This document shows positions 1-64,000 of a stretch of DNA of 64,000 nt, in pieces (the stretch's first letter is position 1; the number at the start of each line of letters is the position of its first letter). A program made the position numbers and the translations under genes. A model generated the notes under the pieces. The model was given only the letters and a program-made list of their open reading frames with translations. It had not been told where the DNA came from and searched no databases. The stretch is from Burkholderia sp. Bp8992 (GTDB taxonomy: Bacteria; Pseudomonadota; Gammaproteobacteria; Burkholderiales; Burkholderiaceae), in assembly GCF_003853705.1 (NCBI RefSeq), contig NZ_QTQI01000007.1:186001-250000 (forward strand). Reading direction: 5' to 3'.

Positions 1-32
1 TTGATCGTGGATCTTCCATTCGCTTGCCATAG

Positions 33-60
33 CAAATGGTGTCAATAATGACACCATTTG
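33..60. promoter_or_regulatory. Perfect 12-bp inverted repeat, candidate operator
   Basis: Arms CAAATGGTGTCA and TGACACCATTTG are exact reverse complements separated by ATAA. A long perfect AT-containing dyad in non-coding DNA resembles operators of TetR-type repressors. It lies 240 bases before the first gene of the window and close to the left edge, so it may serve a gene outside the window reading leftward. The bound protein is unknown. Confidence 0.5.
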
Positions 61-299
61 TCAGCGCTGGTCACGAACCCTCTGTCACCGCCGTTCCCGC
101 CGGCAACCGAACTAGCGCCCGCCCTGTTATTCGGCATATTGGGGGATGCCCTTAGGCGCTATGATACCGGCCTGACATCAGCGCCCACCGTTGCGAACCG
201 TAGCGAGACGGTATCCGGGCAGGCTGGGGTGCCTTGCATTCGCCGTTCGCGAGACGAACAAGGCGTTGACTGAAAAGAACGATATTCGGCCAGTAATCG
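61..299. other. Non-coding stretch before the first gene
   Basis: Apart from the inverted repeat just before it, nothing convincing is visible here. A 71-codon open frame from 58 to 273 on the plus strand has no ribosome site and no recognisable protein features, so it was not accepted as a gene. Confidence 0.5.
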
Positions 300-1736
300 A
301 TGATTGAAAACCTGCAGGAATCAGTTTCTCTGCGGCGCGCGTGCGCGTCGCTGGCCTTGGCGGCATTGCTCGCCGGGTGTGCGTCGCAACCGGACGCGAT
401 CCAGCGGAAAACCGGCTGGATGCGCGCGGAAGTCGCCGACTCCTATGTCTATGCGTATCCGCTCGTGCTGATGGACGTCGCGAAGGAAGCGGCGACGGGC
501 GGCGACGGCGCGCAACCGGGGCAGGCGCCGCTCAACACGCTGCGCCACGCGCAGGCGCTGCCGCCCGTCGGTGCGGTCAATCCGCCGCTGCCGGGCGTCG
601 ATACCCTCGACTCGACCGGCTGGCTCGACGTCGCCGCCGAACCCGTGATCGTCACGCTGCCCGACACGCGCGGCCGCTACTGGGACGCGCGCGCGCTCGA
701 CATGTGGACGAACGTGCTGTGGTCGTCGTCGACCATCGCAGTACGCACGGCACGCGGCGGCGCGCGATCGCAAACGATTGCGTTTGCCGCGAAGGGCTGG
801 CAGGGCACGCTGCCGAAGGGCGCGCTGCGGGTCGACGTGCCGTCCGCCAACGCGTGGCTCGAAGTGCGGCTGCAGACGAGCGGGGGGCGCGACCTCACGG
901 ACGTGAAGAAACTGCAGCGCGCGATTCGCGTGGTGCCGCTGTCTGTATACACAGGCGCGGCGCGCGGCGCGTCGGTCGCGGTTCATGCGGGCAGCGCGCC
1001 TTCCGAAGCGGCGGGCGGCGGCACGCCGGCCGAGCAGGTGGCCGCGCTCGACCCGAAGGCGTTCTTCACGCGCTTCGCGCAGGCGCTGCAGGACAACCCG
1101 GCGTCGGCCGACGATGCGCACGCGCAGGAACTGCTCGGCGACATCGGCGTGACGGCCGGCTATCCGGTGCTGTGGACCGGCGACCGCCTCACGGCGGCGA
1201 CGGCCGGCGTCGCCGAGGCGCGTGCGCGGCTCGCGACGCCGCCGTCGAACCTGCTGAACGCGAACGGCTGGAACTGGATCGGCGACACGGCCGGCAAGTA
1301 CGGCCAGGACTACACGCTGCGCGCGTACGCGGCCTACTCGCAGTTCGGCACCGCGACGCGCGACGACGAGACGCTCGCGGTCGTCCGCGTCGACAGCGAC
1401 GGCCATCCGCTGAACGGTGCGAACCGCTACGTGCTGCATTTCGCGCCGGGCGCGCTGCCGCCGGCCCGCGCGTTCTGGACGCTCACGCCGTACACGACGA
1501 ACGGCGCGCTGCCCGACGTCGGGTCGGCGCGTCGCTCGCTCGGCGATCGCGACCGGCTGCGCCGCAACCGCGACGGTTCGATCGACATCGTCGTGTCGGC
1601 GTCGCCGGGTGGTGCGCACGCAGGCAACTGGCTGCCGGCGCCGCGCACCGATTTCGCGCTCGCGTTGCGCCTGTATGCACCGAAGCCGCAGGCGAGCGAC
1701 GGGTCGTGGATGCCGCCCGTCGTCGTCCGGAAATGA
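300..1736 (+). CDS. DUF1254/DUF1214 domain lipoprotein
   Basis: A 478-residue exported lipoprotein. The N-terminus has a basic start, a hydrophobic run and the lipobox LAGC near residue 27, so the mature protein should be lipid-anchored. A DUF1254 domain follows (ADSYVYAYPLVLMD near residue 43) and a DUF1214 domain occupies the C-terminus (FWTLTPYTTNG, later NWLPAP). The two domains usually occur together in proteins of unknown biochemical role, often in the envelope. ATG 300 is used because it keeps the whole signal peptide, although no strong ribosome site precedes it. The gene appears to be a single unit; the next gene starts 148 bases downstream. The family call is firm and the function unknown. 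Confidence 0.85.
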   Translation: MIENLQESVSLRRACASLALAALLAGCASQPDAIQRKTGWMRAEVADSYVYAYPLVLMDVAKEAATGGDGAQPGQAPLNTLRHAQALPPVGAVNPPLPGVDTLDSTGWLDVAAEPVIVTLPDTRGRYWDARALDMWTNVLWSSSTIAVRTARGGARSQTIAFAAKGWQGTLPKGALRVDVPSANAWLEVRLQTSGGRDLTDVKKLQRAIRVVPLSVYTGAARGASVAVHAGSAPSEAAGGGTPAEQVAALDPKAFFTRFAQALQDNPASADDAHAQELLGDIGVTAGYPVLWTGDRLTAATAGVAEARARLATPPSNLLNANGWNWIGDTAGKYGQDYTLRAYAAYSQFGTATRDDETLAVVRVDSDGHPLNGANRYVLHFAPGALPPARAFWTLTPYTTNGALPDVGSARRSLGDRDRLRRNRDGSIDIVVSASPGGAHAGNWLPAPRTDFALALRLYAPKPQASDGSWMPPVVVRK

Positions 1737-1884
1737 ACGGATGACCGGCGCCACTGTCCGACCGGCGGGCGCGACGGCGCCCGAACCCCGTACCGTCACC
1801 TCCTGAGCCTATACTTTCGGGATAGCGTGCGCGGCCGCCCGGTTGTCCGGCGCGGCCCGGCATCCATTCCCGAGGCATTCAAGC

Positions 1885-4800
1885 ATGGCAAGCGCAGACA
1901 AAGAAACCATATCCTCGACCCTCCATGCCCTCGGTGGCGTTGCACGTTCACGTCGGACCCGGCGTATCGGTATCGGCGTGCTGATCTTCCTCGTATTGTT
2001 CGGACTGCTCGGGTTCTTCGCAGCACCGCCATTGATCCGCCATGTCGCCGAACAGCAGTTGAGCAAGCAGCTCGACCGGCCGGCCACGATCCAGCGGATC
2101 GCACTGAACCCGTACACGCTGAACCTCGAAGCCGACGGCATCCACCTCGGCGAGCGCGGCGGCAAGGGCGACTTCGTCGACATCGGCAAGCTCGTCGTGA
2201 GGCCGTCGTGGTCGTCGCTGTTCCGCGGCGCGCCGATCGTCAATGAAATCCGGCTCGATTCGCCGCGCTTTCACATCGTCCGCTACGACGCGCAGCGCTT
2301 CAACTTCACCGACCTGATCGAGAAATTCTCCGCGCCGTCGCCGAAGCCCGCAAGCAAGCCGACGCAATTCTCGGTGTCGAACATCCAGGTCAACGACGGC
2401 CGGATCGACTTCGACGACCGCCTGCTGAACGAGCAGCACGTCATCGACAACTGGACGCTCGGCATTCCGTATATCGCGACGCTGGCGTCGAAGACCGACA
2501 TCTTCGTCGAGCCGAAGCTGCGCGCGCGCTTCGACGGCAGCCCGATCTCGATCGACGGCAAGACCAAGCCGTTCGCGCAGTCGCGCGAATCGGAGATCGC
2601 GCTGAAGTTCGATCGCCTCGACGTGCCGAAGCTGATCTCGTACGTGCCGGCGAAGCTGCCGGTGGTCGTGACGAGCGGCCTCTTGAGCAGCAACCTCGCG
2701 GTCAATTTCGTGATGAGCGGCGAGACGCCCGCGCTGCGCGTGTCGGGCACCGTCGACCTGAACGACGCGAAGGTGACGGACCATGCGTCCGCGCCGCTGT
2801 TCGCCGCGCGCGGCGTGCACGTCGCGGCAGCCAGCCTCGAGCCGCTGCGCAACGCGATGCACTTCGACGAGATCCGGATCGACCAGCCGGTGGTCGACCT
2901 GGCGCGCGACAAGCAGGGCGTGCTGAACGTCGAGAAGCTCGTCGCGCAGCCGGCCGCCGCCCCGAAGGCCGAAGCCGGCAAGCCGGCCGCATCGGCCGCC
3001 GCCGCTTCCGGTGCCGCCGTCGCCGCGGCCAGCGGCGCCAGGGCCGACAGCGCCGCCGCCGCGAAGGAAGCGCCGCCGCTCGACCTGACGATCCGTCATT
3101 TCGCGATCGACGGCGGCACGGTCAACGTCGACGACCGCGTGCCGGCGACGCCGACCGCGATGTCGCTGACGAAGCTCGCCGCGACGCTCGACGGTTTCTC
3201 GCTGCAAGGCAAGACGCCCGCGAAATACACGCTGTCGACGTCGCTGTCGCGCGGCGGCGACGTGAAGGCCGAAGGCGCATTCAATCTCGCGGACAAGCAG
3301 GCCGACACGAAGCTGACGGTCGCCGCGCTCGCGCTGCCGGCACTGCAGCCGTACCTCGGCGAGGCGACGCGCGCGCGCGTGCTCGACGGCACGCTCGGCG
3401 CGACCGTCAACGCGAAGACCGACTGGGGCAAGACGCCGCTCGCCGCGGAAGTCGCCGACAGCACGATCGGCCTGAAGTCGCTGAAGATCGCTGCACCGGA
3501 CAACAAGGCGCCGGCAATCGTGCTGCCCGACGCGAGCGCGAAGATCGCGAAGGTGGACGTCGCCGCGCGCATCGTGGAGATCGCAAGTGTCGACGCGAGC
3601 GGGCTCGCGCTCGACGTGAAGCGCCTGAAGGACGGCAAGATCGACCTCGCCGCGCTGGCCGAACCCGCGCAGGCGGCGGTACCGCAGCGCACGGTCGCGC
3701 GCAAGGCGCAGGCCGCCGCGCCGTCGTGGCACTACCGGATCGACGCGCTGAACGTGAAGGATTCGTCCGCGAACTTCACCGACCTGTCGACGCCGCGCCC
3801 GGTGAAGCTGGCGATCAAGCCGCTGGAGCTGTCGGTGCAGAAGCTGAGCGACGACATGACGAAGCCGCTGCCCGTGCAGTTGAAGGCGACGCTGAACCGC
3901 AAGGGCTCGCTGAACGTGACGGGCGACGTGACCGCGCAGCCGCTGAAGCTCGGCCTGAAGATCAACGGCAACCGCCTCGACGCGGCCGCGTTCGAGCCGT
4001 ACTTCGGCAGCGCGCTGAACGCGACGATCGCGAGCGCGCTGCTCAACGCGCAGGGCAACCTGACGTTCGCGCAGGTGAAGGACACGCCGCGCGCGACCTA
4101 TCGCGGCGACGTCGCGCTGGTCGACGTGCGGATGCTCGACAAGGCGACGTCCGACCCGTTCGCGGGCTGGCGCTCGCTCGCGCTGTCGAACCTGAAGGCG
4201 AACTACGACGAGAAGGGCACCGACGTCGATGCCGCGCGCGTGACGTTCTCGAACTTCTACGGCCGCGTGCTGCTCGATGCGCAGGGGCGGCTGAACCTGA
4301 AGGACGTGGTCGCGAAGGAGTCGGGCCCCGCGCAGTCGCTCACGCGCGACGCGAGCAAGGGCGAACCGGTGCCGCTGTCGCCGGGCATGACGCCGCCGGC
4401 CGCCGCGCAGGCTGCATCGGCTGCCGCCGCCCAGCAGGCATCCGTGCCGGCCGCTGCGCCCGCGACCGTGGTCGTGAAAGCCGCGCCGCCGCCGCAGAAC
4501 CCGGTGCGGATGCACTTCGGCCAGCTGCTGCTCCAGAGCGGCCGCGTGACTTATACCGACAACTTCATCAAGCCGAACTACACGGCGAACCTGGTCGCGA
4601 TCAACGGGACGGTCGGCGCGTTCGGCACCGATTCGACGACGTCCGCGCCGGTCGACGTCGCCGCGAACCTCGCCGGCAACGGGCCGATCTCGATCAAGGG
4701 CTCGGTGAACCCGCTGATCGAGAAGCCGGCGCTCGACCTGACGGCGACCGCGCACGACATCGAGCTGACCAACCTGACGCCGTACTCGGCGAAGTACGCC

Positions 4801-5691
4801 GGTTACCCGATCACGAAGGGCAAGCTCAACGTCGACCTGCACTACCAGCTCGCGAACGACCAGCTGTCGGCGAACAACCACATCTTCATCGACCAGCTCA
4901 CGTTCGGCGATCACGTCGAGAACGACACCGCGACGAAGCTGCCGGTGAAGCTCGCGATCTCGCTGCTGAAGAACACGCGCGGCCAGATCGACGTGAACCT
5001 GCCGGTGTCGGGTTCGCTGTCGAACCCGGAGTTCAGCGTCGGCGGACTGATCTGGCATGCCGTGCTGAACCTGATCGCGAAGGCCGTCACGTCGCCGTTC
5101 ACGCTGCTCGCGAATGCGTTCGGCGGCGGCGGCGAGGATCTCGGCTACGTCGAGTTCGCGCCGGGCACCTACGAGCTGACCGACGCGCAGCAGAAGAAGC
5201 TCGACACCGTCGTGAAGATGCTGACCGAGAAGCCGTCGATCCGCCTCGACCTGATCGGCCGCGTCGACCCGGCGCAGGACACGCCGGGGCTGCGCGACGC
5301 GTACGTCGAGCGGCTGGTGCGCCAGCAGAAGCTGAAGGACGTGGTCGGCCAGGGCGAGAGCATCGATCCGATGTCGGTGAAGGTCGACAAGGCCGAATAC
5401 TCGAAGTACCTGGCGCGCGCGTACAAGGCCGCCGACTTCAAGAAGCCGCGCAACCTGGTCGGCCTGCAGAAGACGCTGCCCGATGCGGACATGAAGCAGG
5501 CGCTCGCCGATCACGCGCCGGCCGACGACAACGCGCTGCGTGCGCTCGCGCAGCAGCGCGCACAAGCCGTGCGCCAGTACCTCGACGGGAAGATCGATTC
5601 GAGCCGCGTGTTCGTCGTCGCGCCGAAGCTCGACGCGAAGGGCATCTCGGACAAGGGCGCGACGACGCGCGTCGACTTCGGGCTTCAGTAA
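1885..5691 (+). CDS. DUF748 (AsmA-like) giant envelope protein
   Basis: A 1268-residue protein with one N-terminal membrane segment (about residues 25-50) followed by a very long periplasmic region of AsmA/DUF748 type: repeated short beta-rich units separated by Ala/Pro-rich linkers near residues 350-400 and 830-870. A conserved domain at the C-terminus after SPFTLLANAFGG is typical of DUF748. AsmA-like proteins are thought to help move lipids or assemble the outer membrane; a specific role here is not known. The start at 1885 follows a GAGG ribosome site; an upstream ATG at 1843 would add 14 residues ahead of it without one. A strong terminator follows the stop codon. Confidence 0.88.
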   Translation: MASADKETISSTLHALGGVARSRRTRRIGIGVLIFLVLFGLLGFFAAPPLIRHVAEQQLSKQLDRPATIQRIALNPYTLNLEADGIHLGERGGKGDFVDIGKLVVRPSWSSLFRGAPIVNEIRLDSPRFHIVRYDAQRFNFTDLIEKFSAPSPKPASKPTQFSVSNIQVNDGRIDFDDRLLNEQHVIDNWTLGIPYIATLASKTDIFVEPKLRARFDGSPISIDGKTKPFAQSRESEIALKFDRLDVPKLISYVPAKLPVVVTSGLLSSNLAVNFVMSGETPALRVSGTVDLNDAKVTDHASAPLFAARGVHVAAASLEPLRNAMHFDEIRIDQPVVDLARDKQGVLNVEKLVAQPAAAPKAEAGKPAASAAAASGAAVAAASGARADSAAAAKEAPPLDLTIRHFAIDGGTVNVDDRVPATPTAMSLTKLAATLDGFSLQGKTPAKYTLSTSLSRGGDVKAEGAFNLADKQADTKLTVAALALPALQPYLGEATRARVLDGTLGATVNAKTDWGKTPLAAEVADSTIGLKSLKIAAPDNKAPAIVLPDASAKIAKVDVAARIVEIASVDASGLALDVKRLKDGKIDLAALAEPAQAAVPQRTVARKAQAAAPSWHYRIDALNVKDSSANFTDLSTPRPVKLAIKPLELSVQKLSDDMTKPLPVQLKATLNRKGSLNVTGDVTAQPLKLGLKINGNRLDAAAFEPYFGSALNATIASALLNAQGNLTFAQVKDTPRATYRGDVALVDVRMLDKATSDPFAGWRSLALSNLKANYDEKGTDVDAARVTFSNFYGRVLLDAQGRLNLKDVVAKESGPAQSLTRDASKGEPVPLSPGMTPPAAAQAASAAAAQQASVPAAAPATVVVKAAPPPQNPVRMHFGQLLLQSGRVTYTDNFIKPNYTANLVAINGTVGAFGTDSTTSAPVDVAANLAGNGPISIKGSVNPLIEKPALDLTATAHDIELTNLTPYSAKYAGYPITKGKLNVDLHYQLANDQLSANNHIFIDQLTFGDHVENDTATKLPVKLAISLLKNTRGQIDVNLPVSGSLSNPEFSVGGLIWHAVLNLIAKAVTSPFTLLANAFGGGGEDLGYVEFAPGTYELTDAQQKKLDTVVKMLTEKPSIRLDLIGRVDPAQDTPGLRDAYVERLVRQQKLKDVVGQGESIDPMSVKVDKAEYSKYLARAYKAADFKKPRNLVGLQKTLPDADMKQALADHAPADDNALRALAQQRAQAVRQYLDGKIDSSRVFVVAPKLDAKGISDKGATTRVDFGLQ

Positions 5692-5707
5692 GTCTTGCCG
5701 TCATCCG

Positions 5708-5745
5708 CCGCCGCGCCCGCATCCGCCGGGCGCGGCGGTTTTTTT
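5708..5745 (+). terminator. Rho-independent terminator of the DUF748 gene
   Basis: A perfect 12-bp stem (CCGCCGCGCCCG at 5708-5719 with CGGGCGCGGCGG at 5727-5738) closes a 7-base loop and is followed by seven T residues. It lies 16 bases after the stop codon of the DUF748 gene. The T run abuts the last codon of the opposing small gene. Confidence 0.9.
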
Positions 5746-5966
5746 CAGCGCGCGGCGATCGCCGGTTCGCGCTTGTCCAGTTCCTTCCTCGCGGCCAGCG
5801 GCAGACGCGCGTCGTCCCACTGCGTCAGCCATTCGATTTCCTTCGTGGTGAACACCGGCCCGTGGTTGCGCAGCGCGTACTGCAGCGCGTCGACGACGTG
5901 GTGGCGAATGATTTCGGGGGTACGTGCATCGTCCAGCACGAACCGGAGAGCTTCCAGGGTCGACAT
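5745..5966 (-). CDS. Small conserved-looking hypothetical protein (73 aa)
   Basis: A 73-residue acidic/charged soluble peptide beginning MSTLEALRFVLDD. The frame stays open further upstream, but the start at 5966 is preceded by GGAG at good spacing and the upstream extension has shadow-like composition. It contains motifs such as EIIRHHVVDAL and FTTKEIEWL and is predicted helical. I do not recognise a family. It converges on the DUF748 gene and stands alone; the 250 bases upstream contain no other gene. Confidence 0.6.
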   Translation of the reverse strand: MSTLEALRFVLDDARTPEIIRHHVVDALQYALRNHGPVFTTKEIEWLTQWDDARLPLAARKELDKREPAIAAR

Positions 5967-6216
5967 AGTCGTGCTCCGGGTCAGGGAAAACCCTTTATTA
6001 CACGCCAATAGTCGCCGGCCAAGTCGAAAAAAATCCCGCCGCACGGGCCGGTGCACGCGACGGCCACCCATTGCGACCGATTCGTATCGCTTGCGATTGG
6101 TTACGTTTGACAGACAACAGAAAGCCGCGCTTCACGTGGCCGCCGCACGATCCGGCGATATTTTGCGCGCCTGATGGCAAGTCGTGCAGTTCAACGTCAA
6201 TCGATGAGGTGGGGTG

Positions 6217-7899
6217 ATGATTTCCAGGTTCGTCAAGCAACGAAAAATGGCGGTGATGGTGGCGGGCGCGCTGGCGCTCGCAAGCGTGGGCGCATATGCG
6301 GCGCAGCAGGACGGCAACAGCCAGGGCGAGGACAACGGCAACGGCCGTGCGAGCCGCGTCGTGAAGCACGTGCTGCTGCTGAGCATCGACGGCCTGCACG
6401 AACAGGATCTCGCGCGCTGCATCGGCGCGAACACGTGCCCGAATATCGCGGTGCTCGCGAAGAGCGGCGTGACGTACACGAATGCGTACACGCCGGGCCT
6501 GTCGGATTCGTTTCCGGGCCTCGCGGCACTGGTGACGGGCGGCTCGCCGAAGACGGCCGGCCTGTTCTACGACGTGTCGTATGACCGCAACCTGTATGCG
6601 CCGAGCGACACGACGTGCTCGGGCAAGCAGGGCTGGAACGTCGTGTTCGACGAGACGACCGGCATCGACGCGCAGAACGGCGGCGCGCTCGTGCATCTCG
6701 ACGGCGGCGGCGCGTTCAATCCGCAGGCGATCCCGCATGCGAAGGTCAACGGCCAGTGCGTGCCGGTCTACCCGCACAACTACGTGAAGACCAACACGGT
6801 GTTCGAGGCCGTGAAGGCCGGCGTGCCGAACGCGCACACCGCGTGGGCCGACAAGCACGCGTGGGGCTACGACTGGCTGAACGGCCCGTCGGGCACCGGC
6901 GTCGACGACCTGATGCGCACCGAGATCAACTCGATCGACCCGGCGACCAACACCGCCTACACCGACGTCTATTCGCACACCGCCCGCTTCGACAACCTGC
7001 ACGTGCAGGCGCTGATCAACCAGATCGGCGGCCGCGATTCGACCGGCACGAAGACCGCGCCGGTGCCGACGCTGTTCGGCGCGAACTTCCAGACGCTGAG
7101 CGTCGCGCAGAAGGCGCCGGTCGCGAAGGGCGGCGGCTATCTCGACGCCGACTTCACGCCGAACGGGCAGGTCGCGAACGCGATCACGTATGTCGATGAC
7201 GCGATCGGCCACGTCGTCGCGGCGCTGAAGCAGGCGAACCTGTATTCGTCGACGGCGGTGATCGTCACGGCGAAGCACGGCCAGTCGCCGAGCGATCACA
7301 CGAAGCTCGTGAAGAACGGCGACACGCTGACGAAGCTGCTCGAAGCGAACAACTTCATCGATCCGAACGGCAACTTCGGCCAGAACAACACGACGACGGG
7401 CAACCTGAACGACGGTTCGGGCCTGGTCGGCACGGGCTTCGTGCAGACCGACGACGTCGGCCTGATCTGGCTGCGCGACCGCAGCCAGCGCACGGCCGTG
7501 GTCGAGAAGCTGAAGGCGAACCTGGGCTGCAACGCGCCGGGGATCTGCGCGGACGGCCCGCAGGCTTACGTGCTGTACGGCGCGGCGCTGGCCGACCGCT
7601 TCGGCGATCCGGCCAACGGCCGTACGCCCGACATCGTCGTCCAGCCGAATCCGGGCGTGATCTACACGTCGAGCACGAAGAAGGACGAGGAGCACGGCGG
7701 CAACGCGCCGGACGACAGCCACCTCGGCCTGCTCGTGTCGTACCCGGGCGTCCATCGCGCGCGCACCGTGAACGATCTCGTCGGCACGAAGCAGGTTGCG
7801 CCGACGATCCTCGGGCTGCTCGGCGCCGACCCGCGCCTGCTGCATGCGGTCGTGGCCGAGAACACGCACGTGCTGCCGGGGCTCGGTATCGGGCGCTGA
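6217..7899 (+). CDS. Secreted alkaline phosphatase/phosphodiesterase-superfamily protein
   Basis: A 560-residue exported protein with a signal peptide ending near AYA/AQQD (about residue 29). The core has the alkaline phosphatase superfamily layout of type I phosphodiesterase/nucleotide pyrophosphatases: LLSIDG (metal-binding Asp), SDSFPG with a likely Ser nucleophile, the WADKHAW region, VTAKHG, and a late HLG metal ligand. The likely action is hydrolysis of phosphodiesters or phosphonates in the periplasm; the substrate is unknown. A GTG at 6214 is in frame directly before ATG 6217; the ATG has better spacing to GAGG at 6206. It converges on a LysR gene with a hairpin between them. Confidence 0.82.
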   Translation: MISRFVKQRKMAVMVAGALALASVGAYAAQQDGNSQGEDNGNGRASRVVKHVLLLSIDGLHEQDLARCIGANTCPNIAVLAKSGVTYTNAYTPGLSDSFPGLAALVTGGSPKTAGLFYDVSYDRNLYAPSDTTCSGKQGWNVVFDETTGIDAQNGGALVHLDGGGAFNPQAIPHAKVNGQCVPVYPHNYVKTNTVFEAVKAGVPNAHTAWADKHAWGYDWLNGPSGTGVDDLMRTEINSIDPATNTAYTDVYSHTARFDNLHVQALINQIGGRDSTGTKTAPVPTLFGANFQTLSVAQKAPVAKGGGYLDADFTPNGQVANAITYVDDAIGHVVAALKQANLYSSTAVIVTAKHGQSPSDHTKLVKNGDTLTKLLEANNFIDPNGNFGQNNTTTGNLNDGSGLVGTGFVQTDDVGLIWLRDRSQRTAVVEKLKANLGCNAPGICADGPQAYVLYGAALADRFGDPANGRTPDIVVQPNPGVIYTSSTKKDEEHGGNAPDDSHLGLLVSYPGVHRARTVNDLVGTKQVAPTILGLLGADPRLLHAVVAENTHVLPGLGIGR

Positions 7900-7907
7900 C
7901 GCGGGAT

Positions 7908-7937
7908 GCCGGATGCCGCCGCCGGGCGGCGTCCGGC
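7908..7937. terminator. Strong hairpin between convergent genes
   Basis: A 13-bp stem with one G-T wobble (7908-7920 with 7925-7937) and a 4-base GCCG loop lies between the phosphodiesterase-like gene and the opposing LysR gene. No T run follows on either strand, so it is terminator-like rather than a canonical terminator. Confidence 0.4.
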
Positions 7938-7980
7938 GCAGGGCGCGCGCGGCCGTGCGGCGGCGCGCGCCGTTCCCGGC

Positions 7981-8877
7981 CTACGCACGTCCCGATTCGT
8001 CCAGCATCCAGTCCCTGAACCGCCGCAACGCATCGCTCGTGTCGAGGCGCTCCGGCGCATAGCAGAGATAGTGCCCCTGCGCGTCCACGTCGACCGGTGC
8101 ATCGAACGGCTCGACCAGCGTGCCCGCCGCGAGGTTGTCGAGAATCAGGAAGCGCGGCACGAGGGCGATCCCGAGCCCGGCCTGCGCGGCCTGGATCAAT
8201 ACCGAATACTGCTCGAAGCGCGGCCCGGCCAGCGCGTTCATCTGCGACGCGCGATGACGCTCCGCCCATGCGGACCAGGCGATCTCCGCCTGTTCGTGCA
8301 CGAGGCGCGGCGCCGCGACCGCGTTGGCGGGCGCGTGCAGCGCATGCCGCTCGGCGAATTCGCGCGAGCAGACCGGCACGAAGGTCCGCCCGCCCAGATA
8401 GTCGCTTCGCACGCCGTCCCATCCCCCGTCGCCGTAGCGGATCGCCGCGTCGAGTCCGAACGGAAACACGTCGCCGGGCGCGAGATGGCGGCGAAAACTC
8501 AGCGTGACGTCCGGTGCCGTGGCGAGAAAGCGCGTGAGCCGCGGCAGCAGCCACTTGGTCGTGAACGTCGGCACGCTCGCGATCGTCAGCAGGTCGCTGT
8601 TCTCGCGTGCGCTCAACAGTTCGATCGACGCGTTGCCGATTTCGCGCAACGGCCCGACGACGCGTGCGTGATACACCTGGCCCGCACGCGTGAGCGCGAG
8701 GCCGCGCCCCTCGCGCACGAACAGCTTCACGCCGAACAGTGCCTCGAGGTTCGCGATCTGCCGGCTGACCGCGCTCGGCGTCAGGCCCAGTTCGCGGGCC
8801 GCGTAGGAGAAGTTCAGGTACTTCGCGGACGCGGCGAATGCGTGCAGCTCCGCCACGTTCGGATACAGGTGCTTCAT
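7981..8877 (-). CDS. LysR-family transcriptional regulator (GcvA-like)
   Basis: A 298-residue LysR-type regulator. The N-terminal winged helix-turn-helix is clear (FSYAARELGLTPSAVSRQIANLEALFG, residues about 23-49), followed by the substrate-binding domain with FLATAPDV and the IALVPRFL segment near residue 240. It is divergent from the ABC transporter operon beginning at 9040, with 162 bases between, the usual arrangement for a LysR protein controlling its neighbour. The effector is unknown but may be the transported substrate. Confidence 0.88.
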   Translation of the reverse strand: MKHLYPNVAELHAFAASAKYLNFSYAARELGLTPSAVSRQIANLEALFGVKLFVREGRGLALTRAGQVYHARVVGPLREIGNASIELLSARENSDLLTIASVPTFTTKWLLPRLTRFLATAPDVTLSFRRHLAPGDVFPFGLDAAIRYGDGGWDGVRSDYLGGRTFVPVCSREFAERHALHAPANAVAAPRLVHEQAEIAWSAWAERHRASQMNALAGPRFEQYSVLIQAAQAGLGIALVPRFLILDNLAAGTLVEPFDAPVDVDAQGHYLCYAPERLDTSDALRRFRDWMLDESGRA

Positions 8878-9039
8878 GGCGGGCTGTTCCGTCCTTGCAC
8901 AGGTCGATGCGCGCTTTTTACGTTTTTTTCATGACGATGCCATGTCGAAACCGCACACTGCGCCGGCTTCGACAACGCAAGCGGGCCCCGTCCGGCGGGC
9001 GTCGTGCGAGGTATTCCCCGATCGTCAGCGAGTGAGTTC

Positions 9040-9891
9040 ATGCATCCGTCAACCGCCCCGGCATTGGCCGACGGTGTTCCGATTCGTCGTAACAGAGCGG
9101 CGCATCCGCGTGTCGGCCGCCTGTTGCTGCAGGCGCTGCTCGCGGTGTTCGCGCTCTACCTGCTGCTGCCGATCGCATTGCTGCTGATCGGCGCGGTAGG
9201 CGAATCGTGGACGAACACGTTGCTGCCCACCGGCGTCACCGGGCACTGGTTTGCAGACCTGGCCGCGAACCGGAGCTTTACCCGCGCGTTCGGCGTGAGC
9301 TTCATCGTGGCGCTGGCGTGCTGTGCGCTCAACGCGGCGATCGGCCTGCCGCTCGCGTATGCGCTGCATCATCGCGCGCAGGCCGGCGGCGGGTTCGCGA
9401 CGCGCATCGTGATGCTGATGCCGGTCGCCGTGCCGGCGCTGACGCTCGGCTTCGGCTACATCGCGATCTTCAGCGGCGACACGCTGCCGTGGCTCGGCAC
9501 GTTGCCGCTGATGATCGCGGCGCACGCGGTGCTGACCTTGCCGTACCTGCTGCAGACGCTGCTCGGCGACTTGCGCCACCTCGGCCTCGCGCGGCTCGAG
9601 GCCTGCGCGGCGACGCTCGGCGCGACGCCGCTGCGCCAGTTCGTCACGATCGTGCTGCCGAACCTGCGGCACAGCCTGTTTTCCGGCCTCGTGATGGTGG
9701 CCGCGCTGTCGATCGGCGAATTCCAGATCTCGAACCTGATCGCCGGCTTTCGCTACCGGAACTATCCGATCGTGTTGCTGCAGGCGTTCTACGGCGCGAC
9801 GGGGATGGCGTGCGCGGCCACCGTCGTGCTGCTCGTGCTCGCCGTGCTCGCGACGCTCGTGTCCGTCGGCACCGTGCAACGTCTGAAGTGA
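9040..9891 (+). CDS. ABC transporter permease, polyamine/Fe3+/phosphonate type
   Basis: A 283-residue inner-membrane permease with about six membrane segments and a cytoplasmic coupling (EAA) loop at RLEACAATLGATPLRQF. It is the first gene of an operon with ATPase, binding protein, a second permease and a LOG-family gene. The start MHPSTAP at 9040 is chosen because the upstream extension is Arg/Ser-rich shadow sequence. The family resembles two-permease importers for iron(III), polyamines, thiamine or 2-aminoethylphosphonate; the substrate cannot be read from sequence. Confidence 0.82.
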   Translation: MHPSTAPALADGVPIRRNRAAHPRVGRLLLQALLAVFALYLLLPIALLLIGAVGESWTNTLLPTGVTGHWFADLAANRSFTRAFGVSFIVALACCALNAAIGLPLAYALHHRAQAGGGFATRIVMLMPVAVPALTLGFGYIAIFSGDTLPWLGTLPLMIAAHAVLTLPYLLQTLLGDLRHLGLARLEACAATLGATPLRQFVTIVLPNLRHSLFSGLVMVAALSIGEFQISNLIAGFRYRNYPIVLLQAFYGATGMACAATVVLLVLAVLATLVSVGTVQRLK

Positions 9892-9898
9892 GTCATCC

Positions 9899-10942
9899 AT
9901 GAGCCTCGAATTCGAACACGTCAGTTTCCAGTATCCGGGCGCCCGTCATGGCGTCGACGACGTCACGCTGTCCGCCGCGCAGGGCGAACTGCTCGCGGTG
10001 ATGGGGCGCAGCGGGTCCGGCAAATCCACGCTGCTGAGGCTCGCGGCCGGGCTGCTCGACGGCTGGCGCGGCCGCATCGCGATCGGCGGCGACGACGTGG
10101 CCGGCGTGCCCGTGTGGCGGCGCGAAGTGGGGATGGTGTTCCAGCACTACGCGCTGTTCCCGAACCTGTCGGTCGTCGACAACGTCGCGTACGGGCTGCG
10201 GATGCGCGGCGTCGCGGCCGACGTCCGGCGCCGGCGTGCGCTGGACATGCTCGAGCGGGTCGGGCTGTCGGCCCATGCGGCGCGCGGCGTCGCCATGCTG
10301 TCCGGCGGGCAGCAGCAGCGCGTCGCGCTCGCGCGGGCGCTCGTGATCGAGCCGAAGCTGCTGCTGCTCGACGAGCCGCTCGCGGCGCTCGATGCCGGCA
10401 TCCGCCATCAGCTGCGCGACGAGATCCGCGCGCTGCAGCGCGCGTGCGGCGCGACGACGCTGTTCGTCACGCACGACCAGGACGAAGCGCTGAGCATGGC
10501 CGACCGCGTCGCGATCGTCGACGGCGGCCGCGTGCTCCAGGCCGGCACGCCGCGCGAGCTGTACGAGCGCCCGGCCACCGCGCAGGTCGCGCGCTTCGTC
10601 GGGCATTCGACGCTGCTGCGCGGGCGGGTGCTCGCGCACGGCGAAATCGACGTGAGTTTCGCGACGCTGCGCGCGGAAACGGGCGCGCATCGGGCGGGCG
10701 ACGAAATCGCGGTGCTGGTGCGGCCCGAGCACGTGCAGGCTGATCCGCCGGCACAGAGCGCGAACCGCATCGAAGGCCGTCGCGGGGAAGTGCGTTACTT
10801 CGGCGCGACGCAGCGCTACGACTTCATTCCGGACGGCTCGGCCGACGTGCTGCTGTGCGAAGGGCGCGAGCCCGCCGCGCGCAGCATCGCGATCGACCCG
10901 TGCCATCTGCTCGTGCTGCCGGCCTCGCCGGACGCGCGCTGA
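9899..10942 (+). CDS. ABC transporter ATP-binding protein with TOBE-like domain
   Basis: A 347-residue ATPase driving the importer. It shows Walker A GRSGSGKST (residues 36-44), the Q-loop (VFQHYALFPNL), the signature LSGGQQQRVALARAL and Walker B LLLLDEPLAALD, followed by the switch histidine (VTHDQDEAL). About 100 extra C-terminal residues form a regulatory TOBE-like domain, as in MalK/PotA/FbpC subunits. It begins 7 bases after the first permease stop codon. Confidence 0.9.
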   Translation: MSLEFEHVSFQYPGARHGVDDVTLSAAQGELLAVMGRSGSGKSTLLRLAAGLLDGWRGRIAIGGDDVAGVPVWRREVGMVFQHYALFPNLSVVDNVAYGLRMRGVAADVRRRRALDMLERVGLSAHAARGVAMLSGGQQQRVALARALVIEPKLLLLDEPLAALDAGIRHQLRDEIRALQRACGATTLFVTHDQDEALSMADRVAIVDGGRVLQAGTPRELYERPATAQVARFVGHSTLLRGRVLAHGEIDVSFATLRAETGAHRAGDEIAVLVRPEHVQADPPAQSANRIEGRRGEVRYFGATQRYDFIPDGSADVLLCEGREPAARSIAIDPCHLLVLPASPDAR

Positions 10943-10968
10943 CCCTTTTCGTTCAACGGAGATTCACG

Positions 10969-12057
10969 ATGCTTGCAGGCTCCCCTCTTGTGAAGGCCAT
11001 GCGCGCCCGCGTGCTGGCGCTGTGTGCGCTCGCGGCGCTCTCTTGCGCGGCGGCGCAGGCCGCGCCGCTGTATCCGGGCGAAGACGCGCTGTACGCGAAG
11101 GCGGCCGACGAAGGGCTCGTCGTGTCGTTCGATACCGGCCCCGAATGGGCGAACTGGAAGGCGCTGTTCGCCGAATTCCGCAAGCGCTACCCGAAGGTCG
11201 AGATCACGTACAACGACATCGGCTCGGCCGCGACCGTCGTCGCGCTCGACAAGTCGCGTCGCCGTCCGCAGGCCGATACCGCGTACTACTTCGCGGCATC
11301 GGCGCTCGATGCCGCGGGCAAGGACGTCGTGGCGCCGTTCCGGCCGGTGAACTTCGACAAGCTACCGGGCGTGTTTCGCGCGACCGATGGCCGCTGGTTC
11401 GCCGTGCATTCGCTGAACATCGCGTTCCTCGTCAACCGGAAGCTCGTCAAGAACGTGCCGCAGCGCTGGTCCGACCTGCTGAAGCCCGAGTACCGCAACG
11501 CCGTGGTCTATCTCGACCCGCGCTCGACCGGGCAGGGCCAGGTCGCGGTGTTCGCGGCCGCGTATGCGAACGGCGGCAGTGTCGAGAACCCGAAGCCTGG
11601 CGCCGACTTCTTCGGCAAGCTGAAGCAGGCCGGCAACGTGCTGCGCGTCGAGGGCACGACGCCGTACGCGAAGTTCGTGAAGGGCGAGATCCCGATCCTG
11701 ATCGGCTACGAGAACGACGGCCTCAAGGCGAAGTATGCGGACGGCATGGGCGACGCGGCCGACATCGTGATTCCGCAGGACGGCAGCGTGTCGGCGCCCT
11801 ATGCGATGAGTCTCGTGAAGAACGGCCCCAACCCGTCCGCCGCGCAGCTCTGGCTCAACCTCGTGATGAGCGACGTCGGGCAGGCGCTGTTCGCGCAAGG
11901 CTATGTGCGTCCCGCGGTGCCCGGCACGCCGGTCGCACCGGAGGTCGCGGCGAAGCTGCCGAACGCGCCGCAGGTGCGCCCGCTCGATGTCGCGAAGGCG
12001 GCGGCGCGCAAGGCCGAGGTCGACCAGCTCTGGTCGCAGGCCACGCTCGGCCAGTAA
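10969..12057 (+). CDS. ABC transporter periplasmic substrate-binding protein
   Basis: A 362-residue exported binding protein. The signal peptide ends near AQAAP (about residue 32) and the mature part belongs to the extracellular solute-binding type used by iron(III)/polyamine-like importers (SFDTGPEWANWKALFAEF, YNDIGSAATV, PYAMSLVKNGPNP). The start at 10969 has GGAG seven bases upstream; an open frame continues upstream into the ATPase gene but is only overlap. No iron-binding Tyr pair typical of FbpA could be recognised, so an organic ligand is as likely as iron. Confidence 0.85.
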   Translation: MLAGSPLVKAMRARVLALCALAALSCAAAQAAPLYPGEDALYAKAADEGLVVSFDTGPEWANWKALFAEFRKRYPKVEITYNDIGSAATVVALDKSRRRPQADTAYYFAASALDAAGKDVVAPFRPVNFDKLPGVFRATDGRWFAVHSLNIAFLVNRKLVKNVPQRWSDLLKPEYRNAVVYLDPRSTGQGQVAVFAAAYANGGSVENPKPGADFFGKLKQAGNVLRVEGTTPYAKFVKGEIPILIGYENDGLKAKYADGMGDAADIVIPQDGSVSAPYAMSLVKNGPNPSAAQLWLNLVMSDVGQALFAQGYVRPAVPGTPVAPEVAAKLPNAPQVRPLDVAKAAARKAEVDQLWSQATLGQ

Positions 12058-12067
12058 GGGGCGCGGG

Positions 12068-12898
12068 ATGCAGGTTTCGTTACCGGAACGCGGCGTGCTG
12101 CGCCGCTTCGGCGCGCTGCCCGCCGCGGCCTTGCTCGCGGTGTGCTTCGTGCTGCCGCTCGCCGCGCTGGTCGATGCGGCGTGCGCAGGCGGCGGCCGTG
12201 CGTTTGCGGCGGTGTGGCGCGATCCGCTCGTCGCCGACGCGATCGCGCGCTCGCTGGCGCTGGCGATCGGCGCCGGCACGCTGTCGGTCGGCGTGGGCGT
12301 GCCGGTCGCATTCGCGCTGGCCGGGCAGTCGCCGGCGCGCCGCCACTGGTCGCTCGCGCTGCTCGGCGTGCCGCTCGCGTTCTCCGGGCTGGTGATCGCG
12401 TACGGCTTCATCCTCGCGTTCGGCCGCGCGGGCTTCGTGACCACGCTGCTGGCCGCGCTGGGCGCCGATCCGACCTTGGTCGGCGGGGCGATCTACACGA
12501 TGCCGGGGCTCGCGGTCGCCTACGCGTACTACCTGATTCCGCGTGTCGCGCTGATGATCTATCCGGCGCTCGCGAATCTCGACCGGCGGCCGCTCGAGGC
12601 GGCGCTGACGCTCGGCGCACGGCCGTGGCGGGCCTGGCTCGACGTCGCGTGGCGCGAGCTGTGGCCGTCGGTCGCGTCCGCCTGGTGCCTCGTGACCGCG
12701 ATCGCGCTCGGTACCTACGGCACGGCGATCGCGCTGGCGGGCACGCAGATCAACATCCTGCCGCTGCTGATGTACCTGAAGCTGTCGGACGGGCAAACCG
12801 ATTTTTCGCAGGCGGCCGTGCTGTCGATCGTGCTGACGGCCATCTGTACCTGCGTTCTGGCACTGGGAGAAGGTCTTGTTCGCCAACGACGTCATTGA
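12068..12898 (+). CDS. ABC transporter permease (second permease of the operon)
   Basis: A 276-residue membrane protein with about six hydrophobic segments and an EAA-type loop (LEAALTLGARPWRAWLDV). It pairs with the permease at 9040 to make the transmembrane channel. The start at 12068 lies 10 bases after the stop of the binding-protein gene. The permeases are not adjacent; they flank the ATPase and binding-protein genes. The 3' end overlaps the next gene by 23 bases. Confidence 0.82.
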   Translation: MQVSLPERGVLRRFGALPAAALLAVCFVLPLAALVDAACAGGGRAFAAVWRDPLVADAIARSLALAIGAGTLSVGVGVPVAFALAGQSPARRHWSLALLGVPLAFSGLVIAYGFILAFGRAGFVTTLLAALGADPTLVGGAIYTMPGLAVAYAYYLIPRVALMIYPALANLDRRPLEAALTLGARPWRAWLDVAWRELWPSVASAWCLVTAIALGTYGTAIALAGTQINILPLLMYLKLSDGQTDFSQAAVLSIVLTAICTCVLALGEGLVRQRRH

Positions 12899-13430
12899 AT
12901 GCGCGTGGTCCGAACCGGCGCGCGACGCGCTCGCGCGACTGGCGCAGCGGCAACGCGGCGTGCACCGGCACCGGATGCCGGTCGGCCTGATCGGCCCGCG
13001 CGACGCGACGGACGAGCAGATGCGGGTCGCGGAACGGATTGCGCACGCGGTGGCGTCGACGGGCGTCGCGCTCGTCGGCGGCGGCAAGCAGGGCGTGATG
13101 GAGGCCGCCGCGCGCGGCGCGCACGCGGCTGGCGGCTGCGCGATCGGGCTGTTGCCCGAGGACGATGCGACGCTCGCGAATCCGTACCTGAGCGTCGCGC
13201 TGCCGACCGGGCTCGGCATCACGCGCAATGCGCTCGTCGCGCGTGCGTCACTGTGCCTGATCGCGGTCGGCGGCGGGCTCGGCACGCTGTCCGAAATCGC
13301 GCTTGGGCTGCAATGGGGCAAGCCGGTGTTCACGATTTGCGGCGCGCCGCAGGTGGCGGGCGTCGAGTGCTTCGACGAAGCAGACGGGCTCGTCGCGCGC
13401 GTCGCGCAGTGGCTGGCCGATTCGGCGTAG
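12876..13430 (+). CDS. LOG/TIGR00725-family nucleotide-binding protein, TTG start
   Basis: A 184-residue Rossmann-type protein of the LOG/DprA-like TIGR00725 family. It carries GGGKQGVMEAAARGA and the loop GGGLGTLSE, which in LOG enzymes form the nucleotide monophosphate site of a phosphoribohydrolase; whether this member has that activity is unknown. The start is a TTG at 12876 preceded by GGGAGAAGG and lying inside the permease gene, which implies translational coupling. An internal ATG at 12975 is the alternative. Membership in a transporter operon hints that it acts on the imported compound or a derivative. Confidence 0.75.
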   Translation: MFANDVIECAWSEPARDALARLAQRQRGVHRHRMPVGLIGPRDATDEQMRVAERIAHAVASTGVALVGGGKQGVMEAAARGAHAAGGCAIGLLPEDDATLANPYLSVALPTGLGITRNALVARASLCLIAVGGGLGTLSEIALGLQWGKPVFTICGAPQVAGVECFDEADGLVARVAQWLADSA

Positions 13431-13531
13431 CGCAAGCGGGCGTGTGGCGGATGCAGGCTTGAAATGAAGGGCGCAACCCGCCATATTGGCTGCGCATCAC
13501 CCGTTCAACGACGCACCGAGAGGATTTGTTC

Positions 13532-13726
13532 ATGCGCCTTCTGCTTGCCCTGCTGCTGCCGTGGTTCCAGTTTTTCACGATCGGCCGCCCGATCGCCGGG
13601 ATCATCTGCCTGCTCCTGCAAATCACGATCATCGGCTGGCTGCCGGCCGCGATCTGGTCGGTGTATGCGCTGAGCCAGTACAAGACCGACCGCAAGATCG
13701 AGGCGGCGTTGCGCGAGCGGCGGTGA
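13532..13726 (+). CDS. Pmp3/YqaE-family small membrane protein
   Basis: A 64-residue peptide of the Pmp3/YqaE family with two membrane helices: FQFFTIGRPIAGIICLLLQ, then WLPAAIWSVYAL, then a short charged tail. Family members are stress-linked proteolipids affecting membrane potential. The start ATG 13532 has GAGAGG eight bases upstream; an in-frame TTG six bases earlier is less likely. It is a single gene, followed by a hairpin. Confidence 0.8.
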   Translation: MRLLLALLLPWFQFFTIGRPIAGIICLLLQITIIGWLPAAIWSVYALSQYKTDRKIEAALRERR

Positions 13727-13769
13727 ACGGCCATCGCGGCAGGGTGATCCAGCCGCGCGGTTCGCATTT

Positions 13770-13793
13770 GGCAGATTGCCGTAGCAATCTGCC
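13770..13793. terminator. Perfect hairpin between convergent genes
   Basis: GGCAGATTGC (13770-13779) and GCAATCTGCC (13784-13793) form a perfect 10-bp stem with a CGTA loop between the Pmp3-like gene and the opposing LysR gene. No T run follows on either strand. It could be a bidirectional terminator or a processing hairpin. Confidence 0.45.
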
Positions 13794-13868
13794 TGACGGC
13801 GCCGGTCACAGACACGACATCGGCGCAGCTTCTCCCTGTTCGCGTACGCAGGTAACGCCCACCGCCGG

Positions 13869-14774
13869 CTACTGCGGAGGCGGCCCGTCCAGTTCCTCGG
13901 CCCGCGCGAACAGCCAGTCGACGAACGTGCGCAGCGCCGGATCGTCGTCGTTGCGGTACAGGCAATGAAACGGCGGCCCTTCCAGGTGGACTTCCGGAAA
14001 CAGTGCGATGAGCCGTCCGCTCGCGAGATCGTCGCGCACCACCGCGCGCGGCGCGAGGCATACGCCGAGCCCGCTCGCGGCGGCCTGGACCAGCAGGAAG
14101 AACTCGCGATAGAACGGCCCGCGCAGCGTCTCGGTGACGTCCGTGCCGGCCCGGTGGAACCAGTATTGCCATGCCTGCGGCAGCCCCGCGTAGTGGAGCA
14201 GCGGCGCATGGCGCAGGTCCGCCGGCACGCGCGCCTGTTCGAGCACCGGATGGCCCGGCGCACACACGGGTAGCGCGACATTCGCGAGCAGCGGGCGCGA
14301 CACGAAACCCTTGCGGCGCAGCTCCGGCGTATAGCGGCGGATCACGATGTCGCACGTCTCGTCGATCTGGTCGTGCTCCACGTCGGCGCTCGTGACGAGC
14401 TGCACGTCGATGTCGGGATGTGCGGTCTGGAACACGGCCAGTTGCGTCAGCAACCATCCATGCGTGAACGACACGGATGCATTGACCCGGATCGACTGGC
14501 CGCCGACGGGCTCGAACATTTGCCCGGTCGCTTGCGCGAGCCGGCCGAGGCAGCTCGCGACGTCGACGAGGTAATGCCGCGCGCGCGGCGTGAGCCGCAG
14601 CGAACGCCCGTCGCGTTCGAACAGCTTCTGCCCGAAGAACGATTCGAGCACGCGGATCTGCTGCGCGATCGCGCTCTGGGTGACGTTCAGTTCCTCGGCG
14701 GCGAGGGTAAGGCTCTGCAGGCGGCCGGCAGCTTCGAAGCTGCGCAGCGCATTCAGAGGCGGCAATCGGCGCAT
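13869..14774 (-). CDS. LysR-family transcriptional regulator (GcvA-like)
   Basis: A 301-residue LysR regulator of the GcvA/AmpR type, which typically starts with PPLNALRSFEAAGR as here. The helix-turn-helix is LTLAAEELNVTQSAIAQQIRVLE (residues about 23-45). The effector domain includes FTHGWLLTQL and GLGVCLAPRAVV. It is divergent from the lipoprotein gene at 14873 with about 100 bases between, so that gene is its most obvious candidate target. The effector is unknown. Confidence 0.87.
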   Translation of the reverse strand: MRRLPPLNALRSFEAAGRLQSLTLAAEELNVTQSAIAQQIRVLESFFGQKLFERDGRSLRLTPRARHYLVDVASCLGRLAQATGQMFEPVGGQSIRVNASVSFTHGWLLTQLAVFQTAHPDIDVQLVTSADVEHDQIDETCDIVIRRYTPELRRKGFVSRPLLANVALPVCAPGHPVLEQARVPADLRHAPLLHYAGLPQAWQYWFHRAGTDVTETLRGPFYREFFLLVQAAASGLGVCLAPRAVVRDDLASGRLIALFPEVHLEGPPFHCLYRNDDDPALRTFVDWLFARAEELDGPPPQ

Positions 14775-14872
14775 CGTGAGATCTCGAAGAAAAGCTACAC
14801 AGTGGGTCTAAAAATCTCGTTTGTCGCGGCTTGGGCGCGTCCCTATGATGGCGCCGACAGGAGAAAACCGCG

Positions 14873-15568
14873 ATGACGATCATAGCGCCACCCGATTGCC
14901 GATCAACCGGAATTCGCCGCCGTCTTCGCGACCGGCGCGCGGCGCGGCGCGGGATACGCGGCACGGCCGTGGCAGCGGTGCCGCCGGTGCGCGGTGGCGG
15001 TGCGCTGGCGCTCGCCTGCGCCGGGCTGCTCGCGCTGACCGGGTGCGCGGCGAAGCCGCAAAACGAACGCCAGATCGGCAGCGGCGGATCGCTGCTGCGC
15101 TACAGCTCCAGCCAGACCGAAGTCGACCTGACGGACAACGAGCAACAGACGCTGCGCATGATGACCGATCGCCGCTATGCGGGCGCGACGCAGGCGCGTG
15201 CGCTCGACGCCGTGGCGGCTGTGCTGCGCGCGCAGGGCTATGCGCCGGTGACGGTCGATCGCGATACGGGGCTGATCGAAGGCGGCCGTAGCGACACGCT
15301 GATTCCGAAGTGGCGGCAACTGCTGCGCGGCGCGCTGAAGGCGAAGATCGGCGGCTTGCCCGCGAAGCCGGATCACGAGCGCGTCAACGCCGTCGTCTCC
15401 GTCCGTGTGACGTTGGCGCGCGACGTGATCGTGCGGGCGCGCTTCGATCGTACGGTGTGGGACAGCAACGGCGATTCGCGGATGAAGACGGTTGTCGAGC
15501 CCGATTACTACCAGACCTTCTTCAGTGCAATGGACGAGGCGATGTGCACGACGTCGTGCGAGCGATGA
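14873..15568 (+). CDS. Putative lipoprotein of unknown function (231 aa)
   Basis: A 231-residue protein with a lipobox LTGC at about residues 54-57 followed by an extracytoplasmic domain. The N-terminal region before the hydrophobic stretch is unusually long (about 40 residues, Arg-rich). ATG 14873 is nonetheless favoured by an AGGAGA ribosome site at good spacing; a downstream GTG start would give a normal-length signal peptide. The mature part contains DRRYAGATQARALDAVAAVLRAQGY, which resembles small envelope lipoproteins of Burkholderia. I do not recognise a named family. Confidence 0.7.
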   Translation: MTIIAPPDCRSTGIRRRLRDRRAARRGIRGTAVAAVPPVRGGGALALACAGLLALTGCAAKPQNERQIGSGGSLLRYSSSQTEVDLTDNEQQTLRMMTDRRYAGATQARALDAVAAVLRAQGYAPVTVDRDTGLIEGGRSDTLIPKWRQLLRGALKAKIGGLPAKPDHERVNAVVSVRVTLARDVIVRARFDRTVWDSNGDSRMKTVVEPDYYQTFFSAMDEAMCTTSCER

Positions 15569-15692
15569 CCGGCACGCACGTGCCGATGCGAGGAAGCGGA
15601 GAGGCGGGAAGGAATGACGGGTGCGGCGCGCCTGACCGCGAGCGGAGCCGCAAGCCGGGGCGCCCGGCGCGTCGGCATGCAGCCATCAACGA

Positions 15693-15732
15693 CAAAACGG
15701 CCGCCCGGTCCATCGTTCGTCCCGGGCGGCCG
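15693..15732 (-). terminator. Terminator of the bd oxidase operon
   Basis: Arms CGGCCGCCCGG (15698-15708) and CCGGGCGGCCG (15722-15732) form a perfect 11-bp stem with a 13-base loop. Read on the minus strand the stem is followed by TTTTGTC. It sits just past the stop codon of the DUF2474 gene, so it ends the cydA-cydB-DUF2474 transcript. Confidence 0.78.
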
Positions 15733-15738
15733 CTCCGC

Positions 15739-15918
15739 CTACTTCACCGCAAACAGCGTCAGGTTCATGAAGATCTTGAACGCATAGCCGAGCGTGACGG
15801 CGCCGATCACGCCGCCCGCCCACAGAACGACGAACCACATCCAGCCGCGCATCCGCGGCCGTGGCGCCTCGGGCGGGCGATCGGCGGAATCAGTGGTGGT
15901 AGTAATGCTGGTCTTCAT
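15739..15918 (-). CDS. DUF2474-family small subunit of bd-type oxidase
   Basis: A 59-residue peptide, starting MKTSITTTT and ending FAVK, with one membrane helix (WMWFVVLWAGGVIGAVTLGYAF, split by Gly pairs) after a Pro/Arg-rich N-terminus. Its length and position fit the DUF2474 peptides encoded after cyanide-insensitive bd oxidases, analogous to CydX. The ATG lies inside the 3' end of subunit II (29-base overlap), suggesting translational coupling. A terminator follows at once. The role in stability or assembly of the oxidase is inferred from family and context. Confidence 0.8.
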   Translation of the reverse strand: MKTSITTTTDSADRPPEAPRPRMRGWMWFVVLWAGGVIGAVTLGYAFKIFMNLTLFAVK

Positions 15919-16897
15919 GGCGCACCTTGCCTCGGAATACCCAGTAACCCATCGTCGTGTAGGCGATGATGATCGGGAGGATAACCGCTGCGCCGACCAG
16001 CGTGAAGGTCTGGCTCGAACGCGGCGCCGCCGCTTCCCAGATCGTCATCGTCTGAGGAATCGCATACGGGAACAGCGTGACGAGCAGGCCGACATAGCCG
16101 AGCAGCACCAGCGCCAGCGCGAGCACGAACGGCGTCATGTCGTGCCGGTCGCGCACCGCGCGGCGCATCCACACCGCGCATCCGGCGACCAGGAACGGCA
16201 CCGGCAGCAGGCGCCAGAACAGCCCCGAATCGAACCAGCGCTGCGCGATGGCCGGATCCTGCAGCGGCGTCCACAGGCTGACGACCGCGATGAAGCCGAG
16301 CAGCACGACGGTCAGCGGCCACACGACGCGATGCAGGCGGCGCTGCAGGTCGCCTTCGGTCTTCGCGACGAGCCAGCAGCAGCCGAGCAGCGCGTAGGTC
16401 ACGATCAGGCCGAGGCCCGTCAGCAGGCTGAACGGCGTGAGCCAGTCGAACGCGTCGCCGGCGAACACGCCGTCCTTCACGTTGATGCCCTGCAGGAACG
16501 CGCCGAGCGCAATCCCCTGGAACAGCGTCGCGCCGGCCGAGCCGCCGATGAACGCGAGATCCCACAGCTGCTTCGTGCGCCGCGCCTTCGCGCGGATCTC
16601 GAACGACACGCCGCGGAAGATCAGGCACACCAGCATGAAGATCAGCGGCAGGTACAGCGCGGACAGCACGGTCGAATAGACGATCGGGAACACCGCGAAC
16701 AGCCCGGCGCCGCCGAGCACGAGCCACGTCTCGTTGCCGTCCCACACGGGTGCGACCGTGTTCATCATCAGGTCGCGTTCCTTCTCGTCCGGGAAGAACG
16801 GGAAGACGATGCCGATGCCGAGGTCGAAGCCGTCGAGCACGACGTACATGAAGAGCCCCAATGCGATGATCACGGCCCAGATTACGGTGACGTCCAT
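15890..16897 (-). CDS. cydB: Cytochrome bd-type quinol oxidase subunit II (CioB-like)
   Basis: A 335-residue inner-membrane protein with about eight or nine helices. The start MDVTVIWAVIIALGLFMYVVLDGFDLGIG and the WDGNETWLVLGGAGLFAVFP region are diagnostic of subunit II. With subunit I it forms a quinol oxidase that reduces oxygen to water at the inner membrane. It begins 29 bases after the stop of subunit I and overlaps the small DUF2474 gene. The small partner and the subunit I features favour the cyanide-insensitive (Cio) branch. Confidence 0.92.
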   Translation of the reverse strand: MDVTVIWAVIIALGLFMYVVLDGFDLGIGIVFPFFPDEKERDLMMNTVAPVWDGNETWLVLGGAGLFAVFPIVYSTVLSALYLPLIFMLVCLIFRGVSFEIRAKARRTKQLWDLAFIGGSAGATLFQGIALGAFLQGINVKDGVFAGDAFDWLTPFSLLTGLGLIVTYALLGCCWLVAKTEGDLQRRLHRVVWPLTVVLLGFIAVVSLWTPLQDPAIAQRWFDSGLFWRLLPVPFLVAGCAVWMRRAVRDRHDMTPFVLALALVLLGYVGLLVTLFPYAIPQTMTIWEAAAPRSSQTFTLVGAAVILPIIIAYTTMGYWVFRGKVRHEDQHYYHH

Positions 16898-16926
16898 AGG
16901 TTTTCTCGTATGCGAAAGGGGTGGGC

Positions 16927-18339
16927 TCAGACGGTCTCGATCAGTTCGTCGACGGCCGACATCGGGCGGCGCGCGGTGTGATCGGGGCGCGTGTCGGGCG
17001 TGTCGTCATGCTTCACGTCGGGCAGCGCGGGGCCGGCTTTCATCAGCCTCAGCATGTAGTACACGCCGGTGCCGAACACGAGGAAGTACACGATCACGAA
17101 CGTCATCATCGACAGGCTGACCTGCTGCACCGACAGCGGCGACACCGCGTGCGCGGTACGCATCACGCCGTAGACCACCCAGGGCTGGCGGCCCGCTTCG
17201 GTCGTCACCCAGCCCGCGAGCAGCGACACGAAGCCGGTCGGGCCCATCACGAGCGCGAAGCGCTGGAACCACTTCGATTCATACAGGCGGCCACGGCGGC
17301 GCAGGAACCATGCGAGCGCGGCGAGGCCGATCATCGCGAAGCCGAGGCCGACCATGATCCGGAAGCTCCAGAACACGACCGTCGAGTTCGGGCGGTCTTC
17401 CGGCGGGAAGTCCTTCAGCCCGCGGATCTCGCCGTCCCAGCTGTGCGTGAGGATCAGGCTGCCGAGGTGCGGTACTTTCACCGCGTAGCGGGTCGTTTCC
17501 GCCTTCATGTCCGGAATGCCGAACAGGTTGAGCGCGGTGCCGCCCTTTTCGGTTTCCCACAGCCCTTCGATCGCCGCGATCTTCGCGGGCTGGTGCTTCA
17601 GCGTGTTGATGCCGTGCTGGTCGCCGATCAGGGCCTGCAGCGGCGCGAGCACGAGCAGCAGCCACAGCGCCATCGAGAACATCTTCTTCACGCCCTTGTC
17701 GCGGCGGCCCTTCAGCAGGTGCCATGCGCCCGTCGCGGCCACCACGAGCGCGGCGACGATGAACGCGGCGATCGCCATGTGGAACAGGCGGTACGGGAAC
17801 GACGGGTTGAAGATGATCGCGAACCAGTCGGTCGGCACGACGCGGCCGTCGACGATTTCGAAGCCCTGCGGCGTCTGCATCCAGCTGTTCGACGCGAGGA
17901 TCCAGAACGTCGAGATCAGCGTGCCGATCGCGACCATCAGCGTCGCGCCGAAGTGCGCGCGCGGGCTGACGCGGTTCCAGCCGAACAGCATGATGCCGAG
18001 GAAGCCGGCCTCGAGGAAGAACGCGGTCATGACCTCGTACATCAGCAGCGGCCCGGTGACGGCGCCGGCGAAGCTCGAGAAGCCCGACCAGTTCGTGCCG
18101 AACTGGTAGCTCATCACGACGCCGGAGACGACGCCCATCCCGAACGCGACCGCGAAGATCTTCGACCAGAACAGACAGAGGGTCTTGTAGTACTGCTTGC
18201 CGGTCTTGAGCCAGCGGTATTCGAGCACGGCGATGAAGCTGGCGAGGCCGATGCTCAACGCCGGAAAGACGATATGAAAGGAGACGGTGAACGCGAATTG
18301 CAGGCGGGCCAGATCGAGGGCCGAAAGTGCGGTGTCCAT
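16927..18339 (-). CDS. cydA: Cytochrome bd-type quinol oxidase subunit I (CioA-like)
   Basis: A 470-residue membrane subunit carrying the hemes and quinol site. Visible landmarks are LARLQFAFTVSFHIVFPA (heme-ligand His), the GxWxxxT-type periplasmic region around NSWMQTPQGFE, and WVTTEAGRQPWVVYG. The Q-loop is short, without the insertion of E. coli CydA, which is a mark of cyanide-insensitive CioA enzymes. The start MDTALSALDLARL at 18339 matches the family's usual N-terminus; the open frame upstream is non-coding leader. A perfect FNR/ANR box lies 161 bases upstream, so oxygen-responsive control is likely. Confidence 0.92.
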   Translation of the reverse strand: MDTALSALDLARLQFAFTVSFHIVFPALSIGLASFIAVLEYRWLKTGKQYYKTLCLFWSKIFAVAFGMGVVSGVVMSYQFGTNWSGFSSFAGAVTGPLLMYEVMTAFFLEAGFLGIMLFGWNRVSPRAHFGATLMVAIGTLISTFWILASNSWMQTPQGFEIVDGRVVPTDWFAIIFNPSFPYRLFHMAIAAFIVAALVVAATGAWHLLKGRRDKGVKKMFSMALWLLLVLAPLQALIGDQHGINTLKHQPAKIAAIEGLWETEKGGTALNLFGIPDMKAETTRYAVKVPHLGSLILTHSWDGEIRGLKDFPPEDRPNSTVVFWSFRIMVGLGFAMIGLAALAWFLRRRGRLYESKWFQRFALVMGPTGFVSLLAGWVTTEAGRQPWVVYGVMRTAHAVSPLSVQQVSLSMMTFVIVYFLVFGTGVYYMLRLMKAGPALPDVKHDDTPDTRPDHTARRPMSAVDELIETV

Positions 18340-18803
18340 ACCAGATGACCGAAGCTGACGATACCCGCCGGCGGGTGCCGGCGGACCCCGGCGGACAGGC
18401 GTCGGGGTTGGCTGGAGTATGTGCCGCGATGTTGCACCGCGAAATGCGCCAACTCGTCGCAGATGTCCAGCCCGCCGAGTGCGATTTCGGGATAAATCGT
18501 TGATTCGTATCAAGAAGGCCGCTCGCGGCGCGCGCGGCCGCGGCGTGGCGGTCTGACGCACGTGCGTCAATATGGCGCGCTGCGTCATCGGAACGGTTTT
18601 GCGCAGGCGAATATGCAGCGGCGGGTAGCGCGGCGCCGCCGATGCCGCTTGCAAGCGTCCAGCCGCCGCCGCCGCCGCGATATTGATGCGCGCGATTGCG
18701 GTTCACCGGCCGGCGCGCGCTGCGTGAATTGCGTACACTCTCAGTCTCGTTTCGGCAGGGCCGGACGCAGGGATGCCGGTCCGCGTTTACTCAGGGCATA
18801 GCG
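18340..18803. other. Divergent intergenic region, bd oxidase / threonine aldolase
   Basis: These 464 bases separate the minus-strand oxidase operon from the plus-strand aldolase gene. The one clear element is the FNR/ANR box at 18500-18513. No ORF here has credible coding features. Promoter hexamers could not be assigned with confidence. Confidence 0.6.
18500..18513. promoter_or_regulatory. FNR/ANR-type box
   Basis: TTGATTCGTATCAA matches the FNR/ANR consensus TTGAT-N4-ATCAA exactly. It is 161 bases upstream of the subunit I start codon. In Pseudomonas, ANR represses cioAB under low oxygen; whether the site activates or represses here is not readable from sequence. Confidence 0.82.
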
Positions 18804-19817
18804 ATGATCGATTTACGCAGCGATACCGTGACACGTCCGAGCCAGGCAATGCTGGCCGCCATGACCACCGCCGAGACCGGCGACGACGTCTGGGGCGACG
18901 ACCCGACCGTGCTGCGCTTGCAGGCGGTGACGGCCGAGCGGGCCGGCAAGGAAGCCGGCCTGTTCTTCCCGAGCGGCACGCAGAGCAACCTGGCCGCGCT
19001 GATGTCGCATTGCGAGCGCGGCGACGAGTACATCGTCGGCCAGCTCGCGCACACCTACAAGTACGAAGGCGGCGGCGCGGCCGTGCTCGGCAGCATCCAG
19101 CCGCAGCCGATCGAGAATGCGCCCGACGGCACGCTGCCGCTCGCGAAGATCGCCGCGGCGATCAAGCCGCTCGACAATCACTTTGCCCGCACGCGCCTGC
19201 TCGCGCTCGAAAACACGATCGGCGGCCAGGTTTTGCCGGACGGCTATGTGCAGGAAGCCGTCGCGTTCGCGCGCAGCCGCGGGTTGTCCGCGCACCTCGA
19301 CGGCGCACGCGTGTGCAACGCGGCCGTCGCATCGGGCCGCCCGATCGCCGAGCTGTGCGCGCCGTTCGACACCGTGTCGATCTGCTTCTCGAAAGGGCTC
19401 GGCGCACCGGTCGGCTCCGTGCTGGTCGGCAGCCGTGCGCTGATCGAGCGCGCACAGCGCTGGCGCAAGGTGCTCGGCGGCGGGATGCGGCAGTCGGGCA
19501 TCCTCGCGGCGGCGTGCCTGTATGCGCTCGACCACAACGTCGAGCGGCTCGCGGACGATCATGCGAATGCCGCGCATCTCGCGGAAGGCCTCGCGCGCAT
19601 CGATGGCGTGAAGGTGATGTCGCACGCGACGAACATGGTGTTCGCGCAATTCCCCGAAGCCGATTGCGCGCCGCTCGAAGCGTGGCTCAAGGAACGCGGG
19701 ATCCTCACGCAGATGCTGTACGCGTCGCGCTTCGTCACGCACTGCGACGTGTCGCGTGCGGACATCGACACGTTCCTCGGCGCGGTCGGCGCGTATTTCG
19801 CGCAGCGTCGCGCGTGA
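18804..19817 (+). CDS. ltaE: Low-specificity L-threonine aldolase
   Basis: A 337-residue PLP enzyme of fold type I that splits threonine or allo-threonine into glycine and acetaldehyde. MIDLRSDTVTRPSQAM is the family's standard N-terminus and fixes the start at 18804. Further marks are FFPSGTQSNL, HLDGARVCNA (PLP-binding Asp) and CFSKGLGAPVGS (Schiff-base Lys). The length agrees with bacterial threonine aldolases. It is a single gene followed by a hairpin. Confidence 0.9.
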   Translation: MIDLRSDTVTRPSQAMLAAMTTAETGDDVWGDDPTVLRLQAVTAERAGKEAGLFFPSGTQSNLAALMSHCERGDEYIVGQLAHTYKYEGGGAAVLGSIQPQPIENAPDGTLPLAKIAAAIKPLDNHFARTRLLALENTIGGQVLPDGYVQEAVAFARSRGLSAHLDGARVCNAAVASGRPIAELCAPFDTVSICFSKGLGAPVGSVLVGSRALIERAQRWRKVLGGGMRQSGILAAACLYALDHNVERLADDHANAAHLAEGLARIDGVKVMSHATNMVFAQFPEADCAPLEAWLKERGILTQMLYASRFVTHCDVSRADIDTFLGAVGAYFAQRRA

Positions 19818-19825
19818 AGCGGAAT

Positions 19826-19850
19826 GCGCCGGCCGGCGACGGGCCGGCGC
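19826..19850 (+). terminator. GC-rich hairpin after threonine aldolase
   Basis: GCGCCGGCC (19826-19834) pairs perfectly with GGCCGGCGC (19842-19850) around a 7-base loop, nine bases after the ltaE stop codon. There is no T run, so it is a terminator-like hairpin only. Confidence 0.4.
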
Positions 19851-19921
19851 GCCGTGGCATGACGCACGATACGGAAGGGTGACGCGGCGCGTCGTCGGTT
19901 GATCTTCTCCGTGCCGGCGGA

Positions 19922-20134
19922 TTACGCTTGCCGCGGCGTATCGACGGGCGGCGTGCCGTCATGGAACAGCGATTTCAGCTGCGTGCGCAGTTCGGCGCTG
20001 TCGGTGTGCTGGTGCACCGAGACCGCATGTTGCACGGCGGCCTCCAGCAGTTCGTTGTCGGAGTCGGCGGAAATTGCGACCGAGCAATTCGTCGCGCTGG
20101 GAAACTCGCGGCAATCGATAAAGCGGCGGGACAT
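19922..20134 (-). CDS. DUF1059-family small protein
   Basis: A 70-residue protein with the DUF1059 pattern: FIDCREFP with a Cys early, CSVAISADSDNELLEAAVQHAVSVH, then a C-terminal helix ending at LKSLF. The family is widespread and uncharacterised. The start at 20134 has a strong GAGGAG ribosome site. It stands alone between ltaE and the ArgP-like gene. Confidence 0.8.
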   Translation of the reverse strand: MSRRFIDCREFPSATNCSVAISADSDNELLEAAVQHAVSVHQHTDSAELRTQLKSLFHDGTPPVDTPRQA

Positions 20135-20293
20135 GATGTTCTCCTCACATGAAAGGGAACGGCCGGACCTGGATGAGCGGCCGCGCGGCGCGTTCGCGAG
20201 GCCGATGGAAAAAGTATAGGCGGCGCGGCCGGCTTTCTCGTCGCAGTGCGTACCGTGCCGGCAGTCTCGATCGCCGCCGCGCGCGCCGGCGCG

Positions 20294-21199
20294 CTACGGC
20301 AACGGCGAGAGCAGCCGGCGTGCCGCTTCGACCACGCGCGCTGACAGCGACGCCATCGTCGGCGACTGCACCGTCCACGCGTGCCAGTACAGCGTGACGT
20401 CGGTCGGATGTGCGGGCGCGAGATCGACGAGGCCCTGCGCATCGAGCGGCGTCGTGCCGATCAGCGGCTCCGGCACCATCGCGTAGCCGAGCCCGTGGCG
20501 CACCGCCGCAAAGTGCGAATGGGTGCCTGGCACGTAGTGGCACGGGTACGCGCCGTCCGGCAACCCGAACTTCTCCTTCAGGAACGACGACTGCAGCGTG
20601 TCGCGCCGCGAATACGCGACGACAGGCGCCTTGCGCGCGCTCGTGCGGTTCAGCCCGCGCGGAAACCAGCGCACCGCGAACGCGGCGGCCGCGAGCAGCC
20701 GGTAGCGCATCGTGCCGAGCGGCGTGGCGATGCAGCCGCGCATCGGCTTCGGCTCGGTCGTCACGCAGCCGACCGCCATCCCGCTTTCGAGCAGCGCAAA
20801 CGTATGGTCCTGGTCTTCGATGATCAGCTCGAACAGGATGCGCTCGCCTGCGAGCACGGACGTCAGCGCGGGCAGGAACCAGGTGCCGAGGCTGTCGGCG
20901 TTCAGCGCGATCGTCACGGAGATCGGCGATTCGCGCTCGGCCGCGAGCGTGCTCTGCAGGTCGGCCTGCAGCAGCGCGACGCGGCGCAGGTGCTGCAGCA
21001 CGCGCTGGCCGGCTACCGTCGGGCGGCACGGCCGCGTGCGCAGCACGAGCGGCGTGCCGAGGCTGGCTTCCAGTGCGCGGACCCGCTGCGTGACGGCGGA
21101 TGCGGTCACGTGCAGGCGCACGGCCGCCTGCTCGAAGCTGCCGGTGTCGGCGACGGCCAGCAGCGCGGCGGCCTGCTTCGGATCGATCGTCAGCGACAT
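20294..21199 (-). CDS. argP: ArgP/IciA-family LysR regulator
   Basis: A 301-residue LysR protein of the ArgP (IciA) subfamily. It starts LTIDPKQAAALLAVADTGSFEQAAVRLHVTASAVTQRVRALE, the characteristic helix-turn-helix, and continues with an ArgP-like effector domain (NADSLGTWFLPAL, GHGLGYAMVPEPL-like region). ArgP senses lysine/arginine and usually drives a LysE/ArgO exporter. No exporter is next to it in this window, which is unusual, so the true target may be elsewhere. The gene symbol is by family resemblance. Confidence 0.78.
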   Translation of the reverse strand: MSLTIDPKQAAALLAVADTGSFEQAAVRLHVTASAVTQRVRALEASLGTPLVLRTRPCRPTVAGQRVLQHLRRVALLQADLQSTLAAERESPISVTIALNADSLGTWFLPALTSVLAGERILFELIIEDQDHTFALLESGMAVGCVTTEPKPMRGCIATPLGTMRYRLLAAAAFAVRWFPRGLNRTSARKAPVVAYSRRDTLQSSFLKEKFGLPDGAYPCHYVPGTHSHFAAVRHGLGYAMVPEPLIGTTPLDAQGLVDLAPAHPTDVTLYWHAWTVQSPTMASLSARVVEAARRLLSPLP

Positions 21200-21271
21200 G
21201 GATCGGATGGATCGAGACGGATGGTTGTGCTCAAAACGATGAAGCCCTGCTAGTCATGGCGTTGCGGCCGA

Positions 21272-21500
21272 TTATGACGCGTGGCGATCGATTGAGACAG
21301 GGAAATCGGTCCAGCCTTGGGACAAGACGGTGACCGATTCGGCATGTCGTGCCGGATGGTCTGGCGCAAACGGTACGCACGGCGGAGAACCATGTCGTAA
21401 CCCGGCCGTCCCCCAGTTCCTGCAGCCGCTCGAGCGGTGCGCCACGCTGAACGTGCCAACTGGCCCAGGTGTGCCGCACATTGCGGAATCGAAAATGCTC
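21272..21500 (-). pseudogene. Frameshifted C-terminal remnant of a tyrosine recombinase (integrase)
   Basis: Read on the minus strand, three frames in succession give the C-terminal half of a phage-type integrase: NVRHTWASWHVQRGAPLERL (about 21497-21413, with the catalytic R and H of the HxxR-type box as VRHTWASW), then GGRPGYDMVLR (21414-21382), then APDHPARHAESV (from 21367). Intact proteins read roughly LQELGGWxxxxMVxRYAHLAPDHL without breaks. So there are two frameshifts, and the N-terminal catalytic half is absent. It is a dead fragment adjoining the low-GC region to its right. Confidence 0.7.
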
Positions 21501-21579
21501 GACGTTCGCCCGAGCGGAAGGTGCGACGACAGGATGCACACTGCTGAGGGCAGTGCGCATCCCTCTGGGGTGTCGGCGA

Positions 21580-22182
21580 TCAGTAGGCCGCCACCTTTTC
21601 AGTATTCCGTTGTTCAGCCGGCGCCCTGGATTTCGCCACTGCCGTGATAAACAACATGACGGCGATGCCGGCCGCAATCAGTGCCGGGTAAGCGGCCAGG
21701 ATCTGGATCAACGAATACTTCCAGCTCAACGGGCGCCCGACGCCGAGCATCGCCGCATAGAACCACGACACGGCGGAAATCACGCCCACGAAAATGGCGA
21801 CCATGCGCCGCTCGAAGGAAAGCTTCAGCAAGGAGCCCGCTTTCTCCAATGCCGGGAGGACCGCGGAGTGCAGAGCGATACCGTTGAACGTCAGCAAGGC
21901 GACGATGGCGATCTTGGCCTGCAGCTTGGGATTGCCGAGATACCCGAGACCCTGGGTCCGCATATCGAACGCAATGATCGCGATGCCGGTGATCCACAGC
22001 GCCGTCAGTGCCCACGTGACGGTGCGCTGCAGGCTGGGCAGGTGGACCTGGGCAAGATCGGAAGGTGCGTCGGAATCCAGCAGTCGCCTGACCATGGCAA
22101 TGTCGCTGGTCAGCACGAGACCGATCGCGACACAGCAGGCGATGAGATGAACAAAGACGATTCCCATTCGTACGAATTCCAT
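21580..22182 (-). CDS. Integral membrane protein of unknown family (200 aa)
   Basis: A 200-residue hydrophobic protein with about five or six membrane helices, starting MEFVRMGIVFVHLIACCVAIGLVL. The ribosome site GAGGA precedes the start at good spacing. It has FDMRTQGLGYLGNPKLQAK between helices 2 and 3 and SFERRMVAIF later. It is not confidently assigned to a family. Its immediate neighbours are an integrase remnant and a long gene-free, low-GC stretch, so it may be part of an acquired segment. Confidence 0.65.
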   Translation of the reverse strand: MEFVRMGIVFVHLIACCVAIGLVLTSDIAMVRRLLDSDAPSDLAQVHLPSLQRTVTWALTALWITGIAIIAFDMRTQGLGYLGNPKLQAKIAIVALLTFNGIALHSAVLPALEKAGSLLKLSFERRMVAIFVGVISAVSWFYAAMLGVGRPLSWKYSLIQILAAYPALIAAGIAVMLFITAVAKSRAPAEQRNTEKVAAY

Positions 22183-23667
22183 TTTCTGTCCTCTTTCGGC
22201 GCGTTGCGCAAAGTTAAGCCGTACCGTCGAAAACTGGGTGAATCTCGGCGATACGTTTAGTAGTGCGACGCAAATATCAAAATTCGGCCGTGGATTCCGC
22301 TATCAAACCGGCTCCAGTTCGGCACGACATGAACGGACTCGGCGCGCTCACGACGACACGTCGGGTTCCAAGGGGCTGCTTGTAATCGAATCGAAACCCG
22401 TTGCGAGTTCGACCGCTTGATCAAGCCCGCACGGCGTGCAGGCTTGCAGTGTCGGATGGCTGACCATCCAGGTATCCGGCACGTCGCGATTTGTAGAATG
22501 AAACGTCGCCCAACTACCGGACGCTGCTGGGCGACGGCCGAAATTTAAAACAGCACGTCCTGACGAATCAACCCGACTTGTTACGAAATGCAAATGACGT
22601 AACGAGCGGGAAATGAGTGCGAGAAGGGTCCGACCCATGCGCGACATCCACCAGTCCGGAGTATGCAGAATTGTTCTGACATGGATTCGGGCACCGATTA
22701 ATGAGTCACTTCCTTTTACATTTTAGGGAAAACGCTAAAGGGGTCGTAGTTCAGAATGCGCGTTGTGAAATTTTTGTGTGTCGATTGGAGAAAATTAAGT
22801 CAATCAAAAAATAAAAAGAGTATCGATTTTCTCAGACGAAACGCCGGTGGCGCCGGGCATTGACGCACCGGCTGGTACCTGAAAAACTGCGCAGTTTGCC
22901 GATAAATCTCCCATCCCTCTCTTCGCGTCGGCTAACCGAGTTCAAATGGACGAAATAAGGTGATCTGGATTTCTGGCTCGCGCCTTGTAATTGATTTTCG
23001 ATGAAAATAGATAAATCCGACTGGATCTGAATTTACCGTTGATTGCGACTGAAGAAGTCGAGTTTTATTCGCGACGATTCGGTCCTTGGTCAGTTTGAGC
23101 AGTCGCTACACATCAGTGATTGCGTGGTTCGATGCGGGTTGGTAGCAGCCATTGCCGATATTCCGTGGCGCAGGACAGCTGCGACCAGACAGCGCCTGCG
23201 ATGAAGAACGGTTGTCCGGTAATTCAATAAAAACCAGATTGCCAGCGTCTTGATAGGCGCGGGACCAACGATTAAAAGTCAAACGTTTTCGTGACTATTC
23301 ATGTGATCGATCGTCAGCGACAAGGCAGCGCACGCCACCGTCGGGGCTCGGCAAATCGTCCGCCGTGTGCCATTTGTCGTCGGAATCGATTGCCGTATAT
23401 GGGACGCCGGTGGCGCGTGCATTTTGATCTACGCTATATCAAGATGCGAAACGCGGCAGGTGCGATGCCGGCTGCCCGGCGGCGATGTCATCCTGCCGAC
23501 GTCGGTTCCGGACGACCATGTTCAACTGACGCAGCCGTGAACCTCCGGATCATGCGGTGCGGCAACATATACGGACGGCGCGGCACTCGAGCTCACGCGC
23601 GCACCGGCGACGCACGGCACGTGGGCTGCACAATACCAACCTGGACAGGCGACGGAGCGACTTCGCG
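22183..23667. other. Long gene-free, lower-GC region
   Basis: About 1.5 kb without a convincing gene. The base composition between roughly 22,200 and 23,300 is clearly poorer in GC than the rest of the window, with A/T-rich runs near 22,730-22,840. Open frames present (for example 22,348-22,647 minus and 23,291-23,671 plus) lack ribosome sites and recognisable motifs. With the integrase remnant nearby, this looks like decayed or foreign DNA. Confidence 0.6.
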
Positions 23668-24738
23668 ATGATCTTCCGGCAACTTTTCGACCCGCAATCG
23701 TCGACCTACACGTACCTGCTCGCCGACCGCGCGTCGCGCGAAGCGCTGCTGATCGATCCGGTGTTCGAGCAGGTGCGCCGCGACGCGGCGCTGCTCGACG
23801 AACTCGGGCTGCGGCTCGTCGCGACCGTCGACACGCACGTGCATGCCGATCACGTGACGGGCGCATGGCTGCTGAAGCAGCGCACGGGCAGCGCGATCGC
23901 GATCTCGGCCGCGAGCGGCGCGCAGGGCGCCGACCGCTACCTGAACGACGGCGACCGCTGCGCGTTCGGCGCGCGCTACCTGACCGTGCGTGCGACGCCC
24001 GGCCACACGAGCGGCTGCATCAGCCTCGTGCTCGACGACGAATCGATGGCGTTCACCGGCGATTGCCTGCTGATCCGCGGCACCGGCCGCACCGACTTCC
24101 AGCAGGGCGACCCGCACGCGCTGTATCGCGCGGTACATGGCCGGCTCTTCACGCTGCCGGCCGCGTGCCTGCTGTATCCGGCTCACGACTATCGCGGGCT
24201 CACGGTGACGAGCGTCGGCGAGGAGCGGCGCTTCAATCCGCGCCTCGGCGGCGATCTCAGCGAAGACGATTTCGCGGGCTACATGCGCAACCTCGGGCTC
24301 GCGCATCCGCGCCAGATCGACGTCGCCGTGCCGGCAAACCTGCAGTGCGGCGTCGCCTCGAACGCACCCGATGCGCAGGCGGCGCCCGACTGGGCGCCGC
24401 TCGTCTATACGTTCGCCGGGTTCTGGGAAATCGACCCGCAGTGGCTCGAGGATCACCTGCCGGCCGTGCAGGTCGTCGACGTGCGCGAACCGGACGAATT
24501 CGCGGGCCCGCTCGGCCATCTGCCCGGCGCGACGCCGATTCCGCTCGGCGAACTGGCCGCGCGTGCCGGCGAGATCGCGCGCGACCGGCCGGTCGTGACC
24601 GTGTGCCGGGCGGGCGGGCGCTCCGCGCAGGCGACCGTGATCCTGCTGAAGGCCGGTTTCGACGCGGTCGCGAATCTGGGCGGCGGGATGCTGCGCTGGC
24701 GTGCCGAAGGGCGCGTCGTGAGGGACGGCCGGTCGTAG
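23668..24738 (+). CDS. Persulfide dioxygenase-rhodanese fusion protein
   Basis: A 356-residue fusion. Residues 1-240 are an ETHE1-like metallo-beta-lactamase-fold persulfide dioxygenase with THVHADH (H57, H59, D61, H62), PGHTSG (H113), TGDCLL (D132) and PAHDY (H173). Residues about 255-356 are a rhodanese domain with active-site Cys313 in VCRAGGRS. Such fusions are known in Burkholderia (BpPRF of B. phytofirmans) and turn glutathione persulfide into sulfite, which the rhodanese can combine with persulfide to form thiosulfate. The start at 23668 follows GGAG. A GST gene lies 123 bases downstream. Confidence 0.9.
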   Translation: MIFRQLFDPQSSTYTYLLADRASREALLIDPVFEQVRRDAALLDELGLRLVATVDTHVHADHVTGAWLLKQRTGSAIAISAASGAQGADRYLNDGDRCAFGARYLTVRATPGHTSGCISLVLDDESMAFTGDCLLIRGTGRTDFQQGDPHALYRAVHGRLFTLPAACLLYPAHDYRGLTVTSVGEERRFNPRLGGDLSEDDFAGYMRNLGLAHPRQIDVAVPANLQCGVASNAPDAQAAPDWAPLVYTFAGFWEIDPQWLEDHLPAVQVVDVREPDEFAGPLGHLPGATPIPLGELAARAGEIARDRPVVTVCRAGGRSAQATVILLKAGFDAVANLGGGMLRWRAEGRVVRDGRS

Positions 24739-24861
24739 CGATCCGAAGAAACCGAAAAAAATTGCCGGGCCGATGTCGAAACGGCGCGGTGCCCTACGTC
24801 GTCAAGGTATCCGATCACGTGGCGCCGCATGACGTGGCGCCCCAACCCCGAGAGACACGCG

Positions 24862-25521
24862 ATGATGCCGACCCTTTACGCCCATCCCTTTTCGTCCTAC
24901 TGCCAGAAGGTGCTGACCGCGCTGTACGAGAACGGCACGCCGTTCGAGTACCGCCTGCTCGCGCACGACGATCCGAAGCCGATGCAGGAGCTGACCGCGC
25001 TGTGGCCGCTGAAACGCTTTCCGGTGCTGGTCGACGCGGGCCGCACGGTGATCGAGGCGTCGATCATCATCGAGTATCTCGGCCTGAACCATCCGGGCCC
25101 CGTGCGCCTGCTGCCCGACGATCCGCACGCCGCGCTCGAGGTGCGGATGATGGATCGCTTCTTCGACAACTACGTGTCGACGCCGCAGCAGAAGGTCGTG
25201 CATGACGCGCTGCGCCGGGAGTCGGAACGCGATGCACGCGGCGTCGCTGATGCGCGCGCGATGCTCGACACGTCGTATGCGTGGCTGGACAAGAAGATGG
25301 CCGATCGCGAATGGGCGGCCGGCGATCGTTTCAGCCTCGCCGATTGCGGCGCGGCGCCGTTCCTGTTCTATGCGGACTGGACGCACCGGATCGATCCGGC
25401 GTTCGCGAACGTGATCGCGTACCGCAAGCGTCTGCTGGCGCGGCCGTCGTTTGCGCGAGCGGTCGACGAGGCGCGGCCGTTTCGCTCGTTCTTTCCGCTC
25501 GGCGCGCCCGACCGCGACTGA
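24862..25521 (+). CDS. Glutathione S-transferase family protein
   Basis: A 219-residue GST: an N-terminal thioredoxin fold (LYAHPFSSYCQKVLTALYE; Ser and Cys in the active-site region), the cis-Pro segment KRFPVLV and ESTD-like IEASIIIEYL, then an alpha-helical C-terminal domain containing FSLADCGAAPFL. ATG 24862 follows GAGAG; a second ATG follows directly. It is next to the persulfide dioxygenase fusion, whose substrate is glutathione persulfide, so shared glutathione chemistry is plausible. A class assignment was not attempted. Confidence 0.85.
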   Translation: MMPTLYAHPFSSYCQKVLTALYENGTPFEYRLLAHDDPKPMQELTALWPLKRFPVLVDAGRTVIEASIIIEYLGLNHPGPVRLLPDDPHAALEVRMMDRFFDNYVSTPQQKVVHDALRRESERDARGVADARAMLDTSYAWLDKKMADREWAAGDRFSLADCGAAPFLFYADWTHRIDPAFANVIAYRKRLLARPSFARAVDEARPFRSFFPLGAPDRD

Positions 25522-25622
25522 CATGCGCGGCCGTCGCGCGGCGTGCGGCTGCCGCGCATGGCCGGCAGCGCGTGCCGGGACGACGGAACGACAGCAGCAA
25601 GGGCAGCATCGGCACCGACCCG

Positions 25623-26315
25623 TCACATCGTATGTGTGACCGACTGCGCGAGCGTCAGCAGTTCGTCGAACTGCGTGATGAGCTCGAAGCACAGCAGGAA
25701 CGCGAGCGTATAGGCCGGCGCGGGGAAGCGCCGGATCATCTCCAGCACCTGCGGCGCGAAGCGCGAGCGGATCGCGTCGCGCGTCAGCAGCCACGCGATC
25801 GCGATGCCGATCGCGGCGCCTGCGATCAGGTCGGTCGGGTAGTGAAAGCCGAGGTACGCGCGCGGCAGGCAGATGAACACGACCGAATACAGCAGCGCGA
25901 CGATGCCGACGCGGCGCGCGATGATGAAGATGCCGGTTGCGATCGCCATCCACAGCATCGCGTGATCGCTCGGAAACGAGCTCCATGCCTGCAGCGTCGC
26001 GGCGCGCAGTCCGGCCGACGGGAAGTGCAGGTGCAGGTCGGGGTTGTAGATCGGCCGTACGCGGAACGGCAGCACCTGCGCGAGCAGCCGGCCGATCGCG
26101 AGCGCGACGAGCCCGCTCGCGATCGTCGCGACGACCAGCTCGCGTTGCCGCTCGCGGTTCGGGCCCGGCTGGAACCACAGCCAGCACAGGACGGGAATGA
26201 GCACGAAGCCCTTGAACGTGTACAGGCCGGCGATCACGCGGATCGCGTGATTCATCAGCGGGCCGAACGTCACGTGGGTGAGGAAGATCTGGATCGTGGT
26301 GTCGAAATTGTTCAT
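25623..26315 (-). CDS. PAP2-family phosphatase, candidate undecaprenyl-diphosphatase
   Basis: A 230-residue membrane phosphatase with about six helices. The PAP2 motifs are QVLPFRVRP (motif 1, with Gln in place of the usual Lys), FPSDHA (motif 2) and RAYLGFHYPTDLIAGA (motif 3). Such enzymes remove phosphate from lipid diphosphates such as undecaprenyl diphosphate on the outer face of the inner membrane. The start MNNFDTTIQIF at 26315 is preferred over an upstream extension without coding features. The substrate is inferred only from the family. Confidence 0.78.
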   Translation of the reverse strand: MNNFDTTIQIFLTHVTFGPLMNHAIRVIAGLYTFKGFVLIPVLCWLWFQPGPNRERQRELVVATIASGLVALAIGRLLAQVLPFRVRPIYNPDLHLHFPSAGLRAATLQAWSSFPSDHAMLWMAIATGIFIIARRVGIVALLYSVVFICLPRAYLGFHYPTDLIAGAAIGIAIAWLLTRDAIRSRFAPQVLEMIRRFPAPAYTLAFLLCFELITQFDELLTLAQSVTHTM

Positions 26316-26684
26316 GTTCTGCGACCCCGGCGGACGCGCAGCGCATGACGTGCGGCCGGCAGGATCTGGAAGCGCGCTCGCCCGGAGCGCAACGGGGGGC
26401 AAGTATGTCACCCGTTATTTCGAAGAAAATGCGAAAAAATACCGGGAATCCCCTGATAAAACGGGTTGGTGTGGTGGGGCCGGATGGGCGGGCGCCGTGC
26501 GGCGCGGCAGGGGCGAATCGTCCGACGTTTGCGCGCAAGCACGCATCGCCGTTATAAAAATAATTGGGTAAACTGGACAATTTTCCAGGCCGGTGCGGAC
26601 TTTGCGCCGGATGAGCGATTGCCGTGCATACCGTGCAATTCGCGAGCGAATCTGCCGGCCCGCGCGGCGTCGCGCATGCGCCGA

Positions 26685-26731
26685 TCGAAAATAAAAGAAA
26701 AGGCGGGCAAGCCCTGCAGGCCTGCCCGCCT
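26685..26731 (-). terminator. Terminator of the MFS transporter gene
   Basis: AGGCGGGCA (26701-26709) and TGCCCGCCT (26723-26731) form a 9-bp stem. On the minus strand it is followed by a T-rich tract (TTTTCTTTTATTTTC). It lies 20 bases beyond the stop codon of the MFS gene. Confidence 0.78.
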
Positions 26732-26751
26732 CGCCGGTGCGATGCCGGATG

Positions 26752-27984
26752 TCAGTTGCGCCAGACCCGCACGGCGAGCGCGGCCAGCGATGTCGAGACG
26801 GCCAGCGCGGTCACCGCATTCCAGCCCAGTTGCGCGAGCAACAAACTGCCGATCGCGGCGCCGGCCGCCATCCCGATGAACATGCCGACGAACAGCACCG
26901 CGTTGAGGCGGCTGCGCGACGCAGGATCGATCCGGTACACGATTGCCTGGTGCGCGATCAGCGTCGCCTGCACGCCGAGATCGAAGCCGATCGTCGCGGC
27001 TGCGAGCAGCACGAGTTGCGCATGCGGCGACATCAGCGGCGCGGCGGCCATCGATGCGAACGACAGCGCCGCGATGCCGATGCCGATGCGCGTGACGCGC
27101 TCGGGGCCGTGATGGTCGGCCAGGCGTCCGGCGATCGGCGCTCCCAGCGCGCCGGCGGCACCCGCGAGGCCGAATGCGCCGGCCGCCGCGCTGCCCAGAT
27201 GGAACGGCGCGCCGTGCAGCATCACCGCGAGCGTCGACCAGAACGCGCTGAAGCCGATGGCGAGCAGCCCCTGCGCGAGTGCGGCGCGGCGCAGTGCCGG
27301 ATGATCGCGCCACAACGCGCCGAGCGAGGCGATCAGTGCGCGATACGGCAGGCGCGTGGTCGGCTCGAAGCGCGGCAGCCCGCGCGCGGCCACCGCGCCG
27401 ATCGCGGCGACGCTGACGGCCGCGAGCGCGAACATCGCGCGCCAGCCGGCCGTTTCCGCGATGAAGCCGGCCACGACGCGCGACAGCAGGATGCCGAGCA
27501 GCAGCCCCGTCATCACCGTGCCGACGATGCGGCCGCGATGCATGTCGTGCGCGAGCGTCGCGGCGGCGGGCACGACGTCCTGCGCCATCGTCGCGGCGAG
27601 GCCGATCGCGAAGCTGGCCGCGAGCAGCAGCCCGAGCGACGGCGCGATCGACGCGAGCAGCAGCGCGACGACCAGCGCGGCAGCCTTGGTCACGATCACG
27701 CGGCGCCGGTCGAAGCGGTCGCCCAGCGGCGCGAGCAGCAGGATGCCGAGCGCATAGCCGAGCTGCGTGAGCGTCGGCACGAAGCCGATCGCGCGCGCCG
27801 ACGCGCCGAGATCGGGCCCGAGCGCGCCGAGCATCGGCTGCGCGTAGTAGAGCGGGGCGACGCCGAGGCCGGCGGCGGCCGCGAGCAGCAGCACGAGCCG
27901 GCGATCGGGCATCGAATGGGCGGCCGGATGGGCCGGGGCGTGCGCCACACGGGGCGCGGCGTCGAGACGGGTCGGGGTGGACAT
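26752..27984 (-). CDS. MFS transporter (drug/metabolite efflux type)
   Basis: A 410-residue major facilitator with about twelve helices. Loop 2-3 has the MFS signature LLAPLGDRFDRRRVI. The composition and length resemble Burkholderia efflux carriers of the arabinose/chloramphenicol exporter type. MSTPTRLD at 27984 is chosen because AAGG lies nine bases upstream; a second ATG at 27993 would be too close. It is divergent from a LysR gene 101 bases away, which probably regulates it. The substrate is unknown. Confidence 0.82.
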   Translation of the reverse strand: MSTPTRLDAAPRVAHAPAHPAAHSMPDRRLVLLLAAAAGLGVAPLYYAQPMLGALGPDLGASARAIGFVPTLTQLGYALGILLLAPLGDRFDRRRVIVTKAAALVVALLLASIAPSLGLLLAASFAIGLAATMAQDVVPAAATLAHDMHRGRIVGTVMTGLLLGILLSRVVAGFIAETAGWRAMFALAAVSVAAIGAVAARGLPRFEPTTRLPYRALIASLGALWRDHPALRRAALAQGLLAIGFSAFWSTLAVMLHGAPFHLGSAAAGAFGLAGAAGALGAPIAGRLADHHGPERVTRIGIGIAALSFASMAAAPLMSPHAQLVLLAAATIGFDLGVQATLIAHQAIVYRIDPASRSRLNAVLFVGMFIGMAAGAAIGSLLLAQLGWNAVTALAVSTSLAALAVRVWRN

Positions 27985-28054
27985 GGTGTGCATCCTTGGC
28001 TGGATAACAGGATGGATGCGAGTGTGGCGGCACACGGTCGGGCACGGTAGTGCC

Positions 28055-28067
28055 ATCTGGCGCAGAT
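28055..28067. promoter_or_regulatory. Short palindrome in the MFS/LysR divergent region
   Basis: ATCTG-GCG-CAGAT is a 13-bp perfect palindrome 18 bases before the LysR start codon and 70 bases before the MFS start. The size and place fit a LysR-type binding site. This is inference from position only. Confidence 0.4.
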
Positions 28068-28085
28068 TTGTTATACGCTTCACGA

Positions 28086-29084
28086 ATGACCGATAAATCC
28101 TCTCCTTTTCCCGCCACTGGCGGGTCTCGGCGCATTCAGGCCGTGCCGGTGGACGGCGCCGGCTATCGTTTCGAGCTGATGGAAACGTTCGTACGCATAG
28201 TCGAGGCCGGCAGCCTGTCGGCCGCCGCTGCGCAACTGCATACGACGCAGCCGACGATCAGCCGGCGGCTGCAGGCGCTCGAACGTTCGCTCGGCATGCG
28301 GCTGCTGCAACGGACGACGCACACGATGCGGCTGACCGTCGACGGCGAACGCTGCTTCAAGCAGGCGAAGGAGTTGCTGGCGAACTGGGCGGCGTTCGAA
28401 GCGGACTTGCGCGGCGCGCAGGAGGAGCCCGACGGGCTGCTGCGCGTCGCGGTGCCGCACGCGTTCGGGCAGGAGCGTTTCGTCGCGCCGCTCGCGCGGT
28501 TCCTGCGCGACTATCCGCGCGTATCGGTCGAGTGGCTGCTGCAGGACGAGGTGCGCGATTTCGTCGGCAGCGGCATCGATTGCGCGATCCAGGTCGGCGA
28601 GCCGACCGATCCGGGCGTGGTCGCGATCCGGCTCACGAAGGTGCCGCGTTTCGTGGTCGCCGCGCCGTCGGTGCTGAACGGTGCCGACGTCCCGGCCGAC
28701 CCCGACGCGCTGGCCGCGCTGCCGTGGCTCGCGCTGCGCACCTACTACCGCAACGAGCTCGCGCTGACGCATGCAGTCACGGGCGATACGCGGCGCATCG
28801 CGATCCGGCCGCGCATCACGACCGCGAACCTGTATGCGCTGCGCAGCGCGGCGCTGCTGGGCGTCGGCGCGTGTGTCGGCTCGTCATGGATGCTCGCCGG
28901 CCATCTCGCGCGCGGCGAGCTCGTCCATCTCGCGCCCGAGTGGCAGGCCGCGCCGCTGCCCGTCTACCTGACCTATCCGCATGCGCAGTTCTATCCGTCG
29001 CGGCTCGTGCGGTTCGTCGCGATGATGCGCGAGGCCGTGCCGACGCTCGTCGAAGGGCGCGAGGGCGATCCGGCCGGCGCGTGA
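28086..29084 (+). CDS. LysR-family transcriptional regulator
   Basis: A 332-residue LysR regulator with an unusually long N-terminal extension (about 30 residues) before the domain starting FELMETFVRIVEAGSLSAAAAQLHTTQPTISRRLQALE. The effector domain follows (LLRVAVPHAFGQERF, FVGSGIDCAIQVGEP), of the CrgA-like group common in Burkholderia. It is divergent from the MFS gene. ATG 28086 is the first in-frame codon with little upstream overlap; internal starts near residue 30 are possible. Confidence 0.85.
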   Translation: MTDKSSPFPATGGSRRIQAVPVDGAGYRFELMETFVRIVEAGSLSAAAAQLHTTQPTISRRLQALERSLGMRLLQRTTHTMRLTVDGERCFKQAKELLANWAAFEADLRGAQEEPDGLLRVAVPHAFGQERFVAPLARFLRDYPRVSVEWLLQDEVRDFVGSGIDCAIQVGEPTDPGVVAIRLTKVPRFVVAAPSVLNGADVPADPDALAALPWLALRTYYRNELALTHAVTGDTRRIAIRPRITTANLYALRSAALLGVGACVGSSWMLAGHLARGELVHLAPEWQAAPLPVYLTYPHAQFYPSRLVRFVAMMREAVPTLVEGREGDPAGA

Positions 29085-29098
29085 CGGCCGCCGTGCCG

Positions 29099-29737
29099 TC
29101 AGTCGCGCCGGATGCCTTCCGGCAGCGCGCTGATGCGGCGTACCTCGGGCGAGTCGAGCCACGCGCGTGACGTCGCGCAGTCGACGAACATGTCGGTCGC
29201 GTCCTCGCCCCAGAACAGGTCGCCGTCGAGTGCGAAGGTCGGCACGCCGAATACGCCGTCGGTGATCGCCTGATCGGTGTTCGCGCGCAGCGCGTCCTTC
29301 ACCGGCTGGGCTTCGACGGCCGTCACGCCCTCCGGAAAACCGACGGCTTCGCACAGCGCGGCGAAGCCTTCCGGCGTCGACACGTCGCGACCGTCGCGCC
29401 AGATATGCCGGAAGATCCGCTGGATCGCGTCGCGCGAGCTGCCCATCGCGATCGCGAGGCGCAGCGGCCTGATCGGATTGAACGGATGCGCGGGCGGCAT
29501 CCGGAATGCGATGCCGAGCTTGTCCGCGCGGTATTGCGCGTGGCGATAGGTGAAGACGCGCTTGGCCGCGATCTCGGCCGGCGCCTTCTGCCCCCAGTGC
29601 GCGAGCAGCGCGCCGAGCACGATCGGCCGCGGCTCGAACGCGGCGGCCGGCGGCAACCGGTCGAACTGTTCCTGCTGCAGATAGGCGAACGGCGAAACGA
29701 AATCGAAATACCAGGCGGCGGGGCGTGCGGCGTTCAT
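29099..29737 (-). CDS. 2-hydroxychromene-2-carboxylate isomerase/DsbA family protein
   Basis: A 212-residue thioredoxin-fold protein of the HCCA isomerase (kappa GST-like) group. It begins AAWYFDFVSPFAYLQ, where Ser is the glutathione-contact residue, and has GVFGVPTFALDGDLFWGEDATDM near the C-terminus, which carries the cis-Pro and the family's WG(E/Q)D pattern. It catalyses glutathione-dependent isomerisation in naphthalene-type catabolism in known members. The start at 29737 has GGAG upstream. It converges on the LysR gene by only 14 bases. The actual substrate is unknown. Confidence 0.83.
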   Translation of the reverse strand: MNAARPAAWYFDFVSPFAYLQQEQFDRLPPAAAFEPRPIVLGALLAHWGQKAPAEIAAKRVFTYRHAQYRADKLGIAFRMPPAHPFNPIRPLRLAIAMGSSRDAIQRIFRHIWRDGRDVSTPEGFAALCEAVGFPEGVTAVEAQPVKDALRANTDQAITDGVFGVPTFALDGDLFWGEDATDMFVDCATSRAWLDSPEVRRISALPEGIRRD

Positions 29738-29885
29738 CGCGGGTGTCTCCTCGTGCATGTCCGGTTGGCGGCGGCACGCACCGCGCGCCCGCGGGCGTCG
29801 CGCGATGCGTGCATCGGCGGCCAGTGTCGCATGCGGCCGCTTTTCGCGCTCCCTCATGCGTCGCCGGCCCGGCGTAACCGGTGCG

Positions 29886-30704
29886 CTACGACGAGGCGGC
29901 GTCGTCCGCCGATGACGCGAGCCGCGCGAGACTGTCGCGCACGGCGGCTGCATCGTAGCGCGTGCCGGCGCCGCCGAGCGCGACGGTCGCCTTCTGCGCG
30001 AGCGACAGCAGCATCGCGAGCGCCGCCGCCATGGCCGGCGCGGCGGCGAGCCGAGATTTCGGGCCCGACACCGTCAGCGCGCCGACGCATTCGCCGGCCG
30101 CGTCGAACACCGGCACGGATGCCGATGCCGTCTCGGGGTCGCGCTCGCCGTAGGACGCGGCCCACAGCTGTTCGCGCACGTCGTTCCAGCGGGCGTCGTG
30201 CGTGTCGGTGAAGGCCAGCAGCACCTTCCCGGATGCGCCCTGGCGAACCGGAAATTCCTCGCCGACGCGAATCGACACGCGCACCGCGCGTGCGGGCTCG
30301 ACGCGATAGAGCACCGAGCGCATGTCGCCCTGGCGCACGTAGAACGACGCCGTTTCGCCGAGTTCGCGGCTCAGCGCCTCGAGCAGCGGCTCGACCACCG
30401 GGCCGACGCGGAACGAACGCTGGTACAGCGCGGCGAGCCGCAGCGGCTCGTGCCCGATCGCGTACTGGCCGTCGTCGAGCTTGCGCATGAAGCCGCCATG
30501 CTCGAGCGCCGCGAGCAGGCGCAGGAGCGTGCTCTTGTACAGGCCGGTGCGGCGCGACAGCTCGGCGAGCGACAGCCGGTCGTCGGTCTGCCCGAACGCA
30601 CGGAGGATCGCGAACGCACGGTCGAGCACGGCGACGCCGCTGGACGCTTCTTCGGCCGCCGGATCGCGAGCGTCGCCGGCAAGATCTGCTTGGTTCGTGG
30701 GCAC
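29886..30704 (-). CDS. IclR-family transcriptional regulator
   Basis: A 272-residue IclR protein: an N-terminal winged helix (LSLAELSRRTGLYKSTLLRLLAALEHGGFM, residues about 45-74) and a C-terminal effector domain (FPVRQGASGKVLLAF, ASASVPVFDAAGECVGALTVSGP). The start is GTG 30704 with AAGGAAG upstream. It is divergent from the HMG-CoA-lyase-like operon; one palindrome lies before its own start and two before the operon. That arrangement suggests control of both itself and the operon by a catabolic intermediate. Confidence 0.88.
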   Translation of the reverse strand: MPTNQADLAGDARDPAAEEASSGVAVLDRAFAILRAFGQTDDRLSLAELSRRTGLYKSTLLRLLAALEHGGFMRKLDDGQYAIGHEPLRLAALYQRSFRVGPVVEPLLEALSRELGETASFYVRQGDMRSVLYRVEPARAVRVSIRVGEEFPVRQGASGKVLLAFTDTHDARWNDVREQLWAASYGERDPETASASVPVFDAAGECVGALTVSGPKSRLAAAPAMAAALAMLLSLAQKATVALGGAGTRYDAAAVRDSLARLASSADDAASS

Positions 30705-30742
30705 TGCGGACTTCCTTCGAATGATGGTCGGTCGACTATATC

Positions 30743-30759
30743 GTTCTGTCTGACAGAAC
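30743..30759. promoter_or_regulatory. IclR operator candidate 1
   Basis: GTTCTGTC-T-GACAGAAC is a perfect 8-1-8 palindrome, 39 bases upstream of the IclR start codon. It shares its outer halves with the two sites nearer the operon. Confidence 0.72.
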
Positions 30760-30826
30760 GCAAGTTCCGTAAAATCGCAATTTCACGGGTATACCCCGCT
30801 TATCGCCCATTCAATGTGCGCCTAAA

Positions 30827-30843
30827 GTTCTGTCAAACAGAAC
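30827..30843. promoter_or_regulatory. IclR operator candidate 2
   Basis: GTTCTGTCAAACAGAAC repeats the first site with one side changed near the centre. Its centre is 20 bases from that of site 3, about two helical turns, so both could be bound on the same face of the DNA. Confidence 0.68.
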
Positions 30844-30846
30844 GGT

Positions 30847-30863
30847 GTTCTTTTAGATAGAAC
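30847..30863. promoter_or_regulatory. IclR operator candidate 3
   Basis: GTTCTTTTAGATAGAAC keeps the outer GTTCT and AGAAC halves. It ends 13 bases before the start codon of the lyase gene, so a protein bound here would sit over the promoter or early transcript. Confidence 0.62.
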
Positions 30864-30876
30864 GGTGAGGTGTCGA

Positions 30877-31863
30877 ATGAGCGTTTCCGAAATACCGAAG
30901 GTGCTGGTCAGCGAGGTCGGTCCGCGCGACGGGCTGCAGAGCATCAAGGCCGTGATGCCGACGGCCGGCAAGCTGCGCTGGATCACCGCGCTGGCCGCGG
31001 CCGGGCTGCGCGAGATCGAGGTGGGGTCGTTCGTGCCGGTCAGGCTGTTGCCGCAGATGGCCGACGTACGCGAAGTCGTCTCGCATGCGCTGGCGATTCC
31101 CGGGCTGCACGTCGCTGCGCTCGCGCCGAACCTGCGCGGTGCCGAAGGCGCATTCGACGCTGGTGTGCACAAGCTGACGCTGCCGGTCTCGGTCACGGAA
31201 GCCCATTCGCTGGCGAACATCCGCAAGACGCCCGCGCAGATGATCGACGAAGTGCGCGCGGTCGTCGCGCTGCGCGATGCGCGGTATCCGTCGGTACAGA
31301 TCGAGGCCGGCGTGTCGGTCGCGTTCGGCTGCACGATCGCGGGCGCCGTCAGCGACGACGAGACGATCGCGATGGCCGTCGCGATGGCCGAATGCGGCGT
31401 CGACGAAATCGGCCTGTCCGACACGAGCGGCTATGCGAACCCCGCCCAGGTGCGCCGGCTGTTCGCGCGCCTGCAGCGCGAAGTCGGCGACAAGGCCGGT
31501 GGCGCACATTTCCACAACACGCGCGGGCAGGGGCTCGCGAACGTCGTCGCGGCGCTCGACGCGGGCGTGACGACGATCGACGCGAGCCAGGGCGGCCTCG
31601 GCGGGTGTCCGTATGCGCCCGGCGCGACCGGCAACATCGTCACCGAGGATCTCGTGTTCCTGCTCGAAGCGATGGGGTACGACACGGGCATCGACGTCGA
31701 CGCGCTGCTCGCCGCGCGCGCGATCCTGCACGCGGCGCTGCCGTCCGAGGCGCTGTACGGCCACGTGCCCGACGCCGGGTTGCCGAAGGGGTTCCGCTAT
31801 GCGGACGGCCGCGTGCCGACGGCGGCGCAACCGGAAGGATGCATGGCGGGAGTCGCGCAATGA
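30877..31863 (+). CDS. Hydroxymethylglutaryl-CoA lyase-type enzyme
   Basis: A 328-residue DRE-TIM lyase. EVGPRDGLQ gives the catalytic Arg17/Asp18. The metal pair H211/H213 is in HFHNTRG. Cys244 sits in GGLGGCPYAPGATGN, the signature of HMG-CoA lyases. The reaction would be cleavage of 3-hydroxy-3-methylglutaryl-CoA, or a related 3-hydroxy acyl-CoA, to acetyl-CoA and a keto acid. The start 30877 follows GTGAGG. Its stop codon overlaps the start of a CoA-transferase gene (ATGA), so activation and cleavage are probably consecutive steps of one pathway. Confidence 0.87.
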   Translation: MSVSEIPKVLVSEVGPRDGLQSIKAVMPTAGKLRWITALAAAGLREIEVGSFVPVRLLPQMADVREVVSHALAIPGLHVAALAPNLRGAEGAFDAGVHKLTLPVSVTEAHSLANIRKTPAQMIDEVRAVVALRDARYPSVQIEAGVSVAFGCTIAGAVSDDETIAMAVAMAECGVDEIGLSDTSGYANPAQVRRLFARLQREVGDKAGGAHFHNTRGQGLANVVAALDAGVTTIDASQGGLGGCPYAPGATGNIVTEDLVFLLEAMGYDTGIDVDALLAARAILHAALPSEALYGHVPDAGLPKGFRYADGRVPTAAQPEGCMAGVAQ

Positions 31864-33152
31864 ACGATCGCCAACCAAATTCCGCGCTGCCATACGCAGG
31901 CGTGCGCGTGATCGAGATGACGCACATGGTGATGGGGCCGACCTGCGGGATGCTGCTCGCGGATCTCGGCGCGGAAGTGATCAAGATCGAACCGATCGCG
32001 GGCGACAGCACCCGGGCGCTGCGTGGTTCCGGCGCGGGCTTCTTCGGGATGTTCAACCGCAACAAGAAGAGCCTCGCGGTCGACGTGAAGGATCCGCGCG
32101 GGCTCGAGATCGTGCTGCGGCTCGTCGCGACGGCGGACGTGTTCAGCGAGAACTTCAAGAGCGGCACGATGGACCGCATCGGCCTCGGTTATCCGGCGCT
32201 GGACTCGCTGAATCCGCGCCTCGTGTACGTGTCGCACAAGGGCTTCCTGCCGGGGCCGTACGAGCATCGCACCGCGCTCGACGAGGTCGTGCAGATGATG
32301 GGCGGCCTCGCGTACATGACGGGCCCGGAGGGGCGGCCGCTGCGCGCGGGCACGAGCGTGAACGACATCATGGGCGGCATGTTTGGCGCGATCGGCGCGA
32401 TGGCCGCACTCGCCCAGCGTGAACGCACCGGCCGCGGCCAGCAGGTGCAGAGCTCGCTGTTCGAGAACAACGTGTTCCTCGTCGCGCAGCACATGATGCA
32501 GTTCGCGGTGACGGGGCAGGCCGCGTCGCCGATGCCGAGCCGGATTTCCGCGTGGGCCGTCTACGACGTGTTCTCCGTCAAGGACAACGAACAGATTTTT
32601 CTCGCGGTCGTGTCGGACACGCAATGGGCGCTGTTCTGCGATGCGTTCGGCCTGACCGCGCTGAAGGACGACCCGCGCCTGGCGACCAACAACCTGCGCG
32701 TGCAGGCGCGCGAATGGCTGCTGCCCGAGCTGCGTTCGCGGCTGGCGTCGTACTCGGCCGCGGAGATCGGCGCGACCTTCGAATCGACCGGCCTGCCGTA
32801 TGCACCGATCACGAAGCCGCAGGACCTGTTCGACGATCCGCATCTGCTCGCCACGGGCGGCCTCGAAGCCGTGACGCTGCCGGCCGATGCGAGTAGCGCC
32901 GGGCGGCCGGTCGAGACGCGCACCGCGCTGCTGCCGCTGACGCTCGCGGGCGAGCGCCTGCGGCTGCGCTCGGCGCCGCCCGCCCTCGGCCAGGACACGT
33001 GCGCGCTGCTCGGCGAACTCGGCTACACGCCGGACGATGCGCGTGCGCTGATCGATGCCGGCGTCGTTGCGGGGCGGTACGGTGCCGACGATGCAGCGAA
33101 CGGCGACGGGCCTGGCGGCGCGCCGTCGGCGAACGAAGTGGCGAGCGCGTAG
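31860..33152 (+). CDS. Class III (CaiB/BaiF) CoA-transferase
   Basis: A 430-residue family III CoA-transferase. The N-terminal half has AGVRVIEMTHMVMGPTCGMLLADLGAEVIKIE, and Asp169 in NDIMGG is in the position of the catalytic Asp of formyl-CoA transferase. It moves CoA from a donor such as succinyl-CoA onto a carboxylic acid. Start overlap (ATGA) with the lyase gene suggests that it supplies the lyase substrate, for example 3-hydroxy-3-methylglutarate. The C-terminal 25 residues are Ala/Gly-rich. The acid is inferred from neighbours, not shown. Confidence 0.88.
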   Translation: MNDRQPNSALPYAGVRVIEMTHMVMGPTCGMLLADLGAEVIKIEPIAGDSTRALRGSGAGFFGMFNRNKKSLAVDVKDPRGLEIVLRLVATADVFSENFKSGTMDRIGLGYPALDSLNPRLVYVSHKGFLPGPYEHRTALDEVVQMMGGLAYMTGPEGRPLRAGTSVNDIMGGMFGAIGAMAALAQRERTGRGQQVQSSLFENNVFLVAQHMMQFAVTGQAASPMPSRISAWAVYDVFSVKDNEQIFLAVVSDTQWALFCDAFGLTALKDDPRLATNNLRVQAREWLLPELRSRLASYSAAEIGATFESTGLPYAPITKPQDLFDDPHLLATGGLEAVTLPADASSAGRPVETRTALLPLTLAGERLRLRSAPPALGQDTCALLGELGYTPDDARALIDAGVVAGRYGADDAANGDGPGGAPSANEVASA

Positions 33153-33235
33153 CGCAGCCGCGATTCATCGAACGAACAAAGGCGTCCCGGCCGCGCACCG
33201 TGCGGCAGAGGATCGCCGCCTCCACGGAGACAATC

Positions 33236-34543
33236 ATGACATCCGCTTCCCCGGCAATGCCCGCCGATCGCGAGACCGACGCATCGGTCGAGCAACGCGC
33301 CGTGCGCAAAGCCGCGTGGCGCTTCATCCCGCTGCTCGCGCTCGCGTATTTCTTCAACTACCTGGATCGCACGAGCGTCGGGTTCGCGGCGCTCACAATG
33401 AACCGCGATCTCGGGCTGACCGCGACGCAGTTCGGCTGGGGCGCGGGGATCATGTTCGCGGGCTACTGCCTGTTCGAGGTGCCGAGCAATCTCGCGCTGT
33501 ACCGCTTCGGCGCGCGCCGCTGGCTCGCCCGCATCATGATCACGTGGGGGCTGATGGCGGCCGCGACCGCGCTCGCGACCGGGCCGACCAGTTTCTACGC
33601 GATCCGGTTGCTGCTCGGCATCGGCGAGGCCGGGTTCTTTCCGGGCGTGATCTTCTTCCTCGCGGTGTGGTTTCCGCCGAGCTACCGCACGCGCGTGCTG
33701 GCGTGGTTCACCGTGTCGACGCCGCTGTCGTCGCTGATCGGCGGCCCGCTGTCGACGTGGCTGCTGCAGCTCGACGGCGCGCTCGGGCTCGCCGGCTGGA
33801 AGTGGATGTTCATCGTCGAAGGGCTGCCCGCGTGCGCGCTCGGTTTTCTCGTGCTGAAGCTGCTGTCCGATTCGCCGGCGAACGCCGCGTGGCTGTCGGA
33901 CGACGAGCGTGCCGCGCTGCAGCGTGCATTCGAGCGCGACGGCGCGGCGGCCGGCCGCAAGAAGCAATTCGGCGTCGCGTTGCGCGACGTGCGTGTGTAC
34001 GTGCTTGCGTTGATCTCGTTCGGTTTCACGATGGGCTCGTACGGGATCGGCATCTGGCTGCCGCAGATGCTGAAAGCGCACGGCATGTCGACGATGCAGA
34101 CGGGCTGGCTGTCCGCGGTGCCGTACTTCTTCGCGACGGTCGCGCTGCTGTGGTGGGCGAAGCGCGTCGATCGTCGCGGCGGCCCCGTCGTGAACCTGGC
34201 GATCGGGCTGTTCATCGGCGCGGTGGCGCTCGGCGTGTCGACGCATTTCCTGACGCTCGGGCCGGCACTCGTCGGCATCACGCTCGCGCTGATCGGCACG
34301 ATTGCCGGCCGCACGATCTTCTACACGCTGCCGTCGCGGTTCCTGTCCGGTCAGGCGGCGGCCGGCGGCCTCGCGCTGATCAACTCGATCGGTGCACTCG
34401 GCGGCTTCGCGGGCCCCTATCTCGTCGGCTACCTGAAGGACAGCTTCGGCACCTTCACGGCAGGCATGCTCGGCCTCGCGATCGTGCTGGCGATCACGAC
34501 GCTGCTCACGCTGTCGCTGGTTGCGTTCGACCGGAGCGAATGA
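33236..34543 (+). CDS. MFS transporter, anion:cation symporter type
   Basis: A 435-residue major facilitator of the ACS (phthalate/glucarate-like) type: FNYLDRTSVGFAALTMNRDLGLT, then FGARRWLARIMITWG, and GEAGFFPGVIFFLAVWFP are typical of organic anion importers. The start 33236 has GGAG seven bases upstream. It lies between the CoA-transferase and the amidohydrolase, one base before the latter, so it likely brings in the acid degraded by the operon. Confidence 0.87.
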   Translation: MTSASPAMPADRETDASVEQRAVRKAAWRFIPLLALAYFFNYLDRTSVGFAALTMNRDLGLTATQFGWGAGIMFAGYCLFEVPSNLALYRFGARRWLARIMITWGLMAAATALATGPTSFYAIRLLLGIGEAGFFPGVIFFLAVWFPPSYRTRVLAWFTVSTPLSSLIGGPLSTWLLQLDGALGLAGWKWMFIVEGLPACALGFLVLKLLSDSPANAAWLSDDERAALQRAFERDGAAAGRKKQFGVALRDVRVYVLALISFGFTMGSYGIGIWLPQMLKAHGMSTMQTGWLSAVPYFFATVALLWWAKRVDRRGGPVVNLAIGLFIGAVALGVSTHFLTLGPALVGITLALIGTIAGRTIFYTLPSRFLSGQAAAGGLALINSIGALGGFAGPYLVGYLKDSFGTFTAGMLGLAIVLAITTLLTLSLVAFDRSE

Positions 34544-34544
34544 C

Positions 34545-35669
34545 ATGGACACGACGATTTCGATCAAGCGACGCCGGCTGCTCGGCGCGGCCGCCGCCTC
34601 GCTCGCGCTGCCCGCGTTCGCCGAGACGCCGGCCCACGATGGAGTTTCCCGCATGACGACGCAAGGCAACTATCTCGCGGTGCGCCCCGACTGGCTCGCG
34701 TCGGCGCTCGAACCTGCGCTCGAGCCCGACCTGCCGATCGTCGATGCGCATCATCACTTCTATGAACGGCCGGGCTGGATCTACATGCTCGACGACTACC
34801 TGCAGGACGCACGCTCGGGGCACAACATCCAGGCGTCCGTCTACATGCAGGCGCAGACGCGCTATCGCGATTCGGGCCCGGCCGAACTGAAGCCGGTCGG
34901 TGAAACGGCCTATGTCGCCGGTGTGACCGAGCCGCTGCAGCACGGCCCCATAGCCGTCGCGAAAGGCATCGTCGGCCATGCGGACCTGCGGCTCGGCGCA
35001 CGCGTGCGCGACGTGCTGGAAGCGCATCTCGAAGCGGGGCGCGGGCGGTTTCGCGGCGTCCGGCACCTGACGACGTGGGATGCCGATCCGACGCTCGCCA
35101 ATCCGCTGTCGGCGGTGCCGCGCGGGCTGCTGCTCGATCCCGCCTACCGGGCCGGCGTCGCGCAGCTCGCGCCGCTCGGGCTGTCGTACGACGCGTGGCT
35201 GTTCTTTCCGCAATTGCCCGAGTTGTTCGAGCTCGCGAAGGCGAACCCCGACACGCGGATCATCGTCAATCACTGCGGCGGGGTCGTGCGGATCGGCAGC
35301 TATGCGGACAAGCGCCCGGAGGTGTTCGAGCGCTGGTCGGCGTCGATGCGCACGCTCGCGCAGTTGCCGAACGTGTACGTGAAGGTCGGCGGCCTCGGGA
35401 TGCGCATCAACGGCTTCGATTTCGAGAAGGGCGCGAAGCCGCCGTCTTCCGCGCAGCTTGCCGACACGTGGAAGCCGTGGATGATGACCTGCATCGACGC
35501 GTTCGGCCCCGGGCGCTGCATGTTCGAGGGCAATTTCCCGGTCGACAAGGGCTCGTATTCGTTCGTGAACGGCTGGAACGCGTTCAAGCGGCTGACCGCG
35601 CAGGCCAGCGCGGACGAGCGCGACGCGCTGTTCCGCGGCACGGTCACGCGCGCATACCGGCTCGGCTGA
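34545..35669 (+). CDS. Amidohydrolase-family (lactonase-like) protein with Tat-type signal
   Basis: A 374-residue TIM-barrel hydrolase of the amidohydrolase-2 family (relatives include 2-pyrone-4,6-dicarboxylate lactonase). DAHHHFY gives the first metal His pair, GHADLRLG and VNHCGG follow, and a late Asp/Asn region FEGNFPVDKG closes the site. The N-terminus KRRRLLGAAAASLALPAFA looks like a Tat signal, so the folded enzyme may act in the periplasm. It starts one base after the MFS stop codon. It may open a lactone precursor before uptake; this is inference from position and export. Confidence 0.8.
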   Translation: MDTTISIKRRRLLGAAAASLALPAFAETPAHDGVSRMTTQGNYLAVRPDWLASALEPALEPDLPIVDAHHHFYERPGWIYMLDDYLQDARSGHNIQASVYMQAQTRYRDSGPAELKPVGETAYVAGVTEPLQHGPIAVAKGIVGHADLRLGARVRDVLEAHLEAGRGRFRGVRHLTTWDADPTLANPLSAVPRGLLLDPAYRAGVAQLAPLGLSYDAWLFFPQLPELFELAKANPDTRIIVNHCGGVVRIGSYADKRPEVFERWSASMRTLAQLPNVYVKVGGLGMRINGFDFEKGAKPPSSAQLADTWKPWMMTCIDAFGPGRCMFEGNFPVDKGSYSFVNGWNAFKRLTAQASADERDALFRGTVTRAYRLG

Positions 35670-35684
35670 CGTGCCGGCGCAGGC

Positions 35685-36161
35685 TCACGCCGCTTCCACC
35701 AGCGCCGCGAGCCGCGCCAGCGCCATCTGCCAGCCGGTTTCGTTGTCGGCGGCCGGCACGCCAGGTGGAACGCCGTCGTGCACGGCGTCCACGCGCGTGC
35801 CGCCCGCTTCGTCGGACAGCGTGATCGTGATCGTCATCGCGCCGCGCAGCATCGGGTCGTCGGTTTCGAACACGTCGATCTCGACGATCCGCTCGTCCGG
35901 CACGAGCGTGACGAAGCGGCCGTGATAGGTGTCGGTGCGCGCGCCGGACTTGCCGGTGCCGCCCGACGCCGCGTCGTAGCTCAGCGACACGCGCAGCGCG
36001 CCGCCTTCGCGCGCATCGTATGCATGCACGCGGCACGTCATGCCGTCGGGCACCTTCCACTGCTCGACCGCGTGCGGGTCGAGCAGCGCGCGGTAGACGC
36101 GCCCGCGTGGTGCGTTCAGGTGCCGGCTGACCCGGGTCGAATGCGTGTGCGTATGCAACAT
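35685..36161 (-). CDS. SRPBCC (AHSA1-like) domain protein
   Basis: A 158-residue protein of the START/AHSA1 fold: SRHLNAPRGRVYRALLDPHAVEQWKVPDGMTC, then REGGALRVSLSY and TDTYHGRFVTLVPDERIVEIDVFETDDP. The C-terminus has NETGWQMALARLAALVEAA. The start at 36161 follows GGGAGG. Bacterial AHSA1-like proteins bind hydrophobic ligands; the ligand is unknown. It is encoded head-to-tail with a second SRPBCC gene 127 bases upstream. Confidence 0.8.
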   Translation of the reverse strand: MLHTHTHSTRVSRHLNAPRGRVYRALLDPHAVEQWKVPDGMTCRVHAYDAREGGALRVSLSYDAASGGTGKSGARTDTYHGRFVTLVPDERIVEIDVFETDDPMLRGAMTITITLSDEAGGTRVDAVHDGVPPGVPAADNETGWQMALARLAALVEAA

Positions 36162-36288
36162 ATTGCCTCCCGCGGAATGCGCGCGACGGTGCACGCCGGC
36201 GGCCGGCGTGTCGTCATGCTTCCTTCAGGAATCCTAGGCGCGGGCGCGGCGGCATGCAATGGCCGCCCGCGCGGGCATGCCCGGCCGC

Positions 36289-36774
36289 TCAGCGCAGGGC
36301 GGCCGCGAAGGCTTCGAGCTGCGTGATGCAGGTGTTCCAGCCCTCGAAAAACCCGAGCGCTTCGTGGCGCTCGCGGGTCGCGGCATCGGGATGCATCACG
36401 CGCGCCTCGTAGCGGCTGCCCGCATCGTCGTCGGCCATCGTGATGATCGCGGTGAAGCCCATCCACGGCGCCTGCGGCCGCCAGCCGCCGGTGAGCATCG
36501 ACGTGAACACGATGCGCGATTCCGGCACGATGTCGAGGAAACAGCCGGGATTGTCGCTCGTGCCGCCGTCGGGGCCGCGCATGAACGTGTGGAAAGCGCC
36601 GCCCGGCCGCAGGTCGAAGGCGCGCACCTCGGTGGTCCACGGCTTCGGGCACCACCATTCCTTCAGCAATTCGGGGTCGGTCCACGCGCGCCACAGTGCG
36701 CGGCGCGGCGCGTGCAGCGTGCGCGTGATGACGAGATCGTGGGCTTCAACGGGTTCGACGTGGCTGGCTGACAT
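36289..36774 (-). CDS. SRPBCC domain protein coupled to an ArsR regulator
   Basis: A 161-residue AHSA1/SRPBCC protein: LVITRTLHAPRRALWRAWTDPELLKEWWCPKPWTT, then RPGGAFHTFMRGPDGG, and FFEGWNTCITQLEAF at the end. Its start lies inside the 3' end of the upstream ArsR gene (29-base overlap), so the two are translationally coupled. ArsR-SRPBCC pairs are common in soil bacteria and of unknown role. Confidence 0.85.
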   Translation of the reverse strand: MSASHVEPVEAHDLVITRTLHAPRRALWRAWTDPELLKEWWCPKPWTTEVRAFDLRPGGAFHTFMRGPDGGTSDNPGCFLDIVPESRIVFTSMLTGGWRPQAPWMGFTAIITMADDDAGSRYEARVMHPDAATRERHEALGFFEGWNTCITQLEAFAAALR

Positions 36775-37111
36775 CGTGCTCCTCCTGATGGTGGCGTTCG
36801 ACGAATTCGACGAGACGGTCGGCGCGCGCTTCCCACAGCGCGCGTTGTGCGGCGAGCCATGCCTCGGCTTCGGTCAGCCGGCTGCCGACCAGTGCGCAGG
36901 TGCGCGAGCGGCCGGTCTTGCGGGTCTGCACGAGGCCGCTGCGCTCGAGCACGGCGACATGCTTCATGAACGACGGCAGCGCCATGTCGAACGGCGCCGC
37001 CAGCGCGGAAACGGTCCGCTCGCCCTGGCCGAGCGCGCTGACGATCGCGCAGCGCGTCGGATCGGAGAGGGCGTGGAATACGTCGCTGATGCCGGGTTGA
37101 AAGTTATCCAT
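36746..37111 (-). CDS. ArsR-family transcriptional regulator
   Basis: A 121-residue winged-helix protein. FHALSDPTRCAIVSALGQGERTVSALAAPFDMALPSFMKHVAVLERSGLVQTRKTGRSR is the ArsR-type DNA-binding core. There is no metal-binding Cys pair, so it is not a classical arsenite sensor. It is first in the two-gene unit with the SRPBCC protein and probably regulates its own operon. The start MDNFQPGISD at 37111 is chosen as a normal family N-terminus. Confidence 0.87.
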   Translation of the reverse strand: MDNFQPGISDVFHALSDPTRCAIVSALGQGERTVSALAAPFDMALPSFMKHVAVLERSGLVQTRKTGRSRTCALVGSRLTEAEAWLAAQRALWEARADRLVEFVERHHQEEHDVSQPRRTR

Positions 37112-37312
37112 TTGGCTAAGTGTAGGCGATGCCGACGCCGATGCAGCGAAAATTCTCGTCGCGTAGGATAAGGGGCGGTAACGCGCGCCGACCGGGCGCC
37201 GCGCTGCCGGACGCCTGCCGCCGTTTTGCACGCATCGACGGCGGCTGGCGCGCTTTCTATCGCGGCCCATGCCGAACCCGCGCATGCGGTCCGCCTGACT
37301 ACCGGAGATGGC

Positions 37313-37843
37313 ATGACCGAATCTGTTACCGTCCGCCGCGTCGATGCGCGCGAAGCGATGCGCTGTGTCGATGCACTGGCCGACGTGCTGATCGATTGCG
37401 TGGAAGGCGGCGCGTCCGTCAGCTTCATGTTGCCGATCGCGCGTTCGACCGCCGTCGCGTTCTGGACGCGCGTGGCCGAGGGCGTCCAGGACGACGAGCG
37501 CATCCTGCTGATCGCCGAGGATGCGGCCGGCCGGATCCTCGGCACCGTGCAGGTCGTGATCGCGCAGCCCGAGAACCAGCCGCATCGCGCGGACATCGCG
37601 AAGATGCTCGTGTCGCGGCACGCGCGCCGGCAGGGCATCGCCGCGCGGCTGATGGCGGCGGCCGACGCGGCTGCACGCGATGCCGGCAAGACCGTGCTCG
37701 TGCTCGACACCGTGACGGGCAGCGACGCCGAGCGGCTGTACGAGCGGGCCGGCTGGCAGCGCGTCGGCGTCGTGCCGAACTATGCGCTGATGCCCGACGG
37801 CGCGCTCTGCGCGACGACGTACTTCCACAAGCAATTGGTGTAA
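37313..37843 (+). CDS. GNAT-family N-acetyltransferase
   Basis: A 176-residue acetyltransferase. The acetyl-CoA loop is RRQGIAARLM (about residues 104-113), preceded by a beta-strand with GRILGTVQVV and followed by VLVLDTVTGSDAERLYERAGW, typical of GNAT motif B. The start 37313 has GGAG six bases upstream. It is divergent from the ArsR unit. The substrate is unknown. Confidence 0.85.
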   Translation: MTESVTVRRVDAREAMRCVDALADVLIDCVEGGASVSFMLPIARSTAVAFWTRVAEGVQDDERILLIAEDAAGRILGTVQVVIAQPENQPHRADIAKMLVSRHARRQGIAARLMAAADAAARDAGKTVLVLDTVTGSDAERLYERAGWQRVGVVPNYALMPDGALCATTYFHKQLV

Positions 37844-37988
37844 TGGCATCCGTCATGCATCCGGTCTCCCCGGTGCTTGTGTTCTTCACGCTCGCGGCGG
37901 GTGAATGAAAATCCGGGCCGGAAGCGTCGCCGGTCCGATATATTCACGCCGGAAGACTTCAACGAAACGCCACGGAACCGCCGCCCGG

Positions 37989-38567
37989 ATGAAACGCTCC
38001 CACGTCGCTTTCGCCCTCACGGGCCTGCTCGTCGCGCTGCCGATTGCCGCGTATGCGCTCGTCAAGCCGCTGCGCATCGTCGCGCCCGCGCTGATCCCCG
38101 GCGTGTCGTGCCCGAGTGCCGACATCTGCACGGACGATGCCGCGAAGCTCGGCGACGCACGGCAGCTCTATCGCGACGGCTATGCGCGCGCGGCGGCGGC
38201 CGTCGGCCCGTTCCGCGAGGCGCCGCGCGTCGTGTTCTGCGCGACGCGCACGTGCGCCGATGCGTTCGGCCTCGGCCAGCGTGCGGCGCTGACGCTGGGC
38301 AATTTCGGCGTGGCCGTGGCACCGCGCGGCTGGACGACCTACTTCATCGCGCACGAGCTGATCCATCATCGCCAGGCCGAAGTGCTCGGCAACGTGGCCG
38401 TCGTGACCAAGCCGCGCTGGCTGATCGAGGGGATGGCGTATTCGCTCAGCGACGATCCGCGCCATCCGCTGGCCGAGCCGTTCGAGGCGTGGCGCACGCG
38501 TTTCGCCGCGTGGCATGCGGCGCTCGGCGGGCAGCCGCTGTGGGATGCCGCACGGGCGGTCGAGTAG
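37989..38567 (+). CDS. Exported zincin-like (HExxH) protein, 192 aa
   Basis: A small protein with an N-terminal membrane or signal helix (FALTGLLVALPIAAYAL) and, in the C-terminal half, IAHELIHHRQAE, which contains HELIH, the HExxH zinc-protease motif. It is followed 25 residues later by LIEGMAYSL, where Glu could be the third ligand of a gluzincin. Two Cys pairs (SCPSADICTD; FCATRTCADAF) suggest disulfides. The role is not known; a metallopeptidase is possible. The start 37989 was chosen for the intact signal helix. Confidence 0.7.
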   Translation: MKRSHVAFALTGLLVALPIAAYALVKPLRIVAPALIPGVSCPSADICTDDAAKLGDARQLYRDGYARAAAAVGPFREAPRVVFCATRTCADAFGLGQRAALTLGNFGVAVAPRGWTTYFIAHELIHHRQAEVLGNVAVVTKPRWLIEGMAYSLSDDPRHPLAEPFEAWRTRFAAWHAALGGQPLWDAARAVE

Positions 38568-38587
38568 CGCCGGCGGGCGGCGCAGCG

Positions 38588-39172
38588 TTACGCCGGCGTG
38601 CCCTGGGCGCCGCGTCCGCCGGTCAGCGTCTGCCGTCCCGCGTCGAGGATTTCGTCGGCCAGCGCGCGATCGGTGCCCGCGATCGCGCGCGACAGCACGA
38701 GCGCACCGACCATCTGGCTGAAAACCGCGAGCGCGTCGCGACGCGTCTGCTCGGGCGTTGCGCCTTCGGTCGCCACCATCGGTTCCAGCCGGTCGAGATA
38801 GGCGGCGAGGCCGTGCGCATAGCATGCGCGCGCTGCGTCGGTCAGCCGCGGCGCGTCGCCGGCGAAGGCGGACAGCGGGCACCCGGCCTCGACGTTGTCG
38901 CGATGCGCGGCCGACAGGTACAACGCCACCTGTGCGTCGAGACTGCCGGCGTTCGGCGAATCGGCGCGGTCGTGCATCGCCTTTTCCATCACTTCGGCGA
39001 CGAGCGCGTCTTTCGACTTGAAGTGGTTGTAGAAGCCGCCTTGCGTGAAGCCGGCTTCCTTCATCAGCTCCGTCAGCCCGACGGCATCGACGCCGCGCGC
39101 GCGGAACAGCCGCTCGGCCGCCGCGACGATCGCGCTCCGGTTCTCGGCGGCCTGCTGTCTTGATACGCCCAT
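38588..39172 (-). CDS. TetR-family transcriptional regulator
   Basis: A 194-residue TetR regulator. The helix-turn-helix is ERLFRARGVDAVGLTELMKEAGFTQGGFYNHFKSKDALV (residues about 20-58); the C-terminal ligand domain follows. The start at 39172 has a GGGAGAG ribosome site. It is divergent from the SDR gene at 39515, and two matching palindromes lie in the interval, so it likely represses itself and the SDR. Confidence 0.87.
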   Translation of the reverse strand: MGVSRQQAAENRSAIVAAAERLFRARGVDAVGLTELMKEAGFTQGGFYNHFKSKDALVAEVMEKAMHDRADSPNAGSLDAQVALYLSAAHRDNVEAGCPLSAFAGDAPRLTDAARACYAHGLAAYLDRLEPMVATEGATPEQTRRDALAVFSQMVGALVLSRAIAGTDRALADEILDAGRQTLTGGRGAQGTPA

Positions 39173-39214
39173 CGATCTCTCCCTGATTTTGCCGATCACG
39201 TCGATTGGAAAACA

Positions 39215-39232
39215 CAATGGCGATCGCCATTG
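39215..39232. promoter_or_regulatory. TetR operator candidate (perfect 18-bp palindrome)
   Basis: CAATGGCGATCGCCATTG reads identically on both strands. It lies 43 bases before the TetR start. A related near-copy is found 56 bases away, centre to centre. TTGACA at 39230 overlaps its right end. Confidence 0.7.
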
Positions 39233-39270
39233 ACATACCGATGCGGCGCGAACAGAATGCACCGCAAAGA

Positions 39271-39288
39271 CAATGGTGATCAACATTG
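39271..39288. promoter_or_regulatory. Second TetR operator candidate (imperfect copy)
   Basis: CAATGGTGATCAACATTG keeps the outer CAATG/CATTG halves and the central GATC of the perfect palindrome. It is followed by TTGACA overlap at 39285. Confidence 0.55.
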
Positions 39289-39514
39289 ACATCGAGTGTA
39301 GCCGACCTGGCGGGCGATGCAAAGCCACGGCCGGCCGGACATGGATGGCAACCGGTCGCGTCTTTGGCGCTGCGGGATGACGGGCAGCGGACGGCTCGCC
39401 GTCTGCCCTCGGCGGCGTACCGGTTCGGCAAGCAATGGCAACCTCGTTTTCCACCGGATCTCATGCGCGCGGCGAGCCGGCGCGCAGGCGATTCATCATG
39501 CGAAAGGAACGATC

Positions 39515-40219
39515 ATGAAGATCGAAGGTGCAGTCGTTTTCGTGACGGGCGCAAACCGCGGGCTCGGGCTCGAATTTGCGAAGCAGGCGCTCGCCCGAGG
39601 GGCGCGCAAGGTTTATGCGGCGGCGCGCGATCCGGCCAGCGTGACGCTGCCGGGCGTCGTGCCCGTGAAGCTCGACGTGACCGATCCGGCGGCCGTCGCC
39701 GCAGCTGCCGACGCGGCACGCGACGTCACGCTGCTGATCAACAACGCCGGCATCGCGCGGCTCGGCAGCCTGACGGACGACGGCGCGCCCGACGCGTTGC
39801 GCGACCACTTCGAAACCAACGTGTTCGGGATGCTGGCCATGTCGCGCGCGTTTGCCGGCACCCTTGCCGGCCACGGCGGCGGCGCGATCCTGAACATCCT
39901 GTCGGTCGCGAGCTGGGTGAACCGGCCGATCCTGTCGGGCTACGGCGTGTCGAAATCGGCCGCATGGGCGCTGACCAACGGGCTGCGCCATTCGCTGCGC
40001 GAGCAGCACACGCAGGTCGTCGGGCTGCATGCCGGCTTCATCGACACCGACCTGACGGCCGGCCTCGACGTGCCGAAGGCCACGCCGGCCGACGTCGTGC
40101 GCCAGGCCTACGACGCGATCGAGGCGGGAGAGGAGGAAGTGTCGACCGACGAGTTCACGCGGCAGGTGAAGGCCACGCTGTCGTCGGGCGTCTATCTGGA
40201 AGAACCGGCGCCGCGTTGA
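39515..40219 (+). CDS. Short-chain dehydrogenase/reductase
   Basis: A 234-residue classical SDR: TGANRGLGLEF cofactor loop, LLINNAGIARLGS, the Ser of SVASW and the catalytic YGVSK (Tyr-xxx-Lys), then GFIDTDL. Its length is at the short end of the family. The start 39515 follows AAAGGA. The likely reaction is NAD(P)-dependent oxidoreduction of an unknown small molecule, controlled by the divergent TetR gene. Confidence 0.87.
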   Translation: MKIEGAVVFVTGANRGLGLEFAKQALARGARKVYAAARDPASVTLPGVVPVKLDVTDPAAVAAAADAARDVTLLINNAGIARLGSLTDDGAPDALRDHFETNVFGMLAMSRAFAGTLAGHGGGAILNILSVASWVNRPILSGYGVSKSAAWALTNGLRHSLREQHTQVVGLHAGFIDTDLTAGLDVPKATPADVVRQAYDAIEAGEEEVSTDEFTRQVKATLSSGVYLEEPAPR

Positions 40220-40276
40220 CGCCGCCGGCCACGCGCATCCGCCGCCCGTGCGTGTGCACGGCGGCGGCGCGTTTCG

Positions 40277-41479
40277 TCAGACCGTCGTGTCGATGATGCC
40301 CGGGATCTTCACGTCCGGGTTCACGTCCGCGTCGTAGTCGACACCGGCGATCTCGAAGCCGAACAGGCGCAGGAACTCGGTCTTGTAGCCCGCGAAGTCG
40401 GTCATCTCGTACAGGTTCTCGTTCGTCACGTGGTCCCACATCGCGACGACCTTCGCCTGCACCTGCGGGTCGAGTTCCTTGTAGTCGGCGCGCAGGCGGC
40501 CTTCTTCGTCGACGTGCGGCGTCGCGCCGTACAGGCTGTCCTTCAGGAGCCCGTATACCTGCTCGATGCAGCCTTCGTGCGTGCCGGCTTCCTTCATCAC
40601 CTTGAACAGCAGCGACAGGTACAGCGGCATCATCGGGATCGCCGAGCTGGCCTGCGTGACCACGGCCTTCAGCACCGACACGCGGGCGTCGCCGCCGTGC
40701 GCGGCCAGCTTGTCGCGGATCGACCGCACCTTCTTGTCGAGATCCTTCTTCGCTTCGCCGATCGAGCCGTTCCAGTAGATGTCGTGCGTGATCTGCTCGC
40801 CGAGATACGTGAACGCGGTGGTCTTTGCGCCGTCGGCCAGCACGCCGGCGTCGGCCAGCGCGTCGATCCACATCTGCCAGTCCTCGCCGCCCATCACGGC
40901 GACGGTGCCGTCGATCTCTTCCTGCGTCGCCGGTTCGAGCGACACTTCGCGGATCACTTCCTTGTCGGTGTCGAGGCCGCGGAACGTGACGGCCTTGCCG
41001 ATCGGCTTGAGCGTCGAGCTGATGGTTTCGCCCGTCTTCGGGTGCGTGCGACGCGGTGCCGCGAGGCTGTAGACGACCAGGTCGACCTTGCCGAGATCCT
41101 GCTTGATGGTGTCGATCGTGACCTGCTTGACCTTGTCGGAGAATGCGTCGCCGTTGATGCTGCGCGCATAGAGCCCCTTTTCAGCGGCGAATTTCTCGAA
41201 CGCGGCGCTGTTGTACCAGCCGGCCGTGCCGGGCTTCGTCTCGCTGCCGGCGCGCTCGAAGAACACGCCGAGCGTGTCCGCGCCCGAGCCGAATGCGGCC
41301 GAGATCCGGGCGGCGAGGCCGTAGCCGGTCGACGCGCCGATCACGAGCACCTTTTTCGGGCCGTTGGCGATCGGGCCGTGCGAAGTCACGTAGTCGATCT
41401 GTTCCTTGACGTTGGCTTCGCAGCCGACGGGATGAGTCGTCACGCAGATGAAGCCACGCACGCGCGGTTTGATGATCAT
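40277..41479 (-). CDS. fabV: Trans-2-enoyl-CoA/ACP reductase FabV
   Basis: A 400-residue enoyl-thioester reductase that saturates the double bond in the last step of fatty-acid elongation with NADH. The NAD site is [14 protein letters not shown] (residues 47-60) and the catalytic pair is Tyr235 and Lys244 (Y-x8-K), the hallmark of FabV as opposed to FabI. Length and N-terminus ([20 protein letters not shown]) match the family. FabV enzymes are naturally triclosan-tolerant. It is a single gene, divergent from the GbsR-type regulator. Confidence 0.95.
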
Positions 41480-41592
41480 GGAAACCTCTTATCAGAAAGG
41501 CGGGGACGGCCTGAAATCGGAAAAATCCCGCGCATTGTAAAGGAAGCGGCCGATCGCGGGCGGGCGCGGCCGGAAGGTGCCGGATCGTCCGG

Positions 41593-41616
41593 TTATTTCT
41601 CTCTTGACAGAAATAA
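41593..41616. promoter_or_regulatory. Operator copy 1 for the GbsR-type regulator
   Basis: TTATTTCT (41593-41600) and AGAAATAA (41609-41616) are perfect 8-bp inverted arms around an 8-base spacer. TTGACA at 41604-41609 lies inside it, with TAAATT 17 bases downstream, so the palindrome covers the -35 region of the regulator's own promoter. A second copy precedes the downstream operon. Confidence 0.7.
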
Positions 41617-41639
41617 CTGAAATGAATAAATTTGCCGAC

Positions 41640-42173
41640 ATGGAACTCACACCGATCGCCGAACGATTCATTCTCCACTGGGGCGAAATGGGCTCGCGGT
41701 GGGGCGTCAACCGCACCGTCTCGCAGATTCACGCGCTGCTCTACCTGGCCGGGCGGCCGGTCGCGGCCGACGAGATCGCCGAGACGCTCAACGTCGCGCG
41801 CTCCAACGTCAGCACGAGCCTGAAGGAGCTGCAGGCGTGGCGCCTCGCGAAGGTCGTGCACGTGCTGGGCGATCGCCGCGACCACTTCGAGACGTCGACC
41901 GACATCTGGGAGTTGTTCAAGCTGATCGTCGAAGGGCGGCGGCAGCGCGAGATCGAGCCGACGCTCACGGTGTTGCGCGACTGCCTGACGAATCCGGAGA
42001 TCGCGAACGAGAGCCGCGAGACCGAACAGCGCATTCGCGACACGCTGCAGTTCGTCGAGACGCTCACGACGTGGTCGGACGAGATGCTGCGGCTCAAGCC
42101 CGATACGCTGATGAAGGCGCTCGGCATCGGCGCGAAGATCAGCCAGACAGTCAGGCGCAAGCCGTCGAAGTAA
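41640..42173 (+). CDS. GbsR/MarR-family transcriptional regulator
   Basis: A 177-residue regulator of the GbsR type: LTPIAERFILHWGEMGSRWGVNRTVSQIHALLYLAGRP is the family's N-terminus, followed by the winged helix ADEIAETLNVARSNVSTSLKELQAW and a C-terminal helix pair. ATG 41640 matches the family start and lies seven bases after a TAAATT -10 candidate, so the transcript may be nearly leaderless. An upstream ATG at 41622 would add six residues. A terminator and a second operator copy separate it from the operon it probably controls. Confidence 0.85.
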   Translation: MELTPIAERFILHWGEMGSRWGVNRTVSQIHALLYLAGRPVAADEIAETLNVARSNVSTSLKELQAWRLAKVVHVLGDRRDHFETSTDIWELFKLIVEGRRQREIEPTLTVLRDCLTNPEIANESRETEQRIRDTLQFVETLTTWSDEMLRLKPDTLMKALGIGAKISQTVRRKPSK

Positions 42174-42187
42174 GCGGTAGCGGAAGT

Positions 42188-42210
42188 GCGGGCGGACAGC
42201 CCGCTTTTTT
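42188..42210 (+). terminator. Terminator after the GbsR-type gene
   Basis: GCGGGC (42188-42193) and GCCCGC (42199-42204) form a 6-bp stem with a GGACA loop and a run of six T residues. It lies 14 bases after the regulator's stop codon, making the following operon a separate transcription unit. Confidence 0.8.
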
Positions 42211-42219
42211 CGGGATCGA

Positions 42220-42241
42220 TATTTCTGTCTGTACAGAAATA
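42220..42241. promoter_or_regulatory. Operator copy 2, before the four-gene operon
   Basis: TATTTCTGT (42220-42228) and ACAGAAATA (42233-42241) are perfect 9-bp arms around CTGT. The site shares ATTTCT and ACAGAAATAACTG with operator copy 1 and lies 20 bases before the first start codon of the operon. Confidence 0.72.
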
Positions 42242-42261
42242 ACTGTAAATAGAGGATAAAA

Positions 42262-43584
42262 ATGAACGCGGCCTTGCCGTCGACCTGCCCGCCCGAGCGT
42301 ACCGGCGCACGCGGCATGACCGTGCTCGTCTGCGGCGCGAACGGCTTCATCGGGCGGGCGCTGTGCGCGCAGCTCGAAGCCGGCGGCCATCGCGTGCTGC
42401 GCGGCGTGCGTCACGCGGCCGGCCCGCGCGACGTCGCGATCGACTTCGCGAGGGACGTCGATCCGGCCGCGTGGCTCGCGCGGCTGAAGGGTGTCGACGT
42501 GGTGATCAACGCGGTCGGCATGCTGGCCGATCGACGCGGCGCGACGCTAGACGCCGTGCATCGCGCCGCGCCGTGCGCGCTCTTTACCGCGTGCTGCCTT
42601 GCCGGCGTGCGGCGCGTGATCCAGGTCTCGGCGCTCGGTGTCGAGCGCGGCGATACGCGGTACTTCGCGAGCAAGCACGCGGCCGACCGCTTCCTGCAGA
42701 CGCTGCCGATCGATTTCCGCATCGTGCGTCCCGCGCTCGTCTACGGCACGGCCGGCACGTCGGCGCGGTTTTTCCGGATGCTCGCGAGCCTGCCCGTGCA
42801 GGTGCTGCCGGCGGGCGGCCGTCAGCGGCTGCGCCCCGTGCATGTCGACGATCTCGCCGAAGTCGTCGCGCGGCTCGTCGTGCAACCGGGCGATGCGCCG
42901 GCGGCCGGCAGCCGGGTGATCGACGTGGTCGGCAACGACGAAGTCGAATACCGCGAGATGCTGGCCGGCTATCGTGCCGCGCTGGGGTTCCCGCCGGCTG
43001 CCCGCGTGTCGCTGCCGGGCCCGCTGGCCGGCGCGGCGGCCATGCTGTCCGGCATGCTGCCGGGCGCGATGTTCACGCGCGACACGTGGACGATGCTGCG
43101 CGGCGGCAACACCGGCGATCCGGCGGCCACCGCGGCCGTGCTCGGCCGGCCGCCGCGCGGCATCGGCAGCTTCATCGGCGCGGATGCCGCCGCACTGCTG
43201 CGTCGCGACGCGCTCGCGATGTGGCGGCGCCCGTTGCTGCGGGGCGCACTCGCGATCGTGTGGATCTGGACGGCGATCGTCAGTGCGTTCGTCCATCCGC
43301 TGCACGCGAGCCTCGCGCTGCTCGCGCCTGCGCACCTGACGGGGCTGCCTGCGCTGATCGCGCTCTACGCGGCCAGCGCGCTGGATTTCGCGTTCGGCAT
43401 CGCGACCGTTGCCGCGCCGTCGCGGCGGCTGTGGGCCGCGCAAGCGGCACTGATCGTCGCGTACTCGGCCGTCATCGCGGTCACGATGCCCGGCCTGTTG
43501 GCCGAACCGTTCGGCCCCGTGCTCAAGAACGTGCCGATTCTCGCGATCCTGTTGATCCTTTTTTCAGAAGAAGAACAAGCATGA
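42262..43584 (+). CDS. NAD(P)-binding SDR with C-terminal DoxX-like membrane domain
   Basis: A 440-residue fusion. Residues about 18-300 form an atypical SDR with the loop CGANGFIG, RVIQVSALGVERGD and IVRPALVYGT. The classical YxxxK is replaced by YFASK in the right place. Residues about 310-440 hold four hydrophobic segments of a DoxX-like domain. It is probably attached to the inner membrane with the SDR part in the cytoplasm. The start at 42262 follows AGAGGA. It heads the operon and overlaps the next gene by ATGA. Confidence 0.82.
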   Translation: MNAALPSTCPPERTGARGMTVLVCGANGFIGRALCAQLEAGGHRVLRGVRHAAGPRDVAIDFARDVDPAAWLARLKGVDVVINAVGMLADRRGATLDAVHRAAPCALFTACCLAGVRRVIQVSALGVERGDTRYFASKHAADRFLQTLPIDFRIVRPALVYGTAGTSARFFRMLASLPVQVLPAGGRQRLRPVHVDDLAEVVARLVVQPGDAPAAGSRVIDVVGNDEVEYREMLAGYRAALGFPPAARVSLPGPLAGAAAMLSGMLPGAMFTRDTWTMLRGGNTGDPAATAAVLGRPPRGIGSFIGADAAALLRRDALAMWRRPLLRGALAIVWIWTAIVSAFVHPLHASLALLAPAHLTGLPALIALYAASALDFAFGIATVAAPSRRLWAAQAALIVAYSAVIAVTMPGLLAEPFGPVLKNVPILAILLILFSEEEQA

Positions 43585-44051
43585 ATACCTATCTCGTCAT
43601 CAAGGCGCTTCACATCCTGTCCTCGGTGCTGCTGGTCGGCACGGGGTTCGGCACCGCGTTCTACCTGTTCTTCGCGAACCGCACGCGGTCGGTGCCCGCG
43701 ATCGCGGCCGTGTCGCGGCTCGTGGTGCGCGCGGACTGGTGGTTCACGACGCCGGCCGTGATCTTCCAGCCGGCGTCCGGGCTGTGGCTCGCGCATACGG
43801 CCGGCTGGTCGTGGCATACGCCGTGGCTGCTCGCGTCGATCGTGCTGTATGCGGTCGCCGGTGCGTGCTGGCTGCCGGTCGTGTGGCTGCAGCTCGAACT
43901 TGCCTCGATGGCGAAGCTCGCGCACGCCAACGGCGACGCCGCATTGCCCGAGCGCTACTGGCGCTACGCGAAGCGGTGGGAACTGCTCGGCTATCCGGCG
44001 TTCTTCGCGATGCTGACCGTCTATTTCCTGATGGTGGTCAAGCCGATGTAG
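43581..44051 (+). CDS. DUF2269-family membrane protein
   Basis: A 156-residue integral membrane protein with about four helices: IKALHILSSVLLVGTGFGTAFYLFF, then RADWWFTTPAVIFQPASGLWLA, and a C-terminal helix ending VYFLMVVKP. His and Trp residues in the helices recall a possible heme or quinone site, but no function is established for the family. The start overlaps the upstream stop (ATGA). Confidence 0.82.
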   Translation: MNTYLVIKALHILSSVLLVGTGFGTAFYLFFANRTRSVPAIAAVSRLVVRADWWFTTPAVIFQPASGLWLAHTAGWSWHTPWLLASIVLYAVAGACWLPVVWLQLELASMAKLAHANGDAALPERYWRYAKRWELLGYPAFFAMLTVYFLMVVKPM

Positions 44052-44153
44052 GCGTGTCGCCGCCGCGCGGGGCCGGCGCGGCGGCGACACATCCCGAAAA
44101 GCAGTCGATCGATCGCTTCATGATGTCTGCAAAAACAAAAAGGAGTACGAAGC

Positions 44154-45023
44154 ATGGGCGCAAGTGAATTGGTTCTTTACTTCGACGGACGCTGTCCGTT
44201 ATGCGTCGCGGAAATACGGCGTCTCGGGGCCCGCGACGCGCGGCACCGGCTGGCGTTCGTCGATATCGCCGAGCCGGGTTTCGACCCGGCGCCGCTGGGC
44301 GTCGACCTGCCCGCGCTGAATCGCGAGCTGCACGCGCGCCTGCCCGACGGACGCATGCTGACCGGCGTCGACAGCATCATGGCCGCCCATGCGCTGGCCG
44401 GGCGCCGCTGGCTCGTCTGGCTGCTGCGCGTGCCGGCGATGCGCGCCGCGCTCGCGCCGCTGTATCGCCGCTTCGCACGTAACCGGTACGCGGTTTCGCG
44501 CTGGCTCGGATATCGCGCCGAGGTGTGTCATGACGACGCGGCGTGCGGTATCGGCGAGGCCGCCGAAAGCAGGGAAGCAGACCGCCCGGCGCGCGACACG
44601 CTGCGACGCATCGTCGTGAACTGGATGATGGCGGCAGCGATCGTGCACCTGCTGGTCGGCGCAGTCGTGCCGTGGGTGGCTGGCGCGCCGTGGCTCGATG
44701 CCTATCACCGCGGCATCGAGCTGTATTTCCGGGCGGGAACGATGCCCGATGCGGCGCATGCGCAGCAGATCTGGTGGATGTCGCTGATCGGCGCGACGGT
44801 GCAGTGCGCGTCGGTCTGGATGATCGCGCTGGTCCACCTCGGCAACCGGTTGCGGAAACGGGAAGTGTGGGGCTGGCTGCTGGCCGGCCTGTTGATCTGG
44901 GCGCCGCAGGACATGCTGTTGTCGTGGCAGGCGCATGTGTGGGGCCATGTGGCGATCGACGTCGTCGCGCTTGTCGCGATGGTGCCGCCGCTGGTCTGGC
45001 TGTGGAGGAGGGATACCGAATGA
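44154..45023 (+). CDS. DCC-family thiol-disulfide oxidoreductase with membrane domain
   Basis: A 289-residue protein. The first 130 residues are a DCC (DUF393) domain with FDGRCPLC, in which Cys14 and Cys17 form the redox-active CxxC. The rest has about four membrane helices (NWMMAAAIVHLLVGAVVPWVAG and onwards), so the thiol domain is tethered to the membrane. The start follows AAGGAG. The last codons overlap the next gene. The 100-base gap upstream shows no terminator. Confidence 0.82.
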   Translation: MGASELVLYFDGRCPLCVAEIRRLGARDARHRLAFVDIAEPGFDPAPLGVDLPALNRELHARLPDGRMLTGVDSIMAAHALAGRRWLVWLLRVPAMRAALAPLYRRFARNRYAVSRWLGYRAEVCHDDAACGIGEAAESREADRPARDTLRRIVVNWMMAAAIVHLLVGAVVPWVAGAPWLDAYHRGIELYFRAGTMPDAAHAQQIWWMSLIGATVQCASVWMIALVHLGNRLRKREVWGWLLAGLLIWAPQDMLLSWQAHVWGHVAIDVVALVAMVPPLVWLWRRDTE

Positions 45024-46519
45024 ACACCTTGCCTGCTTTCGACTGGGCGCTCAACCTGCTGATCGTGCAGGGCGCGATGGGCGCATTCGATACGCTTTAT
45101 CACCACGAACTCACGCAGGACCTGCCGCACAGCCCGCGCGCACGGCTCGAACTGGCGATTCACGCGGTGCGTTCCGTGCTCTACGGCCTCGTGTTCGCAT
45201 CGATCGCGAACGTCGCGTTTCACGGCGCGTGGGTTGCGGCCCTCGCTGCGGTCGTGCTCGTCGAAGTGGCGCTGACGTTGTGGGACTTCGTCGTCGAAGA
45301 CCAGAGCCGCAAGCTGCCGGCGACCGAGCGCGTGTTGCATACGCTGCTGGCCGTCAACGGCGGCGCGTTGTTCGGGATGATCGCGATGCAGCTTGCGGCC
45401 TGGGCGCACGAGCCGACCGCGCTGCAGCCGCTCGACCTCGGCTGGCGCGGCTGGCTGCTCAGCCTGTTCGCCGTCGGCGTGACCGTGTCGGGCATCCGCG
45501 ACGGGATCGCCGCGTGCCGCATCGCGCACCGCGCGCCGGCCGCCAATCCGTTCGCGGGGCAGCCGGCCGGCAACGTGCTCGTGACCGGCGGGACCGGCTT
45601 CATCGGCGAAACGCTCGTGAACCAGTTGCTCGCTGCCGGGCACACGGTCACGCTGCTGGCGCGCGATCCGCTGCGTGCGGCCTACCTGTTCCACGGCCGC
45701 GTGCGCAGCGTGACGTCCGCCGACCAGTTGCAGCCGCACGAGCGCTTCGACACGGTCATCAATCTCGCTGGGGCGCCGGTGCTGGGCGCGCGCTGGAGCA
45801 AGCGCCGGCAGGCGGTGCTGCTCGCGAGCCGCGTCGGCGTCACGCAGGCGCTGATGCGCTGGGTCGACACCGCCGAGGTCAAGCCGCGCACGTGGATCCA
45901 GGCGTCGGCGATCGGCTATTACGGCGTGCGGCCGGGTGACGAACGGCTCGACGAGGGCAGCCGCGCCGGCACCGGCTTCATGGCCGAACTGTGCCGGCAG
46001 TGGGAGCAGTCCGCGCAGCCGCTCGAACGTCACGGCGTGCGCTCGGTGGTGCTGCGGCTGGGTATCGTGTTCGGCCCCGGCGGCGCGCTGCGCCCGATGC
46101 TGCTGCCGCATTACTTCGGGATGGGCGGACGATTCGGCGACGGCGCGCAGGTGATGAGCTGGATTCACCGGGACGACGTGCTGCGGATCGTCGCACGTGC
46201 GATGTCGAACGCAGGCATGCACGGTGTCTACAACGCGGTCGCACCGGTGGCAGTGACCCAGCGCGAGTTCGTGCAGGTCGTGACGAAGGTGCTGCGCCGC
46301 CCCGCGTGGCTGCACGTTCCGGCCGCGCCGCTGCGCACCGCGATGGGCGAGATGGCCGAGTTGCTGCTCGACGGGCAGCGCGTGATGCCGGCGCGGCTGC
46401 ATCGGGACGGATTCATGTTCCGGTTCCCGACGGCCGAGCACGCGCTGCGTGACCTGACGAATCGGCCGCACACCGATTTCGCGCCCGCGGCCTGCCGTTT
46501 GCCGCGAGGTCGTGTATAA
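45020..46519 (+). CDS. TIGR01777-family epimerase with N-terminal membrane domain
   Basis: A 499-residue fusion. Residues 1-180 are a membrane domain with about four helices (ALNLLIVQGAMGAFDTLYHHELTQDLPH; a His-rich loop). Residues about 188-490 are an SDR39U1/TIGR01777 epimerase: VLVTGGTGFIGETLVNQLLAAGH, NLAGAPVLGARW, QASAIGYYGVRPGDE, RLGIVFGPGG and the DUF1731 tail with PAAPLRTAMGEMAELLLDGQRV. Most members lack a membrane part. The partner substrates are unknown. It is the last gene of the operon. Confidence 0.83.
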   Translation: MNTLPAFDWALNLLIVQGAMGAFDTLYHHELTQDLPHSPRARLELAIHAVRSVLYGLVFASIANVAFHGAWVAALAAVVLVEVALTLWDFVVEDQSRKLPATERVLHTLLAVNGGALFGMIAMQLAAWAHEPTALQPLDLGWRGWLLSLFAVGVTVSGIRDGIAACRIAHRAPAANPFAGQPAGNVLVTGGTGFIGETLVNQLLAAGHTVTLLARDPLRAAYLFHGRVRSVTSADQLQPHERFDTVINLAGAPVLGARWSKRRQAVLLASRVGVTQALMRWVDTAEVKPRTWIQASAIGYYGVRPGDERLDEGSRAGTGFMAELCRQWEQSAQPLERHGVRSVVLRLGIVFGPGGALRPMLLPHYFGMGGRFGDGAQVMSWIHRDDVLRIVARAMSNAGMHGVYNAVAPVAVTQREFVQVVTKVLRRPAWLHVPAAPLRTAMGEMAELLLDGQRVMPARLHRDGFMFRFPTAEHALRDLTNRPHTDFAPAACRLPRGRV

Positions 46520-46591
46520 ATTCGGCATGAACGCGTTCGAGGCGTGCCGTGCGCCCCTAACGCTCCGCATCCGACCTCACAAGGAGACTGC

Positions 46592-47215
46592 ATGCTGCAC
46601 ATCCTCGGCAAGATCCCGTCCATCAACGTCCGCAAGGTGCTGTGGCTGTGCACCGAACTGAACCTCCCGTTCGAACAGGAAGACTGGGGTGCGGGCTTCC
46701 GCACGACCAACGATCCGGCCTATCTCGCACTGAATCCGAACGCGCTCGTGCCCGTCATCAAGGACGACGACTTCGTGCTCTGGGAGTCGAACACGATCAT
46801 TCGCTATCTCGCGAACCGCTACGGCGGCGATGCGCTGTATCCGGCCGAGCCGCAGGCGCGTGCGCGGGTCGACCAGTGGATCGACTGGCAGGGGGCGGAC
46901 CTGAACCGCTCGTGGGTCGGCGCGTTCCTCGGCCTCGTGCGCAAATCGCCCGATCATCAGGATCCGGCCGGCATCGCGCAGTCGATCGCAGGCTGGACGA
47001 AGCACATGCACGTGCTGAACACCCAGCTCGAAAAGACCGGCGCGTACGTGGCCGGCGATACGTTCACGCTTGCGGACATTCCGATCGGCCTGTCGGTGAA
47101 CCGCTGGTTCGGCACGCCGTTCGAGCATCCGGATCTGCCGGCGGTGTCGCGCTACATCGAGCGTCTCGCGACGCGTGAAGGTTTCAAGCAATACGCAGGC
47201 AGCGCGAATCCGTAA
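46592..47215 (+). CDS. Glutathione S-transferase family protein
   Basis: A 207-residue GST. The N-terminal thioredoxin fold reads [33 protein letters not shown] with Ser as likely catalytic residue, then [25 protein letters not shown] (cis-Pro and the ESxT turn). The helical domain has [16 protein letters not shown]. The start 46592 follows AAGGAG. It is separate from the upstream operon. The class resembles beta/theta-like bacterial GSTs; the substrate is unknown. Confidence 0.87.
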
Positions 47216-47229
47216 TGCGCGGGCGGTAG

Positions 47230-47270
47230 CGCGTGAAGCGGCAGTGTTGCCATTGCCGCCGCTTCACGCG
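47230..47270. terminator. 13-bp hairpin between convergent genes
   Basis: CGCGTGAAGCGGC (47230-47242) pairs perfectly with GCCGCTTCACGCG (47258-47270). The decamer GCTTCACGCG occurs again at 47280-47289 in the end of the opposing gene. There is no T run. It is possibly a bidirectional transcription barrier. Confidence 0.45.
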
Positions 47271-47282
47271 TGAATCATCGCT

Positions 47283-48683
47283 TCACGCGCCAGGCGCCGG
47301 CACCGCAGCGAGCACGCGCGCGAGAAACGCCTCGTGATTCCACGCGGATTCCGGCCGCGACAACCCGAGCCGCACGACCACCAGCTGACGGCTCGGCACC
47401 ACGCTCACGAACTGGCCTTCATGGCCGACCGCATGAAACGCGTCGGCCGGCATCGCGCTCGCCTGCGGATCGCGATCGTTGAACGGCTCCGGCACCTTGA
47501 CCCACAGCTGCGCGCCGAACTCCTGGCGCGACGACTGCGGCGTCGCGCGTGTCAGGTAGCGCACCCAGCCTTCCGGCAGTAGCCGCTGCCCGTTCCACAC
47601 GCCGTCCTGCAGCAGCAGTTGCCCGAAACGCGCCCAGTCGCGCGCGCTCGCATACAGGTACGACGGAGCGACGAGCGTGCCGGATGCATCGGGCTCGAAC
47701 ACCGCGCTGCGCATCGCGAGCGGCGCGAACAGCGCGCGGCGCGGATACGCAAGGTAGTCGTCCTCGCTGCCGCCCAGCGCTTCGCGCATCACGCGCGCGA
47801 CGATCGCGCTCGTGCCGCTCGAGTAGTACCACTGCGTGCCGGGCGTCGCGGCGAGCGGCTTCGCCGATGCGAACCGTGCCATGTCGGGCTGCGTGAACAG
47901 CATCACGGCGACGTCGGACAGCGGGTCGTCGTAGTCCTCGTTGAACTGCAGGCCGCTCGTCATCCGCAGCAACTCGTCGAGCGTGATGGCCGCGCGCGGG
48001 TCGCCGCTGCCGCGCCACTCGGGCAACAGCGCCGCCGCATCGGGCGACAGCTTGTGCTGCGCGACGAGCGTGCCGACCAGTGCGGCCGTCACGGTCTTCG
48101 TCATCGACCAGCCGGGCAATGGCGTGCCGGCCGTGAAGCCGGGCGCGTAGCGTTCGGCGATCACCTGGCCGCGCCACATCACGACGATCGCGCGCGTGCG
48201 GCGAGGCCGTGCCGGATCGGGTTCGTCGAACGCGCGGTCGAGCGCGGCCTGCAGCTTGTGCGCGTCGATGCCGGCGGGAGGCGTGGCAGGTGCAGGCTGG
48301 TCGGACGGCGGATCGGGAAGCGGCGGCAATGCGGCCGGCAACGTGGTCGGCGTCGCGTCGGGCACGAGCGTGCAGCCGAGCCCCGGCCGGAAGTCGGCTT
48401 CGCGCTCGGCGAAACCGGCGAAGGTCGCCGTCGCGCGATGGTGGTCGCGATCGATCGAAGGGCGTACCAGCTTCAGCAGCGGATGGACGCCGGCCATGAT
48501 GTCGACGTCGATCACGGACGCGGCCGGCCGGCCCGACACGAACACGCCCGAACACAGCGCCTTCGCCGCGTAGCCGGTCGCGATCGGCGCGAGCCGGGAC
48601 AGCATATAGCCGGTGTAGCCGACCGCGGCGGCGAGCACGAGCGCGACGCCGCGCAGCATCAGCTTCTTGAGGGGGATCGTCAT
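47283..48683 (-). CDS. Serine hydrolase (class C beta-lactamase-like)
   Basis: A 466-residue beta-lactamase/D,D-peptidase-fold protein with an N-terminal membrane anchor (MLRGVALVLAAAVGYTGYML). The active-site tetrad Ser193-Met-Thr-Lys196 is in GWSMTKTV; YYSSG gives the Tyr and GHEGQF the third motif. A Pro-rich linker at 110-140 separates the anchor from the catalytic domain. Relatives include 6-aminohexanoate-dimer hydrolases and esterases, so antibiotic hydrolysis should not be assumed. It is divergent from the HIT gene. Confidence 0.82.
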   Translation of the reverse strand: MTIPLKKLMLRGVALVLAAAVGYTGYMLSRLAPIATGYAAKALCSGVFVSGRPAASVIDVDIMAGVHPLLKLVRPSIDRDHHRATATFAGFAEREADFRPGLGCTLVPDATPTTLPAALPPLPDPPSDQPAPATPPAGIDAHKLQAALDRAFDEPDPARPRRTRAIVVMWRGQVIAERYAPGFTAGTPLPGWSMTKTVTAALVGTLVAQHKLSPDAAALLPEWRGSGDPRAAITLDELLRMTSGLQFNEDYDDPLSDVAVMLFTQPDMARFASAKPLAATPGTQWYYSSGTSAIVARVMREALGGSEDDYLAYPRRALFAPLAMRSAVFEPDASGTLVAPSYLYASARDWARFGQLLLQDGVWNGQRLLPEGWVRYLTRATPQSSRQEFGAQLWVKVPEPFNDRDPQASAMPADAFHAVGHEGQFVSVVPSRQLVVVRLGLSRPESAWNHEAFLARVLAAVPAPGA

Positions 48684-48841
48684 GCGCGAGCGTCCTCGGT
48701 GGCGTGCCGGCCGGCAACGATCCGGCAGTGTCGCAGGTTCGGGCGATGCGTGGCAATCGCGGCCGCGTGACGATCGGTTCGCGATGCTTCGCGCCGGACG
48801 GCTCGACCCGTCGCGCCGCGCGAGTTGAAATCGAGACGCTC

Positions 48842-48862
48842 GCCGGCCGATAATCGTCCGGC
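48842..48862. promoter_or_regulatory. Near-perfect 10-1-10 palindrome before the HIT gene
   Basis: GCCGGCCGAT-A-ATCGTCCGGC, one mismatch, lies 45 bases before the HIT start and overlaps a GATAAT-like -10 element. It may be an operator or a fortuitous GC dyad. Confidence 0.35.
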
Positions 48863-48906
48863 ATCGCCCACCCGGCCCCACTGTCCAACCGATATCGGAA
48901 AACACC

Positions 48907-49326
48907 ATGTCCTACGACGACAACAACCCGTTCGCCAAAATCCTGCGTGGCGAACTGCCTTGCGTGAAGGTCGCGGAAGACGACGCGACACTCGCGATCA
49001 TGGATCTGATGCCGCAGGCCGACGGTCACGTGCTCGTGATCCCGAAGGAGCCGGCCGCGCAGATCTTCGAGCTGTCCGGCGACGCGGCCGCGGCCGGCAT
49101 CCGCATGACGCAGCGCGTCGCGGCGGCGGTGCGTGCGGCGCTCGAGCCGGACGGCGTGTTCATCGGCCAGTTCAACGGCGCGGCGGCCGGCCAGACGGTC
49201 CCGCACGTGCATTTCCACGTGATCCCGCGCTGGGAAGGCGCCGAATTGCGGATGCACGCCCGCGAGATCGCCGACGCGGCGACGCTCGAAACGCTCGCGC
49301 AGCGCATTCGTGCGCGTTTCGTGTAA
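48907..49326 (+). CDS. HIT-family (histidine triad) protein
   Basis: A 139-residue HIT protein. The histidine triad is HVHFHVIPR near residue 99, with Asp/Glu-rich N-terminal strands (NPFAKILRGELPCVKV, DGHVLVIPKEPA). These act as nucleotide hydrolases/transferases such as Hint, AMP-lysine hydrolysis being typical. It is a cytosolic housekeeping protein. The start is the ATG at 48907 preceded by GGAAA; the upstream region is the divergent promoter shared with the serine hydrolase. Confidence 0.9.
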   Translation: MSYDDNNPFAKILRGELPCVKVAEDDATLAIMDLMPQADGHVLVIPKEPAAQIFELSGDAAAAGIRMTQRVAAAVRAALEPDGVFIGQFNGAAAGQTVPHVHFHVIPRWEGAELRMHAREIADAATLETLAQRIRARFV

Positions 49327-49579
49327 CGGGTCGATGGCACGAGGCACGGCGAAGGCCCGCCGGCCGGACGCCGCGCCGCCACCGGTTGTTTCGGCGGTCA
49401 TGCGAGGTAACACGTGTAACCGCCGGCGAAACTCGTCCGGCCAGGCCCGGCGCTAGACTCCGCGCATTGCATCATCGAGCGACAGGAAGGGCGGATCGCC
49501 TCTTCGTGCCGGTCGCCGCCCTTCGCGGCGGCGCGGTTTTCGCGAGGTGCCATTCGTCTTTTGCGCCGGGAATCGAGCC

Positions 49580-49744
49580 ATGACCAGACTTCTCATCACG
49601 CTTGCCCTGATCGGCGGCCTGTCCGGCTGCTACGTCGCGCCGCCGTACGGCTACGCGCCCGCGCCGGCCTACTACGGCTATGCGCCCGCGTACTACGCGC
49701 CGCCCGTCAGCGTCGGGATCGGCGGCAACTTCCGCATCCGCTGA
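49580..49744 (+). CDS. Small Tyr/Pro/Ala-rich lipoprotein (54 aa)
   Basis: A 54-residue peptide with a lipoprotein signal MTRLLITLALIGGLSGC and a short mature tail of repeated Tyr-Ala-Pro units (YGYAPAPAYYGYAP). Similar peptides are common in Burkholderia, without known role. The start 49580 is favoured by the intact signal peptide; the frame opens earlier but without one. Confidence 0.65.
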   Translation: MTRLLITLALIGGLSGCYVAPPYGYAPAPAYYGYAPAYYAPPVSVGIGGNFRIR

Positions 49745-49857
49745 TCCGTTGCAGCGCGCGCGAGCCTCGGCCGCAGCGGCCCGGTTCGCCGCCTTGCGCC
49801 GGATGATTCGCGCAGGTTCATGCGCCGCGTGACGGCCGCGCACGACACTTCGTGTGC

Positions 49858-49885
49858 GCACTTCCTATACTTCACAGGAAAGTGC
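49858..49885. promoter_or_regulatory. Imperfect inverted repeat with a -10-like element
   Basis: GCACTTCCT and AGGAAAGTGC (one extra A) flank ATACTTCAC, so TATACT lies in the middle. It is 18 bases before the methyltransferase-like gene. Plausible as a promoter with an operator, but weak. Confidence 0.3.
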
Positions 49886-49902
49886 ATCGCTACGAGGCCG
49901 TC

Positions 49903-50562
49903 ATGACCGTCACCCGCAAGGCCGTCGTCCTGTCGAGCCTGTCCACGCTCGTCTATCTCGGGCTTGCCGTCCTCGGCAGCGGCGGGTTCGCCGCGTTCTT
50001 CTCGCATCCCCAACTGACCGTCGTCACGATCGCGACGCTCGCGATGGCCGTCGCCGCGCTGTTCTCCGAAGGCAACCTGAGCAGCGGCGAGCGCGAGAAC
50101 CGCGACAACCGCTGGGTGCTCGCCGCATTCGCGGCGAGCGGCTTCCTGCTCGCATACCTGCCCGCGCTGACCGACCGGCTCGACGCCTGGACCTTCGGCG
50201 GTGAGGCGGTGCGCTGGATCGGCGTCGTGCTGTTCATCGCGGGCGGTGTGCTGCGCATGTGGCCCGTGTTCGTGCTCGGCAAGCGCTTCAGCGGGCTCGT
50301 CGCGATCCAGCCGGGCCATACGCTCGTGACGGGCGGCATCTACAGCCGCATCCGCAATCCGAGCTATCTCGGCCTGGTCGTCAATTCGCTCGGCTGGGCG
50401 CTGGTGTTCCGCTCGGGCGTCGGCGTGCTGCTGGTCGTGCTGACGCTGGTGCCGCTCGTCGCGCGGATCCGCTCGGAGGAGGCGCTGCTGCGTTCGCAAT
50501 TCGGCGCCGAATACGACGCCTATTGCGCGCGGACCTGGCGGTTGCTGCCCGGCGTGTACTGA
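49903..50562 (+). CDS. Isoprenylcysteine carboxyl methyltransferase-family membrane protein
   Basis: A 219-residue protein with about five helices and the ICMT/PEMT C-terminal signature: HTLVTGGIYSRIRNPSYLG, then SEEALLRSQFGAEYDAYCARTWRLLPGVY. Known members use S-adenosylmethionine to methylate lipid or isoprenoid substrates. In bacteria the substrate is mostly unknown. The start 49903 follows GAGG. It is a single gene. Confidence 0.85.
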   Translation: MTVTRKAVVLSSLSTLVYLGLAVLGSGGFAAFFSHPQLTVVTIATLAMAVAALFSEGNLSSGERENRDNRWVLAAFAASGFLLAYLPALTDRLDAWTFGGEAVRWIGVVLFIAGGVLRMWPVFVLGKRFSGLVAIQPGHTLVTGGIYSRIRNPSYLGLVVNSLGWALVFRSGVGVLLVVLTLVPLVARIRSEEALLRSQFGAEYDAYCARTWRLLPGVY

Positions 50563-50939
50563 CCCCGTCATCTCTTCCCGACCGCTGCGCGTGCGCCTGC
50601 GCACGCCGCGTACCCGATGTGTTGCCACGTGTGTCGCAAACGCGCGACGCCGCGCATGGCCGGCGTGTTGCGCCGCAGGGCCGGAACGTCTCGAAAGCCA
50701 ATGCCGGCGCGGGTTTCGGGCGAATCCGGCGGGCCCGTTCGACGTCCGTTATCCGTAAACAACTTGTTACCAGAATGTCCACGGCAAGGAAGCGGGACCG
50801 GTGCTATTCTTCGCCGCAAGCTCATTGAAATGAATTGGTCCGCGGTTCGGCACAAAGCCCGACCGGATGTCGATCGATTCAGATCGGCGTACCGAGCGGA
50901 CCTTCAATAACCAGATCGTGAACAAGGAAGAATACGGGA
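50563..50939. other. Intergenic region before the glycine-zipper gene
   Basis: 377 bases without a credible gene. No clear palindrome or terminator was found. The stretch near 50,760-50,810 is less GC-rich and may hold the promoter of the next gene. Confidence 0.5.
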
Positions 50940-51386
50940 ATGTGGAAGAAAATCGCCCCCACTCTCGTCGTCGCCGTGCTGACCGGCGCGACGTCGCTGC
51001 CGGCACTGGCCGGTGACCTGAACAACGCACTTGGCGGCGCGCTCGGCGGGGTAGCCGGCGCAGCGGTCGGTGGTGCAGTCGGCGGCAGCACCGGCTCGGT
51101 GATCGGCGGCGCCATCGGCGGCGGTGCCGGCGGCGCGGTGACGTCGAATCGTCGCGAGCGTACCGGTGCGATCATCGGCGGCGCACTCGGCGGCGGCGCG
51201 GGTACCGCGGCAGGCAACGCGATGGGCGGCCGCACGGGCGGCCTGCTGGGCGCGGCCGTCGGCGGCGGCGCAGGCGCGGCACTCGGCGGCAACATGTCGC
51301 GCAACTCGTACGAGCGTGATTACGGCGGCGACCGCGGCTATCGTCACCACAAGCATCGTCATCACCGCGACCGCGACTGGGACTGA
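50940..51386 (+). CDS. Glycine-zipper surface protein (148 aa)
   Basis: A 148-residue exported protein with a signal peptide ending near LPALA/GD, then a long stretch of Gly-xxx-Gly repeats (GGALGGVAGAAVGG, repeated about six times with charged breaks NRRER) and a His/Arg/Asp-rich tail (HHKHRHHRDRDWD). Glycine-zipper proteins insert in the outer membrane or bind the cell envelope. The RBS is AAGGAAG. The function is unknown. Confidence 0.8.
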   Translation: MWKKIAPTLVVAVLTGATSLPALAGDLNNALGGALGGVAGAAVGGAVGGSTGSVIGGAIGGGAGGAVTSNRRERTGAIIGGALGGGAGTAAGNAMGGRTGGLLGAAVGGGAGAALGGNMSRNSYERDYGGDRGYRHHKHRHHRDRDWD

Positions 51387-51458
51387 TCGCCGCGGGCGCG
51401 GCACGGTGCGCGATACGCGCACCGGCGCGCCGACGGCGTCGGCATCCGACGCGAGATT

Positions 51459-51503
51459 CGGCCCGGCGGCCTGCCGGGCCGTCATCGCCGGCCTGACCGG
51501 CGA
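51459..51503. other. Two tandem GC-rich hairpins
   Basis: Hairpin A pairs CGGCCCGGC with GCCGGGCCG (51459-51481, 5-base loop). Hairpin B pairs TCGCCGG with CCGGCGA (51485-51503, 5-base loop). They are three bases apart. With no T run they could be transcript-stabilising elements or a weak terminator of the glycine-zipper gene, whose stop codon is 73 bases upstream. Confidence 0.45.
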
Positions 51504-51870
51504 CCCCTTCCGGCTTCATCAGCCGCTGCCATGCGCCCGATCGACGGGCCGGCAATCACCTCCCGCCGTGTTTCCCCCTCCATCGACGACCTGACCTGCC
51601 GCGCATGATCGCGCCTGGGCAGAATCGGCATGCGTCATCACGGATCGTGCTTCCGTCCGTACCAGCCTGACGACCCCGACACGGCGAGCGATCCGCTGGC
51701 GCAAGCACGTCGCCACCGCGCCGATCCGCATGACCGGATGTGCCGCGACCCTGACGCATTCGTCAGGATTTCCCTGATAGCCAGCGTGCCGCGCAATGCC
51801 GCTTCACCGCGCATCGCGCATGTCGGTGGGTAGTGGGAAATCGAATGCATGTCATCGCAACATTTAATTG

Positions 51871-51886
51871 GTCGATCGCGATCGAC
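51871..51886. promoter_or_regulatory. Perfect 16-bp palindrome
   Basis: GTCGATCGCGATCGAC is self-complementary and occurs in the non-coding interval 290 bases before the aminohydrolase gene, next to the AT-rich CATTTAATTG. It may be an operator; the short repeats of CGATCG could also arise by chance in GC-rich DNA. Confidence 0.35.
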
Positions 51887-52175
51887 TTCGCTATCGTCGG
51901 CGGTGCTCGCGTATCGAGTCGAACCGTGCCGCCGTCCGCGCCTCGCCGCATGATCGCGAGCGCCGCGGCCCGGCCACCGGCCCGACAACCCGGGCCGCCG
52001 CGTCCGATGAACCGGACGGACCCGACGCGAAGCCTGGCCGACCGAACGAAGGCGCATGCGCTTTCAAGCCACCCCGGCAACGATGTCCCGCCGCCGCATG
52101 CGTGCCCCACGCGCGTGCGAACCGCCCGATGCCGTTTGCGCCAGGGGCCGGACCAACCCATTGCCTGGATGCAAT

Positions 52176-53012
52176 ATGTCTAAGACAACGTATTACGCGC
52201 CGCATGGCGGCCACCCGCCGCAGACGGATCTGCTGACCGATCGCGCGATGTTCACCGAGGCGTACGCGGTGATCCCGAAGGGGGTGATGCGCGACATCGT
52301 CACGAGCTGGCTGCCGTTCTGGACGAACACGCGCCTGTGGGTGATCGCTCGCCCGCTGTCGGGTTTCGCCGAAACCTTCTCGCAGTACATCGTCGAAGTG
52401 AATCCGGGCGGCGGCAGCGACAAGCCCGAGCAGGACAAGAACGCCGAAGCCGTGCTGTTCGTCGTCGAAGGCGAAGCCGAGCTGACGCTGCAGGGCAAGA
52501 AGCACACGCTGAAGCCGGGCGGCTACGCGTTCATTCCGCCGGGCGCGGACTGGACGCTGCACAACGTCAGCGACGCCGCGGTGCGCTTCCACTGGGTGCG
52601 CAAGCACTACCAGGCCGTCGACGGCATTCCGCTGCCGGAAGCGTTCGTGACCAACGAGCAGGACGTCGAGCCGATCCCGATGCCGGGCACCAACGGCGCA
52701 TGGGTGACGACGCGCTTCGTCGACATGAGCGACATGCGCCACGACATGCACGTGAACATCGTGACGTTCGAGCCGGGCGGCGTGATTCCGTTCGCGGAAA
52801 CGCACGTGATGGAGCACGGCCTGTACGTGCTGGAAGGCAAGGCCGTCTATCGCCTGAACCAGGACTGGGTCGAGGTTGAAGCGGGCGATTTCATGTGGCT
52901 GCGCGCGTTCTGCCCGCAGGCCTGCTATTCGGGCGGGCCTGGGCGCTTCCGTTATCTGCTGTACAAGGATGTGAACCGTCACATGAATCTGTTGCTCAAT
53001 CCGGCGCGTTAA
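52176..53012 (+). CDS. allE: (S)-ureidoglycine aminohydrolase, bicupin
   Basis: A 278-residue protein of the UGHY/AllE family, made of two cupin domains. Marks are YYAPHGGHPPQTDLLTDRAMFTEAYAVIPKGVMRDIVTSWLPFW at the start, FVVEGEAELTLQGKKHTLKPGGYAFIPPG (cupin 1), and IPFAETHVMEHGLYVLEGKAVYRL (cupin 2 with metal-binding residues). The enzyme releases ammonia from ureidoglycine after allantoin breakdown. No other allantoin gene is visible nearby. The start MSKTTYYAPHGG at 52176 fits the family. A strong terminator follows. Confidence 0.9.
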   Translation: MSKTTYYAPHGGHPPQTDLLTDRAMFTEAYAVIPKGVMRDIVTSWLPFWTNTRLWVIARPLSGFAETFSQYIVEVNPGGGSDKPEQDKNAEAVLFVVEGEAELTLQGKKHTLKPGGYAFIPPGADWTLHNVSDAAVRFHWVRKHYQAVDGIPLPEAFVTNEQDVEPIPMPGTNGAWVTTRFVDMSDMRHDMHVNIVTFEPGGVIPFAETHVMEHGLYVLEGKAVYRLNQDWVEVEAGDFMWLRAFCPQACYSGGPGRFRYLLYKDVNRHMNLLLNPAR

Positions 53013-53033
53013 GCGTCGGGCAAGTCGCATACG

Positions 53034-53067
53034 AAAAACCCGCCGGTGCATGCCGGCGGGTTTTTTT
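53034..53067. terminator. Rho-independent terminator after the aminohydrolase gene
   Basis: AAACCCGCCGG pairs with CCGGCGGGTTT around a 6-base loop, followed by a run of seven T. The upstream A run makes it work in both directions, so it may also serve transcripts from the right. Confidence 0.88.
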
Positions 53068-53203
53068 GAAGGTTCTTCGTGGGGGCCCTGGATGACCGGT
53101 CGAATTCGTCACCCGGAGCGGTCAGTCGGCCCTCTCGGTAGTTGCCGTTCGAACCGAGACCACCGATCCGGTCGGTCCCGATCCACCGTGCGTGCTGTGA
53201 CGG

Positions 53204-54124
53204 CTAGCGAGTCCGATCGCGACGTATCATTGCCGACAGGATATATCTGGCAATTCGTGGATTCTCCCTGATTCGCCGGGTGCTGTAGCCATACCAGTCA
53301 TGACCATATGGCACATAGACGCGCACGTTGAATCCTTGCGACAGCAAAGCGTCACGTAGCGGTTCGCACACCCCCAGCAACATCTGGAACTCATATCGTG
53401 ACCTATCCACCTGCTCGCGTTGCAGCCAGTCGGTTAGCGAATCGATCAATTGGGGATCGTGGGTTGCAATGCCCACGAATGATCCCGCCTGAATCGCGCT
53501 CGAAACGTGCCGAACAAAGTGCGCGTTGATCGCTGTCCGATCTCTCGATGCACCGGCGACGAGATGTTCATTTGCCTCTGCATAAATTCCCTTGCAAATG
53601 CGCATGCGGCTCTTGCGAGCCTTTAGCGGAACGATGTCATCGTTCGTACGCGTCAAATACGCTTGCAGCGCGATTCCGATTGGATATGCGTCGGCTTCGA
53701 GCTTCAAGAACGCGTCGAGTGTTTTCTGGGTGCAACTGATGTCCTCCATATCGATGCATGCGCTGATTCCGTGCGTCGCCGCCGTTCGTAGAATCAACGC
53801 GACGCGCGCCATGCATGCGTCTTCGTCGAGATGCAACCCCAGCGCGGTCAGTTTTATCGACAGCTCGGCGGGCTCGTTTTGCACGCCCAGCCCTTGAACG
53901 AGATCGAGATAATCGCGAGTCATCGACTCTGCCTGAGCTGACGTCGACTCGGTCTCGCCCAACACGTCGACGGTCGTTCGGAAGCCTGCCGCATGGAGCG
54001 CGTGGACGCGCGCGCGGGCATCGGAAAGCGTTTCGCCAGCGATATAGCGGCGCGAAATCTTGCGGATCAGCGAACGGGGGACGAACGGGATGGCGTGAGC
54101 CGCCATCGTATTGAAAATACGCAT
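53204..54124 (-). CDS. Proline dehydrogenase, monofunctional
   Basis: A 306-residue FAD-dependent TIM-barrel proline dehydrogenase (first step of proline catabolism to P5C). Motifs are SIKLTALGLHLDE, LQAYLTRTNDD, RICKGIYAE, FVGIATHDPQLI, EFQMLLGV and VRVYVPYGHDWYGYSTRRIRENP, the active-site arginines. Beta-proteobacteria usually carry the large bifunctional PutA; this stand-alone enzyme with lower-GC codon use could be an extra or acquired copy. No dehydrogenase partner is adjacent. Confidence 0.88.
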   Translation of the reverse strand: MRIFNTMAAHAIPFVPRSLIRKISRRYIAGETLSDARARVHALHAAGFRTTVDVLGETESTSAQAESMTRDYLDLVQGLGVQNEPAELSIKLTALGLHLDEDACMARVALILRTAATHGISACIDMEDISCTQKTLDAFLKLEADAYPIGIALQAYLTRTNDDIVPLKARKSRMRICKGIYAEANEHLVAGASRDRTAINAHFVRHVSSAIQAGSFVGIATHDPQLIDSLTDWLQREQVDRSRYEFQMLLGVCEPLRDALLSQGFNVRVYVPYGHDWYGYSTRRIRENPRIARYILSAMIRRDRTR

Positions 54125-54188
54125 GTTGTGGTCTCGTGAAAATGCAATCGCACGAATCTGGACGCGATAAGTCGATTCGAGCGATATC

Positions 54189-54217
54189 CCCGGACTGTTA
54201 TTGAAAACAGGTCCGGG
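54189..54217. promoter_or_regulatory. Imperfect inverted repeat upstream of proline dehydrogenase
   Basis: CCCGGACTGTT and AACAGGTCCGGG (one-base bulge) flank ATTGAA, 65 bases upstream of the start codon. It may be an operator or hairpin of the leader. Confidence 0.4.
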
Positions 54218-54575
54218 ACGAATGCCGAGGCGGATGCAATCACTGCATCGACACCGGCTTTCAGTGCGTTTTCGAGGGAGGCCAGGCAGCTGCGTACATT
54301 GCTTGAGCGGGATTTGTTGCAGTTCGCTACGGATTGGTCAACGCCTGTTTTCGTTTGTCAGTCAGGCACCGCGAATCGTAGCACGAGCAAATGAACGGCA
54401 GTCATGGACCGATGCGCTGCGATTATCGACAATCGACGCGCTCGTGCCGGAGCCGGATGCCGCCCGACGCGGTCGGCTGTAGCCGGCCCTTCATTCGCAC
54501 GCGGATGACTGCTTTCCGGCGTGTTACCGTCCGCCCATCCATCACCCACCCCATATTGCAGAGGAAGCCGTCAAC

Positions 54576-54604
54576 TTGAAATATACAGCTATGCTGTATA
54601 TTAT
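54576..54604 (+). promoter_or_regulatory. Sigma-70 promoter with operator palindrome in its spacer
   Basis: TTGAAA (54576-54581) and TATTAT (54599-54604) are spaced by exactly 17 bases. ATATACAGC (54581-54589) and GCTGTATAT (54593-54601) are perfect 9-bp inverted arms around TAT, filling the spacer. A repressor bound here would block RNA polymerase. The MarR gene two genes downstream is the obvious candidate, giving an autoregulated operon. Confidence 0.78.
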
Positions 54605-54649
54605 CCGGCGATGCGTCTACTCCGTGACGCGTAAACGCCCGGACAAGGT

Positions 54650-55078
54650 ATGGACACCAACGATCTGAAAACCATCGTCACGCGGTTCAATCGCGAGGTT
54701 ATCCAAGACGGCAATCGTGAGTCTTTCGAAGCACTTATGGCGCCGGATTTCGTCAATTGGTCAGCGCCCACTGAAGCACAACGCGGTGCCGAAACGATGT
54801 GGAGGACCTTTGCCACAGTGTTACGTCCCGCAATCGGGGGGCTGCAAGTGCACATTCACGAGCAACTCTGCGATGGCGACAAAGTGATCACGCGAAAGAC
54901 GATCTCGGGCAAACACGTCGGATCTCTGCTTGGCATCGAAGCAACCGGCAAGGATGTTGCCATCGACGTGATCGACATCGTTCACATCCGCGATGGGCGC
55001 TACTTCGAGCACTGGGGTGTCAATACGCTCGCCGCGGTTGTGGCCCAACTCCGGCAAGCGGGAAGTCTCGCGACATGA
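54650..55078 (+). CDS. SnoaL-like/ester cyclase-family protein
   Basis: A 142-residue protein of the SnoaL/NTF2-like fold: LKTIVTRFNREVIQDGNRESFEALMAPDFVNWSAP, HIHEQLCDGDKVITRKTISGKH, and IVHIRDGRYFEHWGVNTLAAVVAQL. Members include polyketide cyclases and isomerases but many are uncharacterised. The start is preceded by a weak AAGG. The stop overlaps the MarR start. Being controlled together with MarR suggests a response to a small xenobiotic or hydroxy-aromatic compound. Confidence 0.78.
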   Translation: MDTNDLKTIVTRFNREVIQDGNRESFEALMAPDFVNWSAPTEAQRGAETMWRTFATVLRPAIGGLQVHIHEQLCDGDKVITRKTISGKHVGSLLGIEATGKDVAIDVIDIVHIRDGRYFEHWGVNTLAAVVAQLRQAGSLAT

Positions 55079-55530
55079 GTCAGTCAAAGCGGGCGACAAC
55101 ACAACCTTCCGACGCCACGGAAGCTGCGCTTCTTGCTGAATCCCTCCGCGAGGTGGTGAGCCGTTTCGTCAAGAGTGCCCGGGAACAAAGTGGCACGGGC
55201 TCTAACGCCCAGAACGAAACCCTCGCAGCTTTGGAGCGCGCGGGGCCGGTAAGCATTGCGACGCTGGCCGAACGCAGGAATGTGACGCATCAGACGATGC
55301 GGCTGATCGTGATGAAACTGGTCGAGCAAAATCTTTTGACCTTGAAACAGGACCCCGACGATCGTCGCGCCTACCTCGTGCACATGTCCGACGCCGGGCA
55401 GCACCAGATGGCACGAGAGAGGGCCGCGCGCGTGCACTGGCTGACCGAGCGGCTGCTCGTCAAGACGAGCCCGGAAGAGCGCCGGCTCCTGAAGGCGGCG
55501 GCTCAGGTGCTCGAAAGGCTGATCGATTAA
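55075..55530 (+). CDS. MarR-family transcriptional regulator
   Basis: A 151-residue MarR protein: NETLAALERAGPVSIATLAERRNVTHQTMRLIVMKLVEQNLLTLKQDPDDRRAYLVHMSDAG is the winged helix with the DDRRA wing. Its ATG overlaps the SnoaL stop codon. It probably binds the palindrome in the operon promoter. The ligand is unknown. Confidence 0.87.
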   Translation: MSQSKRATTQPSDATEAALLAESLREVVSRFVKSAREQSGTGSNAQNETLAALERAGPVSIATLAERRNVTHQTMRLIVMKLVEQNLLTLKQDPDDRRAYLVHMSDAGQHQMARERAARVHWLTERLLVKTSPEERRLLKAAAQVLERLID

Positions 55531-55689
55531 AGATACTACTCTTGTGAAGGGTGCGATCGATGCGATAGCAGTCGGCTGAACGACCTGGCCAGCTAACGTC
55601 GAATGGCGACTTCCGGCCGAAAGGCGCCGATCCTCCCCGCATTCCCCGGCAACGCGTGATAAATCTGTTTTCAACGGCGCAGCGTATCG

Positions 55690-56484
55690 CTACAGCCCGA
55701 GTGCACCCGCTGCAAGCATTGCAACCTGCAGCCGCGTATCGGGCGGCAGCCCGTCCTCCATCAGCCATACCGCCGACAAGCCCGACCACGCGAGAATCCA
55801 CTGCAATAGCCGGTGCCGGTCCAACTGCGCGGCGTCGGCCACGACCGTAACGCGCTGCTCGAAACGCACGGGATCGACCGCGATGTCATGCGCGGGATTG
55901 CAGAACAGGTTCGCGTAATCGAACGTGCGCTCGCCGCGCAGCGCTTTCGGGTCGATCGCGCGCCAGCCGCGATCGCCGAAATGAAGGATGTTTCCGTGAT
56001 GGATGTCGCCGTGCAGGACGACTTCGTCGACGGGCGACTCGGCCAGCAACTGACGAGCGATCGCCGCCGAGCGGCGCAGCGCGTCGTGGTCGGCATCGTT
56101 CGACAGCAGCGCGTAAAACCAGTCATGCAGCGGCACGACCGGAGGCACCTGCGGCGCACGATGCACGTGCAGCCGCGCGACGACGTCGCAGGCGATGCGC
56201 ATCGTGTCGTCGTCGTGGCCCGATGCGGACAACGCGGCCAGCGACGGCGCCGGCTGCGCGCGTTCGAGCAGGATCGCGTCGCCGTCGTGCTGCCACACCT
56301 GCGCGGCGCCTTGCCCGTTCCACCAGCTCATCAGCGCATTGCCGCGCCGCTCTTCGTCGCATGTGGCGACCTTCAGCATCGCGGGCCGCGCGTGCCAGAC
56401 GACCGGCAACAGGCCGCCGCTCGCGGTCAGGATCGGGCCGCCGTCGGGGACGAGGCCCCACAGGGTGAGGTATCGATCGAACAT
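55690..56484 (-). CDS. Aminoglycoside/hydroxyurea kinase-like phosphotransferase
   Basis: A 264-residue protein of the aminoglycoside/hydroxyurea antibiotic kinase (APH(6)-like) family: VVLHGDIHHGNILHFG is the Brenner-type catalytic motif HGD and DPKALRGERTFDYANLF the DxD-type metal site. An N-terminal kinase lobe has PAMLKVATCDEERRG. It resembles streptomycin 6-phosphotransferases in family, but genomic relatives are often of unknown substrate, so resistance is not shown. The start at 56484 is an ATG; an in-frame TTG lies 15 bases upstream. Confidence 0.82.
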   Translation of the reverse strand: MFDRYLTLWGLVPDGGPILTASGGLLPVVWHARPAMLKVATCDEERRGNALMSWWNGQGAAQVWQHDGDAILLERAQPAPSLAALSASGHDDDTMRIACDVVARLHVHRAPQVPPVVPLHDWFYALLSNDADHDALRRSAAIARQLLAESPVDEVVLHGDIHHGNILHFGDRGWRAIDPKALRGERTFDYANLFCNPAHDIAVDPVRFEQRVTVVADAAQLDRHRLLQWILAWSGLSAVWLMEDGLPPDTRLQVAMLAAGALGL

Positions 56485-56605
56485 CCGACGATGGTACAAG
56501 CGAACCGGCTCGCGTGCCCGGCGCGCTCGGCTGCCGCGTCATGCCGCAGATCCGCATACACGGTGCGTGCGGGCCCCGAAGCGCTTTCCTAAATAAAATT
56601 TAGCC

Positions 56606-56620
56606 AGCCAAACTTTGGCT
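56606..56620. promoter_or_regulatory. Perfect 7-1-7 palindrome before the penicillin-binding protein gene
   Basis: AGCCAAA-C-TTTGGCT lies in an AT-rich stretch 108 bases before the start codon, and a wider TTTAGCCA/TGGCTAAA pair overlaps it. It is a possible operator for the penicillin-binding protein gene or the divergent kinase gene. Confidence 0.45.
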
Positions 56621-56727
56621 AAAGAATCTTCCGGTTTCGGGCCATCCCTTCGACAATGCGCGCCTTCCGTGACCGGTCGGCGCCCCTCTTGCGCCGGCTG
56701 TCGCGGGCACTGAAGAAGGAGCCCGAC

Positions 56728-58848
56728 ATGACCGACCACACCGCCAACCCTCCACCGCCACCTGCGCCGCCGCCACGCCGCCGCCGCGTGTGGCGCACGC
56801 TCGCGGGCGCGCTGCTGGGCCTGACGCTCGCGTGCGCGGGCATCGGTGCATGGACGATCGATCGCATCTGGACGCAGCTGCCGTCCGTCGAGCATCTGGC
56901 CGTCTATCGTCCCGCGCTGCCGCTGCGGATCTTCTCGCGCGACGGCGACCTGCTCGCCGAATACGGCGTCGAGCGGCGCGAGTTCGTGCCGCTCGAGCGC
57001 ATCCCGCCGCTGATGCGTCACGCGCTGCTCGCGGCCGAGGACGCGAAGTTCTACGAGCACGGCGCGGTCGATGTCGGCGGCCTCGCGCGCGCGACGTTCG
57101 CGAACGTCGTCACGGGGCAGCCGGGGCAGGGCGGCAGCACGATCACGATGCAGGTCGCGCGCAACTTCTACCTGACGCGCGACAAGGTGCTGAGCCGCAA
57201 GCTCGCCGAGATCCTGATGGCGGCGAAGCTCGAACGCGAATACAGCAAGGACAAGCTGCTCGAGCTGTACATGAACGAGATCTACCTGGGCGAGCGCGCG
57301 TACGGCTTCGCGGCCGCCGCGAACGTGTATTTCGGCAAGCCGCTCGATGCGCTGAGCGCGGGCGAAGCGGCCGTGCTCGCGGGGCTGCCGAAGGCGCCGT
57401 CCGCGTTCAACCCGGTCGTCAATCCGGCGCGTGCGACCGCGCGGCGCAACTATGTGCTCGGCCGCATGCACGCGCTCGGCCAGCTCGACGACGCGACGTA
57501 TCGCGCGGCCGTCGACGCACCGATCGCGCTGGCGACCACGCCGCCGCCCGGGATCGTCGCGGCGCCATATGTCGCCGAGCGTGCGCGCCGGATGATGGTC
57601 GAGCGGTTTCATGACGACGCGTACACGCTCGGCCTCGACGTGACGACGACGATCTCGATGCGCGACCAGCGCGCGGCCGAAGCGGCGCTCGAGCGCACGC
57701 TGAACCGGCAGCCGCGCGCGCAGCGCGATGCGCGCAACGGGCTCGAAGGCGCGCTCGTGTCGCTCGATGCGGCTACCGGCGACATGCTCGCGCTGGTCGG
57801 CGGCGCGGATTTCAACCGCAACGTGTTCGACCATGCGCTGCAGGCGTATCGCCAGCCGGGCTCGAGCTTCAAGCCGTTCGTCTATTCGGCGGCGCTGGAG
57901 AAGGGCTACTTCCCCGGCGTGCTGGTCGATGACACGCAGCGCACGCTCACGCGCGCGGAAACCGGCGCGCAGCCATGGCGGCCGCGCAATTTCGGCAACC
58001 GCTACGAAGGCTTCATCCCGGTGCGGCGCGGGCTCGTGCGCTCGAAAAACCTGGTTGCGGTCAGCCTGATGCAGGCCACCGACGCGCGCTACGTGCAGCA
58101 GCACGCGGTGCATTTCGGCTTCGACGCGCAGCGCAATCCGGCGTCGCTGCCGCTTGCGCTCGGCGCGGGCGCGGTGACGCCGCTCGAACTCGCGAGCGCG
58201 TACAGCGTGTTCGCGAACGGCGGCACGCGGATGGAGCCGCGCCTGATCCTGTCGGTGAAGCAGCGTCACGGCGGCGCGATGTACGAAGCGACCGCGCCGT
58301 CGGGCGGGCGCGTCGTGTCGGCGCGCAACGCGTTCGTGATGGACAGCATGCTGCGCGACGTCGTGCGCGCCGGCACCGCGCGCGGCGCGCTCGCGCTGCG
58401 CCGCGACGATGCGGCCGGCAAGACGGGCACGTCGAACGGCTCGAAGGACGTGTGGTTCGCCGGTTACTCGTCGGGCATCGTCGCGGTCGCGTGGCTCGGC
58501 TACGACACGCCGCGCCCGATGGGGCGCGCGACCGGCGCGACGCTGGCGCTGCCGGTCTGGCTCGACTACATGAAGACGGCCGTCGACGGGCGCACGCCGG
58601 TCGATGCGACGCCGCCGCAGGATGTCGCGCTCGTCGACGGCGACTTCGTCTACGCCGAATACACGCACGGCGCCTGTACGGCCGACGTGCCGTCCTACAT
58701 TCGCAGCCGCTTCGCATGCGGCGGTGCGCTGGCAGCTGATGCGCCGGATGCGCAGCGCGACGGCGGCAGGCACGACGAGCCGATGCCTGCGGCCGTCGAT
58801 GCGGCCGAGCGCGAACGCGTGCTCGACCTGTTCCGGACCGACGACTGA
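56728..58848 (+). CDS. Class A penicillin-binding protein (bifunctional transglycosylase/transpeptidase)
   Basis: A 706-residue peptidoglycan synthase. After a Pro-rich cytoplasmic tail and one helix (TLAGALLGLTLACAGIGAW), the GT51 domain has Glu104 in EDAKFYEH and GGSTITMQVARNF. The transpeptidase has Ser379-xx-Lys382 (PGSSFKPFVY), SKN in RSKNLVAV and KTGT in GKTGTSNG. It is shorter than PBP1a, lacking the OB-like insertion between the domains. AAGGAG precedes ATG 56728. It is a second or accessory class A enzyme in a genome that should also carry a standard mrcA. Confidence 0.92.
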   Translation: MTDHTANPPPPPAPPPRRRRVWRTLAGALLGLTLACAGIGAWTIDRIWTQLPSVEHLAVYRPALPLRIFSRDGDLLAEYGVERREFVPLERIPPLMRHALLAAEDAKFYEHGAVDVGGLARATFANVVTGQPGQGGSTITMQVARNFYLTRDKVLSRKLAEILMAAKLEREYSKDKLLELYMNEIYLGERAYGFAAAANVYFGKPLDALSAGEAAVLAGLPKAPSAFNPVVNPARATARRNYVLGRMHALGQLDDATYRAAVDAPIALATTPPPGIVAAPYVAERARRMMVERFHDDAYTLGLDVTTTISMRDQRAAEAALERTLNRQPRAQRDARNGLEGALVSLDAATGDMLALVGGADFNRNVFDHALQAYRQPGSSFKPFVYSAALEKGYFPGVLVDDTQRTLTRAETGAQPWRPRNFGNRYEGFIPVRRGLVRSKNLVAVSLMQATDARYVQQHAVHFGFDAQRNPASLPLALGAGAVTPLELASAYSVFANGGTRMEPRLILSVKQRHGGAMYEATAPSGGRVVSARNAFVMDSMLRDVVRAGTARGALALRRDDAAGKTGTSNGSKDVWFAGYSSGIVAVAWLGYDTPRPMGRATGATLALPVWLDYMKTAVDGRTPVDATPPQDVALVDGDFVYAEYTHGACTADVPSYIRSRFACGGALAADAPDAQRDGGRHDEPMPAAVDAAERERVLDLFRTDD

Positions 58849-58856
58849 CGCGCACC

Positions 58857-59468
58857 ATGCATACGCTTTATCTGATTGCGATCGTCGCGGAAGCGATGTC
58901 GGGGGCGCTGATGGGCATGCGCCGCGGGATGGACCGCTTCGGGCTCGCGCTCGTCGGCGCGGTGACGGCGCTCGGCGGCGGTACCGTGCGCGACGTGCTG
59001 CTCGGTCACTATCCGCTCGGCTGGATCGCGCACCCGGAATACCTGGTGATCACGCTGGCCGCGGCGACCGTCGCGTCGTGGGCGGCACGGCACGTCGCTC
59101 GGATGAAGGCGCTGTTCGTCACCGTCGATGCGATCGGCCTCGCGGCGTTCACGATCATCGGCTGCGACGTCGGCGCGTCGACCGGCACCGCACCGATCAT
59201 CGTCGTGCTGGCTGGTGCGATCACGGGCGTCTGCGGCGGGATGCTGCGCGACCTGCTGTGCAACGAGATGCCGCTGATCCTGCGCGAAGAGCTCTATGCG
59301 AGCGTCGCGTTCGTCACGGGCGGGCTGTATGTCGGGATGCAGCATCTTGGTATCGACGCGGGTTTTGCGACGATCGTCGCGCTGGCGGCCGGGTTCTCGA
59401 TGCGGATGCTCGCCGTGCGGCTCGGGTGGAAGATGCGGACGTTCGGCGCGGCGGATCTGGAGCACTGA
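58857..59468 (+). CDS. TRIC-family (UPF0126) cation channel protein
   Basis: A 203-residue membrane protein with seven helices and two repeats, each with a glycine-rich kink: GALMGMRRGMDRFGLALVGAVTALGGGTVRDVLLG and VLAGAITGVCGGMLRDLLCNEMP. TRIC-type proteins conduct monovalent cations; some bacterial family members are linked to glycine export. It begins eight bases after the penicillin-binding protein stop codon, so co-transcription is likely. Confidence 0.87.
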   Translation: MHTLYLIAIVAEAMSGALMGMRRGMDRFGLALVGAVTALGGGTVRDVLLGHYPLGWIAHPEYLVITLAAATVASWAARHVARMKALFVTVDAIGLAAFTIIGCDVGASTGTAPIIVVLAGAITGVCGGMLRDLLCNEMPLILREELYASVAFVTGGLYVGMQHLGIDAGFATIVALAAGFSMRMLAVRLGWKMRTFGAADLEH

Positions 59469-59490
59469 GTGCTTGTGGCCGCGCCTGCAT

Positions 59491-59874
59491 TCAATCGCGC
59501 TGCATCACCTGAAAGACGTTTCCCTCCGGATCGAGGCCATCGAACATCCGGTACGGGAAGCCGTCGTAGCGCTTGAGATCGCGCACGGTCACGCCGTCGC
59601 GGGCGAGCCGGTCGCGATGCGCGGCGATATCGGTGCCGATGCCGAAGACGAGTTTCACGTTGCTGGTGTCCGTATGCGTACGGGCGAGCGTGCCCGCATG
59701 GCGGAAAGCGGGGCCGGCCAGATGCAGCGCAAGTTCGATCGCGCCTGCGTCGAGCACGACCCATTCGCCATCGATCTCCTCGATGACCGATAGCTCGAAA
59801 TGCCGCTGGTAGAACGCCTTCAGCAGCGCGACGTCATGGACGTACAGGATGATGCGGGTCATCGGAAGCGTCAC
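59491..59874 (-). CDS. VOC-superfamily (glyoxalase-like) protein
   Basis: A 127-residue protein with two beta-alpha-beta-beta-beta modules: MTRIILYVHDVALLKAFYQRHFELSVIEEI, then NVKLVFGI, and GFPYRMFDGLDPEGNVFQVM. These proteins bind metal and catalyse isomerase, lyase or dioxygenase reactions, or bind antibiotics. The GTG at 59874 has GAGGAG seven bases upstream; the ATG at 59862 lies farther from it. The function is unknown. Confidence 0.8.
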   Translation of the reverse strand: MTLPMTRIILYVHDVALLKAFYQRHFELSVIEEIDGEWVVLDAGAIELALHLAGPAFRHAGTLARTHTDTSNVKLVFGIGTDIAAHRDRLARDGVTVRDLKRYDGFPYRMFDGLDPEGNVFQVMQRD

Positions 59875-59961
59875 GTCGGTCTCCTCGACGGGAATGTACG
59901 GTCGATCTTGATCGAAAGGTGCGGACAACGGCAATGCATCGAGCGATGCGGCGCCCCCGCG

Positions 59962-60783
59962 CTACGCGGGCACCATCACCGGCGGCGCACCGTCGCCGGT
60001 GTCCACCATCTTCACCGCGAACCCGTAGCACTGCGCGATATGCGCGGGCGTCATCACGTCGCGCGGTGCGCCGTGCGCGACGATCGTGCCGTCGGCGAGC
60101 ATCGCGATCGTATCCGCGTGCCGCGCGGCGAGGTTCGGATCGTGGACGATCGCCAGCACGCCGAGCTGCCATTCGCGCGCGACAGCGCGCACGGTGTCGA
60201 GCAGGCGATGCTGGTGCGCGAGGTCGAGCGCGGCGGTCGGCTCGTCGAGCAGCAGGTAGCGCGGGCCGCCTTCCGTCGCGTCGTCGTCCGGCCACAGCTG
60301 CGCGAGCACGCGGGCGAACTGCACGCGCGCGAGTTCGCCGCCGGACAGCGTCGTGACGTCGCGGCCGACGAGCGCATCGGCGTCCGCGCGTTCGAGGGCA
60401 CGCCATGCAATGTCGCGATCGCGGTGCGACGTCGCGCCGCTGCGCCGCGCATGCGGATAGCGGCCGAGTAGCACGATTTCGTCGACGCTGAACGGGAAGG
60501 CCGGCTGCGCGGCCTGCGGCAGCACCGCGCGCAGGCATGCGAGCCGCAGCGCGTCGATGCGCGCGAGCGGTTCGCCGTTCAGCGTGACGTCGCCCGTCAC
60601 GCGCACGCCGTTCGGCGCGACGCTGCCGGTCAGTTCGCCGGCGAAGGTCTTCAGCAGCGTGCTCTTGCCCGCGCCGTTGCGGCCGAGCAGCGCGGTCACG
60701 CGGCCGGGTTCGATGGACAGCGACAGGTTGCGCAGGATCGTGTCGTGCCGGCGGGCGACGTCGAGGTGGTGAGCGGTCAGCAT
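59962..60783 (-). CDS. hmuV: Hemin ABC transporter ATP-binding protein
   Basis: A 273-residue ATPase of the hemin importer. Walker A is GRNGAGKST (residues 34-42), [24 protein letters not shown] is the HmuV-type Q-loop, [15 protein letters not shown] the signature and [12 protein letters not shown] Walker B. Start MLTAHHLDV. It is 19 bases after hmuU and the last gene of hmuSTUV. It powers heme entry across the inner membrane. Confidence 0.92.
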
Positions 60784-60802
60784 GGTCGTCGTGAAGAAAG
60801 GA

Positions 60803-61891
60803 TTACCCGCCGAGCGCACCGCGGCTTTTCCACAGCAGCGCGAGGAAGAACGGCGCGCCGAGCAGCGCGGTCAGCACGCCGAGCGGAATTTCGGCCGGTG
60901 CGGCGACGGTGCGCGCGGCGAGATCGGCGGCGAGCGTGAGCAACGCGCCGAGCAGCGCGGCACCGGGCAGCACGATGCGCTGGTCGGGGCCGCATGCGAG
61001 GCGTACGCAATGCGGCGCGACGAGCCCGATGAAGCCGATGATGCCCGCGCACGACACCAGTGCACCGACCGCAAGCGCGACCGCGACGAGCACGCGCCGC
61101 TTCAGCCGCTGCACGGGCACGCCGAGGTGCAACGCCTCGGTTTCGCCGAGCTGCAGCGCGTTCAGCGCATCGCGTTCGCGCGCGAGCAGCATGCAGCCGA
61201 CCGCGACGCACGGCGCGACGGCCGCCAGCGCGGACCATTGCGCGCCGCCGAGGCTGCCGAGGCTCCAGAAGGTCAGCGAGCGCAGCTGCGCGTCGTCGGC
61301 GACGAACGTGAGCAGCCCGATGGCCGCGCCGACCAGCGCATTGATCGCAATGCCGGCGAGCAGCAGCAGCGGCAGCGCGAGCCGGCCGCGCGACGCGGCG
61401 AGCCGGTAGACGAGCGCGGCGACCGCGAGCGCGCCCGCGAACGCGGCGACGGGCAGCAAGGCCGCGCTCGCGTGCGTGGCAAAGAGCGCGGGGCCGAGCA
61501 CGATCATCGTCGTCGCGCCGAGTGCGGCGCCGCTCGACACGCCGACGAGGCCCGGATCGGCGAGCGGATTGCGGAACAGCGCCTGCATCGCGGCGCCGGT
61601 TGCGCCGAAGCCGCCGCCGACCAGCAGCGCGAGCGCGACGCGCGGCGCGCGGATGTCGAACAGCACCGCGCGCGCCTGCTGCGCGGCGGCATCGCCGGTC
61701 AGCGCGGCCCACGCTTCCGCGAGCGGAATGCGGTACGCGCCGACGCACAGCGCGACGACCGACATCGCGCACACGAGCGCTGCGAGCGCGGCCAGTGCAA
61801 ACGGGGCAACGCGGCGCGACGTGCCGACGCGCGCGGCGCCGGAGCGCGAGGCGGGCGACGGCGTGGAGAAGGGCGAAGCGTGAGCGGGCAT
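60803..61891 (-). CDS. hmuU: Hemin ABC transporter permease
   Basis: A 362-residue permease of the BtuC/FecCD family with about nine or ten helices. [48 protein letters not shown] is the diagnostic N-terminal segment, and [23 protein letters not shown] is the ATPase contact loop. It starts 15 bases after the hmuT stop codon. Confidence 0.93.
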
Positions 61892-61906
61892 CGTGGCGAT
61901 CCGGAA

Positions 61907-62824
61907 TCAGGCGAGCGCATCCGACAGGCGTCGGTGCAGGGTCGTGACGGCGAGCGGCAGGCGCGGACCGAAGCCGAGCAGGAACAGCGCATCGAGCGAC
62001 ACCACGCGTTGCGCGCGGCCGGCCGGCGTCGCGCCGAAGCCGGGCGTTGCCAGCAGCGCGGCGCGACCGCCGACGGCCGCGAGCCCTTCGTCGGAGATCA
62101 GCACGACGTCGGGCGCGGCGGCCGCGAGCGCCTCGGTCGTCAGCGGCTTGTAGTGATCGAAGCCCTGCATCGCGTTGCGCGCGCCCGCGTAGTGGATCAT
62201 CGCGTCGGCGGCCGTGCGCTGGCCGGCGACGAGTGCCTGGTTGCCGGTATGGTTCAGCACGAACAGCACGCGCGGCGACTGCGCGCCGCCGGGCGCGCGC
62301 GCGGCGACCGCGTCGCGCGCGGCCTGCCAGTCGCGATCGAAGCGTTGCAGCAACGCGGTGCCTGCGTCGCGCACGTCGAGTGCCTGAGCGATGCCGGTAA
62401 TCTTTGCGCGCGCCGATTCGACGTCGTGGCGCTCGTCGAACGTCGTGACCGTGACGCCGGCGCCTTTCACCTGCGCGATCGCGGTCGGCGGGCCGGCTTC
62501 AGCCGACGCAAGTACGAGATCGGGCCGCAGCGACAGCAGCCCTTCGGCCGACAGCGCGCGCTGGTAGCCGACTTTCGGCAAACGCTTCGCGGCGTCGGGA
62601 TACGTGCAGGTCGTGTCTGCGCCGACGAGCCGGTAGCGCGGCGTCTCGGCACCGCCGAGCGCGAACGCGGTTTCCGCGAGCGCGCCGCCGATCACGACCA
62701 CGCGTTTCTGCGCGGCCGAAGCAACCTGCGCGAGCACGCTGCCGGGCAGCGCGCCCGCGAGCGCACCGGCCGCCGCGCCGGCGAGTACTGCGCGGCGGCG
62801 CGGATCGAACGGCCGCGCGCTCAC
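61907..62824 (-). CDS. hmuT: Hemin-binding periplasmic protein
   Basis: A 305-residue exported binding protein with a Tat-like N-terminus (PFDPRRRAVLAGAAAGALAGALPGSVLA). The mature part belongs to the cluster 8 (FhuD/BtuF-like) family: VVVIGGALAETAFALGG, YPDAAKRLPKVGYQRALSAEGLLSLRPDLVLAS (with the conserved Tyr axial ligand candidate at GYQR). The start is GTG 62824, and its last two bases overlap the hmuS stop codon (GTGA). Confidence 0.88.
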   Translation of the reverse strand: MSARPFDPRRRAVLAGAAAGALAGALPGSVLAQVASAAQKRVVVIGGALAETAFALGGAETPRYRLVGADTTCTYPDAAKRLPKVGYQRALSAEGLLSLRPDLVLASAEAGPPTAIAQVKGAGVTVTTFDERHDVESARAKITGIAQALDVRDAGTALLQRFDRDWQAARDAVAARAPGGAQSPRVLFVLNHTGNQALVAGQRTAADAMIHYAGARNAMQGFDHYKPLTTEALAAAAPDVVLISDEGLAAVGGRAALLATPGFGATPAGRAQRVVSLDALFLLGFGPRLPLAVTTLHRRLSDALA

Positions 62825-63912
62825 CGCGCGTCCCCGTGCGCGGCCACCGGCAGCGTCGCGACGAGCGCACGCCAGTCGTCGCGTTCGACCTTGCCGGGCT
62901 TGCGCTCGCCGAACAGCAGCGCCACGTGGTCGCCCTGCCGGTCGAACAGTTCGAGCGACGTGACGATGCCGTCGCTCGTCGGCTTCTTCACGACCCAGGC
63001 GGCGGCGATCAGGTCCTCGCGCACATGCAGGTTGAAGTCGGGGTCGAGCACGTTGATCCACGCGCCAACCTCGCGCACGTTCGCGACGGGGCCCGTATGG
63101 ATCTGGATCATCCCCGCGTTGCCGACGAACACCATGATCGGCTGGCCGCTTCGTGCGGCCTGCTGGAGCACGTGGCGCAGCGCATGCGCGGTCTCGACCG
63201 GATACGCGTAGCGCGGATCGGCAAGGCGCAGCGCCTGCATGCGGCTCACGCCGAAGCGCTGCGTGATGCCGAAGAACTGGTGCGTGTCGGTCATCGCGTC
63301 CCACGCGGCGCGGAAGCCCGCGACGTCGATCTCGGTATCGGCGCGCTCGGGCGTTTTCGGTGCGGCGGGCGCGACGTCGAGGCCCGGCTCCTGCGACGGT
63401 GCGCGCCAGCGTTCGACGAACGCGTCGTACGCCGCATGGTCGCTGTGCGCGCGCAGGTACACCTTGTGGATTGCATGGCCTTGCGCGTCGAAGAACTGCA
63501 GGCTCTGCAGCGGGCCGTGCGCGGTTTCGTCGCGCACCGCGAACGCCGACACCCAGTGGCGATAGAAGATGCGCAGGTCGATGTCGCCGAGCGCGAGGCC
63601 GACGGGGCCGTCATGGCTCATCTGCGCATATTCGCCGTCCTTCTCGTGGACGGCCGTGTCGTTGCGCGTGAGCGCCATCACGCGGCCGAGGCGCGGCATT
63701 TCCTCGAACATCGCCGGAAAGCGCGCGTCGAGCCGCACGACGTGCTCGCCGACGAACGCGGCGAGCGCCTCGCCTTCGCTGACGCCGAGCGCCTGCGCAA
63801 CGTCGCGGTTGCGCAGCTGGCGCTCGGTCTTGAGCTTGATGAACGCGTCACGCAGCGCGGCGGCCGCGCGGGCCGGCGTGGCTGGTTGACCGGGAAGGGC
63901 GGATTGCATCAT
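62821..63912 (-). CDS. hmuS: Hemin-degrading factor
   Basis: A 363-residue cytosolic heme-handling/degrading protein with two similar halves, each with a heme-binding His region (TDTHQFFGITQRFGVSRMQALRLA). ALGVSEGEALAAFVG is the family's N-terminal motif. It starts with ATG-ATG after AAGGAG. It is downstream of the receptor gene by 49 bases, and its stop overlaps hmuT. Confidence 0.9.
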   Translation of the reverse strand: MMQSALPGQPATPARAAAALRDAFIKLKTERQLRNRDVAQALGVSEGEALAAFVGEHVVRLDARFPAMFEEMPRLGRVMALTRNDTAVHEKDGEYAQMSHDGPVGLALGDIDLRIFYRHWVSAFAVRDETAHGPLQSLQFFDAQGHAIHKVYLRAHSDHAAYDAFVERWRAPSQEPGLDVAPAAPKTPERADTEIDVAGFRAAWDAMTDTHQFFGITQRFGVSRMQALRLADPRYAYPVETAHALRHVLQQAARSGQPIMVFVGNAGMIQIHTGPVANVREVGAWINVLDPDFNLHVREDLIAAAWVVKKPTSDGIVTSLELFDRQGDHVALLFGERKPGKVERDDWRALVATLPVAAHGDAR

Positions 63913-63961
63913 GTCGGACTCCTTCGTGTAACGGTTGAGGTGGTTGCGCGGGCGGCGCGCA

Positions 63962-64000
63962 TCAGAAATCCACTTTCATGCTGACGGCGACCGTGCGGCC
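63962..64000 (-). CDS. hmuR: C-terminal end of a TonB-dependent hemin receptor (partial)
   Basis: Only the last 12 codons are inside the window: GRTVAVSMKVDF, stop. An alternating hydrophobic strand ending in Phe is the classic outer-membrane barrel terminus, and the place upstream of hmuS fits the hemin/TonB receptor. The gene continues beyond the right edge. Confidence 0.75.
   Translation of the reverse strand, partial: GRTVAVSMKVDF

Follow-up and report, generated by a model that had tools for sequence, protein, structure and literature searches.

CydE of Alishewanella and CioR of Chromobacterium violaceum are described as GbsR-type repressors of their own cytochrome bd operons, and the DNase footprint reported for CydE is TATTTCAGAAATTTCTGAAAGTTCA (PMC6096048). 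GbsR, OpuAR and CudC are choline-responsive repressors of the same broad family, built on a MarR-like winged helix. A published survey of the GbsR family already includes members whose neighbours are unassigned (PMC6207618). Here we describe such a regulator in a 64-kb stretch of Burkholderia DNA (the window), together with the membrane-protein genes that follow it (Table 1). The initial annotation had proposed a redox pathway without a described function; consistent with this, we found in the literature searched, among the matches listed, no description of the gene set and no paper naming two of its families together. A DUF2269 gene appears in an Allochromatium table of lower-expressed genes, which is uninformative for the locus (PMC11267869). 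We consider it fairly probable that the locus, mechanism included, combines an autoregulated local repressor with a membrane module for NAD(P)H, haem and quinone redox chemistry.

Table 1 Features of the locus, in window coordinates
Feature	Position	Strand	Basis or remarks
Operator 1 (TTTCTCTCTTGACAGAAA)	41596..41613	+	Overlaps regulator -35 box; present in 30/30 Burkholderia loci
Predicted sigma-70 promoter of regulator	41604..41632	+	TTGACA 41604-41609, 17 nt, TAAATT 41627-41632
Regulator, MarR/GbsR type, HW clade	41640..42173	+	Start re-assigned from 41622
Terminator-like hairpin and T-run, 3' of regulator	42188..42210	+	Consensus scan; T-runs in relatives
Operator 2 (TTTCTGTCTGTACAGAAA), 5' of operon	42222..42239	+	Pattern scans, window and relatives
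SDR fused to DoxX_3 membrane domain	42262..43584	+	Pfam; conserved Ser-Tyr-Lys, NAD(P)-binding
DUF2269, predicted four-helix membrane protein	43581..44051	+	Pfam; invariant K8/H11; HemJ-like by profile comparison
DCC1-like thiol-disulphide oxidoreductase (CPLC)	44154..45023	+	Pfam; C-terminal extension, residues ~126-289
TIGR01777-family SDR with five-helix N-terminal membrane domain	45020..46519	+	TIGR01777 model; conserved H29/E30, H48, D89, E93/D94, H107

The regulator lies outside the cytochrome-bd-linked clade

The GbsR-type assignment made at the outset was upheld by a match to PF12802 (39 bits, cut-off 27). The nearest solved relative of the regulator is 1ku9 (MJ223; E = 2e-19), and many plasmid records label its relatives 'GbsR/MarR family'; for this regulator, 'GbsR' is a family label and does not denote orthology. 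In a quick tree, regulators with cytochrome bd neighbours (the HF clade) formed one branch (SH-aLRT 100) that excluded 101 rows of the HW clade, three Burkholderia rows among them. The window regulator falls outside this CydE/CioR-type clade, which is recognized in the tree by its cytochrome bd neighbours rather than by CydE or CioR sequences. The likeness to CydE and CioR is likewise one of family, taken from the papers' descriptions and from the cytochrome bd neighbours.

The two clades differ in signature motifs (HW, QIHALL and ARSN versus HF, QIYALL and SRSN) and in neighbours. In an order sample of 61 loci, taken from 80 order-level regulator matches (the nearest genome apart; the 19 omitted were mostly low-scoring), cytochrome bd lay beside the regulator in 26 of 27 HF loci versus none of the HW loci counted. 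By contrast, at least one of SDR-DoxX, DUF2269, DCC and TIGR01777 lay beside it in 30 of 34 HW loci and in no HF locus (0/27). The same was true of all 30 Burkholderia loci and of 62 of 66 other named loci, a set for which 80 of at least 582 confirmed named matches were used and which includes L196, labelled Burkholderia sp. Ax-1724. The locus sets overlap (L120 and L213 are one contig, and several of L181-L194 recur among L090-L119); a redundancy filter was applied to the upstream-region and base-frequency analyses, and not to the operator and neighbour locus counts. As to sensing, a cysteine-based redox mechanism was rejected because the clade does not conserve the one cysteine that the regulator has.

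Matching operators flank the regulator gene

Near-identical palindromes with the consensus TTTCTsTNNNNACAGAAA stand on either side of the regulator gene, bearing out the proposal that the same element precedes both regulator and operon. Searching the window for TTTCTSTNNNNACAGAAA with up to three mismatches gave 7 strand-matches, where 100 shuffles gave 0.73 ± 1.11 and never more than 5; the matches outside the two operators carry three mismatches each. Downstream of operator 1, additional conserved positions extend over about 8 bases. Among 25 Burkholderia genomes scanned, 22 have exactly two operator sites, both at the locus, and the remaining three, which lack the regulator, have zero; these genome-wide counts describe relatives' genomes and not the window's own. 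Operators found at the regulator's own locus only, one of them over its own promoter, are what an autoregulated local repressor would leave in these relatives, and control appears to be confined to the regulator itself and the adjoining membrane redox genes.

Allowing up to two mismatches, both operators were present in 30/30 Burkholderia loci, 23/34 HW loci of the order sample and 53/66 named loci (L181-L194 excluded); operator 2 was not found by this consensus search in 11 of the 34 HW loci. In six loci (L195-L200) the DCC gene is divergent and upstream of the regulator and the intervening gap holds two operators, suggesting that an operator accompanies the DCC gene. A few operator-like sites away from the regulator occur in genomes of other families: G040, G045, G046, G050 and G051 carry one each, and G052, with no match to the regulator, carries two. 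The CydE footprint and the HW operators have in common an 18-bp TTTC-N10-GAAA shape and differ within it, TTTCTGT-N4-ACAGAAA in the HW clade versus TTTCA...TGAAA in the CydE/CioR type; fifth-base frequencies in the HW clade are skewed towards T because counting used the consensus with up to two mismatches, whereas the HF search left that base free.

A predicted leaderless transcript for the regulator

For the regulator, 41640 is the most likely translation start, rather than the upstream ATG at 41622, which is present in just 14 of 30 Burkholderia loci. A promoter scan of the window returned a single site (0.6 expected in shuffles), with its -35 box inside operator 1 and its -10 box 7 nt from the start codon, which predicts a transcript without a leader. 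TTGACA lies within operator 1 in 45 of 49 non-redundant upstream regions; a -10 box (at least 4/6 matches, with A2 and T6) follows it in 82%, where 500 shuffles gave 9% and never above 24%, ending 6-7 nt 5' of the ATG in 41 of the 45 regions. Shine-Dalgarno-like motifs precede 10% of regulator genes versus 67-80% of operon genes. With the -10 box 6-7 nt from the start codon in the window and in most relatives, and Shine-Dalgarno-like motifs rare, the regulator gene looks leaderless in most lineages. A 5' end map of B. cenocepacia reports leaderless transcripts to be enriched in regulators (PMC4603805). Unlike CydE and CioR, the HW regulator combines a putatively leaderless gene with a second operator downstream, and cytochrome bd does not adjoin it in the loci counted. 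For the operon promoter, several readings of the upstream regions were tried by eye and none was consistent.

For the terminator said to isolate the regulator, a terminator-like hairpin with a T-run was seen at 42188-42204. The hairpin is weak evidence by itself, because the simple consensus scan found 4 sites in the window versus 2.5 in shuffles; a five-T run within 40 nt upstream of operator 2 recurs in 108 of 119 HW-clade loci having operator 2 (redundant loci included).

A constant gene pair and an optional arm

SDR-DoxX, like the regulator and its operators, was present in all 30 Burkholderia loci, and DUF2269 in all 29 that could be assessed; DCC and TIGR01777 were both full-length in 14 of 29. 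The expected conservation across Burkholderia therefore held for regulator, operators and the constant pair, also beyond the genus, but not for DCC and TIGR01777, which are optional. Calling the cluster a four-gene operon was too strong, order and membership varying elsewhere as well. In the seven Burkholderia genomes that have no regulator, DUF2269 and an orthologue of TIGR01777 are missing too, and just weak generic SDR matches were seen, which suggests joint gain or loss of the set. Other families and classes retain operators and genes at 50-70% regulator identity with different flanks and rearranged order, and many bacteria of soil and water share the arrangement.

Four of the 34 HW loci (L128, L130, L153 and L160) have none of the four genes, a methyltransferase-type gene standing there instead in L153 and L160, and SoxY/SoxA-type genes occur in the fetched stretch of four (L125, L131, L153 and L160), suggesting that the targets of the clade extend beyond a single pathway. 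DCC and TIGR01777 are the partners in L254, L255 and L260, where SDR-DoxX and DUF2269 are lacking. SDR and DoxX are separate adjacent genes in L218, L225 and L242, and DCC and TIGR01777 are joined in one ORF in L259, which supports functional coupling.

A GST gene (46592-47215) comes next after the cluster in 29/29 assessable Burkholderia loci. Elsewhere just weak 26% matches were found, in L198 and L202, and we treat GST as a genus-specific neighbour rather than part of the system; it is possibly co-transcribed with the operon, as no terminator-like site lies between them.

Proteins of the module

Pfam (MarR_2 for the regulator, then NAD-binding/Epimerase with DoxX_3, DUF2269, DCC1-like, and Epimerase with DUF1731) and the TIGR01777 model confirmed the membrane redox make-up first read from the translations. 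The fused SDR conserves S123, Y134 and K138, and its membrane part matches PF13781 (DoxX_3, 78 bits), a DoxX-type domain as in DoxX thiosulphate:quinone oxidoreductase. Its start may be at 42316 instead of 42262, the first 18 codons resembling what remains of a small membrane gene since lost.

DUF2269 aligned near full-length with HemJ (PgdH2, UPF0093), a membrane protoporphyrinogen oxidase, with a K-x2-H-I start and a KP end in common; the hhalign probability was 67, below usual certainty, with P = 5e-5 over 133 columns. Ten other comparisons (PuuD, five unrelated membrane profiles and four with one side reversed) gave P = 0.0043 for PuuD and 0.039-0.67 for the rest. Unlike HemJ, DUF2269 has no match to Pfam PF03653 (UPF0093/HemJ), PF10027 alone being returned at E up to 10 (HMMER filters drop most matches above ~0.1), and stands in a different operon; the nearest genome carries a separate HemJ. 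No solved structure matched DUF2269 significantly. Its likeness to the membrane urate oxidase PuuD (DUF989) is weak and covers 46 columns at the DUF2269 start; this similarity is also reported in PMC4562309, where PuuD, unlike DUF2269, has eight helices plus a cytochrome c and acts in purine degradation. DUF2269 is probably a HemJ-like membrane protein handling b-haem or quinone.

In the DCC protein, the CxxC cysteines C14 and C17 are conserved at 0.98 in 56 non-redundant rows; its C-terminal extension has no Pfam match. The last gene product scored 311 bits against the TIGR01777 model (cut-off 207), and the best solved match of its SDR is SDR39U1 with NADPH (4b4o). It has the SDR domain in common with SDR39U1, ThyD and YfcH but, unlike them, carries an added five-helix membrane domain with conserved His, Glu and Asp that has no Pfam match.

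Proposed mechanism and alternatives

We propose that this MarR/GbsR-type regulator represses transcription, probably as a dimer and at its own locus only. By occupying operator 1, over its own -35 box, and operator 2, it would hold down its own, predictedly leaderless, message as well as the operon; a ligand or a chemical stress would lift the repression. Comparison among the scanned relatives supports the locus confinement of the operators, the promoter overlap and the joint presence or absence with the genes; we infer operator binding by the regulator, and that it represses and does not activate is taken from the likeness to CydE and CioR, both shown to repress their own operons. In the module, the SDR would bind NAD(P)H, be anchored in the membrane by its DoxX-type domain and pair with HemJ-like DUF2269; in some lineages DCC, with its CxxC motif, and a membrane-bound TIGR01777 reductase would form a second, optional arm. 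Such a module would most likely oxidize or reduce a compound soluble in the membrane (a quinone, a lipid or a sulphur species), exchanging electrons with the quinone pool and NAD(P)H in response to stress harming the respiratory membrane.

The operon might instead tailor membrane lipids or isoprenoids, with SDR-DoxX, TIGR01777 and DUF4166 as enzymes, DUF2269 as membrane partner, and a desaturase or methyltransferase in some lineages. DUF4166 comes after TIGR01777 in several loci, while elsewhere it is DUF2269 that is followed by DUF4166-type proteins, a desaturase-like plus methyltransferase protein lies directly under the regulator in L153 (with related methyltransferases in L129 and L160), and the fatty-acid enzyme FabV is the divergent neighbour in 30/30 Burkholderia loci. 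However, zero DUF4166 matches were counted in those 30 loci, FabV was not found in loci outside Burkholderia, the HemJ-like profile of DUF2269 indicates a redox role, and we know of no lipid role for the constant SDR-DoxX/DUF2269 pair; we consider this alternative unlikely, if the most serious. Somewhat less likely again is a sulphur-stress system, in which the regulator would sense sulphide, sulphane sulphur or thiosulphate chemistry handled by the DoxX and DCC proteins. DoxX-type and DCC families are linked to thiol and sulphur chemistry, and SoxY-/SoxA-type genes occur in 4/34 HW order-sample loci, but in L153 and L160 they are several genes distant, which makes the link to the regulator loose. 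CydE is reported to be derepressed by sulphate and its target to confer sulphide resistance (PMC6096048); against a sulphur sensor stands the unconserved lone cysteine.

An osmotic or choline response, as for B. subtilis GbsR and OpuAR, is very improbable. The regulator does match the CudC choline-regulator model (NCBIfam NF047500; 47.4 bits, E = 1.8e-12), as a member of the same broad family, yet far below the curated 218-bit cut-off; unlike in GbsR, OpuAR and CudC, osmoprotection genes, including betaine and Opu genes, are absent from its immediate neighbours in the window, and the sister clade adjoins cytochrome bd (in a tree without choline-type members). Osmotic stress, which the initial annotation had listed as a condition, is thus unlikely. 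Least probable of all is that the neighbours are kept together by common descent alone, by chance, with palindromes belonging to another factor: the Burkholderia locus is indeed syntenic with identical flanks, but operators and genes persist at distant regulator identities despite changed surroundings, and operator sites and DUF2269 are missing where the regulator is missing.

Altogether, the initial observation was confirmed and its interpretation partly supported. Tentatively, and with all its parts taken jointly a doubtful proposition, the HW regulators may make up a third branch of the GbsR family with a function of its own, next to the osmotic and cytochrome-bd branches, with a TTTCTGT-N4-ACAGAAA operator and a mostly leaderless gene. 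This branch would control an undescribed membrane redox pathway of Beta-, Gamma- and Zetaproteobacteria that pairs a HemJ-like haem protein, DUF2269, with an NAD(P)H-dependent SDR-DoxX, and in whose optional arm the TIGR01777 N-terminal domain would be a membrane enzyme of a new kind, with a metal site of His, Glu and Asp. Because its operator differs from that of the cytochrome-bd clade, the family also offers a clean case of regulator-operator divergence. The uncharacterized and widespread families DUF2269, DCC, membrane-domain TIGR01777, DUF4166 and SDR-DoxX are here linked to a single clade of regulators whose operator is defined, so that one binding or reporter assay could uncover the signal and provide their first biological context.

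A conserved regulator locus with paired operators

The initial annotation had described a GbsR regulator and a membrane operon that are each preceded by the same palindrome, an observation that is real and extends beyond Burkholderia, with the regulator family found in 61 of 250 genomes searched across the order. Its naming of the genes was borne out by family matches, and its two palindromes, hereafter operators 1 and 2, stand out against the rest of the 64-kb window. We found no description of the regulator–operon system in the papers searched; it is no new kind of regulation.

Features of the regulator locus (window coordinates)
Feature	Position	Remarks
FabV	40277-41479	upstream, divergent from regulator
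Operator 1	41596-41613	palindrome before regulator gene
Regulator		Pfam match to MarR_2
Hairpin and T-run	42188-42204	3' of regulator gene
Operator 2	42222-42239	palindrome before operon
SDR + DoxX_3 protein	42262-43584	
DUF2269	43581-44051	ATGA overlap with SDR-DoxX gene
DCC1-like	44154-45023	
TIGR01777	45020-46519	ATGA overlap with DCC gene
Glutathione S-transferase	46592-47215	downstream of operon

The regulator occurs in 30 of 37 Burkholderia genomes, and the proposed check of palindrome conservation revealed both operators at all 30 loci when two mismatches were allowed. Scanning 25 Burkholderia genomes for TTTCTGTNNNNACAGAAA with at most one mismatch identified exactly two sites in 22, both at the regulator locus, and none in the other three, all of which lack the regulator; the backwards pattern, used as a control, gave 0 or 1 match in the same 25 genomes. 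DUF2269 and a TIGR01777 orthologue were absent from all seven regulator-less genomes, in which SDR matches were weak only. Because sites, DUF2269 and TIGR01777 are missing where the regulator is missing, the regulator, operators and operon genes are gained and lost jointly.

Only half of the 'four-gene operon' is constant in Burkholderia. SDR-DoxX is present in 30/30 loci and DUF2269 in 29/29 assessable ones, but DCC and TIGR01777 are full-length or nearly so in just 14 of the 29 loci in which they could be assessed (in L101 the contig ends within the locus). Both are missing in 10 and persist as remnants only in two (L098 and L117); in another three (L094, L099 and L104), TIGR01777 is kept and DCC lacks its N-terminal CxxC part. 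The C-terminal part of DCC persists next to TIGR01777 in those three loci, and its retention after loss of the CxxC points to a separate role for this unnamed domain.

The surroundings are also constant within the genus: FabV flanks 30/30 Burkholderia loci and glutathione S-transferase 29/29 assessable ones. FabV was not found in the fetched non-Burkholderia loci, where the transferase gave weak matches only (L198 and L202). By eye, SDR codons 1-18 in the window (42262-42315) look like what is left of a small membrane gene, of about 120 amino acids, that has otherwise been lost. Paraburkholderia-type loci (L196-L198 and L200) have such a gene between operator 2 and SDR, and other Burkholderia loci (L108, L110-L112, L114 and L117-L119) have a separate short stub (18-39 codons) at that place.

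A predicted leaderless regulator transcript

The right half of operator 1 includes TTGACA, a -35 box. Among 49 non-redundant upstream regions in which operator and start are 42-46 apart, 45 carry it. At a spacing of 16-18 nt, the best -10 hexamer had a mean of 4.02/6 matches, compared with 2.72 ± 0.13 in 500 shuffles, and ended 6 or 7 nt 5' of the ATG in 41/45 regions. Shine–Dalgarno-like motifs were detected at 10% of regulator starts in this group, and in the operon genes at 73% (SDR), 67% (DUF2269), 78% (DCC) and 80% (TIGR01777, 10 rows only). Given the position of the -10 box and the scarcity of Shine–Dalgarno motifs, the regulator transcript is predicted to be leaderless, starting at 41640; fewer than half of the Burkholderia loci (14 of 30) have the upstream ATG at 41622. 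TTGACA occurs in 1/19 non-redundant regions of a second group, with operator and start 24-36 apart, which is likewise poor in Shine–Dalgarno motifs (21% of regulator starts). The leaderless regulator is a good example rather than a new kind, because earlier reports describe an over-representation of regulators among leaderless transcripts in B. cenocepacia (PMC4603805) and of transcription genes in Cupriavidus metallidurans (PMC7563307).

Distribution and divergence beyond Burkholderia

The TTTCTGTNNNNACAGAAA scan of 16 genomes from other families yielded 0-3 sites each. Both sites lay at the regulator in two genomes (G041 and G053); G050 had two there and one elsewhere, and five (G040, G045, G046, G051 and G052) had one or two sites away from any regulator match. 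Outside the nearest genome, the order gave 80 regulator matches; the 61 loci fetched from these fall into two clades: an HWGEM/QIHALL/ARSNVS clade (HW; 34 loci), to which the window's regulator belongs, and an HFGEM/QIYALL/SRSNVS clade (HF; 27 loci), which forms a single branch with support of 100 in a quick tree. In 30/34 HW loci, one or more of the four operon gene types lie within the fetched stretch, and cytochrome bd was counted in none of these 34. HF loci have operon gene types in 0/27 and cytochrome bd in 26/27, the neighbourhood reported for CydE and CioR.

The operators agree in shape with the published CydE DNase footprint (PMC6096048). HF sites start with TTTCA in 19/19 loci that have a TTTC-N10-GAAA site (19 of 27 loci), whereas the fifth base in the HW clade is T in 83% of upstream and 94% of downstream non-redundant sites, the consensus used for picking having T there. 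Both the operator and the regulator have therefore diverged between the clades, in one single split.

A wider set, the best 80 of at least 582 matches, includes Achromobacter, Bordetella, Cupriavidus, Azoarcus, Dechloromonas, Chromobacterium, Lysobacter and Methyloglobulus, as well as Halothiobacillaceae, Magnetococcales and Zetaproteobacteria. Leaving aside L181-L194, 66 loci remain of these best 80; a partner gene is present in 62 of them and both operators in 53. Non-pathogenic carriers of both operators include Paraburkholderia bryophila and an Undibacterium species; Cupriavidus metallidurans has a regulator at 70% identity. Gene order varies: regulator-DCC-operator-SDR-DUF2269-TIGR01777-DUF4166 in L162 and L163; DCC divergent from the regulator in L195-L200, where the intervening gap contains a pair of operators spaced by about 50 bp; SDR divergent in L131, L247 and L252; SDR and DoxX as separate adjoining genes in L218, L225 and L242; and DCC fused to TIGR01777 in L259. 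The same regulator type also accompanies a desaturase-like plus methyltransferase protein, or a methyltransferase alone, in L153, L160 and L129. In Rhodocyclales-type loci L217 and L208, a protein of about 510-520 amino acids, radical-SAM/B12-like by eye, follows downstream of DCC.

Features of the operon proteins

The SDR looks active, as GxxGxxG, S123, Y134 (0.94) and K138 are conserved, and DCC retains its CxxC. DUF2269 is confidently modelled as four helices, with K8, H11, R34 and D52 invariant. Its profile aligned with that of HemJ over 133 columns (probability 67, P 5e-5), matching the first-helix K-x2-H-I and terminal KP that the two share; the PuuD membrane domain gave P 0.0043 and nine other comparisons 0.039-0.67. 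HemJ has been reported to be a b-type haem protein; a review gives its cofactors as not known.

The TIGR01777 protein has five predicted membrane helices N-terminal to its SDR domain. This membrane domain, modelled with moderate confidence, had no Pfam family above its cut-off and was matched in 8 of the 299 phylum genomes searched, two of them weakly. Thirteen aligned rows, eight of them Burkholderia at ≥91% identity, all share residues H28, H29, E30, H48, D89, E93, D94 and H107. Across a broader selection (11 non-redundant rows), H29, E30, D94 and H107 remain invariant, H48, D89 and E93 stand at 0.91 and H28 falls below 0.85. From these conserved His, Glu and Asp residues, we would guess at a metal site.

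Proposed model

We propose that the regulator is a repressor that would cover its own -35 box and block the operon until released by a ligand or stress. CydE is reported to respond to sulphate (PMC6096048), and CioR loses DNA binding with zinc and iron and has cyanide as its inducer in vivo; by analogy with these relatives, we expect the signal here to be respiratory-membrane stress. Sequence comparison supports the regulation itself well.

The chemistry is our inference. Less probably than in the redox reading below, the operon may act in lipid chemistry, as DUF4166 and desaturase/methyltransferase genes adjoin in some lineages, or in sulphur chemistry, as Sox genes lie nearby in some lineages. 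In the redox reading that we propose, the encoded proteins would work together as a membrane redox module linked to NAD(P)H and centred on SDR-DoxX and DUF2269, to which the thiol/TIGR01777 arm would be an optional addition.
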